Position numbers and translations under genes: made by a program. Shown here in pieces: positions 1-64,000 of a stretch of DNA of 64,000 nt. Positions within the stretch are counted from its first letter, which is position 1, and the number at the start of each line of letters is the position of its first letter. The stretch comes from Siniperca chuatsi (taxonomy: Eukaryota; Chordata; Actinopteri; Centrarchiformes; Sinipercidae), in contig NC_058044.1 in assembly GCF_020085105.1 (NCBI RefSeq), positions 24,301,206 to 24,365,205 of the forward strand, given 5' to 3'. The notes beneath the pieces are model-generated. The model searched no databases and was not told the origin of the DNA. It saw nothing but the letters and a program-made list of their open reading frames with translations.

Positions 1-1375
1 AGCAACAGGGATGCCCCAAATCTAATTAATAGTTTTCTGGCACAAGGCTTGTCAGTCCACCATCAAATAGGTTCATACATGTTTGAAATACCCAAAACAA
101 GAAAACAACAGGGATATTGTAATCTACAGCACCATATGAAAGAATCTGTGGAAGATGTACAACAGTAAACAGCAAAACTGTTTTTACAAGGGAGCATCCT
201 ACGTAGATTTAAATGATTTAATGTGGCTGTTTGCTGGGGGAAGTACTGAAAGATAAACAGTTATTTCCCATTTATGTTTCCTATTTATGTTGAAAGTCAA
301 ACCAGCAGATATACCATGTGGTACAGCTTTCAAGCCATCTTCATCAACAAGCTGAATCACCTGACCTGACGCAGATGCTGACAGGAAGATGACAGACAAA
401 CTGCTTCCCCATGAAACTCTGTTCAACTGAAACAGTCAACATGTGCAGCATGACACCAGTACACCCAGCTTAAATGTTCAGGTTCCACTGAACCAACCCA
501 GGCTAACACAGTACCTTACTTTGTTGGTTAAGTATGGTACTATGAGGCACTTTCAACAAGAGCAACTATCATTGCACATACAGTGTTTCCTGTGTTGTGA
601 AAATGTGCATTTTTCAGGAACTATGAACAGCGGAAGACTCATCCCACCAAAAAGTGCCACAGGAAGTCATTCCTGCCTGTGGCCATCAAACTCTCTAAGT
701 GTTAGTCTGTATGACCCTAGGTCACTAAACTGGACATTGATCATTACATCTATGCAATACTTGAATAATTGTGCAATATTCTGTGTATTACCTCCATTAC
801 TGCTGTGCAATAATTTAATAATCTCAATAAGCTACACTTAACTCGACAGTACTTGCACCACTACTTATTACTTATATTATTATATTGTATTATTATACTG
901 TATTGCATCAACCGGTAAACCCACTTGGTACCTCAAACTTATTTTATCTTATACTTATAACCACCTGGTACTTAATTTATTTTCTGACCTGTTTTTATAG
1001 TGTATTGTATTATATTTTTTGTTAGTACTCCTGTGTGCACTGACGTAAAGGTGAGCTGCTGTAACAAAAGAGTTTCCCTTCGGGGATCAATAAAGTATTT
1101 CTGATTCTGATTCTGATAAACAGCCTTGTTCCCAGCAAGAACACATTTTTCACTGGGCTTTGAATGGGTTTCAACAAACCAATAACAAAACCATTCAGTC
1201 CTACAGCACACCTATGCTGTAGCCAATAACACGCAAGTAGCAGCCCACAGCAGCAGGCTACAGTGCCACCATAAAACAGCCACCAAATCTCACTGTATAC
1301 TACTCTATAATTATCTTTCTGTATGTACGTATTGCATTGGCATTAGTATTTTAACTGGCCTTCTGCAGGACTCAC
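1..1375. other. TMC6 intron (partial) with LINE 3' end
   Basis: This stretch lies downstream of the last TMC6 exon seen in the window. The next expected TMC6 coding segment (human ISQYYNRT-like) was not found on the minus strand, so it is treated as intron running off the left edge. A LINE 3' end occupies roughly 560-1119. Nothing recognisable was seen in 1-430. Confidence 0.6.
560..1119 (+). mobile_element. 5'-truncated LINE (non-LTR retrotransposon) 3' end
   Basis: Around 658-693 one frame reads HRKSFLPVAIKL, the type of ending seen at the C-terminus of teleost LINE reverse transcriptases. About 400 bases of AT-rich 3' UTR follow, then the tail TTCCCTTCGGGGATCAATAA and a short repeat of the unit TTCTGA near 1097-1119. 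Only the 3' end is left, as expected from 5' truncation during target-primed integration. The clade (L2-like or another) cannot be settled by eye, and the 5' limit is approximate. Confidence 0.6.
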
Positions 1376-2514
1376 CGATGGTGCGACTGGGCATGGAGGA
1401 CAGGACCTTCAAGGTGGCCGAGGACCAACGTTCACCTACGAGGGGGTCTGTCTGTCTTTCATCATCCTCCCATTCCACGTCCCTTAGCCCCTGCCTACTT
1501 CCTCTAAATCCATCTCCAGGGCTGGACAGGTAGGCCACATGGTCTGTGGAATTAGAAGGAAAAAAAACACTGCTGGACATTTTTATCCTCAATATCTATA
1601 ATGTGGAGGATTTTGTAGATAGACACAAGCAGTTTTTAAATCAGTGATGTTAGTAATATGGACACCAAAAAGATTACAGAGACACATTCACTGTTCATTT
1701 TACTCAGCTAGAAGAGTTAAATGAGTTCAAAAAGTGTAGCATTTAATTATTGTGTAGCTTTTGAGACCAGATGATGACATTTAAACCATAACACAATGTC
1801 ACTATAACCAAAATCCCAGATATTTAGTCTGAGATATCAATATCATATTCACATACCTCGCTTTAATACAAATTCAGCCCTCCACATGTAGACATGCATC
1901 TATGTCAAACAAAAGAGTACCTCCACCCTCCTCGTCCAGTTCTCTCTGCAGCTGCTGTAGCTCGAAGGCGTCAGACAGGCCTTCAGTGTGACTCTGCTCT
2001 GCTATCAGCTTGCTGAACGAGTCATGAACACCTTCCTCATCTGCCGGGCTCCTGACAGAGGGACACATGGACATAAGAACAGATACAAAGACAGAAAAGA
2101 GGGCGATACAGGCTCAGAAACACAGGTTATATTCAAAGACACACTTCAGTACAGATCAAGACTGCTCTGAGGACTGTTGGCCACTGACAACACTACAGAT
2201 AAAACACAATGACCTTCTGACTCACTCACCAGTCGTCTCATGGGGGGAAACTACAACCAAACAGCCCATTCATTTGTGAGCAGTACAGCCCAGATTACCT
2301 TCTGTGTGATCCTCTTCCTGCGCTATCTAGATGTACAGTAAGTCAAAGCCAACCGGACTGACTGTTTTTGTTTTTGTAAAGCAAGAGGGAAAAAACACAA
2401 GAAAATACAGCAAGTCCAGTTCCCTTTGACAGATAGCACAAGAAGAGGGCCACACAGAAGCAAATCAGGCCTATACTGTTTTCAAATGGAAATTTCACAG
2501 AGATAGACTGTATA

Positions 2515-2564
<50 letters not shown>

Positions 2565-2878
2565 CATATTCAAACATGCTTTCAACCAAACAAATATGAG
2601 ACAATTAAGTGGAGGTTAGTAGTTGGTCCCATGGTTTAAAAAAAACATAAATGAAAGCCCTGGGATACACGCAGCTAATCCTGTCATCTCTGTTCCATAT
2701 CTTCCTGCCACCCTCACGGCCTTCATGTTAAGTAACGCTCGGTAAGCTGACAGCTTCAAACAGCAAACAAAACAGAAAAACTGAGAAAGGAGGAGTACTG
2801 AAACACTTACTCCACTCCAGCTTCAATGAGAGGGTGCATCACGTCAAAGTTAACATTTTGAGCCATTCTTCTTCTCCT
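1376..2878 (-). CDS. tmc6: TMC6 (EVER1), 5' part: first three coding exons
   Basis: Transmembrane channel-like protein 6 is an ER membrane protein that in mammals partners TMC8 and CIB1 and affects zinc handling. Three minus-strand exons join in frame: 2878-2811 (ATG at 2866-2864, 12 nt of 5' UTR), 2051-1921 and 1543-1376, giving about 118 residues. The protein starts MAQNVNFDVMHP. It has a segment EGVHDSFSKLIAEQS that parallels human EVHDSFQQLIQEQS, and ends with ATLKVLSSMPSRTIG, parallel to human ATLRILASMPSRTIG. This is the cytosolic N-terminus, so no membrane segment is expected here. The last exon ends one base into a codon, so the gene continues off the left edge. TMC8 lies head-to-head with it, as in human. 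Confidence 0.88.
2518..2562. repeat. (CA)n microsatellite
   Basis: An uninterrupted CA dinucleotide run of about 22 units in the spacer upstream of TMC6. Confidence 0.95.
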
Positions 2879-4356
2879 CTGACAGTATCGATCTGTCCAG
2901 CCGTCAGTCTTTTTGTCGACCAATCGCAGAGGGCTCACACCCTCACCTGCTCAGACTTGCACTCCACTCCCACCATGTTGTTTATTCCTCTACCTGAGAG
3001 AGGAGGGGAAAAAGAGGGGGAGGCGGGGCAGTGGGAAGTGAGTGAAGGGGAAAATGCCAGCAGACTTCCTTGGAATTTGAACGCTCTTGACATGTTTCTG
3101 CTTGTCCTGCGCACACTTTTAATTGCATAGTGAGAAAACAAACCTTGAGGACTGTATACATGACAACTGACTACGGCACTTCCAGTCTCAGGTCCCATTT
3201 ACACTTTGCATTAATATGTGATCTGTATCTGGATAAGACACAATCGTGTAAATGGGGGTCTCACGTAATATAATTACTGAAGGCCATATGAAAAAACAAC
3301 TTAAAATATTGCTGTTTAACATCTTATGCATCAATTTTTGCATGCCGTCAACATTCACCCCTCTTCACTATCGGTGTGAAATGACAGTGACTCTCATGAA
3401 GTTGAGGGATTACATCATTTTGTTCAGATTCATGAGAGCTCCATTGTGGCACTGCTTGCGATGAGGGCTGTGGTCAGAGTCAGATGGCACAGTCTCAACA
3501 GTGTAATGAATATTCACGGCCAGAGACAGAATGATGCATTGTCAGTGTTCACAGTCAAAGTGTGTCATATGGGAAGTTTAAAGGCCCTTCAGTCCAAAAA
3601 TCTATCCTCAGTTATGTTCAACAACTGCAGATACACTTTCATCAAAGACCGAGAGAGGACACATCCTGTCGTTTTAAAACATGATCACAGAATTCATAAA
3701 ATAAAACATTAGTGAAAATTCAGTGAAACTGAATCCAGATATTCATTAGTGACTAATAAAACCTCTTTAGCAGATGCATCCAAGCCTGTCTTGAAAAAGC
3801 AGAGACTGTGGATGGTAATGATTGCTCTTTGCACATAATAGTTGGCCATAAAAAATAAAAAAAACTGCTGATATGAAAATATATCCATTCCACATACCTC
3901 ACAGTTAAGAGGCGGGGCACAGGTGAGAGGATATAATACTGTGTAACATTAAAGGGTTGGATTACTTTTTTAAACTTCACTTTTAGGGTGAGCAATAGAC
4001 CTTGTATATACCTTCAGATGACAAATTTCTCAACAATCAGAGATTTTGCCATACTGTTTATACCGTGGTGGCTTTCCAGACTTTGTATGGAAATAATGGG
4101 TTTTTCCAGGGTTTTTTGCATTAATGTGCCAAAATTTTTTTTCCAAATTGCCCAACCCTGTTCACTGTCGTTATCTACTTAGCTCAAGATTGTATCAAAC
4201 TCACTTTGAGTGGTGGACTGATATGGGTTTTTCAATGGCCGATGCTGATATTTAGAGAGCAGGGCGGCCAATGGCCGATATATAATGCAGATATCAAAAC
4301 AAATAAAAGTCAGGTATGATTTCATTATACCATGCACATTACAATCTAATATACAT

Positions 4357-4772
4357 TAGGGTTGGGCCGATGAAAAATGCTATCGGCCACTGAGCCCTCT
4401 ACCATCAGAGCATCGTAATTTATTGCCCCCCCCTTTTCGGCGAGTAAAATCTTGTTACTGAAAGTGCAATATAAGCTTGGCGAGTAAAAAGATACCTTTT
4501 ACCAAGCAGCTGGGAAGCAAGACACGGGAACGTCTTTGGTATTGAAGAGCTGCGGTGTTTATTCATGGGCAAACTGTAACCTACACTGTACATTTACTGC
4601 CATTAGACAACTTTACGGCTAACTTTTCCCTCTGCTCTGATCGCCAACACCTACTCTTATAAACAAATAGGGTAAAGGTAAAGAAACCCCCCCAACATCG
4701 ATGTCATCGTCCATCCCGATGTTTCACTGTGGACATCATCATATGCCAATTTGGTTGACATCGCCCTACCCA
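4357..4772. mobile_element. MITE-like element with inverted ends (TAGGGTTGGGC..)
   Basis: The left end TAGGGTTGGGCCGATG is matched in inverted orientation by the right end CATCGCCCTACCCATA, 416 bp apart. The interior has no long open frame. It is a non-autonomous DNA transposon. The superfamily is not assigned, although the ends suggest hAT-type. Confidence 0.6.
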
Positions 4773-7287
4773 TAATATACATGGTTATCTTAGCCAGTAA
4801 CAAGTTGTTTTAGATGGAATCTTTATTAATTGATTAAATTTAACGGTACAGTATGTCAGAAGCAACATCATTCAACTGCATTATTCTATACATTATAACA
4901 TAATATATATATTTAACACTAGCCAGTAACGTTTTAGATTAGATTTGCTGTAATTTAGGACGGGAGAAATTCGTTAACATTTAGAATGACTGAGGAAATT
5001 TAGGCAAACATTTACAGCAGGATGCATGAGAATTTTAGTACAGAGCTCGTAACTTACTTTTTGACCACCTTACCAAAACTCACAAGGGGGAGCGCTAACA
5101 TCGTTCCATAGCAGCCACACTGACAAGGCTGCCTGCAGAGGTGTCTGACATTTTGTTTATCGGCCTCGTGAGCACAGGCGACAAAATGCCAGATAATCGG
5201 CTTTGAAGTGACCTTTTTCAAATAAGGGTGGGCAATATAAAAAATAATTTGTGCATAAATTATCACAGCACTATCTCATTATCAATATGTAAACACTTAA
5301 TAAATCACATTATAAAAAGTGAAACACTGTTGACTCAATTTAAAATAGCCAATACATTTTCAAAACCAAAATATGCTGTCAACTATTAAGATCTAATGTT
5401 TTATGAGAATTTTATCATAATCAATTATTTGGAGAGACAACATTGAATTATGCCCTGTTTCAAAAGGATGCTGAAAAATTAGCTTAGCCTAGTGAATCTC
5501 AGTTACTGGATGTCTTTGGGATTGAATAGCAGCTTTTCTCAAAAGCAGGAAAAACACCTTACATTTCTCTAAAGATGAATATCTGGTCCAACTACACAAT
5601 ATGTTGTTATTTCTGTACCTGTAAAGTTCATTGTAAGAATAGTTTAGGTTATATTAAACTTCAGGTCCACTTCCTGTTTACATGCACCCACAGCACAAAC
5701 AGTAGCTGCAAACAGTGATGTGCCCGATAAGATGCTGCATGTTCTTGCGAAAACATCTGAGGGTTGAGGGCATGCTGAGGGTTTGATACTCTGAGTACTT
5801 CCCCTGCATATGCCTATGTGTACCTACCTTGATCCCACAGACATCCAGTAACTAAGCTAAGCTAAGCTCACCATTCAACAAACCCTCAAACTGCACACAG
5901 ACATAAGAGGTATACAAGAGAGGGAAAGTCAGAACAACGTACACTGTGCACTCATACTCACTGCAAAGAGCTTAAGATGAAAACAGACACAACCAGTTGG
6001 CAATGCGTACTGGGTTAATGACAACAATGTCTGCATATTTCAATCATTACACACTCATGAATGTGTGAGTATTTGAGGTGCAACAGAGACCCAGACTTTT
6101 GCTCGGGGTGGAGGTCTTTCTGGTTCTGGTCTTGAGTGAATATAATATAAGCTGCATTCATGAAGCAGGGAGCAGCTCTGAATATCAGCCAACACACTGA
6201 CTAAATGACTGTATGGTTCAAAAATGTCCCTCAACCACATCAACCTTAATCCTTCTTCTGATCTCATTCTTTTCAGGCCCTGATATGGCACTCTACTGCA
6301 CACTTCTCTTTTGTCTTCTCTCTCAAACATACTTTTCTCATTACCTGAGGTTTCCAGGATCCTGTTACACTTTCATTAAGGGTCCATTTCTTATTCCATA
6401 TATTTGTTTTAGTTGATTTCTTTTTGTATGACTTCAATTCTGTCAGTTTCTCACTTCTGCAGAACGCAGCAGGAAACACAATGGCTAAATACACCCATGC
6501 ATTGCTGGGGTGGCTGGTCATTCTCTAACATTGTGCATTTAGCCACATAGTGACTCTTTGTGTCTCATTTTAATGTGTGCATATGTGATTTCTAATATTG
6601 AAGCAGTCCTCTCAGCCAGGACAGGATATTGTGGGGGTGGGACAAACACTCAGCACCGCCTGACAGGGGGTCAGAGTTGAGCTGCACTACTGCCAAATAA
6701 AATATCCCCTTCTTTGATTTCCCAGCATAACAGAATACAGATCGGTTCAATGTGAGTTTAAGTTGGGTTACAAGTTAATTAGAGAACATTGCTCCTTCAA
6801 AAAAAGGAAATAAGCAGCATGAAACAAGCCAGGACAAAAAGTGGACTAGAGCTGTGAGATGTGCAGAAAGAAGAGCGGTATAATAAAAGAAAGGCGTCCC
6901 CGTCCACAAATGAAAACACTCCCTAACATCACATAAATGGGTAGACATTTTCCAGTGGCTAAAACAGAAAACAGAAGGCAGTTACCAGCAGATATGAGGG
7001 TGAGGCATAGGGGCAAAGGGAAAGGAGGGGTGATAAATCAATCAGTCCACTCTGACAGCTTTCTACAACTGCATTACAATCAGTTCCCAGTGTGCTGAGA
7101 AAAAAACAACAACAGAGGGAGCCAGGGGGGCACAAAGCTACAGCAAACATGGCAGCAGAGATACTTGTATTTCAATACCCTAATGTCAGACTGTGCTGTA
7201 GCACAGTTTGCTTCAGGAAGGGCGGGGGGCAGAGAGAGAATAGAGACGATTAAAGGAGCAGACCTGAAATTGTGTTTTAGTACAGGG

Positions 7288-7289
<2 letters not shown>

Positions 7290-7319
<30 letters not shown>

Positions 7320-7320
7320 A
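7290..7320. repeat. (GAAA)n microsatellite
   Basis: About seven GAAA tetranucleotide units in the spacer between TMC6 and TMC8. Confidence 0.9.
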
Positions 7321-7889
7321 CAAGAAACGCAGAGGAGGCAGAGAACAACAACAAGCTACTAGCATAGGAGATGAAGGCAGGCAAAAGTGAAAATGTGCAT
7401 GCAATTAAACACGACTCTGCTGTCTCTAACACAGTCATGCAGGCATTCACACACACACAATTACACTGTTATTCACCCTGAGGCCCATAATATTGCATGC
7501 CTTTCCGCCTTCATTCGGAAAAAAGGACACAAAATTATAGGTTCAATGTTGGCTGCATGACAGAAACTGAAACTCCTGTGCTAAAACACAGACAGATGTG
7601 GTACAAAAAACATCTATCTATATATGTTAATATTCCTAAAGCTTCTGACATATGAGAAAGCACAAGAAAAAAAAAAGTTCTCTTCACTAACTTAAAACAA
7701 ACGACCCTGCGGTTGCACGATACACAACCAAAGCTCATTCAACCGAGATTGTGAATCTGTAATTACTTCTACAGCCTTTTCTGCTGAACAAGTTCGCATC
7801 TCAGAGCAACACAGGGCAAAGTCATACAGTTTGTTCCCTTTAAAAACACTGACTTCTCTTGTGTTGTTGTCTGTTGTCTACCAGCTTAC

Positions 7890-8340
7890 GCGTTAACTAG
7901 TGACGACCGTCCGCAGGCTGCGAACTTGTCAACCTGTCAATGAGTTTCATTAAGTTGAGAGATGTTTACCTTAGAGGTTACAACAAATCTGCTGGGTTTT
8001 CAAATCGAGAGGTCGCTAAATGAAGCTAAACAAAACTGTTCACTCACCCGTCTGGGAACTTGACAAATCCGAGTCTGTGTTCGCTACTATGTCAGTCAAA
8101 ATAGTTCGCACGCTCTGCCGGACAGCGGAGAAGAAACCATTGTCTCGGAGGGATGTTGGGTTTCTACCTTTTGAACACGAAACAGTAAAACCGAGGGTTA
8201 AACCTTTCAGTCAAATAATAAATGTACAGTTATTGTGTTAAACACTGTCTTGCTTTCCAATACATCCATGAACTGAACTTATTCACCAGCAGGACTCTCT
8301 ACTGGTGACGAGGCAACGTAAATGTGCCCCCCGCAGCGTT
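7890..8340 (-). promoter_or_regulatory. tmc6: Candidate TMC6 promoter and 5' UTR exon
   Basis: CpG dinucleotides are visibly more frequent here than around it. On the minus strand a splice donor, CTAAG|GTAAAC, sits at about 7970, and the first coding exon has an acceptor at 2879-2880. A 5' UTR exon ending at 7970 and an intron of about 5.1 kb would fit. No transcript evidence can be read from sequence, and the acceptor's pyrimidine tract is weak. Confidence 0.35.
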
Positions 8341-8896
8341 GACACTCTTGGTTCCGTCCTATTCAGGCTTCAAATCCCTCTACTATTGTTTGTCTACTCA
8401 AACAATGCAAAAATGCACAAAGACAGTCTAAACACAAGTCATCGAGACTGTCAGTGTTTTAATTAATTGACATATAAACTGTTATATGACCTACATATGG
8501 CGAGTCTACACTGAAAGTTAAAAAAACAAACTTAACTGGAAGTAGAGTGAGACATTGCATAACAGAGCTGATGAAGATAGATGGTGAAGCCTAAAAAAGG
8601 TAATACAAACAGAACTACATGTGAGTTCAAAAGTACTGTATGGCTGCTGGCCCTTCCTCTTGACACTCACCTGCACATACCTGGCCACACCTAGGCTATC
8701 TCTAAAAAACACTCAACAGCCTGCTTGAGGGTGTTTGCAAAGTGACCTGCCTCAACTTACAAATCCATTTTACTTTACTGCCAAGTAAACGGCCATAACT
8801 AAATGGGTAAAACAACAACAACAACAAAGGTCACACAGTAGCCTCTGCTTATGTGTGTGACATTTTGCTGCCAGTGTGGACAATTCTCCATCCCAT

Positions 8897-9107
8897 AGGC
8901 CTTTTTTTCACAGAAGGCATTTTGACATGTCACAGCAGGAAAAGCACAGGTGTAAATAATAAAATTAAAGATGGCTGAATTCCATTTAGCTGATTCTGTT
9001 TCAGGGTCCTGGTATTGCGCATACCGGCTTACTGGCACACTGGAATAGAACAGAGCCATTGTTAATGTTATTAGTCACTCCTGTGCTGTTCCTGTGAAAA
9101 AAGGCCT
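8897..9107. mobile_element. MITE with AGGCCTTTTTTTCACAG inverted ends, copy 1
   Basis: The left end AGGCCTTTTTTTCACAG and the right end CTGTGAAAAAAGGCCT are inverted repeats 211 bp apart. Inside them lies a second inverted pair, CAGGAAAAGCACAGGTG versus a slightly diverged CTCCTGTGCTGTTCCTG. TA dinucleotides abut both ends, which fits a Tc1/mariner-type TA insertion. A diverged copy lies in opposite orientation at 45251-45476. Confidence 0.65.
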
Positions 9108-10079
9108 AGACCCATAGCCTACATAACTCATCTGTTATTTACATGTTCACATTCATGTTTCACTTACGAAGGGACATTATTTTTTACATTTGAAGTAAAA
9201 CCTGATGTGTCCATGTGTTCTGGGTAATGACAGTGTAAGACGTTGGTCTAATCCAAACACAGAAGGTGAAGAAAGTAGAGTTGACAGTCTCTACTCTCTA
9301 ATTGAAACTTAGAGCGTGTCGAAACAGCACATATGAAATTACAACCATGCTCATGTTTCTTTGTAAATGGTACTGACTGGAAGCCTCAAATGTCTTTGTG
9401 GTTTAGCAAGTGGGTGGAAAGAGCTTTTCCTCTACATCATCTCATCCATTAGATTCAAGCGTCAGTTTCTGAATGATGAAATGCTGCCCAGTGTAGCTCA
9501 TGTGAAGTCTATATAGTGTTGTCAAGCACATGTTAGTTTACATGGATTCAGTGAAAAAGGCAGATGATGATTACTTACCTGATTACTTGACTTAGTTTAA
9601 AGGGAAACTGACTTTTGACTGTGACCTTCCTTTACACATCTTAAACTGATACTTGATAATGGTGGCAGATTATATTCAATATTCAAATTTACAGTTTAAT
9701 TTGAAACCAGATGTTTTAGCATTTAGCATTGTTCCTTAGTGGATTTCACAGGCATAGTAAATATAAAACAGATCAGACTGCATTATACATCATTAGATAG
9801 TACTTGAAAAGTAGAAAATAAAATGAAATTGTGACTCTAAACACATCAAACAACACTAACACGCTGAAGTGTCTGTGTTACTCTCATCTACAGTAGGGTG
9901 TCCAGTCTGATCAGGTTCAACGTTGATAAAACCTTCAACCATACTCATCTAATTCAACATTTTATCACTTGTTTTCAGTCCAATGCATATGCGTGGGCAT
10001 TTCTTATTAATATTTGTAATGTTTTCAGCCACCAATTCAACGGCTGTTTCAACATCCTGTCACGTGATTTCCTGTGAAC

Positions 10080-10356
10080 TGTCAAATTCAGCCACAGTCA
10101 GTCTATGTGTGGACAGATTGTACATCTCCACCTGCCAGAAAGTGGCCAGCAGGACTTGAGGAACTACACTAACTCCAGATCGGCCGCTCAGGGGTCTTCA
10201 CTTCAGTGTGGCGTTGATATTTTGATGCAGATTGCGGAAGTAACTTTTTTCAGAAGTTTAAGTTGTAGCGTTGGAGGAGATGTTTGACTTTTATGTGAAG
10301 CGAGAAGACTGGTGTTTAAACATTTGTTATTAAAGAGGAAGTGCAAGGAGAAAAAA
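10080..10356 (+). promoter_or_regulatory. tmc8: Candidate TMC8 promoter / 5' UTR
   Basis: The stretch directly before the TMC8 start codon is richer in GC and CpG (for example CCAGATCGGCCGCTCAGG at about 10175) than the DNA further out. No TATA box stands out. The ATG at 10357 follows an A-rich leader, AAAAAAATGG. Confidence 0.35.
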
Positions 10357-13300
10357 ATGGAGGAGCCTAATACTGTCAACTTCATGAGACTCCTGTCAGG
10401 TAAAATAATACAGATGTGGCTGTGCATTTGCTTGTATATATGTGTGTGAGAGAGAGAGACAACATCTTGCTTGTTCAACACTGTGTCTGTACTTATAGTA
10501 TGTGCCAATTTGTGTGGGATTATGCTGAGTGATACACTTACAGTGCATAACATATTCTGTACTTTTACATATACGTTCACTACCAAATGAAACAAAGAGC
10601 CACAATATATTTTTTGTGAAAACAAACGGACGATTTTAATGCTTTAAAGCAACAGTGCTAAATATCAACTTGTTAGCCCTGATCACGTCAAATTCATACA
10701 AATATTTCATGAAGGGTTGAATTTTAGTAATTCATTTTTGCTCAGACATCTTTTTGACACATTATGAAAAAAGAATAAACTTGCATGATCCATGAATTTC
10801 AATACTTTTATTCAGATGTACCCAACCAACACTGGCTTACAAGACATTGCATACAGAGGCAAGAGAAAAACAAAAAGGAAAGCAAGCAAACATACTATTC
10901 TCTATCCAGATGTCTTCAAACATTAGATATACACTAAACAGATCAAACATACATCCGCTGAAATGATCAGTCCATTAATCAATTAGTCAATCGACAGAAA
11001 ATTAGTCGGCAACTATTTTGGTGATTGAATGATTATTTGAACAATTTTTTTCAAGCAGAAATGCCAAACATTTGCTGGTTCCAGCTTTTCAAATTTGTTG
11101 CTTTTCTCTGTTTTATATCATTGTAAGCTGAATGTCTTTGGGTTTTGGACTGTTGGTAATGCAGAAATAATGCAGAAATAATCATTTACATTACACTTTG
11201 TATGTAACCATGCGCTGTAATCTGCATTCATGCGTCATGTATAGAAAATCACATATGTGAATGTCTTCCTCACCACAGATGAGAGCACTCATTCCACGCT
11301 GTCGTCGGACTCCTGCGAGTACTATCAGACAGAGATATTTGATCAGCTGCCCAGCGTCCAGGCCATCCGGCCCGAGCAGAACAAACAGGGTTTTTGGGAA
11401 TCCTGCCAGGCCAGCCAAGGTGGCCCAGAGCCGGGGGAGAAGATCAGCCATGGCCACCTGTCCAGAGGACCCAAAGACAAGACATCTACACAGCCGCTCA
11501 GGAACCTGGTCATATGTATTCAGGGGAAGAGAGAAACCAGGTGGGAGAGCCATTACACACTCCTCAAATCTGTTTCTTCTCATTCTACATCTTACTTTGA
11601 CATTCTAGTGGAGAAGGTCCATGTTGTCGCCTACTCTAGCACATTATGTAGCATCCTGTAGTTGAATATACATTTAATATTCTTTTTAAATTGAATCACC
11701 ACCATGTTTAATTTTTTATACCTTTATCCCAGTTGTTCGCAACCTTTTCTGGGTTGTAATCCATTCAATTTGTCTACTTTTTCTACTTGCAACGCCATGT
11801 TTACTTGCATATGTCTGAGTGGTGGCCAATTGAACGAGTGATTTCCCCTCAGATAGTGGTGTATTTTAATACTTTTTAGGGGCCTGAAGACGTGAAATTA
11901 TCCAGTCCCCACTTCCAGGTTGGGAACCACTTCCTGAAAAAACCCTTTAGAAGATACAGTGGTGTGAAAAAGTGTTTGCCCCCTTCCTGATTTCTTATTT
12001 TTTTGCATGCAAAAAATAAGAAATCAGGAAGGGGGCAAACACTTTTTCACACCACTGTAGCCTTGCTGTTCAGTCTGTGTTTCTTGCAACGGAATATTTG
12101 TTGTTGTTGCCTTATTCTATCATCATATGTTCCTTGATGGCATTCTGCCGCAAGCAGTTGAGTTACAGAGGTAATCAACTGATTAAGTATTGCACTTTCA
12201 TAAAGTTGGGGGAGAGGCCAAAATGTCCTGACTTTTAATTCCTTGTACGGGTCAAGCACCAAAAACACTGGATCCTACAATTCTGCAGTCCTGCAATCCT
12301 ACAGTTTCATACATAATGAAACTGTCAACAATCTATCATTACACCCTCCCTGCCTAGCCACGCTTTTCACACATCCACATCTCCAGTTTGTAATGCAGTC
12401 TTTCTGTCAAAATGTGTCCTAAAGCCAATCTGCGATAACCCTGATGACATCACTATAACGTCTTCAGGGTCATTTTCTCAGACTTGAGAAAGCTTCTCCA
12501 GAGCCACAGAAGACATTATACAACTGTTTCCATAGACTGAGTAGTACTCCCTGTGATTAGTGCATTGATCTTAATGTGTAAAATCAGTAGAGTGCCCCTT
12601 TAAATCCTATATGTTAAAATATTAATCTAGGAAGTGTTTGTTTGCCTCCTTTTAAATAGCATAATGTTCAGCTTTAAAATAAGGATATGAAAAATGTGCT
12701 GCCTTATCTTTATGCTTTCTTTTCTGATCAAATATTGTGTTAATGACATTTCCATGCTTAGGTTCAGGGTTTAACATGTTAAGATAAAAGAGCATTTATG
12801 AAATATCATATTTACGCTGCTAATTAGGGACAGAAGGAAGATGCAAATCAGCAATATTGGTTTTTGGGAGTCCTGGCGGCGGAGCCAGAGCATCAACAGG
12901 AAGAGGGTTTGGGCACAGATGGTAGGAGCTCTATCAGGCCTGCTGCCATGGCAACACACTCTCCACATCATTGAAGGTAAGAAAGGCCTGAAGTTCATTT
13001 TAAGGACTTGTTTTGTCACCTGTTGGTTTCCAGTATATTGTATTGCGATGATTAAATGATTTCACCCAAGCACATGTCGTTGCACAATTAAAATCCCAAC
13101 CCTCACTGATCTGTTCCAGGCAGGTTTGGAGTTGGCGTGAAGGCTTACTTTGTTTTCCTCAGATATCTGGTTTACTTGAATTTACTTCACTGTGCTCTAA
13201 TCTGGGGTTTCATTCTGGGGCCTACAACATTTTATGGCAGAAGCAACAGCAGTGGTGAGTCAGCTGTAATGACAGATCACAGTAAATTAACCACAACTCA

Positions 13301-16300
13301 ATGTAGACTCCTTTTTATACACTGATGTGTTCTTCTCTTTGATTTTACAGAACCCTTGAGGTTTGGAGGCAATGACTCTGTTTTGGATTTCTTCCTGGGA
13401 TCGGTAAGGGTTTGTTTGCTTGCGTGTGTATGTACTGTGTGTTCACCATATGTGTTTCATATAGTAACTTCTCCTTTCTACAGGGCTACGTGGATCGTTC
13501 TCCCGTCTTCCTTGGTTTCTACACTCGTGGATCCCTGAATTTGCCGTGCTTGAATACACCTCTGTTGTACCTCGCTGGAATCCTCACCATCCTCTTCCTC
13601 AGTCTCATCATGGTGGTCCGTAGGTCAGTTAGGATACAACTTCAAAAGAACCAAAAGTTTTAATAGCCATTTTCCTTGCATCTTAAAGAAAGCGTCTGTA
13701 TTAGATCTGCTCATCTGTATCCATCTCTGATAGAATGACAGTTGGCTACAAGCACACCTGGATGCTGGGGAAGCGTTACAGTACGAATGTGAGCTATAAG
13801 ATCTTTTGTGGTTGGGACTTCACCATCCAGGACCCTTCTGCTGCTACTCTCAAACACAGCTTCATCAGGAATGATATGAAGGTGAATGGACGCACACATA
13901 GTACCTGCATGCATGATAACGTGGTCACTAGCCAAATGCTGGTACATTTTGAGAGCAGACTTACTGGCTGTTTCACATATATAATGTTGGGTGACAAATT
14001 AAAGGAAAAACCTGACTCAACCGAAGGCTGTAGCATATTGTTCACATCATCAAACTATTCAGTGACCCCTCATGTTCTGTAAGGACACATCTGCATTGCT
14101 TATGTTTCTCCACTCATCTATTCAAGTTTGTCCTTTAATTTGTCTGTTAATTCTCATTTTTAGAATCAAACCTGGAATTTCATGAACAAAGTTACATTTT
14201 ACATATTTGCAGTTCTACATCTTTATTTACAGCAAATAGTTTTCTACTTGTTACTTGCATTAACAGAAGCTGATAAAAAATGGTATCCACCAGCCAACAA
14301 ATAGCTTCCCACCCTGCTTCCAAAACAGACACACTCACTCACATTCATGCACACACAGTAGATATACTGTATGTCTGCCTACACAGACACAAGGTGGTAA
14401 ATGTCAGTGAAAAGCAGTGTCTACCTCCATAATGTAAGAAGGACAGACAGAGGCAACACTGCTTGAGGCAGATGAGGAAATTTAGCGTGTCCCAGGGTGC
14501 CTGCTTTCAATTTTAGAAATCAGTGGTTGAAAGTGAATCAGCTCATAAGTGAAATATAAATGTTCAAAACTCACCGTAATGAGAAACTAAAATACTGTTC
14601 TTCTTATCAAGCATTTTCTCTGGGCTCCTGCCTTTAGGGAAAAAGTTTAGACAACTCCCCATTGCATGTCTACAATATGTATAATGTAGATATACTGTAT
14701 GATTCTTGTTTATGTGTGTGTATACTGCAGTTCTAATGTTTTGATAGAGTTAAAACAGTGATGTAGATGGTCACAGTAGAAAGCTTGTCCTACATGTCTT
14801 TCTGTTGGTCCTCAGCTGTTCCTGGAGGAGCAGAGTTTCTCCCTGCGCAAGGCTCAGAGGACACTTAGTCAGCGGGTGCTTCTCTTCCTGCTCAGGTTCA
14901 TCCTCAACCTGCTCGTTCTGTCTCTGCTGGGTGGAGCCTTCTACCTTATCTACTTCGCCACAGAAATATCACTGAAGGAGGTAAGACTTTGATGCTGAAC
15001 ATCTGTTTTTTTACGGTATGTCCTGCATTTGTTGCCTTGATTTTCACATCTGACACCCCCTGACTGTGTTTCTCAGAGTGTGCACTCCTTTTCTGGTTTT
15101 CGTCTGGTCCTCCATTACCTCCCTCCTATCATCCTCACCTTTGTCAACTTGTTCCTCCCTGAAATGTTCCGCAAGATCTCATCTTTCGAAGACTACTCTT
15201 TCACCACGCAGGTCAATGTCACGCTTGTGAGGTAACGTGCACAGGGACATAAACACAGGATAATCTATGTACACTCACTCACACACACACACACACACAC
15301 ACACACCTGCATGGATTCACTCTGGCTTTTCTTCAGGATCATCTTCTTGAAACTGGCCTCACTGGGGATCTACTTATTCTTCGTCTTCTCAACAACAGAA
15401 CATCAGCATGTGAGTTGAGAGTGAGATTTATGTTCCAAGGTCCTACAGACTGAGCTCTAGTGAGACAAAGTAATGCTATCTGCCTTTGATTCAGACTTTC
15501 AGGACTGATATGTGATGTCGATGTAGTAGATGGGGTTTCTTTAAACCCCCATTCCCTTTTCATGTGTGTGTTTCTTTTCTGTATTCTTTCCAGCACAGGG
15601 ATAACACGTTTGGTAGAGAGATGTACAAGTTGTGCATCTTCAACTTCCTCGCCACTTTCTGCTACACCTTTCTCTTCAACTATCCCATGAAGTGGGTTTG
15701 CTTGAGATTAACAGTCTCTTTCTTTCTTAGTCATTGTTGTGGTTTGAATGGAAAGATCAATGCAATGGATGTCTTTCTTGAGTAAATTCCAAAACAGCTT
15801 GGCTAATCTATAGAAAGATTGAAGCTCAGTTATATTACGTAGTAAAGATTCATGAACTTTCTGTGCAAACTATTTTTCCTCTGTCTGACAGGTTGGTGCA
15901 GGAGAAGTACCCCTCATCCTTGCTGGCCCGGTTGTTGGGGAAACAGCACTTCCTGATCCCTTTCAATGTGTTGGATCTGGTGTACAGTCAGACAGTGTCC
16001 TGGGTGGGAGTCTACTACTGCCCTCTGCTGCCTCTGATAGGAACTGTCACACTGACGGCCATGTTCTACATCAAAAAGGTTGTCTGGAACATGAGAGTTA
16101 TGGATCATCTTGAGCTGTTCAGCTATCTCTCTCTGTCCCTCTTTGTGTCTCTTAATGTTTAAATCCAGTTCAACATCCTGTACTGGCAGGAAAGTCATAA
16201 AATGTCCTAGAACAATGAGCTAAAAAGATGAATCAAATAATACTACTACTTCAATATATAAAAAACTAAACCAATCTGACAAAGGCATTCAGATAATGAA

Positions 16301-18404
16301 ATAAACAGATATAAATTGTTCATTAGGAAGAATACAGAAGTACCAAAGCAACAATATTAAAATAATAAAACAAATAACCCAGATAAATAAACCAACCTGA
16401 CATTCAGCTGGATGGTGTCATTTGTTTAGTAAAATTATGATTTTTGGGGAAAGCTTTTCTGTCAAGAGTTAGAGGAGAAGGTACCACTCTCCTGTCTGTA
16501 TGGTAAATATGAAGCTACAACCAGCAGACGGTTAGCTTAGCTTAGTGTAAATGCTGGAAACAGGGGGAAACAGCTAGCCTGGCTCTATCCAAAGATAACT
16601 AAATCTACATACCAGCACCTCTGAAGCTCACCAATTATCACATTATATCTTGTTTGTTTAATCCGCGCAAAAATCAGTAGGTGCAGTGACTTCCTGGAGT
16701 CTTGTCGTCACCATGACGAGCAACAACAAGCGGAGACTCCATTAAGTCACTGTGTCTGGACAAGAAATAGGCACATAAGGTTGTTTGTACACTTCGGTTG
16801 TTGATCTTTGGACAGAGCCAGGCTAGCTGTTTTCCCCTGTTTCCAGTCATTATGCTAAGCTAAGCTATCTGTCTCCTGGCTCAAGCTTCATATTTAACGT
16901 ACAGAAATGAGAGTGGTGTCAGTCTTCTCATCTAACTCTCAGCAAGAAAGCAATTTAGCAAGTTTCCCAAAATGTCAAACTATTCCTTTAAGTAATCTAT
17001 GCTGATATATTTGTCACATTCTGGAAATGAATTTTTATCTTTCTCTTTGTCTGTCCTGAAATGGTTTGCAATTTAAAGTCTATCTCTCTCCTTGTTTCCC
17101 TCTTTGACCCGGTCATGGTGCATGGTTCTGCAGTGACAGATGCAGTTGTGACCAAGAAGCACCAATGAACATCAGCTGTATTTGAACATTTTCCAACAAT
17201 ATCCATGTCTCTGTCTCTAACACTGTCTTCAGTTCATGGTCCTGCGGTGCTGTGTGGCAGAGCAGAGAATGTTTCGAGCCTCCAGCTCCTCCGTTTTATT
17301 CCACTTCATGTTGCTGCTCGGTCTCCTCATGGCTGCAACCACACTAGGCTTCAACTTCTACCAGCAAGACAGAACTATGTACTCTTTTTACTGTAACTTT
17401 TACTGTAATGTTGTACTTACTTGCAGAGAACATACTATACTATACTATATGTAACAGTGTTCATTTCCCATGCACCATTCACTTTGTTTCTTTAGTTGTT
17501 TAACTGTTAATATAAAACCCTATTTGCCCTTTTAGTACTAGAAGGAAAGATCACATTTATATTTTATTTTTCTCTCCTGCTCATTTCTCCAATTTGTTCT
17601 TCCGGTTTCCCGTCCAGGACCTCCTATGGTCCATTTGGAAATGGAGAAACTGTGTTTAATGTGACAAGAGTGTGTGTGGACAGTCTCCCGAAGCTGGCAC
17701 AGACCGTTCTCCACTACCTGTCCTCTGAGGCCTTCGCCCTGCCGCTCATACTAGCTGAGATGTGAGTATGCAAAGAGACAACAGGTTTATGCAAATGCTG
17801 GCTCTGTATTTGCAGAGTTTTTCCAGTTTCTACTTTTAGACTGTGTCAGCCTTTGGGTAAACACCATGTCTACTGCTGCATGTGTGTTGTGCAAAAGTAA
17901 TGATCATCAATGAATACAAACTGTGTTAAAATACAGGTGCAGTACTTTAATCTGATCTGCTGGTCTTTGAATGTGACATGAAACACATTCTGTTTACTCA
18001 GTATAATCCTAACCTCCTATTTGTCACGGGGACGAGCCAATCAGAAGGCCATCGAGAGACTGAAAGACATGCTGGTCATGGTAAGTCACGTGTCATCAAA
18101 AAACGTATATACTTACAAATTAGTCACAGCTAAGGTAATATCTGAGTTACACCCAGCTGAATTGGTTCTGAATCACTCCTTCTGGGGTATGTTATCTTTT
18201 CCCGCTGTATCTGTGTGCATGTTGTGTCTATAAATTTGTATGCATGTTTCCTCACAGAGCAGCTCAGATAAGCGTTTCCTGGTGAAACAGCATGCCATGA
18301 TGCTCAGACGTCAGAGAAACACCCCCAGAGTCCATTCTGCAGCCATCAAAGAGGATGTTCCCCTCAACCACTGGAAGGACCCCCCCTCTACTCATCCTAA
18401 CTGA
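10357..18404 (+). CDS. tmc8: TMC8 (EVER2), transmembrane channel-like protein 8
   Basis: ER multi-pass membrane protein, partner of TMC6 and CIB1 in mammals. Sixteen exons join in frame: 10357-10399, 11279-11540, 12828-12976, 13120-13254, 13351-13403, 13484-13623, 13734-13881, 14816-14980, 15077-15231, 15337-15409, 15594-15691, 15892-16078, 17233-17378, 17618-17761, 18002-18080, 18258-18404, giving 707 residues (human 726). Family landmarks include VGVKAYFVFLRYLVYLNLL (first membrane segment), KIFCGWDF, NVTLVRIIFLKLASLG, GREMYKLCIFNF, TVSWVGVYYCPLLP and FRASSSSVLFHF, all of which line up with human TMC8. The usual Cys-Trp before the GxExYKL motif is replaced by His-Arg (residues 442-443). AATAAA signals lie at 18459 and 18515. 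The first two exons (N-terminus) are the least conserved and the least certain. Confidence 0.93.
10955..11160 (+). repeat. Dispersed teleost repeat (ATTAATCAATTAGTCAATCGA type), copy 1
   Basis: Contains AATCAATTAGTCAATCGAC, then CTGGTTCCAGCTTTTCAAAT and TTGCTTTTCTCTGTTTTATA. Matching segments appear in reverse orientation at 50600-50890 (ACAGAGAAAAGCAACAAA, GAAACTGGAACCAG, ATTAATCAATAA). It lies in TMC8 intron 1. Confidence 0.6.
11957..12057. mobile_element. Near-perfect 101-bp palindrome from two Tc1-like ends
   Basis: Two copies of the same end, CAGTGGTGTGAAAAAGTGTT onward, about 50 bp each, face each other around the centre TTTGCATGCAAA. The arms differ only by one T/A in the homopolymer run. 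TA dinucleotides flank both ends (11955-11956 and 12058-12059), the Tc1/mariner target duplication. The same end sequence opens the Tc1-like element at 63516. It lies in TMC8 intron 2 and has no coding interior. Confidence 0.85.
12400..12605. repeat. Probable dispersed repeat in TMC8 intron 2
   Basis: It contains GATGACATCACTATAACGTC followed by TTCAGGGTCATTTTCTCAGA and AGCCACAGAAGACATTATAC, segments recalled as recurring in many fish genomes. No second copy lies in this window, so this rests on memory of such repeats rather than on a visible match. Confidence 0.3.
15278..15306. repeat. (CA)n microsatellite in TMC8 intron 9
   Basis: A run of CA units just before the acceptor of the TMC8 exon at 15337. 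Confidence 0.9.
16425..16991. mobile_element. Foldback MITE (GCTAGCCTGGCTCTG family), copy 1
   Basis: The left half carries AGCTTAG, GGAAACAGCTAGCCTGGCTC and CACCTCTGAAGCTCACCAAT. The right half carries the inverted GAGCCAGGCTAGCTGTTTTC, CTAAGCTAAGCT and GTCAAACTATTCCTTTAA. The element is one long imperfect inverted repeat lying in TMC8 intron 12. Other copies are at 22549-23031, 27356-27500 (part) and 36080-36430 (part). Confidence 0.8.
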
Positions 18405-19065
18405 TTAAAGCCCCCAAGCTGTCTGTCAGGCCTGTCCATCCACAGACTCACACTTAAAAATAAAGCCTTGCTTTGGCCGACCACAGCTGGGTGGAGGCCT
18501 GGGGGTGGCTGAAAAATAAAAGCAGACTGATGAACTCTCACTTTTCCAGTTACATGACATAAAAAGATAAGAAAAAGTGGTGACCTTTTAATTTACTTAA
18601 TATAATGCATTTTCTTAATCTTAGTCACATGTGCACATATTTTCTATGAGATTGAACATTTTGATTATTATTTTATGGCCCTCATGAGTTTGTTAAGCCT
18701 GATTTATAGCCAGAGTTCAAACTTTTTGCTTTTTAAACAGTAAATGAATAATTTATGCATATGAATATAATTTTAGTCATCATTTCTAGGATGGTGGTAG
18801 TATTTAGTTGTGTTCCAAAATGTTATTTACCTGTATTCAATGAACTGTGAATGTTTTTCAAATATCCTGCTGATTAATCCTTTGTGGTTTGTGCATTTTA
18901 TTAAGCTTTATTTGTGTTCAGCATCGCACAGATCATTAAAATGAAACCAAACATGCAGTCTAATATGTTATCTACTTGCAACACATGTGTGACACCCCTA
19001 GCTTTTACGCACACACATGCACATCCACACAGCTAGAGAAACCATGTCAAAGATAAATGCAGAGC
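18405..19065. other. TMC8 3' UTR and short intergenic spacer
   Basis: Two AATAAA signals (18459-18464 and 18515-18520) should end the TMC8 transcript. The remaining 550 bases up to the next start codon are AT-rich and hold nothing recognisable. A promoter for the Ig gene at 19066 must lie here, but no motif stands out. Confidence 0.5.
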
Positions 19066-22000
19066 ATGAAGAATCTACAGACTCTAAATTTGTTGCCAAT
19101 TTTGGGTGAGTTAGTCATTTTTTACTTAAAATGGCGACATGAATAAATCATTCAGTGAACTGATGTTCTTACTGAAATGTGTTGTTGGTTTTTGTTTCAG
19201 CTCTGGCATGTTTGTTCATCAAGATGAGTAAGTTTGTTAATATTAGGCAGTAATGCTCAAACCCCTGTGTAATGAACTGTACCTGCATATCTGCCTCTGA
19301 TGTTAGCGGACCTCATCCTAGCCCTCATGTTTTTGTTCTACACTTCTGTTTGTTAAATTGTAAATTCTATTTTTTTTTTTAAAAGTAAGTTTGTTAAAGT
19401 GGTGATAAAGATATGGAACCCAGTTTGCTGAGAGATCTTTTGTTTGTCGTTTTCAGAACTTTCGTTTTCAGAACTTCAGATATTTGCTGTGTTATTTACT
19501 GTAGTGGCAGGTGAAGAGCGCTATTAATTCAGAAGCTTGTCATTCTTTGATCTCATAACATGAGACACAACAAGAGTCACACATGACACAACAAAATAAT
19601 GTGGTCCCTGAACTCATGTTCTCTTTAAAACTTGTTATGGGTAAATGTCTTCACCCAAACTCTCAGTGTTTCATGTCTTTCTTCAGGTGGGTCGATCTCT
19701 CTTCGCCCAGTGCTGACTGGTCCTGACATGGCCTACCTCGGCTTGAGGGTGGCTTTCCAGTGTATTGCACCTGACTCCTCTCTGCCAGTCACCTATGAGC
19801 TGATGGGGGACGGTGGGGTCCTGGTCGCCACAGGCACCAGTCTCCGAGGGGACCAACCTGTATCATTCTCCCTCAAGGTCGCTGCCACATCAGAGGGGTC
19901 ATACCACTGCAAGGCAACAGCAGGAGGAAGCACAGGAGTCAGCAACAGCATCAAGCTGAGTGTAGTCAGTAAGTGAAAGACACACACAAAACATAGAAAG
20001 CATTCATCTTGTTAGAGCTTTAAAGTCAGGCAATCATTCCCAAACTTGACCTCTTCCTCTCCTCCCCAACCATCTATCATTCCCTAACTTCTAGCTCCAG
20101 CATCAAACACCAGAGTGACTTCTGAACCCTTCCCCCCAGTCGCATACGAGGGGTCACGCATCGTGCTAAGCTGCAACGTCACAAAGGGCTCCCACCTTTC
20201 CTACACCTGGTTTTTCAACAAGAAGGAAGTAACATCTTCAACCTCTCCCTTCCTCCACCTCACTGGGAACAACCTAGTGATGGGGACGGTGATTCCAGAG
20301 CATGCGGGGTACTATTCTTGCATGGCTGGGTCCACGGTGCAGGACATGAAGAGGTATTCCAGCAGCTCAGAGGTCCAGGTGACAGTCAAAGGTATGTGTC
20401 AACAAGTGTAGCAGAGTACATTGAAGACTTACAAGAAGGTGGAGGCACTGCACTGTGGCAGTGTGGCTCTAGAGAGGGCAATGCTGGTCGTTGGTAGCTC
20501 CACCACTTTGGTCCAGACTGAAATATCTCAATAACTGACACCCGGTTGACTTTTCTGGTTTCGCGAGAATGGCTCAAAAACTATTTGTTGGATTGCCATG
20601 TTGGATTACCCACTAGTTAAAAAACAACTACAGTATAAATTCTTTGTAAAATCCCTAATTGTTACCCCCTTATTCTATAACTATAACCAGTATCTACATA
20701 TATGTATTGGTACGTACTGTACTGGTACACTGTTAGGACAAACGATTACACTGTACGTTGCGGGCTGTAATCTAAAGCGTTACCCAAATTCTTGTACCAT
20801 TCATGTTTTTTTAGTAATCCCTTAACTTTTTATATAGTGCCAGGTAAAATGTTTAATTTGTTCAACACTATAGTTTATGACTAATTACCAGCAAACTAAT
20901 GACATTCCCATCAGCCTTAGCTGGACTCTGTGTTTAGTTACCAAATGTTAGCATGCTAAAACACTAAACTAAGATGGTGACCATGTTAAAGATTGTACCT
21001 GCTAAACATGAGCATGTCAGAATTGAAATCGTGAGCATGCTCAAAACACAGTACAGCCTCACACAGCTGCTAGCATGGCTGTAGACTCTTAGTCTTGTTA
21101 GTGGTTTAAATGGAAACACGTTCACACTAAGATATACTGAAACATTTAGAAATTAAAGGGTTTCATCCAGCTACAAGAAATTAACTAAAAGGGGCCTTTA
21201 GACCTAAGATGTAGCATCAGACTTTTTTGAAAATCCACTATATGGCCAAATTTATGTGGACACTCTCATTCCAAAATCATGGGCATTAAAATGTTGCCAG
21301 AACAGCCTCGACTTGGGAGGGATTTCTGCAAGATTTTGGAACCAGACTGCAGGAATTTACTTCCTATTCATCGTTGATGCTGGGCGATGATGTCTGGCTC
21401 GCAGTCTGTGTTCCAATTAATCCCAACGGTGTTGACTGGGGTTGAGGTCAGGGCTAATCACCACACCAAACTGAGAAAACCATGACTTTATGGACCTGGC
21501 TTTGTGCTCGGGGATATTGTCATGTTGAAGAGGAAAGGGCAGTTCCTAAACTGTTGCTGCAAAGTTGGAAGCACACTATAGTCTGAAATATCATTGTATA
21601 CTGTAGCATTAAGAGTTATCTTAATTGGAGGTAACTAACTCAAAATAGCTCCAGACCAAATGTACACAATCATCATCCACATACTTTTGACCATATACTC
21701 CTGATTCATGCACCTGTCTGAAATGTTTTCACTACAGCCTAACATGTACTGTATTGTCCATGTTCCCATTGTCTCCCCTCTTCATTTCCACCACCAGTCT
21801 ATGTTTCAAAACCAAGGATCTCTTTCTCCATCTCCAAAGAGGGAGCCAGTTACCGTGGCAACGTGACCTGCTGGTCAACACGAGGGAGTCCTCCGGTAAA
21901 CTTCTCTCTTTCACTAGATGACAAGGAAGTGGGATCCGTCACAGCAACTGAATCCCTCGCTGCCTGGTTCCCCGTCGCCATGGTACCCGGGCTGGACATG

Positions 22001-24672
22001 GGTGTGGCTCGATGTCGGGTGAATACTGAGGTGCAGGAGTTGATGAGTGAGCCTGTGACTCTGGAAGTGGGTATGAGCTACACAGATATGTCAAGGAAAT
22101 GTGTCTCTGTGATTGACTAACTTTAGTTCTGCTCTTTGATAATCTTCTCTCGCTCTCTTCCCTTCTGTTTGTCCAGTCCCAGTTGGAGGTGATGTGAAAG
22201 TGGAAGTTGAATATCTCTACAGAGCTGACTCCAAAATGGCGGTCGCTAGGCTTAGCTGTCAAGTCAGCAGAGGAACTTTCCCTTACATCTCCTGGCTCTT
22301 AAATGACTCTGTCCTTCCCTCTGAGACGCATGTGGACTCCCATATTCAGCCCGTCCTGTCTCACTATGCCCTAGCTGACCAACGACGAACCCTTGTTCTG
22401 GCCAAGCTCGGCCAAGAGGAGTCTGGGTATTACCGCTGCAGGGCCAGGAACAACTACGATGATTCTGGGCCCTGGGTGGAGAGTACAGCTGTGCTGGTCC
22501 AAGTCACAGGTCAAAAGATCAAGATTAGGTGTTGAATAAAAGTAATCTTAAAGTAATAGTTTGACATTTTGGGGTATATGCTTATTCGCTTGCTTCCCGA
22601 GAGTTAGATGATTAGATTGATACCACTCTCATCTCATCTCTGTACGTTAAATATGAAGCTACCGCCAGCAGCCGTTAGCTGAGCTTAGCATAAAGAGTAG
22701 AAACAGGGGGAAACAGCTAGCCTGGCTCTGTCTAAAGGTAGCAAACTCTGCCTACTAGCACCTCTAAAGCTCACTAATTAACACATTTTATTGCGTTTGT
22801 TTAATCCATACAAAAGCAAAGTGTAAAAAGCAATTTTTCACAAGGGGTTATGTGCCGGGGTCTGTGTCTTGGCCAGGTGCAATGACGTACTGGAGTTTTG
22901 TTGTCACTGTGAGGTTGCCAGGCAACCAGCGGAAACTCCAGGAAGTTGTAGCTCCTGGCCAAGAAATAGTCTCTGTAAAATAAAATGTAGAATAAGCATA
23001 TTTCACAAAGTGTTTAACTATTCCTTTAACAGACTTCTTTTTAATCCACACTCGTCTTAACATTTCACATGTGCCTTTTTATACATCTTTTCTTTGTGTG
23101 GGGTCTCTGTGCTCTTTACCACATCACACTTTTTACTCTTGATCAGACAGCTTAACTCCATGTCTTGTGCAAAAACTTCCATTAAAACACCATTAAGTAA
23201 AAAGCACATATCGTATATTTAAATGTCTTACATGCTGCCTCAGTCTGTAATACTTGACTGGCTTTGTCCCTTTTCTTCCATAGAGGTTTTCATGACCACC
23301 ACAGAGGTCATTAGCATAGCGTTCTGCTGTGTCCTTCTCGTGACTTTGGCAGTGGGTGTAGGCTGTGTGTACAAGATGTCAGACCACAAGCAAGGTGTGT
23401 GTGCCCGTGTTGTGTGAGGGAGAAATTAATTGACTGGAACTGAATTTTTTATGAAATGTTCTTATGTCGCCGCCTCTCATTTCTTTCACAGCTCGCGCCC
23501 ACATTGCCACAACAAAGTAAGCTTTAACTTTATGGACCTTGGAAAGTTTATTGTTTTGTAACTCAAATCAACCTGTTCAAAAGTGTTTGTGCCTTCCAGT
23601 CGCAGTTCTGATGCACTTCATCTGTCTGCACCCATGTCCCAGTCAGGAGGCAGACAGGCCAATACTTCCTCTACAGACAGTGATGTTCAGTATCAGGTAA
23701 TCAGGCCTGCAAAACACCACTGTGAATCAGTGAAACATGACATACTATGCACGCTTTACTTTACAGGTTCCTTAGTTTCTTATAATTCCTTAGAAAGGAA
23801 CTGATATGTAACTGTAAATTCATAGTAAGGCTCCTGGGAAAGACTATGTGATTTGGTACTAATGATAGGAAAAATGGACACAGTGTTTAATTGGTACATA
23901 CAACTCAGTTGGTAATGCTTCATTTTATGGGTCTGTATTTTCCTACTAAATTACCAATAATTCCCTAGGACGTTTTCTGGAAAGAACTATTTAGTACTAA
24001 TTATAGAGAAAATAGGAATTTCCTTGAAAGAACTACTCCATTTACAATAAATATTAATTTAATATTTTTGACATTTCTGCATTTTCATTGACCAAAAGAC
24101 TCTCAGGGTAACACTAGCAATTAATTGGAATCAATCAATGGAAAATGAATAGAACATTGTGTCTATTTTCACTGTTATTAGTACAAATTGAAATAGTTTT
24201 CTATATTCAATTATTTTCTACCTTAACCTAGAGAGTTTTTAAGTCAGAACACAGCAGGCCTGCACAATATGCAAAAAAAAAAGGTCTACAGGCAAGCATA
24301 CAATTCGAAATATGTGAAAGTTGGTTTTTAATGGAGCAGTTCTTATAAGGAAAGTCCTCAGGAAGTCCAACAACTGCTTATAGTGTAAATTGAACACAAA
24401 TAACTTAATTCATATCTGTCTCAGATGTTTGCCTCTGTTTTCTCTATAACAGTACCAAATTACAATATGCATACCAGGACACTTCTAAGAAATTATTAGG
24501 AAATTGCGGACCTGTAAAATAAAGTATTACCTATTGTCCTCCAGAAACCTTTTATCTTCATGCTGAAATTAAGTGATTGTTTTGTTTTTAATCATATCTG
24601 AAAACAATGTGAACCAGGTATAAACAAGAAAATATCATGACTGTTCTCTCTCTGTTTTAGACCGCAGTGTGA
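19066..24672 (+). CDS. Four-Ig-domain type I membrane protein A (FCRL/PECAM-like), in the C17orf99/IL-40 position
   Basis: Ten exons join in frame: 19066-19105, 19201-19227, 19687-19968, 20095-20391, 21798-22070, 22177-22509, 23284-23394, 23492-23516, 23600-23696, 24661-24672, giving 498 residues. The order is a signal peptide split over two exons (1-22, the second only 27 nt), Ig1 (23-116), Ig2 (117-215), Ig3 (216-306), Ig4 (307-417), a membrane segment around 426-448 (IAFCCVLLVTLAVGVGCVY) and a 50-residue tail ending QYQTAV. Each Ig domain is one phase-1 exon with two core cysteines (GSYHCKA, GYYSCMA, GVARCRV, GYYRCRA endings). Ig3 (RGSPPVNFSL) looks FCRL-like. Human C17orf99 occupies this place but is secreted with two Ig domains. 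The protein is probably an immune receptor, with its ligand unknown. Its name in fish databases cannot be given from sequence. Confidence 0.82.
20440..21110 (-). repeat. Dispersed teleost repeat in two pieces (20440-20605 and 20870-21110)
   Basis: The first piece has GTGGCTCTAGAGAGGGCAAT and ACTGAAATATCTCAATAACT. Inverted counterparts occur at 26340-26490 (TTGTTGAAATACTTCAGT, CATTGCCATGCATAGAGCCA). The second piece has the GTTAGCATGCTAAAACACTA and GCTGCTAGCATGGCTGTAGA segments often found beside it. About 260 bp of unrecognised sequence separate the pieces. All of it lies within intron 4 of Ig gene A. Confidence 0.55.
21235..21705. mobile_element. Degenerate Tc1-like DNA transposon remnant
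   Basis: It begins CTATATGGCCAAATTTATGT and ends CATACTTTTGACCATATA, which are inverted degenerate ends. In between are stretches recalled from a common fish Tc1-like element in antisense, such as GGGGTTGAGGTCAGGGCT, TTTATGGACCTGGCTTTGTG and GCATTAAGAGTT. It is far shorter than an intact element of about 1.2 to 1.6 kb and no transposase frame survives. It sits in intron 4 of Ig gene A. Confidence 0.6.
22549..23031. mobile_element. Foldback MITE (GCTAGCCTGGCTCTG family), copy 2
   Basis: It starts AATAGTTTGACATTTTGGGG and ends GTTTAACTATTCCTTTAACA, with GGAAACAGCTAGCCTGGCTC and AGCACCTCTAAAGCTCACTA inside. It matches the copy at 16425-16991 but lacks much of that copy's right arm. It lies in intron 6 of Ig gene A. 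Confidence 0.75.
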
Positions 24673-25220
24673 CACAGGAGGAACCTGCACTTCTTCATGC
24701 AGACTGTCATTATATAATTTAAAATGCAGCTATTCATTGTTATGCAGGCACGGCAATTATGACTTTTCCTGAGCTGCGAAGTTATTTATAAGAAACTGGT
24801 GGAACGTTAAATCAAAGAGTGAGAGATTATGTTTTTCAGCAAAACTATTGTATACTGTCATGTTTTTTGCAAATTAAAATTAAAATTTTCAATGATGTTT
24901 TGTTGTTTTTTCAATTAAACCAATGAAAAAATGATGCTTGATTACACTTTCACCTCTACTTCTCAATGCATCTGACTTATGTTGTTTTGATATTCACATT
25001 TTTCAAAATATAACATAACACCATTGAGTGAATGACTTCATCTTGTGATGTTACAGAGAGGGAGGGTATGGTGGGGAGGCGTAGTGTAACACTATCAGCT
25101 ATTTGCACATGTTGTATTTTTTCACCCAAGGTGCTTCAACCCTCCATTCTAAACTGTCAAAACTCCTTCATCACACAGCGTAGCGTAATCATATTATACA
25201 GTATATAGTTTTCTTCAAGA
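24673..25220. other. Ig gene A 3' UTR and spacer to Ig gene B
   Basis: The only 548 bp between the stop codon of gene A and the start codon of gene B. ATTAAA at 24873 is the likely poly(A) signal. The rest, including a tract with GAGAGGGAGGGTATGGTGGG at 25057, has no recognised regulatory site. The tight spacing fits tandem duplication. Confidence 0.5.
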
Positions 25221-28200
25221 ATGTTTGCTTCCCTCTTTGTGGTCATTCTGGGTAAGCTAATCAACACAATCTGCACTGCAGTAAACTTTAACAGTTGAAA
25301 GCTCTTGTGAACTATTTGATTTCTTTGTCCTCTCTACAGGGTTGTGCTACTGTAGCAAGGAGAGCAGTAAGTCAGTTGTATTGTTTGAGTGTGTGTTAGT
25401 GTGTGTAGCTCATGATTCTTTCTGTTGAGTGCATTTGCAGTTTTGTTTTATTTTTGATAGGTCAGTTAATTCTGGGGCGTCCACGACTGTTTGGCCCTTC
25501 GGAGGCTTTGCTGAAAACGGCCGTAGATCTTCATTGTGAACTGGGGACCTACCCAAAGAATGAGTCTATCCTGCTGCAGTTATTCAAGTGAGTATTTGTT
25601 CACATTAAATCTAACCACTGCATTAAAGTGTAAAAGTAATGATAGAAGATCCCTCTAATTATCAACCTTTTCTAGGGAGGGTAACCGTAAAAAGTTGTTG
25701 GGCGAATACACCTACATGGACGGAGTGCTTGCATCCTTCCCCTTGGCAATCAAACATTCCCATGAAGGAAACCTGGAGTGTGTGGCCAAAGGGCAGAACA
25801 ACTCTAACATAGAGCCCACTGTCAGCAACACACACTATCTGAGGGTTGTTGGTGAGTCTCTTTATTACCAGTGATATATAGTATATAATATGCACATGGC
25901 TTCCCTGTAGCAGTAACATAGAGAATTCAGTGGCATGTATGTTTGTAAAAGCTCAACACAATGAGAAACACATTTCTCAGTGGGCATGTTATTGTACAGT
26001 GTAAGGTGTGCATCTTCAGTGGATATTGATTTATGACAGTGCGTGACATTTAGCTTGTTTTCTGTTTATGTTGTCTGTGTTACATTTATTACTATTTCAC
26101 TGATTTTGCTCTAAGCTGCCTTCTTGGCCAAGTCTCTCTTGAAAAACATCTAAGTTTAGCATTTTAGCATGATAACGTGCTAATTCACACTGTAACCAAA
26201 TACAGCTGAAGTTCATGGGATATATGTAGCAAATTTCACAACAATCTATCAAATAGTTGTCAAGATATATAACTCAAAACCAAAAATGTCCACCTTGTGG
26301 TGGCGCTAGAGTTACTGTCACGAGATCACCAATGTCAGACAGATTCATCCTCTGGGGACCATGAATTTTTGTACAACATTTCATGACAGTCCATCCAATA
26401 ATTGTTGAAATACTTCAGTGCTGGGCTGGCAGACAGACTGACTGACAGAACAACATTGCCATGCATAGAGCCACTTTGCTAGCATGGTTAAAAAAAACTG
26501 TAAAATCACGTTAGGACACCATCACAAGGTTTCTTGGTAAGTAAACTAGACTAGTTAGGAGTTGTTACGCTAATAGACATGGTCACCTGTAAAACCAAGA
26601 CAAAAAAATTATACAACAGACCATAAAAACTTGAAGAAAATGACTCTCCTTTGAAATCAGGAGCTCAACTTTAGAAATCAGTGGATCTTTATTTCCCAAT
26701 TTTTCAAATATTAATTATTGTTGGTTTGAAATAAGACCAGGATCTCAATCTGTTGCTATGTCTGTCCTGCAGAACCAGTGGAAGGTGCACACGTTGACGT
26801 CTATTCAGGACCAGTGAAGTTCTTTGAGGGGAAGACACTGGAGCTGCGCTGTCAACTTGCCGCTGGAAATCATGTCTCCTACAAGTGGCTGCTGAATGGT
26901 CGGCTTGTCTCTCAGTCTCCTCTCCACTATGTTGCAGATAACCGTCTCTTGATCAACAGGTCAGTGGAATCTCATTGAGATTGTCTCTTGACAGCTGCTA
27001 CTGCATTACTAGGTGGTTGCTATGGTGTTGTGAGCAGTTGAATGGTTTACTTGGTTATTATAAAACTTGGGCCATTTAGGGTGGTTGCCAAGTGGTTGGT
27101 GGGATGTTGCTAGGTGGTTGCAGTGGTGATTCTGGGTGGTAGGTACTGCATGGATGATAGCTTAATTGCTAATTAATAGCAGCTATTCTGCCAACAGTTT
27201 GTTGACATGTCTGTAGTTCTTTTCACCAAGTGGGAGATATCATTGGTGTCAGAAATTTCAAGAAATTACAAGTTAGAGGCTGACATGAGCGTTTTTTCCC
27301 ACTTGGCTGCTTGTAAGTATGGTTTAAACAATATGACAGGAACGCTGCATAAGAGGCAATTAGCTTAGCTTAGCATAAAGACATGGGAAAGCAGCCAGCC
27401 TGGCTCTGTCCAAAGTTAAAAAATACAGCTACCAGTACCTCTAAAGCTCACTAATTAACATGTTGTAGCTATCTCATTTATTTCATTTGTAGACAAACAG
27501 AAATCTAATAATTACAATTTGTTGTTTTACGTTCATTAGAAAAACAAAGAGAGAATTGTAAATTGTTTATATGGAGAATCATAGTTATGTACTGGAACTT
27601 GCTGAAATGAAAAACAAAAGTAGTTGCACTAAAAAGACATACTAAATATCGACACGTACTAAAAATAGGTATAATGCTGGAAAGTGCAACCTTACTGCAT
27701 TTCTTGATTAAGCAAATATGACTCATGTCCCCCACCAAACATCTGTCCAACACTGTCTGAGAAAGAACTTCTTTGTAATTGAGGCCACTGAGCATGCTCA
27801 TTTTTAACTGAACAAGTAAAAGGAAAGTTACTGAAATGATTATCTGTGTCGCCCTCAGAACTACTTCTAAAGACAGCGGCTCCTACATGTGTATCGCCAC
27901 CAACCACTTCAACAAAACAGTCTTCACCGCCAACAGCTCTGAAGTTGTAATCACAGTCAAAGGTTGGCCGTCATCTGTTGTGAATAAACTCTCAGGCTCA
28001 AATTTTATAGATGTGACATGGTTTCTTTAAACAAAATAACATTCTCCTACACCCTGTTCCCTCAGGCGTGGTGTCAAACCCTGACATCTCCTTCACCGTG
28101 TTAAAAAAGGATTCCCACAGCTATTCTGCCGTGGTCACCTGTCACTCAATGAGAGGGACTCCGCCTGTCACCTTTGCACTATACAGGAACAGAACAGAAT

Positions 28201-30686
28201 TGCTTGCCAATACGACGGTTGAAGAGAGAAACGCCACATTTAAGGTTCCATTGGTCTTGGGCCAGCACTTGGGATGGCTCCAGTGCCAGGCAAACAATGG
28301 AGACCGGATCGCATACAGTAAAAGGATTCCCCTAGAAGTTGGTATGTGCATTGTTTGAAACTGCTGACATAAAACTGTGGTACACACTACCTTTTTAAAT
28401 CCATTTAAATCCATTTAAATCCGTTTGTCCATGATGTCTCTTTTCGATCCACAATATATCCAACAGTCCCGGTTGGTGGGCCTGTGATGATGCATTACGA
28501 ATATGACATTGGCGAAAACTATGCTGTGATCAGCCTGAGGTTCTACTGCAAGGTGGTGAAGGGATCTCTTCCACGGTACCAGTGGTTCCTCAACAACACC
28601 CTTCTACATGGCAGAGGAAGCTTCTACAATGTGGTCAACCAGCCTCCAGAACAGTCTAAACTCCTGCTGTCTGTAGGGAGGAGCAGCGCTGGGACGTACC
28701 ACTGTGAAGTATCAGACAGCTATGACAGCACCACCGCCATAAGCAGCAAGAGGCAGTATTTGGATAAAGAAGGTACAGTTTATCCACTACTGTTGATTTA
28801 AGTAAAAACATCCTGGTGATAGGTGGTTTCATGTCTTCTCCATCTTCCTGCTCCTCAAGTGCTGAATCGTCTCCCCGTCTTGGTGGTGGCAGTTGTGTTT
28901 GGATGTTTCACAGTCGTGCTTCTCCTGGTCTTCGTTTGTTGTTGGATCGGAGTGGTGTTCAGTGAGTTCACAATGTTTCCTGAGTCCTGTTTTTATCTGG
29001 TGTGCCTTCCTCATCATTGCTACTGTGAATTAATGTTTTTAATCTTCTTTCAGGGCGAAAGCAGTACGGACAGAAGTCTCTGTGAGTTATTTCTCTGTTT
29101 AATTCTGATACCTTGAAAAATGATGACTACATTTCCCATGAAGCTGTTTTCTTCCTCTTCTGAAGAGAACTGTGCTACTTGATCCTCAGTCAGTTCTTCT
29201 TTTTTCTTTTACTGAGGAAGAATAACATGCTGGCAGTTAATCCACCATCTGCACTTAAAAGAAACAAATGTCAGATGCTACTCCTGTGTCCCTGTTGTGT
29301 GCTATACAAGCAATACAGCATGCAAAGGTTGAAAAAAAGCAACAAATAATGTAAAATCTGGTTCATCTATAGTCTTGTTTGTTCATGGTCACACATGAAT
29401 TAACATAGTAATGATATACCATATGTTCAAACGCTACACATTACACCTTGCAACAGGAACAATACCTAGTTTTCTTATAGCTCCAAATAAGGACTCTTGT
29501 TACATATTAAAGAATCACTTAAAAACAACTGGTCACAGTTTCACAATAAAGATGATGAATAGTGACAGCAGATGTCCAGCTGTCTTAAAACAGGATCATT
29601 AATACTTGCTTAGTCATTCCTTGGCTTGAATATGAAATGTATTGCAGTGTCAGCTGTTCTCTCGTAACACTGTCCTCTCAGTGAGCAGTTAAACATGTAA
29701 ATATGTGTGTTGGGGGGAAATGTAATCAATAAAAAAAATGAGAGACTATAGATTATTAGACTTTTTTTGACATTTTAATTGTTTAACTGTTAACAATTAT
29801 GTTTTTAGTGACTTTTATCTTACTACACGATGATGTAAATGCTTAATGCCCAGGATTTATTTTTCTGGTGGACAAATATTCAATTTCTCTTGCTTTATCA
29901 TCTTTTTGCCAGAAGAAGTCACATTTAAATTTGATGAGTCAAAAGAAATCTCTGTATCCGTCTTTAAAACTTCATCATGTTTAATTTGGGTGTAATTGTA
30001 ACACTCCTCATCAGGTTGTTGAAAGCTCAACATTCCCAGAAACAACACTGCCAATGACCTTGGAGTGCTCATTAGTAGCTACAGCACTATGTGTAGTTAG
30101 GCCTGTATTACATTCATTTGATGGTGTGGTTTACAGCTTTTTAGATTAGCTTAAGCTGCACCTTTAACAAACTTGGCCTGCCTCAAGACAGCTGTGTATG
30201 TGACAACTGGCCTTCTCTCCTCTCAGGTGGAGCTTGGAGATGGAGCGAATGGCAGCTGCATATGAGGGCGAGCTGGTTAGTCAATATTTCTGTATCACCA
30301 TCATTCAAAGGCTGTTCACTTCACCCATTCATTCACTCTCATTCATGATCATGAACATTCATGATCACACACTGTTTTATCTCCATTAGGATAAATACTT
30401 AACTGTGATGCATAGCTCTTCAAGTATCTCTCCTTTCAGGATTTGTCAGAGTACGATGAGGATGCAGATGTGGTGAAGACAGCCAGAAGTGGTGAATTTG
30501 ATCAGGTGAGATCCAATAAATTCATGAAATCAATCAACCAATCAGTTACTTAAACATGAAGCAAGCAGTCAAACTCTCCTGCTCATCTGTCTGTTCTCTC
30601 CTCAGGCATCTAACGCCTCTGTAGATGAATGGTCCCAAATTAAGGGACCAGTTGATCAACAAGATGAACCAGTTGAGGAGTCCTGA
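25221..30686 (+). CDS. Four-Ig-domain type I membrane protein B (FCRL/PECAM-like), tandem paralogue of A
   Basis: Thirteen exons join in frame: 25221-25251, 25340-25366, 25461-25587, 25676-25851, 26773-26959, 27859-27962, 28066-28341, 28467-28772, 28860-28961, 29054-29081, 30227-30275, 30440-30505, 30606-30686, giving 519 residues. The signal peptide (1-19, MFASLFVVILGLC..) again spans two exons with a 27-nt second exon. Ig1 is 20-120, Ig2 120-217, Ig3 217-309, Ig4 309-411, the membrane segment lies about 415-441 (LVVAVVFGCFTVVLLLVFVC), and the acidic tail is about 75 residues. Ig1 and Ig2 are each cut by an intron, unlike in gene A. Shared features with A are the RGTPPVTFAL stretch of Ig3 and the VPVGG linker before Ig4. 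The tail has SEYDEDADVV but no canonical ITIM or ITAM. The gene is probably an immune receptor of unknown ligand. Confidence 0.82.
26170..26490 (+). repeat. Dispersed teleost repeat (inverted relative to 20440-20605)
   Basis: It contains GAAGTTCATGGGATATATGT, CCACCTTGTGGTGGCGCTAG, CAGTCCATCCAATAATTGTT and CATTGCCATGCATAGAGCCA, a set found together in many teleost introns. It lies in intron 4 of Ig gene B. Confidence 0.55.
27000..27160. repeat. Degenerate minisatellite with GGTGGTTGC units
   Basis: Imperfect repeats of a unit like CTAGGTGGTTGCTATGGTG recur about six times (for example 27010-27030, 27078-27100, 27108-27125). It lies in intron 5 of Ig gene B. Confidence 0.6.
27356..27500. mobile_element. 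Foldback MITE (GCTAGCCTGGCTCTG family), partial copy 3
   Basis: Only one arm is present: TTAGCTTAGCTTAGCATAAA, CAGCCTGGCTCTGTCCAAAG and CTCTAAAGCTCACTAATTAA. It lies in intron 5 of Ig gene B. Confidence 0.65.
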
Positions 30687-31015
30687 AGGTTCAAACTGTT
30701 TGCTCTGTAAACAGAAATCAGAAGTACCTTATTGATCCCCGAGGGGAAACTCTTTGTTGTGGCTAAATAAACAGCTCCTCATAATGATCTGTGCTGTCAC
30801 GTCTTTTCTGAGTGTGAATGATTAGATTATCTATCTCTAAAGTATTTGTGGTAAAATAATGACAGCAGCAGTCACACACGTGATCATCTTTCCGGGTTCC
30901 TAAGCGGTCAACTCCGCCCCTCTGACGCGCAGCAGGACAGCGCAGCCCCTCTGGGTGGCTCTCGTCTTCGTCAAGTGGAGCAGTACGGCAGAAAGTGGTA
31001 GTCGTTTCGAGAGAC
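30687..31015 (+). promoter_or_regulatory. syngr2: Ig gene B 3' end and SYNGR2 promoter region
   Basis: An AATAAA at 30766-30771 should end Ig gene B. From 30890 the base composition turns GC- and CpG-rich, with a CTCCGCCCC GC box at about 30911 and CTGACGCGCAGC shortly after, then the SYNGR2 start codon at 31016. The whole gap between stop and start is only 329 bp. Confidence 0.55.
30718..30766 (-). mobile_element. LINE 3'-tail relic inside the Ig gene B 3' UTR
   Basis: The plus strand reads CAGAAGTACCTTATTGATCC then CCGAGGGGAAACT. Its complement is AGTTTCCCCTCGGGGATCAA, the same tail as the LINE at 560-1119. It lies 32 bases after the stop codon of gene B and directly before AATAAA at 30766, so it is probably part of the mature 3' UTR. 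Confidence 0.65.
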
Positions 31016-31332
31016 ATGGAGGAGACGGGCGGTGCAAGTGCGTACGGGGCTTCGCTCGCAGGTGGAGGCTTCGACTTCTACAAGTTTGTCCGACAACCTC
31101 AAACCATCGTGCGGCTGCTCAGCTGGGTGAGTGGATGTAGGAGTTTATGTTTTAACAATGCGTGTCAGGTCCAGAAGAGACACGAATGCCATGTAACACG
31201 GTCTGTGAGCAGGTGCGCCTGGCCCGGAGCCCGTAAACCGCCTCTGCGGATAATATATCTTTATTTGTGTTGGCCAGAACAACAGGCTACTATGTGCAGC
31301 GTCTCCACGGGGCGTCATGTTGCACGCAGCTG

Positions 31333-31379
<47 letters not shown>

Positions 31380-32250
31380 TGAGACAGAGAGAGAGACAGC
31401 AGCTCGGCGACAGCACAGGTCAACACTGCTGTTGTCAGAGGACAAAAGAAAGAAAAGTGTCAGACGCACTGAGACGTCCACTTCTGGAAGCAAAACACCT
31501 AAGTAAACTAAATCAACTAAATGTAACATGTATGATCATCTTCATCTGTTAGTAGTCTCTGTAGTCTCTAACACAACAGCTGTACAATTACCTAAAAGAA
31601 GATTACAGTCATGTAACGTCTAAAGCCACATTATAAGAAATTGCCTTCTTCTACAATGTTTCATGTTTTTAAATGGATAAAATATTATAATATTATTAGA
31701 CGTTATCATAAAGAGGTTACGCAGACAAATGGTGAGAGGGGAATTCAAATACCAGGGAAAGTTGGTAGATGCTGATCACCTGTTGCTAGGCAAATCTTGT
31801 GGCACAGATTTGTTTTGGTCGTTAGGACACTGATCTGGAAAGTCCAAAAGGAACTTTTGGATCCTCATTTAGAGGGAGTTTTATTGGACACAACTGCTTT
31901 CATGTCCTTACAGACTCATATCTGGGATCACCGAGACAACGGTTGATTTATATTTACATGGTTCATGAAGCGAAAACTATTTGTTAGGCCTTCAGCTCAT
32001 GCACATGCAGGGTGAGGAAAACACAGCTTCACCTGGATAGTGTAGCGTATCCAGCTTGGTAGATGAGGACTGAGGACAGAATGTGCCCTCAACTGCTGAG
32101 TGTTTGGGAAGCTGTGTGTGTGTGTGAGAGAGAGAGAGATTATGTGTGTGTCACTGGTAAACAGGGGCTGATAAGGCAGGTAAGGTGATACCTCTCCCCC
32201 ATTGAACCTCTCTTTTACTCATGGTGAATGTGTGCCACTGATCTCCCTCT

Positions 32251-32309
<59 letters not shown>

Positions 32310-35300
32310 TTAGTGCAGCTGTGCTCAACTCATCTCAAATTCACACTGGCTAGATCAACCTGTATCTCTGGTGATCTTAATATTACTTAAGTGAGCCAGC
32401 ACCTAAGGATAGGATTGTTCGCTCTGTAACTGCCTACAGATCCCATAATGCACCACACCTGCTCCTAGAACAAGGAAAGGCTGCATACAGTGACTCTTGG
32501 TCATTTAAGGTGTTGAATCACATCACTGTACCTTCTCTGAAATGCCAGAATGATGAAAATCAGTTCGTATTCTTTAGTGACCCTGACTGTTAAATACTTC
32601 ATTGAAACAGTATATTTCCAGCATATTAATGCTAAATAATGAGCAACAGGCCCCAAAAGAATACAATGTATGTACATATGGGACATTTGGGTATGTTTTT
32701 GACATCTGTCACTCAACACACAAACACCTTCCATCTGTCCAATTATGTACAGACACATCCGACTGCTCCACTAACGATTCCTCTGTCTCGCTTTTGTCTT
32801 GTGTTTTGGAACTCCCCGCATTCACTTCCCTAATGTCTCTGTCTTCTGTAGTTTTCGGTACTTTTTGTCTCAGCCCATCAGCGAGATTGTGGCCTATTTT
32901 TCTCTCTGCCCTCTCACCTCATCTCATTATGAGTGTTGTTAGGGAGTCGGTGGCATCTCTGGAGTCACATGGCAGGCAGCTGCACTCAGAAGTAGGTCAC
33001 ATGGTTAGGTGGGTAACCAGAGCAGACAGCAACAGACCACGGGACGGACAGAGGGACCAGGCAGCAGTTTGCAATCGACACTTTATAAACACACGATGAG
33101 CACAAGAGCTGGGGGGTGGGGGTATCTCAGCAATAGTCAGCAATAAGAAAAGAGACTGTTTATGATGACACAGTAACATCACTATGTTTTATTAATAATT
33201 ACATGTTTTGGCCAATTTGTTAGTTGTTTGTTTCTAGAAGTAGAAATGGATACAGGTTCTTGTGATTTTCTTTGTTATGTCATTTTAGTCTGATGAATTT
33301 AGCCTAGACATCTCTTCTGGAAATATTGCTTTCAGTAGACACAAGCTAAACCTAAGGATGTTTGCTGATACTGCCACGTGATGATGAGTTGTACTCTTTC
33401 TTGTCGGGGCGTTCAAGAAACTCCTGATATTTGAAAGTTTGCTGCTTAACAGTAAGCTCTATAATGAAAAAAACCCAGTTGTTTATTTTCTTCTGTGGTT
33501 GATTTTGTGACAGCAGAGCTCCTGATTGCAGTGCTTTTTGGAAGCAGGCCCAAATACCAGATGTCCAGAGTTTCTATGAATGCACCACCAAGAAAGTGTT
33601 TTCCAAATGGTCCCTGTTCTTGAATGAATTTTCATAAGACAAAGATATAGTGGATTACATATTTTTAAGTCTATGCTAGTAGATTTTCATACTGTACTTG
33701 ATCTGAAACTTAACTGAAACCTAGGAAAGGTAGGAAATCAGTCTCAAAACGTTTAACTTTGCTTCTTAAAATGGTCAGCAGTAATGTAAAGTATGCAATG
33801 TGAAGCTAATGGGTTAACTTGAAAAGCCAGCGGTATGTTCCTTTTTAAAAAGACCGTTTCTTCTTGTGTCTTTGCAAATCATTGAAGGCCACCTTCTTCT
33901 TTTCTCTGTTTCAATGTAGATATTCGCCATAGTGGTGTTCGGTTGCATCACAACAGAGGGATACATCAACTCTCCCCACAGTGCCGAGGCAAAGTGCATC
34001 TTCAACCAGAATGACTCGGCATGTCATTATGCTGTTGGCATCGGGGTGATTGCCTTCCTGGCATGTGTGGGCTTCCTGGTGTTGGATGTTTACTTGCCTT
34101 TTATGAGCAACGCACAGGAAAGGAAGTATGCTGTCATGGCAGACCTGGGATTCTCAGGTGAACAGGAGCGTTAAAGCGATTTCTTTGTTTCTTTTCTTTA
34201 CTTTAAAGCTGCACTAATCAATATTTTTATATTAACATTGGATCAAATGGGGATGAACCCACAGAGAATTATCACTCTACTCTGTAGTTCACCTCAGCCC
34301 TACAGAGTGTTTTAGCTTCTTTCAGCTCATTGTTTTGGCTTTACGGCCCACAACTTTACTGTTTTGGTTCACTCTCACCGCTCTCATCAATCTCCTTTCC
34401 AGCTGCAGCAGGCAGCTGCAAATACAGAGCTAAAAGAGAGTGAATATTGGACTAACCAAAATAATGAACTCTTACTCCCTGTTTTATCTTATCTTTTATT
34501 TAAATGTCTTTTTATATTGCCCTATGTTGCTTTTATGTTTTATGTAAAGAATTGCCTTGTTGTTGAAATGTGCTATACCTGCATTGCTTAACATATGTCT
34601 GGTGGACACACAAATGAAATCTAATGTTGCTCTGTATCTCATGTTAAAATAAGTAACTGTTTGCTAACACGTTCACCATATCAACTTTATAAGGTGATAA
34701 TATGTCAGTGTTGTTTACACCTTGTTCAACTGTCCCCTATGGCCAAAAACATCAGTTAATGCTGCTTTAAAGTGACCTTGAAAGTTGAATGAGATGCCTA
34801 GATCTGAAACAAAAATGGTTATTTGCACAGAAATAATACAATTGAATGATAGTACTGAAATGTGCTTTGTGTAAAAAGTGTCCAGTGATTGGCATTTGTA
34901 GAGATAGTGGAGGGTAAACTCCCTTCTCAGGACACTCACCTTTTTATTTGTGATTTATAATAAATTAAATAAATAACTATTATATTAGTGTATTAGGTTG
35001 TTTTGAAGATGATAATTGGAAGTAGTGTAGTGATTATTAATTTATTTAGTATTTTATTTTTACCACTGCATTATTAATTGTACTCTAAGTGGTTATCTCC
35101 CCTTCTCAGTCCTTCCCTTTTAGTCTCAGCCACTGAGTAATGTGGCACAGACCGCTGCCTGTTTTTTTTTTGTTTTTTGTTTTTTTTTACATAACACAGC
35201 ATGTATCATTCATCGTTGCACACAGTAGATGATGAGTGAGCAGCAGGGTGGAGGCGGGGAGGATGACATCACAGATTTTGATTCAATTAAACATTCATCA

Positions 35301-37334
35301 GCTGTACATGACACAGTTCACAGTCAGCCATTCTTCAAGGAAACAAAGAAGTGTTAGTTTGAAAAACAGCTTGTGGTCATTTGAGCAGATGGCAAAAGGA
35401 GAGCCCTTATTATTCTTTAGATGTTGTTTTTGTTCTTTTGTATGTTTTTCACAGGAATTTACTTTTCATATCAGGGTTGTCAGCTGAGCACTTTTTTGAA
35501 ATCTTTTCATGCAGTGAAAACAATCATTTATATCTGTGTGTGTGTGTGTTTGTGCATCTGTGTCTCTGTATGTTTTCTAGGGCTGTGGACCTTCCTGTGG
35601 TTTGTGTGTTTCTGCCTGTTGGCCAGTAATTGGGGTCGCACTCATGATGTCCGCGCTGTCCCCGAGGACGCTGCACGAGCCACTGTGGCCTTCTCATTCT
35701 TCTCTATCGCCACCTGGGTGAGCGGGACTGCTGTTGTGTTCTTTTCATTGCAAACAGCTCAGATCTTAGCCTCTTTCTTTGCCACTGACCTCTGGTTTGA
35801 GTAAGAAGACTAACAAGATAATTGTTGGCCAGACAAAAGTCTACCACGTTACAGATTACTGATTACTGGTGCTATTGCTAATAAAGTTAAAGAACCATAC
35901 TGTGTTTCTACATATTTTATTTCTGAAAGAATATTATAGCTTTTTATATTGACTAATATATTCTTCCTATATATAAAAGCAAAACTTATTTGCTTTCATG
36001 CCAAGCATTAGATGAGAAGATCGATACTACTCCTGTTTGTCTGTTAAATCTGAATCTACTGGCAGGAGAAGATTAGATTAGTTTCACATATAGATTTTAT
36101 GGGGGGTTATGTGCGGGACTATTTATTGGCCAGGCGCAGTGATTTCCCCTACTCCACAACTGGTCATTTTTACAGTTTGACTTTTGTACACCACAAACAC
36201 GATATAACGTGTTAATTTAGAGGTGCTGATTGGCGGATTTTATTATCTTTGGACAGAGCCAGGGTAGCTGTTTCCCTGTTGCCAATTTTTATGCTAATCT
36301 AAGCCAACTAGCTGCAGGCTGTAGCTTCATATTCAACAGACGTTAATAAGAGTGGTGTCGATCTTCTCATCTAACTCTCGGCAAGAAAGCTAATAAGCAT
36401 ATTTCCCAAAATGTCCAAATATTCCTTTAAGGCAGCCACTGGCTTCAGTTCATACCAGTATGGTACATACATACAAATGAAGTCACATATTGTTTGTAAA
36501 AGTCCTCCAGGTTGGTGCGTTCAAGTACTGGTGGGAACCTTTGACATTTGACAGCTGCTGAACAGCAAACATTTTATTTCTAGAAACTATAATGAGGTTG
36601 ATCTCACGCAGACTTCCCATCTTATGTAACTCTTGCATTAAACATGATACAATAATAGCTAAGCAAACACCCAACATTTGCTTATTTTTTGTCTTCTGGA
36701 CTTCTGACAGCACAGCTTATAATAGCAAGGGTGTTCTTTAGATGGCTTTTAATGTGTTGGAGCTTCCCACCATCACCTGACTGCATCATTCAGAAGACTT
36801 ATCAAGGCAAACCCAACAATTTAACTGCATTACCACACATCAGTAATGTAGCGATAATGTAATGCATTGTCATTGTGATGGATTACTTGTCTTAAGCAAG
36901 TTTAATTTCACACTGGTATGAGGTGAAACCAGTTCAGTTAGCAGGTGAGAAAAATACAGAAAGTATGCTTTGGAACATCCTCAGCAATATTGTAAAGTCA
37001 GTGATTTATTGAAATACTGGAAAAGTCTTCAAAGTAACTGTAATAACCTTGACATTTTTATTTTACTACGCAGGGAATCCTGACCTACTTTGCCCTGGGT
37101 CGTTTCCGCCGTGGCGTTAATGAAGTTACAATCCCAACCTACACGGAGCCGCCACCAGATCACCACACTCCCTACCCACCAACCTATGCCCCCACCGCCT
37201 ACAACCCCACTACCTACACCCCTACCACTTACACAGCCTATCCCAGCAGTGTGCCCGACATGCACCAGCAGCCTCCCTTCACCCCGAACCCCCAGCCGCA
37301 AGGAGACGCCGGCTACCAGCCTCCCAGCTACTGA
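31016..37334 (+). CDS. syngr2: SYNGR2 (synaptogyrin-2)
   Basis: Synaptogyrin-2 (cellugyrin) is a four-pass MARVEL-domain protein of small transport vesicles in non-neuronal cells. Four exons join in frame: 31016-31126, 33920-34157, 35581-35717, 37074-37334, giving 248 residues (human 224). The N-terminus SAYGASLAGGGFDFYKFVRQ matches human AYGAAKAGGSFDLRRFLTQ. Membrane segments are IFAIVVFGCI, IGVIAFLACVGFLVLDVY, LWTFLWFVCFCLLA and VAFSFFSIATWGILTYFA. Between the first two lies a loop with CIFNQNDSACHY (human CVFNRNEDACRY). The C-terminal tail is longer than in human and rich in Pro, Thr and Tyr, with repeated YxPTxY units near residues 197-215, and ends GYQPPSY. A poly(A) signal lies at 38941 or 39609. 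Confidence 0.95.
31333..31379. repeat. (GT)n(GA)n compound microsatellite
   Basis: About ten GT units followed by about twelve GA units in SYNGR2 intron 1, close to the 5' end of the gene. Confidence 0.92.
32254..32305. repeat. (CA)n microsatellite in SYNGR2 intron 1
   Basis: About 26 uninterrupted CA units. Confidence 0.95.
34202..34771. mobile_element. MITE-like element with CTTTAAAGC inverted ends
   Basis: The left end TTTAAAGCTGCACTAATCAA is matched by the inverted right end AGTTAATGCTGCTTTAAAG. The middle (about 34460-34620) looks like unrelated inserted sequence. It lies in SYNGR2 intron 2. Confidence 0.6.
36080..36430. mobile_element. Foldback MITE (GCTAGCCTGGCTCTG family), partial copy 4
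   Basis: The right arm of the family is present: GGTTATGTGCGGGACTATTT, GACAGAGCCAGGGTAGCTGT, TCTTCATATTCAACAG-like sequence and the end AAATGTCCAAATATTCCTTT. It lies in SYNGR2 intron 3. Confidence 0.7.
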
Positions 37335-40224
37335 GACAAAGGGAGGTCACATGGACGAGGTGGTGTTCCAGGTCATCTGTTGGTGGACTTGTAGTTGCAC
37401 TGCACAGACCCAGAGCTATATCATATTGATGTGGTTTTACATGTGATTTAACACACTTTTCCAAGTGTTATCAGATTTGAGAACCTGAGCAGTGCAACTG
37501 CAAGTTAGAGATGAGGGACACAGCGGTTTACGCCAAAGGGTCTGTGGTCAGATCTTAAGACATCGGGCTAAGTGTTGAGATTAGCGCTGATGATTGGGTA
37601 ATCTGACCGTAGACCTGTGTGCAAAGACGCAACTTTTACCTCAAATGGGCTGATCCTGAAGGGGAGCGGTAGATAGAATGTACCCAGGATGTTGGAACCT
37701 AAGAATGTGCATTTGTACATAGATTTCACTATGCAAAGCTGCCATTTTAATGGCTGTATGTGCCTGATTTTCTTTTCTTATTTGGTGGATTTTTCCCCTT
37801 CAGTGCATTTAGGACCTATAAACAGTTTAGGATATATTAATTGACAAATGATTTTGTGGGAGTACAGTGGAAAAAAACACTATATAGCCATATGCCCCCC
37901 CGTGATTGTTTTTTTTTGTAAAACGTGGTCTCTGTAGAGATTATGCAGTTAGGTTTGTTAGCCATATAACCATAAAATCACCCTTGAAAGAAAGTTTTGC
38001 AATCTTTGTGCTTCAGTAAAATGGCTCCTGTGTTCGCCATCGCAACCAGCGAACAGTGGTCCACCTGTTTTTAAGACCACTTTAATCAAAAAGTGTTGTT
38101 GATAGCGACATGAGAAACCATAAAAATCCTCCATTTCTGACCATGTCTGACAATGGCAGATGTAACAAATTTGAAAATGGATTACATGTGCCAATCTGTA
38201 GAGGCGATTATTGGACGTTCATAGCCAGTGTTGCCCTTTAAACTTATATTCATATTATATTAAAGCTATATTATATTAAAGCTAATATTCAGATAGACCG
38301 GAGGGAGGAGCATGTAGATAACTTTGCACTTATTGAACAGGTTGATCCACCGAGCATGTCCTCATACTGAAGAGTAACTTATTAACTACCAGCAACAATG
38401 CTTCCTCTTCAGCTCACTCTTCCTCCAAGGTCTTGATGACATTTAGTTTTCTGAACACTGATGTTTATCTCCTGTTTACAGGCTCCTTAATCTAAACTAT
38501 TGAAGACAGATTAACATCTCAGCCTGAAACATGTCCTTAGAAAGATTACTGGTTTGCTTTGTGTCTGACAGTGGGTGACAGTTTAACACCTCAGCTGCAT
38601 TGTCTCGATCCAGTTCTGGCTGTTAGCTCAGCTAAAGTGACACTCAAAAGTTGGCATAAGATCAGATACTGGTAATTGTTGCAGGGGTGTGAGCTGACTT
38701 TAGATCTGTCAGTGACAAACCAGAAATTTAATGTGGTTATATTTATTAAACATGACGTTGTTATACCACATTGAAGACATTTGTACTAGTGGAAAGACAT
38801 TGTTGATTATGCTTGTCCTTTAGAAGAAAACACGTGCATAACTACTGAAGCCAAATATATGAAAAACACTGTTGTTGATCTGTCATTTGTGCCTTAAGGA
38901 GAGAAATGAATCTTTAGAGGGTTTTTGGAGAAGAAAAGTGAATAAAATGTGCTGTGATTAAATACTGAAGGTATATTTAGGTTAAACAGCTGTGTATCAC
39001 AGCTGTCCTTGCTGCTTTGCTTGAGTGATTTTTTTTTTGTTTTGTTTTTTTTGCAAAGGCTGATTTTCATGCTTTGGAAAATCAGTTAAATCTGCTCTTC
39101 AGTGAACATTTAAAATTAGTTTGTCTGATGCTGAAGACTGCAGCTTGTAATTACCCAACTTGAATTGGCTCAACTGATAATGAATTTCCAAATTGTGCCT
39201 TTGGACTTAATGTGCCCAGGTATAGTATTGTAATTGTAACACAGGGACTAATATTTGATATGCCATGTTGATTTAATGTATATTTAGTAGCACACTGACA
39301 TTTTTGCAGTTAAATAACTTGATATTTTATTAGACTAACTTATATTCCATCAAGCTCCATGTTTTAGATGTGAAGAGACTAGAATGATTTGTGTAAAATC
39401 ATTTGTTTATGATTTGCGATGCCTACAAATGTTTTATAAAAATACTGGTCAGGTTTTTGGTTGGCTTGATTTCTATTGTTTCCAAGTACTTTTTTTTTTT
39501 TTTTTGACCATTGACTTGTGAAGTTGCCACATGCCTTTCTGCTTTCATCTTGTTATAATTTCATGTCATGGTGTCAGAAGCAGAACAGCTATTTACTTTT
39601 GTTTATAGAATAAAATCATGCACAATATGTTCAGTCTTATTGATGATGTTGTGTTCATGTACTGTAGTAATACAGGTTTTATACAGTATGGAGGATATAT
39701 TTTTCCATTCTAACCTGCCAGCTGACTGCACAGCTTTGGAGCCTGCCAGGATTTAAACAGGTTATTTTGGTCCTCTGTAGCATGTGAGGGCATTGGATTA
39801 CGTATCACACAGCGAGTGTGCACCGAGTTACAAAACATTTACATTTCGTAAGTGTGAGCAAAGGAGAATTTCCCAATAGCCTCTTTAAAGAAATTAGATC
39901 CTATGTTGAAATTATAAAAATCAATCAAATTTGACTTAATGCCATTCCTGACCTGCTATACATAGTAAACATTTTGGTTATCAAAAAATAATTTAATGTT
40001 ATATTTGACAGAATACTGCAGATGGATAATGTAATGAAACCCATGGCAGTGAGTTGTTAATTGGTTTGTTCATTTTCAGGGTTATCATCAGGTGCACTGT
40101 CATCAAGTAAAAACATAAAATATAGAATACTACACCAAATACAAACACAAAGTCTTCAGGGACACAAACAAAAGAACCATTTGATTCCTGGATTTCTACT
40201 CTCTGCAACAAGTCTTATTTGTGT
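37335..40224. other. Convergent SYNGR2 and TK1 3' ends
   Basis: The two genes point at each other here. SYNGR2 probably ends at AATAAA 38941-38946 or 39609-39614, giving a 3' UTR of 1.6 to 2.3 kb. TK1 probably ends at ATTAAA (minus strand, about 39992-39997). There is no other coding signal, only T-rich tracts near 39028 and 39489. Confidence 0.5.
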
Positions 40225-42724
40225 TCAGAGGTGGAGAGAGGAGAAAAGCTTCCGGGGAATCCCAGAGTCCACGAGTTTTCCTACGAGGACATGTTGTGGA
40301 GTTTCATTCCTGAAAGGAGCACTGTTCTCTTTGTCCACCATCAGACCTCCATAACACTTCCTACACACCGCCTGATACTTGTCAGCTCCACCGATCACTT
40401 CGACCTGTGGCACAGACAAACAATAGTTAACTGGTTATAAAATTGTAGGCTCAACTTATTGAAGACTTTTCTCAGGTTTGCCTCCTCACCTCCTTCTCAG
40501 CTCCTATCCTCTTGGTGTAGGCAGCTTCTTTGTAACACTGCATGCAGACGGCATGGAGCTTCACTACGCTCTCTGCTAGAGGGATGAGGTTCAGGATGTT
40601 TCCAAATGGCTACAAGAATGCACAAGACAGCAGAAAAGCAGTCAGTACCACTGAATAGATTGAGGTATAATTACATTTTAAAAAAGGACAGAACAGACAT
40701 TATAGCGTGGAACAATGAGCACATTGAACTGTTTTTTATAGTGCTGCTCATGCAGATTGTTCAGTCCTTCCTTAAAAAATGTGCATCTTGTCTTTTTGAC
40801 ATTTAGACATTTTGTTGTGTCTATACCCACAGTGGTGCTCTATCTGCCCCTGCAGCATGCACACAGTGTCCGTTTGTATGAACTGTGAGTGTCTGCCAGT
40901 ATCACACTGACATGTGGTGACAAACACAGATACTCACCTTTCTCTGGAAAGTTCCATCCAAGGCAGCTACAATGACAGTCTTTCCTAAATTAGCCATCTC
41001 CTCACAAAAGTCCACTGTGTCTGGAAACTACAACAACACACAAAAGAAGCACAGATTTAGTTAGTGAGGAATTTGTCCAGCCAAATTAACACCACTCACT
41101 AGTGCAGTAAGGCATCCTGGTCTCTATGGAGGTGAACAGTAAGTGGTTTAGAGCAAATAAGAGGAACATATACAGTATACACACACACACACACTTACAA
41201 ACTGTCCTTCATCAATTCCAATAACACAGGCTTGCAATGCCAGAGATCGTACATCTTCCAGACAGTTGGCTGGTATAGCTTCCATTGTGTTTCTAAAAAG
41301 ATACACAGGATAGAGGGAGAAATTTAATTTTGGAAAGTGTATTGCTTTGTTACCACGCTTGATCTACCCTTTCCTGCTTTATGCAGCTGTCCAACAAATG
41401 AATGCCTAACAGGAAAATCTACATCTACCCAGGAATCCACTAGAGGTCATGTTTTGCTCAGGCATCATAGATCAGACAGTATTTCTCCGTCTGCCCATTT
41501 TCCAAAGCAACTGATTCCTGAGTTGGTCCAGTTGAAAATTAAAGTGCTGTCTTTAGAGAAGGCGTTAACAGCTGTACTTGTAGATAATATCCTTTCAGTG
41601 TATCCACCTGAGCTTCACATTTTTCTTTTGTCACTTATTTTAATCTTTGTAGTTAGGTATGTGCAAACAATAATTTCCATGTTTCCAGTAACAGCCCATC
41701 CACCTCATGTTGTATTTGTTATTGAAGGAAAATTGTTTAAGTAGCACAATTTAACCCAAACTAATGAGCGTTACAAAACCTTAAAGTCTTCCTTTTCTCT
41801 TGATTTCATTACATCCCCAAACACAAATATATTTCTTTAAATGTGAACAACTTAGATAAATAAAAAACTAAATTAAAACAAGGGACTTACTTGTCATGTG
41901 TGGCCATGCCTGTGTCAGAATAACGTGTGTCCTTGGCATATTTGATCACCAAGCAGTTGTACTGGGCTATCTGGAAACGGCGTACTCTTCGCATCAGTTC
42001 AGTGCTGCAAAGTAAATGACAATTATTTAGTGAAACCCATCTGTAGATTTTGTGCTGGAAAATACAATGTATAATGTTATATGTTCAGTTATGTGACAGT
42101 GCCTCTCTCACACTAATTTCATACAGCATTCACTACACCATAAGGATGCAATATTGTTTACTTTAATGTGCAACATCAGTATAAAGTGGTCCTAAACTGT
42201 GTTAATATACAAAGTATACTGCATAGCAACTGTACGCTTTACAATATATGATTCATATAGATTGTATAGATGGGAGCTGGGTAAACAATGCAGGGAATTT
42301 GGCGGGATGTTCAAGTCTGGGCGGAATTTGTGACATCAATGTTGTTCCACAGTGAAAATCAATAACAGTAGCTAGCTACACCTGCAAAGAAACCTGCTGT
42401 TTTTATGTTTGTGAATGAATAACTCACCTTTTGCCTGAAAACATCGGTCCAAAGATGACCTGCAAACAACAGTGGAGGGGCTATTAGTCAGACTGAGGAA
42501 GTAAAGTTAACTTAAACGTTACAGCTGACAGTCAGTGACACATATAGCATTCCTTTGAATACGCACCTAACGTTAGCCCATATTATGTCCTGTTTACCTA
42601 CTTCAGGGTATGATAGTATTGATACAATAACGTTAAGTTGCATCAATCAGATACGAACCTGAATCTGTCCCCGTGCTTTCCTCGGTGAATTTGGAAGAAC
42701 TCTTGGGAAATCCACACAGTCCAT
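40225..42724 (-). CDS. tk1: TK1 (cytosolic thymidine kinase)
   Basis: Phosphorylates thymidine to dTMP with ATP in the cytosolic salvage pathway, mainly in S phase. Seven minus-strand exons join in frame: 42724-42659, 42459-42428, 42004-41891, 41292-41199, 41027-40938, 40609-40490, 40404-40225, giving 231 residues (human 234). Visible are the P-loop GPMFSGKS at 26-33 (split over two exons), the catalytic Glu at 99 in IDEGQF, the zinc-binding pairs CMQC (154-157) and CRKC (186-189), the thymidine-pocket segment [10 protein letters not shown] (173-182) and a KEN box at 197-199, which in mammals marks TK1 for APC/C-Cdh1 destruction in mitosis. The C-terminus diverges from human, as is usual. The direction relative to SYNGR2 and AFMID is the same as in human. 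Confidence 0.96.
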
Positions 42725-42859
42725 TTTTAATTAATGACGTGGCAATTAAAAAACATAAAAAGTAATAGATAATTAAATACCAGTTAAATAAAAAAACAAA
42801 CAAACAAACACGTTACTAATTTAATGTCCAAAGAAAGGTTGCTCTGAAACTAAACGTTG

Positions 42860-42980
42860 AATATGGCGCGCCAGCGACTGTTTTATCGGAAACCCACCAA
42901 TGGGCGGCGTAGAGTCACGTGAATCTCTAAACCTATCAGCTTCCACAGAGATTCGACAGCAGAGAGCGCATGCGCAGAAG
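42860..42980 (-). promoter_or_regulatory. tk1: TK1 promoter: CCAAT, GC box, E-box and NRF1-type site
   Basis: Upstream of the TK1 start are CCAAT (42897-42901) abutting GGGCGG (42902-42907), a palindromic E-box TCACGTGA (42915-42922), a palindromic NRF1-type site GCGCATGCGCA (42966-42976) and GGCGCGCC (about 42865). There is no TATA box. CCAAT and GC boxes are known elements of vertebrate TK1 promoters; occupancy here is inferred. Confidence 0.6.
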
Positions 42981-44742
42981 AAAACAATGAAACAGAAGAG
43001 AACATACAGGTATGGTAAGATGTCCATGTAGAGCATTTAACGTTAAGACCAGAGGTAATACCTCTATCAATCTATAACTGGCTACCCTATAATATTATAA
43101 TGTTAAAATCCCACATTCAGAGTTAATGTTTCTCTTTGTTTGCAGAGGTACGCGTAACAATCCACTGTAAGAACATTTCTCAAGATTGGCCTTTTACTGA
43201 GGCATCTCTGAATAACATGCCATGAATAATTTAAGTTTGGAATTGTTCAAAGAAAATAATTGAGTTTCTATGACAAGTGGTTGTCCAAATCTTTCCAGTA
43301 TGTCTCAGTTTGCAGACAGCTAATGAATAATATACTCAGTTTCTTCATTACAAAAACTACAATCATTTCTGACATTAGGACAGTATTTGGAGACTACTTA
43401 ATTATAGGGGTGACATCTGTGCTTAATACTGAAAGACAACTTGTTTTGATGCAACTATAGGAACATTTACAGCTGATATCTAGTAATGTGATACCGTGAG
43501 AGAAAAAACCTTCAGCTGGGCCAGATGTGTTCAGGTCCTGTCACACACTGTTTAATTCTTCTTCAATAAAACACTTGAGTTGAACAGAGTCCAATGCAAT
43601 ATAGATTTTAGTGTAATATCAAAACAAAATACACGTAAAACCGAGTTGGTTCATGAAGCAACTGAACAGGCTCAGTTGTGCATTCACTTATATTTTCAAA
43701 ACATGCTCCTCCTGGCAGGTTGTTGGGATGTTGTTCCCTATTGGTCCATAATCAAAACACGGAAATCATTGACAGTCTCTGATTGGTTATGAATTATTGT
43801 GCCATTACACTTTTACACACGTGTGGGTTCCATTACACAAGGAAACTTCTGGTTAAAGACACAAAAACATGATTACCTCAACTGTCCTTGAATAAATATA
43901 AAGATAAGGATAAGGTTTTTGAGAAGCTAAAACAGGAAGATCCGGGCAGAGAGATATGACTCCTGGGCTTTATAAAGGCTTTGTTACAACACTATATGTA
44001 TTAATCAGGAAACATATTACTTGCGACCAAAGAGTGAGCTAATTCATGCACTAGGAACACAGGGAAGGGGAAGGTCACTCTGCGCTCCGGAGTGTTTAGG
44101 AGTGCCATTGCACGGGAGAGGCAGAGAGTTTCTTCATACAATGGGCACCTTTACACAGGAATGTAGGTGCAGTACAAGCAGGCCGGTGCTTTCACTGAGC
44201 AACACAACCTGAATGATTATTGAACTTGATTGTCTATATATGTCTATATCAAGGAAAATATTTTCCACAATACATAAACATGCACCATATTTATGCCAGC
44301 CAACTTTTACTGATCATTCTGTCAGTGCAATTTCCTTAGACCTGCTGTACATAGAGGAAGTATATCCCTGTAGATGTACATGTTGTGTTTACCTTGACAT
44401 AAAAACCCAATCTACTGTAGTGTTGGGTGATTCATTTTATGTTTTGCCTATTTGCTATGAGAAAAGTAAATTACACTGGGGGAAGTGCTTCTATTCAAAT
44501 GTGTTTTTTCATTTTTCTATGATGTTCAAGTTGAGGCCAAATTTTGGGCAATGTAGCCAGCTGGCTGTGTAACGTACACATGTTGTTACCTCACCAGAAC
44601 ATATTCCCTTTGTTAATGTGGACACTCACACAAATACAGTATTTGAAGTTTGTTGGTGTATTTTAAAAGGTTGCTCAGATATTTTTTGGAATGCCATTTT
44701 TTCTCCATGTTTGGAAGAACAGCTGACGTGCAAAACAACAAT

Positions 44743-45222
44743 TGTCATAGTTTGAGGTTTTGTCCTGTTTCCTGTTTTATTTTGTAGTATTCTCCTCCCC
44801 TTGTGTGTTGTGTGGTTTTACTTCCTGTCCTTGTTTGCTTTCCCTCCAGTTTTGATTGTTGGCCCCTCCTTGATTGTTTGCACCTGTGTCTCGTTGGCTC
44901 ACCTACCCTAGTGTATTTTGTCGGGTCTTTTGCTTTGTTCATTGTCGGGTTGTTGTTCTTGTCATGTGCATGTTTCATTGTACTGTGTTCCCGTGTCCAG
45001 TATCCTGGCATTTTGTATTGTGAGTTCTTTTGTATGAATTCTTTGTTCCTTGGACCTTGCCTGTACTGTGGACTTTTGTATCTTTGCCTGCTCCCTGTCG
45101 GATTTGTTTGGATTTACTCCCCACATTCCCCAGTGTTTGCTTGCAGTTTATAATAAATACGGTTGCTACCTCCTCCACATATCGCTTCCTCGTCTTCTGC
45201 ATTTGGGTCCTTAAACTGTGCA
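44743..45222 (+). mobile_element. LTR-like relic (possible solo LTR)
   Basis: About 480 bp opening with TG and closing with CA, T-rich, with a late AATAAA (45152-45157) and the ending CTGCATTTGGGTCC, a combination recalled from LTRs of teleost LTR retrotransposons. No internal coding part is present. A clear target-site duplication was not seen, so the limits and class are tentative. It is an old, inactive fragment. Confidence 0.35.
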
Positions 45223-45250
45223 TTATATGACCACAATGTTCACATAGAGA

Positions 45251-45476
45251 CAGACATTTTGACTGGCCATAGTAGGAAAAGCACAGGTGTTACTAATAAC
45301 ATTAACAAGGGCTCTGTTCTATTCAAGTGTCCCAGTAAGTCATGACAGTGAGCCAGCACGCACAATACCAGGACCCTGAAACTGAAGCAGCTAAATGGAA
45401 TTCAGCCATCATTCATTTTATCATTTACACCTGTGCCTTTCCTGCTGTGACATGTCAAAATGTCTTCTGTGAAAAT
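45251..45476. mobile_element. MITE, copy 2 of the 8897-9107 family, opposite orientation
   Basis: The inner ends GACATTTTGAC and GTCAAAATGTC are exact inverted repeats. The body matches the reverse complement of 8897-9107, for example GGACCCTGAAACTGAAGCAG versus TTCAGGGTCCTGG and AAATGGAATTCAGCCATC versus GATGGCTGAATTCCATTT. Confidence 0.7.
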
Positions 45477-45679
45477 GGCTCATTGTGTCCAGTAGGCTGG
45501 GCTGTTACATTTCATCTGATTAAACGCAAATTAATTTAGGAATATGCACCATGTAAGCACAGTATCAGCTGGAGTATTGAATGACACAATATTCTGACAC
45601 AAGTCCCCTCTTCAACTACTGCTTTAGTAGTGCATATTCATATATCCTACCACAAACCAACTGACAAGTAAAGGAAAGT

Positions 45680-46255
45680 AAGTAAGTACATTTACTCAAG
45701 TACTATACTTAAGTACAATTTTGAGGTAATTGTACTTTACTTGAGTATTTCCATTTTCTGCTACATTATACTTCTACTCCACTACAATTCAGAGGCAAAT
45801 ATTGTACTTTTTTCTCCGCTACATTTATTTGATAACTTTAGTTATTTTGCAGATTCAGATAATATATAAATAAAATGATATATTATAGGCTACGATAAGA
45901 TAAGATAAGATAAAGGGGGGAATTCACAAGCCAGCAGTATATAAAGTAATTCAAATTAGCTCCACCTTTACCAGCTGCAACATTAAAGTGATGAACACAT
46001 CAATGAATCAATAATTATAATCCAATATTATAATATACATTATTCTGAAATGGGCCATGCCGCATAATGAGTACTTTTTACTTTTGGTACTTTAAATGTA
46101 TTTTTATGCTAATACTTTTGTACTTATAAGTTATACATTTTGAATGCAGGACTTTTACCTGTAACAAAGTATGTCTACACTGTGGTATTGCTATTTTTAC
46201 TTGGGCCTAAATAAAAGATCTGAGCAGGCTACTTCTTCCACCACTGACACACAGT
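45680..46255 (+). repeat. Dispersed teleost repeat (GTACATTTACTCAAGTACT .. CTTCTTCCACCACTG)
   Basis: It contains GTACATTTACTCAAGTACTA, ACTTCTACTCCACTACAATT, GCTCCACCTTTACCAGCTGC and the terminal CTACTTCTTCCACCACTGAC, an ordered set seen widely in percomorph genomes. An internal AGATA tandem run lies near 45895-45912. Confidence 0.7.
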
Positions 46256-46560
46256 GAACACTAATATGCATGTTCCAGTGTTTTACCACTCATTTCCTTC
46301 CCACTACACTACAAACAACATGTGCATGTATTTTTGTAGTTTTGTATGAAAACGCCGTGACTTTCACTTCCTATAGAGCAGCTGGACTGGGTCTTTGGTG
46401 GTCTCGTGTTTGGTCAGTCAGTGGAACAGATGTTCATGTAGAAAACAGCTGCAGTATCTTTCAATTCCTTCTTTTAACTCGGCTGTAAATGCATGTTCAG
46501 GTTCCCGCCACGTGTTGGAAAGTTTGAGAAACTTTTTACAATGTGTACAGTGTGGGTCAA

Positions 46561-46643
46561 GAGTCTAAAGTTCAGTCCCTCAGTAGCACAGTTGCGCTCG
46601 TGCTGCAGATCTGTCTGCGAGTTAAGTCACTTCAAGAGCTACA
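46561..46643 (+). promoter_or_regulatory. afmid: Candidate AFMID core promoter / 5' UTR
   Basis: The bases before the AFMID start are less AT-rich and carry a few CpGs (GTTGCGCTCGTGCTGC, TCTGCGAG). The ATG context is CTACAATGG. No TATA box is visible. Confidence 0.3.
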
Positions 46644-49600
46644 ATGGCGCACTGCGCTGAGATGAAGAAAGATGTAAGAGTTTGACTATGAGTCATATTT
46701 TGCTTTTTCTCTCTCTGCTAGCATTGTGGCGTGGCAGAATTATATTAGAATAAAGGCAGTTACAGTAAAAGAGTGACACACCAAAGCAGAGGGTTAATAA
46801 TAGCAGGGGAGGGCGCTGTTTACCGTGTTTGTCACCGGCTCATGGTGGTTGGTGTCTCGGCTTTCATGGCCGCCCGGTTGACAGCACTCTCTCCGTGTGA
46901 CAGGAGCTTGAGAGGCAGTATTCACCCAGCCGGTGGTCGCACAGGATGTCGGCAGACGACGTGATCAAGGCTCATGTCAAGGCTTTAAAGGAAGGTCGGT
47001 CTGTTTTGAAGCTAGATGCTAATTCGCAACAACACGCAGAGATCCGGTTGAGGCAGGCCAGCAGCTTTATAGGGACACAGGTGTCTTGCCAAATGTATCT
47101 GTTTCCCTGTCGAGGATTAAAACATATTTTAACTGAGAAAACGCAGGCTGCCAAAGTATGTTTGTTATATATATTTCCCACCGTTTGGAACTAAATGTGT
47201 TTCTGAGGTAAAGGCTGTACAGGTTACATACTGGTAGCTGTTCTTGATGGGTTTTGTGAAGATTTTCTAGAACAATTTCATCTTTGGAGGGTGTAAACAT
47301 TATTTTTTACAAAGAAAAACCCCCCACGAAAATACATGCTCCTTCTCCTGTTCATATTCCACACAAAGCTACATAGCTGGGCATATGTGGGACATACAGT
47401 GAATTTGGTGAGCATGCTGTGCCATAGATCTAAAGGGGGAATTGGAAATGAGGGTCTCTAAAATATGTTGCCCCTCCATGTTCTCCTGAATTTGAAATAT
47501 AATGTTTCTGCACAAGGGGAAACTAGAATATGAATGGTATATAACTTTTTCATTTGATGCCTTTTATTATTAGAGAGCTAAAATCCAACATTACTCACAA
47601 TAATTTGCAGCATTGTCCACAATGACACCCAGAAATATAAAAAACGAATAGCTAGTGGTATAAACAATATGGCAAATTCTCTCACTGTATATATCGTCAC
47701 ATATTTCCCCCCTAGTGTCCACTAGAATGTCATGCTGTGTGTCCAGGTACGGAGCGTGCTCGTGGTCTGGCTCAAACTTTGCTCAACGTGCCATATGGGG
47801 AGGGAGATGGAGAGAAACTGGATGTCTACATACCCAGCACCAACTCTTTGGGTACAGACTGCCATGACACCCAAACCCCACCCCAATGTCATGCTTCAAA
47901 TATGCAGAAGCATAGATAATGCGTGAGGATTAACAGGCCTGATTCCCTCTGTTTCAGATGTCCCCCTAGTTATTTACCTACATGGAGGCTACTGGCAGTT
48001 TCTCAGGTACAGTTATGCTCCCTTCTGCTTTGCAATGCATTTCTCGTTCAGGGTTTTCATATCGATGCTTTGCACTCATACAGCAAGGAGGAGTCAGGAT
48101 TCATGGCTGTTCCACTCGTTGATAAAGGTGTGGTGGTGGTTGCCGTCGGCTATGACATTGCCCCCAAAGGTAAAGTCTTTTAATTTCTGACAAAGTTGTT
48201 TCTCTTCTTTGGGAAAAAGAGAGTTTTATGAAGATGAACTGGGAATGTCGGCCCTCTGCCGGTGCCCCTTTCACTTCTTTTCCAGGTAACATGGACCTGA
48301 TGGTGTCTCAAGTACGCAGGAGTGTTGTGTCGGTTGTTCAGCAGTATTCTCACATCAGGTACCCATGCTTGTTGCTTAAAGTTAATTCATCTTAATGCAT
48401 TACATTAAAATGCAATGTTTAAACTTTACCCTTCCCACCATCACAAATTCACTGTGTCTCTGTTTGTTTTTTATGAACTCCTACTGATCTCTCCCTCAGC
48501 GGTCTGTACCTGTGTGGCCACTCTGCTGGGGCTCACCTGGCTGCAATGGTCCTCTCCACTGACTGGTCGCAGTACAGCATCACTCCTCAGATCAAAGGTA
48601 AGGTCCGTCCGATGAAACGGGACAGGTGGTAGATACATTATACTGAAGAAGAAGCAAAGATGCTCAGAAATACAAGGCGGAGACACAAATGCTTGGCTGA
48701 TATACTTTTGTCTTTTTAATTGTTTCTCTAATTGTCTTCTAGGTGCTTTCCTTGTCAGTGGCATTTATGACCTCCTGCCCATCCTGTCCACCTACGTCAA
48801 CGAGCCTTTGAAGATGACAGAGTACGTTCCTTACTACTGTGCATACTGTATAACTGCACCTTTTAGTGCAATTAAAAGCATAATAATGTTAACACAACTG
48901 GAATTCTGCTGAAAGAGACTGATTACTTAAGTTTATGCTAGATGAGTACAGTGACGTTGGAGTAATGCTGATGTATATGTTCTACCATTGATAATAACCA
49001 GTTACATACATTACCATTGGTTATTATGTTGACATTAGCAAATCAAATAATACAGAACAAAAACATTATTGGGATCTGTTCTATGCAATCCGTTTTTAAT
49101 TTGGAATATAATGTTGGAAGCTAATGTCAGGTAATTTGTCCCTCCCTTAAAGGGGAACTCCCCCGATTTTACACATCAAAGTCTGTTTAGAGGTTTGTAT
49201 AAAGCCTTTTGTGGCTCTAGAGGGAGCTGCGTGAAATCTGATGATGTCACTTCTCGGTTGGGGCTGAAGACTACAAGTTTGAAAATGGAAAAACATCCGG
49301 GGGTGTGGACTTAGAAAGAAGTGAGCTTACCAGACCTCTGTAGCCCGCTCCGCATCTCTGCTTGAGACTAGCGGCCCGAGGCTACATTAGCCGCTACTAG
49401 CACAACACACCTAAATCTCTGACCGAACTGTTGGCAGTTCAGTTGCATTGTGGGTAATGTAGGCAGCAGGTTTTGACAAGGAAGAATAATTAGTGGAATA
49501 AAAAAGACGATATCGATTTTGATACTTTTTGTTCTAAACTGTCCATCGCGAGTCTGACAGTGTTATAGGAGTGCAATGCTAAATCGGTGGCATACTGTTG

Positions 49601-50111
49601 GAAGGGAAGGGGTATAATCTGATTACTGACCAGATAAACAGGGTTTTACAGTAATCAGACTTTCATAACATTTAAAAGGGATAATTCAATTTCCTTCCTT
49701 AACCTGATTACTCACGGTAATCCAAAGTTTGTCAACCTTGGGGGTTGGAGCTACTTGATGTACAAATTTGTTAGACGTCTAAGAATATCAATCTTAAAGT
49801 ATATGGATTTTTTTGACATTTTGGTATTTCTTAGAAAAACAGCTATGACATGTATAATATTTTCAGGACACTACATTTTGAGCTCCTTTTTAATTCACAC
49901 GACAACTTGAGAAATCTATCTATCTAGGTTTTGAAAATGTTCAGATCTAAAAATGGGATCCTGATCCAGATAAAGCTGAGAAACCCTGCGACAGCTGAAT
50001 AAATTTTTTTATGTGCGTGCATGTAAATGAACTGCGAACATTGTGTAGAAAGCATTGTGTGTGAGAGTGTTGTGATTGTTTTGTGGAGGAGAACTGTGCA
50101 TGTAAAGGTCT

Positions 50112-50163
<52 letters not shown>

Positions 50164-51744
50164 TTGTCCTCTGCTGGCTGTCGTGCCAGTCACTATATGA
50201 CTCCTCTGTGCCCCGGTTGTCTCCTGTTGGCAGGGAGGTGGCGGTGAGGAACAGCCCCAGCAAGCTGGTCCCTCAGCTCAAACTCTCCTCCTCCAGCTGC
50301 CACATCATCGTGGCCGTCGCTAAGGACGACTCACCGGAGTTTCGCAGGCAGTCGGAAGAATACTACAAAGTCAGTGCTGCTGATAGAGCATGAACACTAT
50401 TTGAGTATGAAGGGAATTATTTATTAAAGGTACCCTGTGGAGTTTTCTTGTAAACAGTCTGCATTCTTCTTCTGTGTATCGCGTGGATGTGCGTCCTTGT
50501 TTACAATACAGACAAAATGGGAACCTAAACATTGCGCCGTAGCACTGCCAGTGGTCAAAATCTCCTTGGGGTACCTTAACTTTGAAGCTATTTATTACCT
50601 TTATCATCAATTAATCAGATGATTTTTTTTTCGATTAATGGTTAAGTTTATAAAATATCAACAAATAGTGAAAAAAAGTGAATTTAAGTGCAAGGTGGCG
50701 TCTTTGAATCGCTTGTTCTGTTCAAAACCCAAAGATATATAATTTTAGAATAATGTAAAACAGAGAAAAGCAACAAATCTTTTACATTTAAGAAACTGGA
50801 ACCAGAAAAAAGGCATTTTTGATTAAAAACAATTAATCAATAACCCAACTTGTTGTCAATTTTCTAGCAATTGATCTGGCTGTCGTTTGTTGGTGAAAAC
50901 ATTCTGCCATAGACTGATCAAACTGAAAACTGAATGTATTGCTATTCACAAAGTCTTGTTTTTGAAGATGTTTAAGCAGCAGTTTGAGACCATGACAATT
51001 TCACAAAATGACAAATTTCAGTGCGCAAATTATTTGTAATCATGTTTTATTAAGATTCATCAAGTTGCCATTTTTGAAATGGTTGTGTCTATGTACTGTT
51101 TCCTTACCACTTTCTTTTGGCTTTAAAGACTTTGGCGGCGTCAGGACTTGATGTGATCATGGAGGATGTGGCGGACACAGACCACTTCAGTATCATTGAG
51201 CAACTGGTAGATGGGGAGTATCACCTAACAAAGGTACACGCGCACAAAACGCAACAAAAAAGTCACGATGAGTGTCGATGCTCTTTTCCAGAATGTTCAA
51301 TGGGACTTTATTGATATGGGAAACAGACATTAACATTGCCAGAGCAAGTGTGAAATACAAACAGAAGAAATGTGCTATTAAAATATATACAGATAAGTAA
51401 GATAAGATAATAATAATAATAATGTCTTCTTTCTTTTGAGCTTTATGATATTAATATACAATATTAATGTATAACCTGGAGCTGTGTTGATAACAAATAA
51501 TTTGAAGTTATGAGAATGAGTTTTTCTTGATGGTAGCAATAGTAGTCTTAAACCTGTTTAAAACATTATCCTGGAAACTGTCACCCAAATATCCAACCCA
51601 GTTTTAGTAGTTTTTCACAAAATTAAGCATACATTTATGGACTATAGTACATATTTTTTTAGCCTTTTAAGGTGATATTACGGTAAGCACTTTAATTCAT
51701 TCCTTTTTCTGTAGCTTCTCTTGGAGATGATGGGGAAGAGCTGA
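46644..51744 (+). CDS. afmid: AFMID (kynurenine / arylformamidase)
   Basis: Hydrolyses N-formyl-kynurenine to kynurenine and formate, the second step of tryptophan catabolism, in the cytosol. Eleven exons join in frame: 46644-46673, 46904-46994, 47747-47851, 47958-48006, 48084-48169, 48286-48358, 48500-48597, 48743-48821, 50234-50369, 51129-51233, 51715-51744, giving 293 residues (human 303). The alpha/beta-hydrolase features are complete: the oxyanion motif HGGYW (84-88), the nucleophile elbow GHSAG with Ser153, the catalytic Asp236 before SPEF and His268 in TDHF. The N-terminus [11 protein letters not shown] matches human ELENQYCPSRW. AATAAA at 52575 and 52584 probably ends the transcript. 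TK1 lies divergently upstream, as in human. Confidence 0.95.
49146..49578. mobile_element. MITE-like dispersed repeat in AFMID intron 8
   Basis: The left end GGGGAACTCCCCCGATTTTA and the right segment GCTAAATCGGTGG are partly inverted. The middle has CATCCGGGGGTGTGGACTTA and TTGCATTGTGGGTAATGTAG, segments recalled from a repeat found across percomorphs. Confidence 0.55.
50116..50161. repeat. (GT)n microsatellite in AFMID intron 8
   Basis: About 22 uninterrupted GT units, about 70 bp before the acceptor of the exon at 50234. Confidence 0.95.
50427..50581. mobile_element. Short MITE with AAAGGTACC inverted ends
   Basis: The left AAAGGTACCCTGTGGAG and the right CTCCTTGGGGTACCTT are inverted imperfect repeats about 155 bp apart with no coding interior. 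It lies in AFMID intron 9. Confidence 0.6.
50600..50890 (-). repeat. Dispersed repeat, copy 2 of the 10955-11160 family (reverse orientation)
   Basis: It shares ACAGAGAAAAGCAACAAA, CTGGAACCAG and AATTAATCAATAA-like blocks, in reverse complement and reverse order, with 10955-11160. It lies in AFMID intron 9. Confidence 0.55.
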
Positions 51745-53590
51745 GGCGGATCCATCTAATATCAACATACCTCTGTATCAACATACACCTCTGAACAGAG
51801 TCATCGTGCACCAATACTGATAAAATATGCATTATTTCAGGGTTGTACAATGCTAAATGTACAATATCTGTCCATTTTGATTGATCAACAATAAGGTGGC
51901 ATGGATTGTCTTTGACCCTCTAGTTTACTGTTTCATCAGTTTTATGTCTTTGATCACTGCTGTCAGAAAATGTCCTAAATAAGCTTTGTATGTTCCAACC
52001 ACGTTCACATGTTATCAAAACATTGTGTGCCTAAAACTGAGTCACTTCAAGGATGGTGATTATACTACAGTAAAACCTGCTCATATTCAGCTGTAAACAG
52101 ATTATTCAACGACCATAGTGCACAATGTTATTGTCAGGAAATACTGTTCCACCGGCATACAAAAAGTTGTAGAACAGAGGGTTAGTTTTGGCATATTTCC
52201 AGTGTTTTGTAAAAGGGTGGGTCTGTCTGTTTTTTTTGTTTTTCTGTCCTGTGACAATCTACACCACAACTTAAAGTCCATGGGCAAGACAAGAATTATG
52301 TCAAGAGTGCTGACATATCATACAAAGTGAATGTAGCTTTATTGTAACCTCCACAATGCTGATATCTCACCGAGGGGACTTCAATGAAAACTATATGTTT
52401 TGCACTTTTTATTTGATCCTAATACAGTAGAAGAATACTTATATTGAAATGTACAAAGAACAAATGGTACTAAATTTAACTGACACACATTGTTACTTAC
52501 TGCCCTCATTGTAGCATCTTAAATAATTGTTTACACAGAGTGTTCTATTAATCATGACTGTAGATTATAAAGAGAATAAACACAATAAATATTTATATTT
52601 GAGAATTTCTCTGATGACCGTTGTTTATGTATGTGTGTGTGTGTGTGTAGATGAGATTTGATTGTCCTATCTATGTAGCAACTAGTTGCATGTTATATTG
52701 CTCCCAAATAAGATGCAGGACTGTATTCTCCCTTATTTTAGCACCAGTTCCACACCTGGCATAGTTAGGGACCCAAAACTCTCAGGATCACTGTGTGACA
52801 GCCATTTTATGGTAATTTGATTCATTGAAAATGTATTAGATAATTTGTACCACTCAAGTACACTATAAAGTCAAGGCAGATCCTGCATTATTGATCTTGT
52901 GGCCCTGTCTCAAAGACATGTTTTTTTTTGTTTATACTGGGCTCACATGGAGCACATTACCAATTAAGTGACACAGAAAACCAAGGCCAGCTCTATCATA
53001 GGCGTGCTGGCTGGTTTCTTACCACTTACACTCAGTTCCAGTTTTTACGTACCTACACGTAGCCAAAACTAATGCAGTCTAATACAACAGCCCTGCAATA
53101 AATCCTACCTTCATGAAGGTTATGATATTCAGTTTTAGTTGAAACTTAGAAAGGTGTCGATTCAACTTCATGGTCATTTTGGTGGTTGTGTGTGGTGAGA
53201 GGTGTTTGTGTTCCTAATATTTTGTCCACCCCATTTATATCAATGAGGGTATACTAAGTAAGCTAAATATAGACCAGGTAATTAATGAGCGTGCTCGTGA
53301 CCCAAGGGGCCCAACAGCTCATTGGTACACCAGAGCGTTTTCTGTCCCTCTTAGAGAAAATGACTTGGTATATCCCCAAACATTTCACTCATTTTGTGAA
53401 CTTGTAATCAATAATACATCGGTAATAGTTATAGGGAGTGTTTAAATACCAGGTTTACCACTGTTATGGCATAATTAGGATATCATTAGTTAAGTTTTTG
53501 ACACACAATGTCCAGTGTGAGTTAAACTTTTACGACGTCAGTTCAGTTGGTTTATGGTCTCCAGGCAGGAGGAGCTAATCGCCGTGAAAC
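51745..53590. other. AFMID 3' UTR and spacer to CANT1
   Basis: AFMID should end near 52600 (AATAAA at 52575 and 52584). A short GT run lies at about 52635-52650. A CRE-like GACGTCA at 53534-53540 sits just ahead of the predicted CANT1 first exon. No BIRC5-like sequence, which follows AFMID in human, was found here. Confidence 0.45.
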
Positions 53591-53652
53591 TGCTAACCAA
53601 ACAGTCCATCAAATATGGACAACCGAGCGGACTTGAAGACTGTCTGCACCAG
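53591..53652 (+). other. cant1: Predicted CANT1 non-coding first exon (3' limit at donor)
   Basis: CTGTCTGCACCAG|GTAAGCC is a strong donor at 53652. CpGs and a CRE-like site lie just upstream. No frame in this exon runs open into the CANT1 coding frame, so the exon would be 5' UTR. It contains an ATG at 53615 that opens a short upstream frame. The 5' limit is a guess. Confidence 0.4.
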
Positions 53653-56084
53653 GTAAGCCCTAAGGTTTCAAAAGTCACGAAATGACGACCAGATAAACCC
53701 TTAACTCAGTTCAGCGTCAAATCCAGGCAGTGACTAAGCTTGTTGGTAATATTAACGTTAGCCTGGCAAAGGTTAATGCTAACAAGCTCAGGTTGCTAGC
53801 GAACGCTAGCTTCTTGGCTAACATTAGATAGAACCGGTGTGTTTCCAATTCTTGTGTAGCGTTAAGTAAGTGTTTAGCTAACTGACAACTCTCCTATGTG
53901 TAAGTACGTCGACGTCAAATCCTATAACTTTCGTGTGATTAAAAATAATTTAAAGTTTTGAGGTTTAACGTCTTGTTCACTTTCGTGGCAGCCGGTTAAA
54001 GTTTACAAGTGTTGCCGAGTACTTTACTGACTCGTCTCTCTGCCTTCGTGGCTATCCGTAAACAGGCAGGGAGGGTGTATGAGATGTAGCGTGAAGTTAA
54101 AGCAGTTATCAAAGCAGAAATGTGTCTGTGGACATAACCAGTCGGCACCTAATGAGGACTACAGCTTGTTTCATTTTCTAGTTAACTCACAGCACAGTAG
54201 TGAAAATGTTCTCAAGCCGTTGTAACATTATTGGTCAGTCTTGAGGAAAGATATTACTCAACTACCTGTTTGTCTGCATCTGTTGCATCTTCTTTTACTG
54301 TGAAACATGAATTACTATCTGTTAATGGTAAAACCAGGTGTTTTTGTTCACTTGGATGAGTTTTGTTATGATTTTCAGTGGTTCATACTTGTGATTAAAG
54401 GACAGACTAAACCAACAGAAGACACACAAACATTTACACTATGGTGGTGCTCTTTCATGGATGTTCTCCCTGTTTAACCATCCAGGTGGATTTTGCTCAG
54501 ACAGACATATTTTTTAGAATACAATACATATAAATGCCATAAAAAGATACTGAGACACCTCTGTGAAAGCTGTATGTATCTGGTAAACATAGATGGACAA
54601 AAAGTACATACATTAAGAGTGCAAATTTGATAGGAAGACTGCCTATGTTGTGATCTTAAATGGCACTGTAAGCATGAAACTTAATGGAGACTTGATGGAG
54701 ATGTATTTGGGCTTATATATTGTATATTAACATCCAACCGCATTTAAATAAAACGCTCGGACCTCATCGAAAGTGCAACCTTAGCTATTAAACTTGGTTT
54801 CAAAACTCTTTGTTCAAGATTCAATGTGCTCACCACCTCAACACACTATTCTTTCTTCATCCCACTTATATTAAAACTCAGACATGGTACACCTTTACGG
54901 GTTTAGTTTCCATGACCAACCTGTTCTTCCAGATTGACCTAAAATTATTTTTAGTGAAGCCTAGCTTTCGTTCTTGGCTCTACAAGAAGGGGTAGAAACT
55001 TGAGATAGTGTAATGGAGAGAAAAGGAGGAGACTTGGTGAGATAGAGATCAGTTATTCATGTGGGACAGAGGGCTGTAGGGACGTGGAGTTTATTATGGG
55101 ATGCGTGCGAAGGAGAACAACATGATGGTTACAGCGTGTTCAGGGGAGAAGAGGCGAAAGAAAGGTGAATAATAGAATTCTTCATACATCGAGGCTGTGT
55201 TGGGGTCTGTGCTGTAGAGGGATGGGAAATAGGAGCCATGCGTACAATAGTGACAATAAGGGCATTATTTGTTGGCCAACAGTTTGCCAATTTGACGTGT
55301 CTGTGTGTGAAAGCGCATGTTAGTGAGTGTGAATGTACTTAGACAGCCACTGAAGAGGCAGAGGGGAAAAGTAATGGTTACAAGCTGTATGTGATATAAG
55401 ATTATGTGGTTCACTTCAGAAATACCAAATATTTCTACAAACTGGTTTGTGTTTACTTATGTTTGAGAACATAGTCATTAAAGCTGATATTGCTCATTCA
55501 CAGAGACAAATATTTTGTTGACGCTGTTGTGACATTTATTTTGGGTTGCTAAATGGTGAGGATTTCTCAGTTTAATTATAAGCGCTCTGCAACTTCAGTC
55601 CCACCTAGATATTGCTTCAGCTCTACCATAAATATGTAAGATCCTGTTCCTTTTGAAGCTGCAGCATAACAAAGCTTTGTTGTGAACAAAGAACAATAGG
55701 AACAACAGCCCTTTTTCCCCAACATGTTGTTCTCCTCCCCTGTGTTCATTCTTTTATCCTTCCAAGCTATTGTTTTCAGTGGGTTTTTTTTATGCAAACT
55801 TTATAAAGTTTTTTGATAAAATTAACAATACAAAGCAGTTACAAATAGTGATTTGAATCTTGTCAGCTGAAAACAATTCCAGGTCATTCTATATAGTACC
55901 ACATGAAAACTAACGTGATTTGAATACGTAAAGAAATGCTGTAATGATGTTTCTTGATATTTTAAGGTTGTCTTTTCATACAGTTTTTGCACTTTCCTCT
56001 TTTTGTCAGTTTTTATTACCTTTTTATATTTTGTGTTATACCACATCCTCCATCATGCCTCTTTGCTGATGTGCTTAATCCCAG
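53653..56084. other. CANT1 intron 1 (predicted)
   Basis: AT-rich sequence with short, unconvincing open frames. No repeat family, RNA gene or coding exon was recognised. Its start (53653-54080) is relatively CpG-rich, as is common downstream of a promoter. Confidence 0.4.
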
Positions 56085-56143
56085 GCTATAATGATGATCA
56101 CCCCCAGTCCAAGCCTGACAGTGAGGATGAAGACGACACTTCC

Positions 56144-58942
56144 ATGACCTCCTTTGGTGTTGCAGTCCGAGGCCTCCCCCTGGCCTTGGCGTCCATGACA
56201 CAAGCTACCACCTCAGATTCACGCTTCCACCCTAAATGGCGGGCGATCACTGTGGCGACCCTGCTGGCTTTAGTGCTCATGTTATACCTGCACCGGACAG
56301 TAGGAGACAGAGACACTGCTACCAAAGGTTACTACCGCGACAGGGTTCACAATCTGCAAATGCACAGTGAGGGTGAGGATGACATCTTCAGGGACACTAA
56401 TAGACAAACTGCACGAAGCCTCTTCCGCCACCAGAAAAGGGAAAAACCTTACAATGACACATACCCGTTAAGTCCGCTGGAGAAGACAAGGCACGGCATC
56501 CGCTACCGTATTGGTGTAATCGCAGATCTGGACACAGCGTCGCGTAGCTCTAAGGATCAGACATGGTTCAGCTACATGAAAAGAGGTTACCTGACTGTTT
56601 CACATAGCGCTGACAGACTGGAGGTGGAGTGGGATGCTGAGACAGTCACTCTGGAGAGTCATCTGGCTGAGAAAGGACGAGGTAGAGGGATATAATGGAC
56701 ACATGCTGATCTGTCATTCTTTCCATATATCCACTATGTTTGTGTACTCACATCAGCATGTGGGTTACCTCAGTGTTTGATTGACTTAACTGTGCTGCAG
56801 GTATGGAGCTGTCTGAGCTGGTGGCGTTCAACGGTCACTTGTACAGTGTGGACGACCGTACGGGTGTGGTGTACAGGATCGAGGGCAACCAGGCTGTCCC
56901 CTGGGTTATATTACCTGACGGTGATGGCTCAGTCTCCAAAGGTCAGTCTCCAACAGACGTGTTTCCTATCCATTGCATACATGTAGGTCCTCTTGAGCAA
57001 CATTTCAACTACTCTAACAGTTGAACAGAGTCTTTTGGTTGTAGTCCAAAGACAGCCAATGCAGCCTTTCTTAGATCGGTCAATGTTGTGCACTATAGTT
57101 TGAAGAAAACAGTTGGCAACACAAAAACAACAGTGACTCCATAACTTTGGAAAGGTTGGGGGTCATTTTAACAGGTTCACATGCCTTCTCACAAATCAGT
57201 CTTTGTTTTGTGCGAAGGATTCAAGGCAGAGTGGCTGGCAGTGAAGGATGAGCACCTGTATGTTGGCGGCCTGGGGAAGGAGTGGACCACGACCTCTGGG
57301 GTAGTCGTCAACAACCACCCAGAGTGGGTGAAAGTTGTTGGCCACCACGGTGACGTGGCACATGAGAACTGGGTGCCGTACTACAACGCCCTGCGGAGCG
57401 CAACAGGGATCCAACCACCAGGTTCTGACAAGTTTATTTGGTTTCTTTATAGTCCTGTCTGTGATGGAAATTCTTGTGAGCTGGTCAACTCTTATTGATG
57501 AAGAAGGTTTCAGGAAACTCAGGATGTCTTAAGCAGAAGTTTTTATTGGAGCTTGGTCGTAGTAGTACAAAGTGAGGACACGGTGTAGTGCAAAACCAAA
57601 TCTGACGGATACTTCCTGGCGGGGAGTATTTAACCACTACTAGACCTACTGAGATTCACTATGTGTCCAAATAGGGTTATTCTTCACCCAGATATTCATG
57701 GGGGGAAATTCTATTGGATATTGGAACTAAACAAGAAACTATGCGTACCTAAGTCACGTTGTGTGTCATTCAAGTCGCATGCAACACTATCTAAGGGGAG
57801 ACAGACAGCCAGTCTGTTGAGTCTGAGTCAAAGTACAGCATATCTCTTCCGACATTGGTCTCCTGTGGAAACGGAGACAGCTCAGCCTCATCAGGACAGC
57901 TGCACTGACCAGTCAGTCCAGGAGACCTCGTCATATTACCTTTTAGCCTAAGGAAGGAAAACTCCTTCACACTGTCCACATACAACAATGTCTGAATTGG
58001 TATCACATCTTATTATTGGCACCAAGGGCCATGGTTTCAGATCTCTTAATACAAAAAACCCTGAATTAAATTGCTGTTACAATTGCACTAACCATATTTA
58101 AAATTCATTGGAAGATAATGTTGTATTTGTCCTAAAATAGAAAAAGCACTGATTTAGTGTTATGTCTGATTGATGTTTAATTCTAGCATCTTTTTAGGAA
58201 AAAATAAACTGTAAATCATTTTTTTCTGTTCTGAGTAATGTGTGCACCTCTACCTCTAAGGCTGTATACAGCACCACCAACAATAAGAGGGTAGGGCAGC
58301 TTGCATATAGCCTGGGAGGCAAAACTTCGCCCATGGTTTGCCGACCCAGATGAGAAAATAAACATTGTCATGAACTGAACTTCTCTCCTTTTGGATTTGG
58401 ACCACTGGACCCAAACTAAACAATTATAGCAGGAAAAAATAGCATTTTGAAAAGTGGAAATGACACCCATGATTGGCACTCACATTTATACACAGTCTGC
58501 ATAATTCCTTACCCTCATTTATTTTCATACCATTTATACCTCTCCCTTCAACAACTCTCCTTGTTCTACAGGCTACCTTATCCATGAATCAGCAGCGTGG
58601 AGTGAGCGTCTCCAGCGCTGGTTCTTCCTTCCTCGCCGTGCCAGTCACGAACACTACGAAGAGATTGCAGACGAGCGGCGTGCCACCAACCTCCTCCTGT
58701 CCTGCCCCGCAGATTTCAGCTACATAACAGTGCGCCACGTCGGACCACTCAACCCAACCCACGGCTTCTCCTCTTTTAAATTTGTTCCCGACACAGACGA
58801 TCAGATCATTCTGGCCTTGAAGTCCGAGGAGGATGCAGGCAGGATTGCCACCTACATCATTGCATTTACGCTAGACGGTCAGGTGCTGATGCCCGAGACA
58901 AAGATAGGGGATGTGAAGTACGAAGGCCTGGAGTTTATTTGA
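56144..58942 (+). CDS. cant1: CANT1 (calcium-activated nucleotidase 1)
   Basis: Type II Golgi/ER apyrase-family enzyme that hydrolyses UDP, GDP and UTP with Ca2+. In vertebrates it supports proteoglycan synthesis (human loss causes Desbuquois dysplasia). Four coding exons join in frame: 56144-56681 (this exon starts at acceptor 56085), 56801-56941, 57218-57421, 58572-58942, giving 417 residues (human 401). The start was chosen because [20 protein letters not shown] aligns with human MHSLRISVGGLPVLASMTK and no in-frame ATG lies earlier in the exon. A single membrane anchor spans about 33-49 ([17 protein letters not shown]). Conserved luminal blocks are [86 protein letters not shown] and VKYEGLEFI at the C-terminus. 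A longer stem (about 68-104) accounts for the extra length. The likely poly(A) signal is at 59737. Confidence 0.95.
57422..58571. other. CANT1 last intron with unidentified repeat-like stretch
   Basis: This 1.15 kb intron has a stretch at about 57530-57960 with a sharper composition change and CCGACATTGGTCTCCTGTGG-type sequence that may be a transposon relic. No family could be named and no second copy is in the window. Confidence 0.3.
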
Positions 58943-60193
58943 CAAGGACTGAAGGCAAAATCTGCAGGGGTTTAGAAGATTAAGTAGGAACTGTATACAT
59001 GCAACACTGATGTTTTGAGTCCAGAGTATTACATTCCCCTCTCAGTTCTACTGTGCAATAATGTCGTATGACCCAAAGTTGTATATTTCATAACTATATT
59101 GTATGATAATTGACAGGAGCAAGAGAAGGTAAAAGGGTAGGAGAATGCCACACCACCATCAGGGGGGGACAATTAAGTGTCACCCTCGATTGACCAATTC
59201 AGTTTGTGTACCAGTGGTTTGGGCAGCCAATCAGTGACCAGCTACACACACCCACCAGTCACAGAAATTGTCACTAGTCAGTCACCACCCAATAAGAATT
59301 TTAACGTTTTAAAGTCTTAACTATGTTATATCAGTACTGGTAGATTGATACTTTTATCCAAGCCTTGAGGTAAACATCATGGTTTGATTAGACACTACTC
59401 ATATTACAGAGGAGTCTGGGTAAAAAACATTGTAAATCTGTATCCGTGACTCTATCAAAAACCCGTTAATGTGGATCTCCTCTCCTGTAGCCAAACTCTG
59501 CTGGTCAGACACTCAGGGGAACAAGGTCAAACAGGATAAAACATTTAAAAAAAAAAAGAAGAAAAAAAAAGAAATGAATGTCCTTAAATTACTTGAAATA
59601 TTTAACTTACTCAGTGCTTTGTGTTTTATCTTACCTGTTTGGACACACTGAAGTCTCTTGATGCATATCAACTTCTGCTTCATAAACTACATAAGTTTTT
59701 CTGAGCAGATCCACCTCAAATGTTGACTCACATGTTAATAAACTGAATATCATTCACTTCTCAAGCCAGAGAACAAGTGAAAAACCAGCTATTTTATTTA
59801 AAGATTAATCATTCTTATATTCCTTTTGTATCCTCTCAAAACAAATGCTTAAAATATATACTCTTGTCTGAATGTTTTCTTATGTCTTATTTTTAATGCA
59901 ACTAATCAAAAACTTACGGTTGTATACTTATGTTAGCATTTTTATTGTGCAGGGTTAAAAATTATTTACAATTTTTATGTCTACAAAATCAGTAGTATTA
60001 CATTACACTTTTCATCATTATATAGGAATTTTATTAAGCATTTCTTGACTAATGTCATGTAGGAGGACATTGACAAATGGTGATGGCTACCAAATTACAC
60101 AAATATTAACTGATTAAAAATGATAATGCATTTCAGTTTGACCTGCTGCAAAGTTAGCAGTTATTCACCCAACAGTTGATTGAATGATCTTGT
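58943..60193. other. Convergent CANT1 and OGA-like 3' ends
   Basis: CANT1 runs into AATAAA at 59737. The opposite gene has minus-strand AATAAA signals at 60030-60035 and 59941-59946. An A-rich tract sits at about 59550-59575. There is no other coding signal. Confidence 0.5.
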
Positions 60194-63100
60194 TCACAGG
60201 CTTGTTCCCATGGCAATGATGTCTTGAGGTAAACCGGCCATGTTTATGGGTTTGAAGGAGCCCAGTTTAGTGTAAAAGTCGAGCATCCTCCGATCACCCT
60301 GCCTCAGCTCACAGAACGCTCCTCTGGAACCTTAAGTTATGGAAAAGGAAACAAAGATGGTGTTTGGGATTTAATCTTTATTCTTAATTATTCTATTAAG
60401 TCCTTAAAAAAGGATGAGGATTATGTTTTAAAATGGAATTGATATTGATACAAAGTCAGGCAGTGCCAGTGATGCAAAGCTACCAAAACCAGACCCAGCC
60501 AATATTATCATTGCACAGCTGCAGTTCATGCAGATTTACAAGTGTGCTTGTGCAATCGCCAAGTTATGACTACTACAACTGCATTTGTTTTTCTGCAGTT
60601 TTGTAAACTGAAGCATATCTTCTGCTGAATACTGGTAAGAGTATTGTGTGCCATTGTATGTCCCTTGTCCTCCTAGTCCTACTTTGGAGAGAACAGCGCC
60701 TCCTTGTGGAGAATATGCAACCTGTTAAACCTCAGTGCGTGAATTGGTTGCAGGCCAGTTCCATGAGGCCATCTGAGAATAATCAAAGGCATTGTGCAAG
60801 GTCTTGACCTACCACTGCTCCTGATGGAGGACAACAGCCGACCAATCATACGCTTTGCTGGAGAGGGATCAGTGACCCGGGGCATCACTTGTATGGTAAA
60901 CAGGGAGGGGAAGTCCTCGAACGTGGAATCACTTACTGCCCTCTAGAGGTATGAGATAAAATAAAATACTAATAGTAATATTGCATTTTATCTTCATCTG
61001 GTATCCTGGGAAACATTTAGATATTGCATTTGATTTACCTGAATCTTGGCTGCGGCTGGTTTGGCGTCAGTGAGTGCCAGGGCGTAACCACACATCCCAA
61101 TGTCATCCTCCAGAACAAGAGCACACTGAGGGGAAGGGGAGACTTCACCTGCTGACAGGCTGCAGAGGGAATGTTAAGACTGAGGTATAAAAGCATAAAT
61201 ACTCCAGAGAGAAGTATTTCTTATATATAGAAGTCTTTCTTACCCGTCACAGATACTGGGGGGCTGCATCATAAGGGGGACTTTGCCCTCTCCCGCTCTC
61301 TGCATCTCCCTGAAAATCCTTTGCACCTCCATCTAGGACACAAAACAACACTGTGTAACACCAGTACTGTGTCGAACAAGCAGCTAAGTTGAACAAAAAT
61401 GCATCACAGTGTCTGAGGATCTGCCATCTAACCTTGTCCTCGGGGCAGTACGGCCGTATGCAGTAAACAGCCGTCATGGGAGGATGTCTGAAGAGGTCCC
61501 TGTTTCCATGGCAAGGCAGCATTCTCTGTAAGTACAAATGTACAGTGTATTAGTAGTATATTCATGTAGACCGAAAAATGATTGATAAGATAACAATGCC
61601 TTGTCCTACTAATGACATCTATCACTGAAGTTTTAAATATGTCCCTTTCGCAATGAGTAAGTTACCTGGAACTCGCCAGAGAGGCCTCCTCTGAAGCCCC
61701 AGGGTTCAGGATCAGCGTTCATTAGCTGGGCTGAGGGCTGACCCTGCCCTCCTATGGAAAACAAACACAATTTAACATTTGAAGCTTAAGTAGGTTAACT
61801 TTAATGGATTAAAATTTGTTATAAATGTGGTTAAAGACGAGCAACATAATATGTCAGATTCAGAGGCCCTGTTATTCTGCATAAATCCACACGACTGATG
61901 TTAGCGAACACACTGGATGTGACAAAGCCGCCTGGCACCTCCGCAACTTCCTGAAAATGCTTGTAAGCACATCCATCATCATCCTAATCCGGACGCAGGG
62001 TTTACTGCTTCTACTCTAGATGTTTATTTGTGGAGATTCTGCCATTACAATTCCTGCTTGACTACATTTTCGGCCTTCAACATATACTGTACTGTAATAC
62101 TGGTGTCACTAAGTGTCACCAAGGATGTGACTTGTTGCAGGCATTGTTCTCTACATGTTATAGAGAATTTATTTATTTAATAAATCACTGAAATAGATGG
62201 TGCAGATTTAAACAGAGGGTTTAGGGTCAGAGCTTATATGTTTGAATGCATCATTACTTTGCACGTTATTTACATCTTTCTCTTGGATTACTGCGATAAC
62301 CAACACATGTTGGGGTAATCAATTCATCAGGTTGACAGCTTTCTTCTGCATCATGACATTTAGTGGAACAAATATCAATTGCTGAGCGATGAAAATACAC
62401 AGTAGATCCCTGGTGTGACTGGTTTCTTTTCAGTGATTTTACACCACTTGGGAACAAAGTTCAATGAATTTACTTTTCTGTAAATTGCTGCTCCCCACTG
62501 AAAATGAACAGGACGCCACCAAGTGCTGTGTCTCTTCAGCCTTAATTACTCCTTAAAAGTCATCTAAGTAGCTGGGTTTAGGAACCTTTAACATTCCTAC
62601 AGCAGCTTTCCCCCCAACATACTGCATCCTTTACATACCAGCCTGTGTAGTTTGACCATCATCAGAAGATTCTGGTTTTCTCACCTAGTGTTTTCACGTA
62701 GGCTCGAGCCAGACCAACCCCACTCTTGATGTCACAGATGTAGTTGTAGAGGTCGTACAGAATGCTGCGGTTTGGGGCATTTGACAGACGATTGAACATC
62801 TGCACCACCGCCTCGCACATGTCATCAAACCGCTGCGCTCTCGAGCACCACTCCGCTGTCTGAAAAACAGTGTTTAAGCATCAATGCACTGGATGAAGAA
62901 CATTATTCACAACTTTATCTGCTTTTGAAAAAGTATAAACACGCAACGCCACCTTGTCCGTCTCTGCAGTGGCGGCTGGACTGTGGTTCCTGAGCCAGTC
63001 CAGCTCCTGCAGCATGGTCCTGGCTGTCGGCCCGTGTTCATACGGCAGGTAGAAGAGTTCGGACAGCAGCTTCAGGTCATCCAGGGTCAGGGGCTCCGCT

Positions 63101-63393
63101 GTGTACAGTGGGTTCTCCCCAGGCCCAGGAACATAGGAGCTCTCTCCCATGTCTGTCTGCATGGGCTCCTCATCCGAGGACTCTTTCTTGATACGAGCTG
63201 GAGGGCGACAAGGGACAAAAAGATGATTAATGTGATACCCACCCCATCGCTGCTTTTTCATTAAACCGTTTGCCGTTCTTTCATGACTCTCTACCTCCAG
63301 GTTGATCGGTGCTCAGAAACTCCTGCAGCCAGTCAGTGAGGGCCAAGGTCAGGGCTCTCTGGGGGCTGTAGCAGGGGTCCTGCTCCTCATCGC
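60194..63393 (-). CDS. oga: O-GlcNAcase (OGA/MGEA5) family gene, C-terminal part
   Basis: OGA removes O-linked GlcNAc from nuclear and cytosolic proteins. Nine minus-strand exons join in frame: 63393-63295, 63197-62953, 62859-62685, 61751-61666, 61525-61433, 61332-61244, 61159-61039, 60942-60813, 60330-60194, giving 390 residues up to the stop. They cover the end of the stalk ([18 protein letters not shown]), an acidic linker ([14 protein letters not shown]), helices with [28 protein letters not shown], and the acetyltransferase-like domain ([69 protein letters not shown]). All match human OGA order. The catalytic GH84 domain lies off the right edge. The linker is much shorter than in human, and about 35 residues between the CGYAL block and the DFPSL block are missing. 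Human OGA is at 10q24, not beside CANT1, so this may be a fish paralogue. Confidence 0.88.
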
Positions 63394-63515
63394 CTGGTGA
63401 TGGACGTCAGAGACAGTAAGACAATGCACAGGTTCCACAAATCCATGTTGTGCAGCTAAGCTTTGGGCACAGACTTTTATTTTAAAGTCAGGATCCCAGT
63501 GTTTCCACAAATCTA

Positions 63516-64000
63516 CAGTGGTGTGCAAAAGTGTTTGGCCCCTTCCTGATTTCTTATTTTTTTGCATATTTGTCACACTTAAATGTTTCAGATCATCAAA
63601 CAAATTAAAATATTAGTCAAAGAGAACACAAGTAAACACAAAATGCAGTTTTTAAATGAAGGTTGTTATTATTAAGGAAGAACAAAATCCAAACCTACAT
63701 GGCCCTGTGTGAAAAAGTGATTGCCCCCTAAACCTAATAACTGGTTGGGCCACCGTTAGCAGCAACAACAGCAATCAAGCGTTTGCGATAACTTGCAATG
63801 AGTCTTTTACAGCACTGTGGAGGAAAAGTTTAACTTTTTGGAAGGTGTGTGTCCCATTACATCTGGCGTAAAAGTAACACTTCATTTCAGAAAAAGAACC
63901 ATCATACCAACAGTAAAATATGGTGGTGGTAGTGTGATGGTCTGGGGCTGTTTTGCTGCTTCAGGACCTGGAAGACTTGCTGTGATAAATGGAACCATGA
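63516..64000. mobile_element. Tc1-like DNA transposon, rearranged, running off the right edge
   Basis: A TA at 63514-63515 is followed by CAGTGGTGTGCAAAAGTGTT, the same end as the palindrome at 11957. The terminal region of about 210 bp ends with GTGTGAAAAAGTGATTGCCC. Then comes the antisense end of the transposase frame (GGTTGGGCCACCGTTAGCAG, CAATCAAGCGTTTGCGATAA). From about 63826 the sense strand appears instead: KYGGGSVMVWGCFAASGPGR (about 63914-63973) is the classic Tc1 transposase core. The strand switch shows an internal inversion or deletion. It sits in an intron of the OGA-family gene. Confidence 0.85.

Follow-up and report, generated by a model that had tools for sequence, protein, structure and literature searches.

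Tandem genes for four-Ig membrane receptors at the interleukin-40 position of the fish Siniperca chuatsi suggest a receptor origin for this cytokine

Interleukin-40 (IL-40, the product of C17orf99) is a secreted protein with two Ig domains and no membrane segment, and it is encoded by a single gene, which in human lies between TMC8 and SYNGR2. The literature describes IL-40 as confined to mammals, without homology to established cytokines (or without high homology to any protein), and as having an unknown receptor. Human read-through transcripts that join C17orf99 and SYNGR2 indicate that these two genes are adjacent and share a strand (PMC7544212), and one 151-kb human duplication is described as taking in TMC8, C17orf99, SYNGR2, TK1, BIRC5, and AFMID (PMC7801512). 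The FcR family is characterized by a signal peptide encoded on two exons, for which a 30/21-bp rule is given in mammalian FCRL1-6 (PMC2413239); the human Fc receptor genes are placed on chromosome 1 (PMC13337447), and four zebrafish FcRL5L genes are reported, a pair on each of chromosomes 3 and 7 (PMC4016189). In largemouth bass a two-Ig FcR homolog without an anchor is described (PMC9699129), an earlier example of a soluble form among these receptors.

The window analyzed here is a 64,000-nt stretch of S. chuatsi DNA, and the whole-genome searches covered the 719-Mb genome of the same fish. Two genes, here called A and B, lie adjacent and on the same strand, flanked on one side by a TMC-family gene and on the other by a synaptogyrin-like gene, which presumably is SYNGR2; position and strand are thus those of IL-40 in the TMC8-SYNGR2 interval, with TMC8 and TMC6 not separated for the left flank. 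When three synaptogyrin-like pieces of the window were searched against the genome, the same three pieces were returned together with more distant copies elsewhere. The features of the locus are as follows.

within 15516..16159, + strand, exons of the flanking TMC-family gene (PF07810 TMC, 29.8 and 73.8 bits)
19066..19105, + strand, gene A exon 1, with the start codon and the initial portion of the signal peptide (spliced open frame, donor GTGAGT)
19201..19227, + strand, gene A exon 2, 27-bp signal-peptide mini-exon, phase 1-1 (spliced model)
19687..19968, + strand, gene A Ig1, one exon, phase 1-1, Ig_C17orf99-type (PF17736, 42.5 bits)
20095..20391, + strand, gene A Ig2, one exon, phase 1-1, I-set-like (Ig_3, 43.9 bits; with DCC/contactin-2 domains in trees)
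21798..22070, + strand, gene A Ig3, one exon, phase 1-1, sister domain to Ig3 of gene B, with which it has a Smith-Waterman score of 142 (PF17736 at 14.9 bits, under the cut-off)
22177..22509, + strand, gene A Ig4, one exon, phase 1-1, I-set-like (Ig_3, 35.8 bits)
23284..23394, + strand, gene A membrane segment, phase 1-1 (hydropathy)
23492-23516, 23600-23696, 24661-24672, + strand, gene A cytoplasmic tail (ends SDVQYQTAV-stop)
25221-25251, 25340-25366 (27-bp mini-exon), + strand, gene B split signal peptide (spliced model)
25461-25587, 25676-25851, + strand, gene B Ig1, phase-2 intron inside (Ig_2 only, 13.6 bits; very divergent; best domain score 71, with FCRL5 D7)
26773-26959, 27859-27962, + strand, gene B Ig2, phase-2 intron inside, I-set-like (Ig_3, 47.0 bits)
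28066..28341, + strand, gene B Ig3, one exon, Ig_C17orf99-type (PF17736, 40.6 bits)
28467..28772, + strand, gene B Ig4, one exon (Ig_3, 27.2 bits, below the cut-off of 30; Smith-Waterman score 107 with A Ig4)
28860..28961, + strand, gene B membrane segment (hydropathy)
29054-29081, 30227-30275, 30440-30505, 30606-30686, + strand, gene B acidic cytoplasmic tail (spliced model)
31016 to about 37331, + strand, synaptogyrin-like gene at the SYNGR2 position (MARVEL, 27.7 bits, below the cut-off of 32.8)

A tandem pair of four-Ig membrane receptors occupies the IL-40 slot. The preliminary description had claimed two genes here, each with a signal peptide, four Ig domains, a membrane segment, and a tail, and the open spliced models bear this out: in gene A 10 coding exons span 19066-24672 and encode 498 amino acids, and in gene B 13 span 25221-30686 and encode 519, the latter gene ending where that description had placed its end. 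The signal peptide is split over exons of 40 and 27 bp in A and 31 and 27 bp in B, and each protein has a single hydrophobic segment, with a 19-residue hydropathy mean of 2.66 from residue 426 in A and 3.18 from residue 418 in B. A consensus ITIM is absent from both tails, and no ITAM was seen in either by eye. The two proteins are collinear paralogs, identical at 136 of 459 positions (30%; BLASTP E 1e-52), and with so low an identity the pair is probably old; domain by domain the Smith-Waterman scores are 128 for Ig2, 142 for Ig3, and 107 for Ig4, and only 50 for Ig1.

Judged by their sequences, Ig2 and Ig4 of both genes are I-set-like, and Ig1 and Ig3 belong with the domains of FCRL, PECAM1, MILR1, and IL-40. 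The architecture alternates FcR/PECAM-kind with I-set-like domains, and A and B are best described as a predicted tandem pair of type I membrane receptors within the FCRL/PECAM1/MILR1/IL-40 group. The PF17736 (Ig_C17orf99) cut-off of 26 bits is exceeded by two of the eight domains, A-Ig1 and B-Ig3, for both of which it is the top model. Of 22 candidates that this model scored across the whole fish genome, three were matches at E<=0.001; A-Ig1 ranked first, B-Ig3 second, and the third is a PECAM1 exon. It is not specific to IL-40, since it also matches PECAM1, MILR1, and FCRL5: it is the top model for PECAM1 D5 (38.9 bits) and for D1 and D2 of the presumed MILR1 sequence (36.5 and 32.5 bits), and Ig_2 came out on top in all three FCRL5 domains tested singly. 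This breadth bears on two strings that had been put forward as echoes of IL-40, LPVTYELMG in A Ig1 and RGSPPVNFSL in A Ig3. Both are present, but FCRL5 carries the like motif RGSPPILYWF, and PECAM1 and MILR1 presumably carry GTLPISYQL and GSLPINYTF, respectively; thus the echoes are group-level motifs that do not single out IL-40.

When the presumed sequence of human IL-40 was compared with the whole fish genome, A-Ig1 was the first of five weak matches, at an insignificant E of 0.358 (the next were 0.368 and 0.41) and with 33% identity over 69 residues. The preliminary description had named a separate C17orf99 ortholog elsewhere in fish as a finding that would speak against it, and in this genome the same search turned up no convincing copy elsewhere among its five weak matches. 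Among 40 other domains compared, the best score of IL-40 D1 is that with A-Ig1 (81; next 61), but A-Ig1 itself scores best with FCRL5 D5 (109), IL-40 D1 being fourth. IL-40 D2 is without a single best partner (FCRL5 D9 72, fish PECAM1 D6 72, A3 71, FCRL5 D7 70). A profile of both IL-40 domains likewise scores best with A-Ig1 (51.8; MILR1 pair 49.8, FCRL5 D7 44.8), and from the A-Ig1 side FCRL5 D7 (45.4) lies slightly above the IL-40 pair (44.4). In a 29-row tree Ig2 and Ig4 of A and B fall together with the I-set domains (97/98), A1 and B1 with FCRL5 (95/95), and both IL-40 domains with A3/B3, PECAM1 D5, and MILR1 (80/80); in a 23-row tree IL-40 D1 is paired with MILR1 D1 at a support of 35/5. 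By AU tests, groupings with IL-40 and groupings with FCRL5 were alike not rejected, and the domain trees decide neither for nor against a link of IL-40 to A and B.

IL-40 and the fish genes have in common the syntenic slot and strand, a pair of Ig_C17orf99-type domains, and a signal peptide, and differ in that IL-40 is a secreted, anchorless two-domain protein of one gene, whereas A and B are two genes for membrane-anchored proteins of four domains. Because of position and domain type, descent of IL-40 from this receptor locus is the best reading and in our judgment a probable one; A and B most likely occupy the locus at which mammalian IL-40 originated, and the presence of the receptor pair there suggests, without proving, that IL-40 came from such a receptor. 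The earlier proposal that IL-40 derives from a receptor-like ancestor that lost its anchor holds in part: slot, domain type, the rarity of PF17736 in the genome at E<=0.001, the separate fish PECAM1, and the lack of a MILR1 ortholog in one search speak for it, but the echoes are unspecific, FCRL5 is the best solved protein and outscores IL-40 for A-Ig1, and the trees do not settle the matter. By the most likely mechanism the four-Ig ectodomain would bind a ligand or itself on the surface of immune or endothelial cells; gene A would signal weakly or through a PECAM1-like C-terminal tyrosine (SDVQY), and gene B would serve adhesion or act through its acidic tail, which has neither ITIM nor ITAM. 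On the way to mammals, one gene would then have disappeared along with the I-set domains and the anchor, and a secreted two-domain protein would have remained. In gene A, phase 1-1 is common to the membrane exon and all four Ig exons, so any one of them could drop out without a frame shift. It is possible, though we hold this only tentatively, that IL-40 is what remains, in soluble form, of an ancient anchored pair kept in fishes, with Ig1 and Ig3 retained and Ig2, Ig4, the anchor, and one copy gone through such frame-neutral exon loss. If so, the IL-40 receptor could correspond to the ancestral binding partner of the fish receptors, be it a ligand or a homophilic partner. The fish locus, with the same place and domain kind, offers a testable origin for an orphan cytokine held to be confined to mammals, makes FCRL/PECAM1/MILR1 a candidate family in which to seek its partner, and makes fish a system for studying the ancestral membrane form.

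It is less likely, and on balance doubtful, that A and B amount to no more than fish FCRL genes of the zebrafish FcRL5L kind, the SYNGR2 side being an FCRL locus and IL-40 having arrived later and separately or being a distant relative. Among solved proteins FCRL5 comes first for A (1.4e-36) and for B (1.9e-28), in a PDB comparison that is uneven, in that at E<=1e-20 PECAM1 is solved only as D1-D2 and the IL-40 query retrieved no IL-40 chain. The tree grouping of A1 and B1, the two-exon signal peptide, and the existence of the four zebrafish genes all fit an FCRL identity. On the other hand, the mini-exon is 27 bp rather than the 21 bp of mammalian FCRL1-6 (and the first signal exons are 40 and 31 bp rather than 30), Ig2 and Ig4 stand apart from FCRL5 domains in the trees where FCRL has FCRL-type domains throughout, neither tail shows the consensus ITIM, or by eye the ITAM, expected of FCRL, and the locus is that of IL-40 and not that of the human Fc receptor genes.

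A further alternative, in which PECAM1- or MILR1-like genes expanded independently in teleosts and, as A and B, came to lie near SYNGR2 by chance, is improbable. Fish PECAM1 is a separate gene on the same chromosome (C3:29.02-29.03 Mb, 4.7 Mb from A and B) with an Ig_C17orf99-type domain, B-Ig3 scores 95 with its D6, and the gene A tail SDVQYQTAV resembles a PECAM1 ITIM (EPDVEYTEV in the fish protein). The human PECAM1 tail has two ITIMs and an SDVQY-like motif. Both MILR1 (allergin-1) domains match Ig_C17orf99, and a single genome search with the presumed MILR1 sequence found no ortholog, its best match being the PECAM1 D5 exon. However, if two independent PF17736 loci were placed at random, simple arithmetic gives a chance of ∼4e-5 that one would fall in this ∼15-kb interval of 719 Mb; the alternating four-domain architecture differs from the six domains of PECAM1, and the low identity of A and B speaks for an old pair. 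As candidates for PECAM1 orthologs proper, A and B were rejected: they have neither six Ig domains nor a consensus ITIM in the tail, and the fish has its own PECAM1.

That the models are mis-spliced or the genes decaying remnants is scarcely credible: 3 of the 21 donors are without G at +5 (GTCAAA and GTAATC in A, GTACAG in B) and B-Ig1 is very divergent, but all 21 introns (nine in A, 12 in B) are GT..AG, no stop or frameshift interrupts the 498 and 519 codons, the framework cysteine pair is kept in all eight Ig domains, and the 27-bp mini-exons and phases match between the genes.

Candidate poly(A) signals are found at 24873 (ATTAAA) and 30766 (AATAAA). The genes also differ in that a phase-2 intron cuts each of Ig1 and Ig2 of gene B, whereas every Ig domain of gene A is a single exon.

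Six-frame reading of the region allowed two tandem spliced genes, A and B, to be built, with predicted products of 498 and 519 amino acids. As the preliminary description proposed, each encodes a signal peptide, four Ig domains, a membrane segment and a tail.

Predicted spliced models of genes A and B, and a downstream exon (window positions)
19066-19105, 19201-19227, 19687-19968, 20095-20391, 21798-22070, + strand, gene A exons 1-5
22177-22509, 23284-23394, 23492-23516, 23600-23696, 24661-24672, + strand, gene A exons 6-10
25221-25251, 25340-25366, 25461-25587, 25676-25851, 26773-26959, + strand, gene B exons 1-5
27859-27962, 28066-28341, 28467-28772, 28860-28961, + strand, gene B exons 6-9
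29054-29081, 30227-30275, 30440-30505, 30606-30686, + strand, gene B exons 10-13
within 55958-56692, Apyrase-domain exon

In both genes a 27-bp mini-exon splits the signal peptide. All Ig exons and the membrane exon of gene A are phase 1 at both ends; gene B has a phase-2 intron inside Ig1 (25461-25851) and another inside Ig2 (26773-27962), at sites that by eye are structurally different, whereas gene A has none, and this difference probably arose in one line after the duplication. A chance origin is excluded, since the frames are open over 498 and 519 codons, exon phases match, framework cysteine pairs are intact in all eight Ig domains, each protein has one hydrophobic segment, and the domains of A and B are similar in collinear order (scores of 128 for Ig2, 142 for Ig3, 107 for Ig4 and 50 for Ig1).

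The Pfam model Ig_C17orf99 (PF17736; cut-off 26 bits) is the top model for A-Ig1 (42.5 bits) and B-Ig3 (40.6 bits), and scores below cut-off on A-Ig3 (14.9 bits) and B-Ig2 (13.5 bits). Ig_3 and I-set exceed the cut-off for A-Ig2, A-Ig4 and B-Ig2 and fall slightly under it for B-Ig4; B-Ig1 has almost no Pfam match (Ig_2, 13.6 bits). Three trees were made, of 28 rows, of 23 rows (five rows, PECAM1 D1-3 and FCRL5 D2-3, dropped) and of 29 rows (12 of 41 dropped, namely human and fish PECAM1 D1-4, FCRL5 D2-3 and two fish Ig exons). In these, Ig2 and Ig4 of both proteins cluster with DCC and contactin-2 domains (branch supports 86/89, 95/96 and 97/98, respectively), and in all three Ig1 and Ig3 lie outside that cluster, among domains of FCRL5, PECAM1, MILR1 and IL-40 (the C17orf99 product). 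Together the per-domain matches and the trees point to an architecture of alternating FcR/PECAM-type and I-set-like domains.

PF17736 scores are 242.4 bits for human IL-40, 71.9 for PECAM1, 61.3 for MILR1 and 98.3 for an FCRL5 fragment (letters taken from PDB alignments). Because these controls also match, PF17736 is a marker of the whole FCRL/PECAM1/MILR1/IL-40 group, and a match alone was rejected as a sign of IL-40 orthology. In a single-domain control with nine domains of PECAM1, MILR1 and FCRL5, it was the top model for PECAM1 D5 (38.9) and MILR1 D2 (32.5), narrowly for MILR1 D1 (36.5 versus 35.1), and below cut-off for PECAM1 D2 (18.4); it was not the top model for any of the three FCRL5 domains, PECAM1 D4 or PECAM1 D6. 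Among domains run singly, A-Ig1 has the best PF17736 score outside IL-40.

The best argument that IL-40 and A/B share a locus is position. TMC-domain exons lie upstream of the two genes and synaptogyrin-like exons downstream, consistent with the TMC8-SYNGR2 slot first proposed for them. The Apyrase-domain exon presumably marks the CANT1 position, and the finer human gene order around C17orf99 is taken as background. Two reports describe human C17orf99 transcripts that read through into SYNGR2 (PMC7544212) and one human 151-kb duplication spanning C17orf99, TMC8, SYNGR2, TK1, BIRC5 and AFMID (PMC7801512). Under uniform placement, one of two independent PF17736 loci would fall into this ∼15-kb interval of 719 Mb with a probability of ∼4e-5, and a shared locus is favored because chance placement is so improbable.

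The fish's own assembly (719 Mb, 65 contigs) was also searched. PF17736 gave three matches at E ≤ 0.001 (22 candidates scored): A-Ig1, B-Ig3 and C3:29027032-29027253. Human IL-40 gave five at E ≤ 10 from eight candidates, with A-Ig1 first at an E value of 0.358 and a PECAM1 D6 exon fourth. This ranking, though not the score alone, supports descent of IL-40 from the A/B receptor locus. Beyond its own exons, protein A best matches B-Ig3 (2.9e-7), the next locus being at 0.002 (33 matches genome-wide), and protein B best matches A-Ig2 (8.0e-8) and A-Ig3 (1.6e-7), followed by a long multi-Ig frame on C24 (3.3e-5; 42 matches). No relative was found in viral contigs scanned with protein A.

Alternatively, A and B could be fish FCRL genes. 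In pairwise scores A-Ig1 prefers FCRL5 D5 (109), D7 (90) and D4 (87) over IL-40 D1 (81). The profile-profile comparison suggested in the preliminary description divides by direction: a profile of the IL-40 pair places A-Ig1 (51.8) above the MILR1 pair (49.8) and FCRL5 D7 (44.8), but from A-Ig1 the best, narrowly, is FCRL5 D7 (45.4 versus 44.4 for the IL-40 pair). Against the IL-40 reading, the solved structure that best matches either protein in the unevenly sampled PDB is FCRL5, and A1 and B1 join FCRL5 in the 29-row tree (95/95). AU tests on the 23- and 29-row trees rejected none of the tested clades. In pairwise domain scores, IL-40 D2 matches four domains almost equally well; it groups with A3/B3 and PECAM1 D2 in the 28-row tree (89/85) and with A3 and B3 in the 23-row tree (73/71), and the latter clade is absent from the best 29-row tree, yet only 0.13 log units worse. 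The 30/21-bp rule given for mammalian FCRL1-6 signal exons (PMC2413239) does not describe A and B, whose mini-exon is 27 bp, not 21 bp. The FCRL5 fragment matched the genome at 60 sites. Long multi-Ig frames on C24 and C7 come first, and A-Ig1 ranks seventh (6.5e-4). Four FcRL5L genes are reported from zebrafish by Akula and Hellman, two on chromosome 3 and two on chromosome 7 (PMC4016189).

Three other loci were set aside as FCRL candidates. The multi-Ig gene at C14:13077156-13093745 (∼13.08 Mb), whose linker VPVSKP resembles FCRL5 linkers, has by eye a fibronectin-like exon and looks like another Ig-superfamily gene. C3:3774650-3822085 and C3:4279434-4386130 are large clusters of short Ig exons with weak FCRL5 matches; they look CD22-like by eye and are outside the three PF17736 matches at E ≤ 0.001.

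Identity of A/B with PECAM1 was rejected, as fish PECAM1 is a separate gene:

C3:29021297-29034347, fish PECAM1 with six Ig exons on one strand (by eye), 4.7 Mb from the window on the same chromosome

This assignment of the gene holding 29027032-29027253 is made because human PECAM1 domains match it in order (D1 1.6e-8, D4 weakly at 0.13, D5 4e-6, D6 4e-11); it also has an ITIM-bearing exon reading EPDVEYTEV. The best genome match of a MILR1 query is PECAM1 D5 (2.6e-4), with three further insignificant places. Structure comparison is not decisive: for a single-sequence model of A-Ig1 (pLDDT 83.9), none of the 1825 Foldseek matches with E ≤ 10 reached E ≤ 0.001. A bacterial beta-glucuronidase holds rank 1, and the Ig-receptor matches noted are CHIR-AB1 at rank 2 (TM 0.75) and PECAM1 D1-2 at ranks 19 and 34.

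IL-40 is stated to be mammal-specific in PMC12967690, PMC10923619 and PMC8566875. In the literature searched, mostly that outside subscription and accessible in part, C17orf99 was not found placed in fish or among FCRL/PECAM receptors, and nothing was apparent on its relatedness to FCRL or MILR1.

Neither tail contains a consensus ITIM or, by eye, an ITAM. By eye, neither membrane segment has an internal charged residue, so the two receptors probably do not pair with adaptors of the FcR-gamma or DAP12 kind. The gene A C-terminus, SDVQYQTAV, is close to the PECAM1 ITIM but has alanine at +3. If the intron-9 donor (GTAATC) is left unspliced, the gene A frame within window 23600-23804 gives VQYQVI, a consensus ITIM, and then stops; splicing swaps this for VQYQTAV. 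Our best guess is that A and B would bind ligands or mediate adhesion, and would signal through tyrosines to a limited extent. With the phases observed, frame-neutral loss of phase 1-1 exons could yield a secreted two-domain form; largemouth bass is reported to have a soluble FcR homologue with two Ig domains (PMC9699129).

Each gene also carries an intronic copy of a 48-nt repeat (22698-22745 in A and 27376-27423 in B, 79% identical), which appears to belong to a longer, dispersed element.
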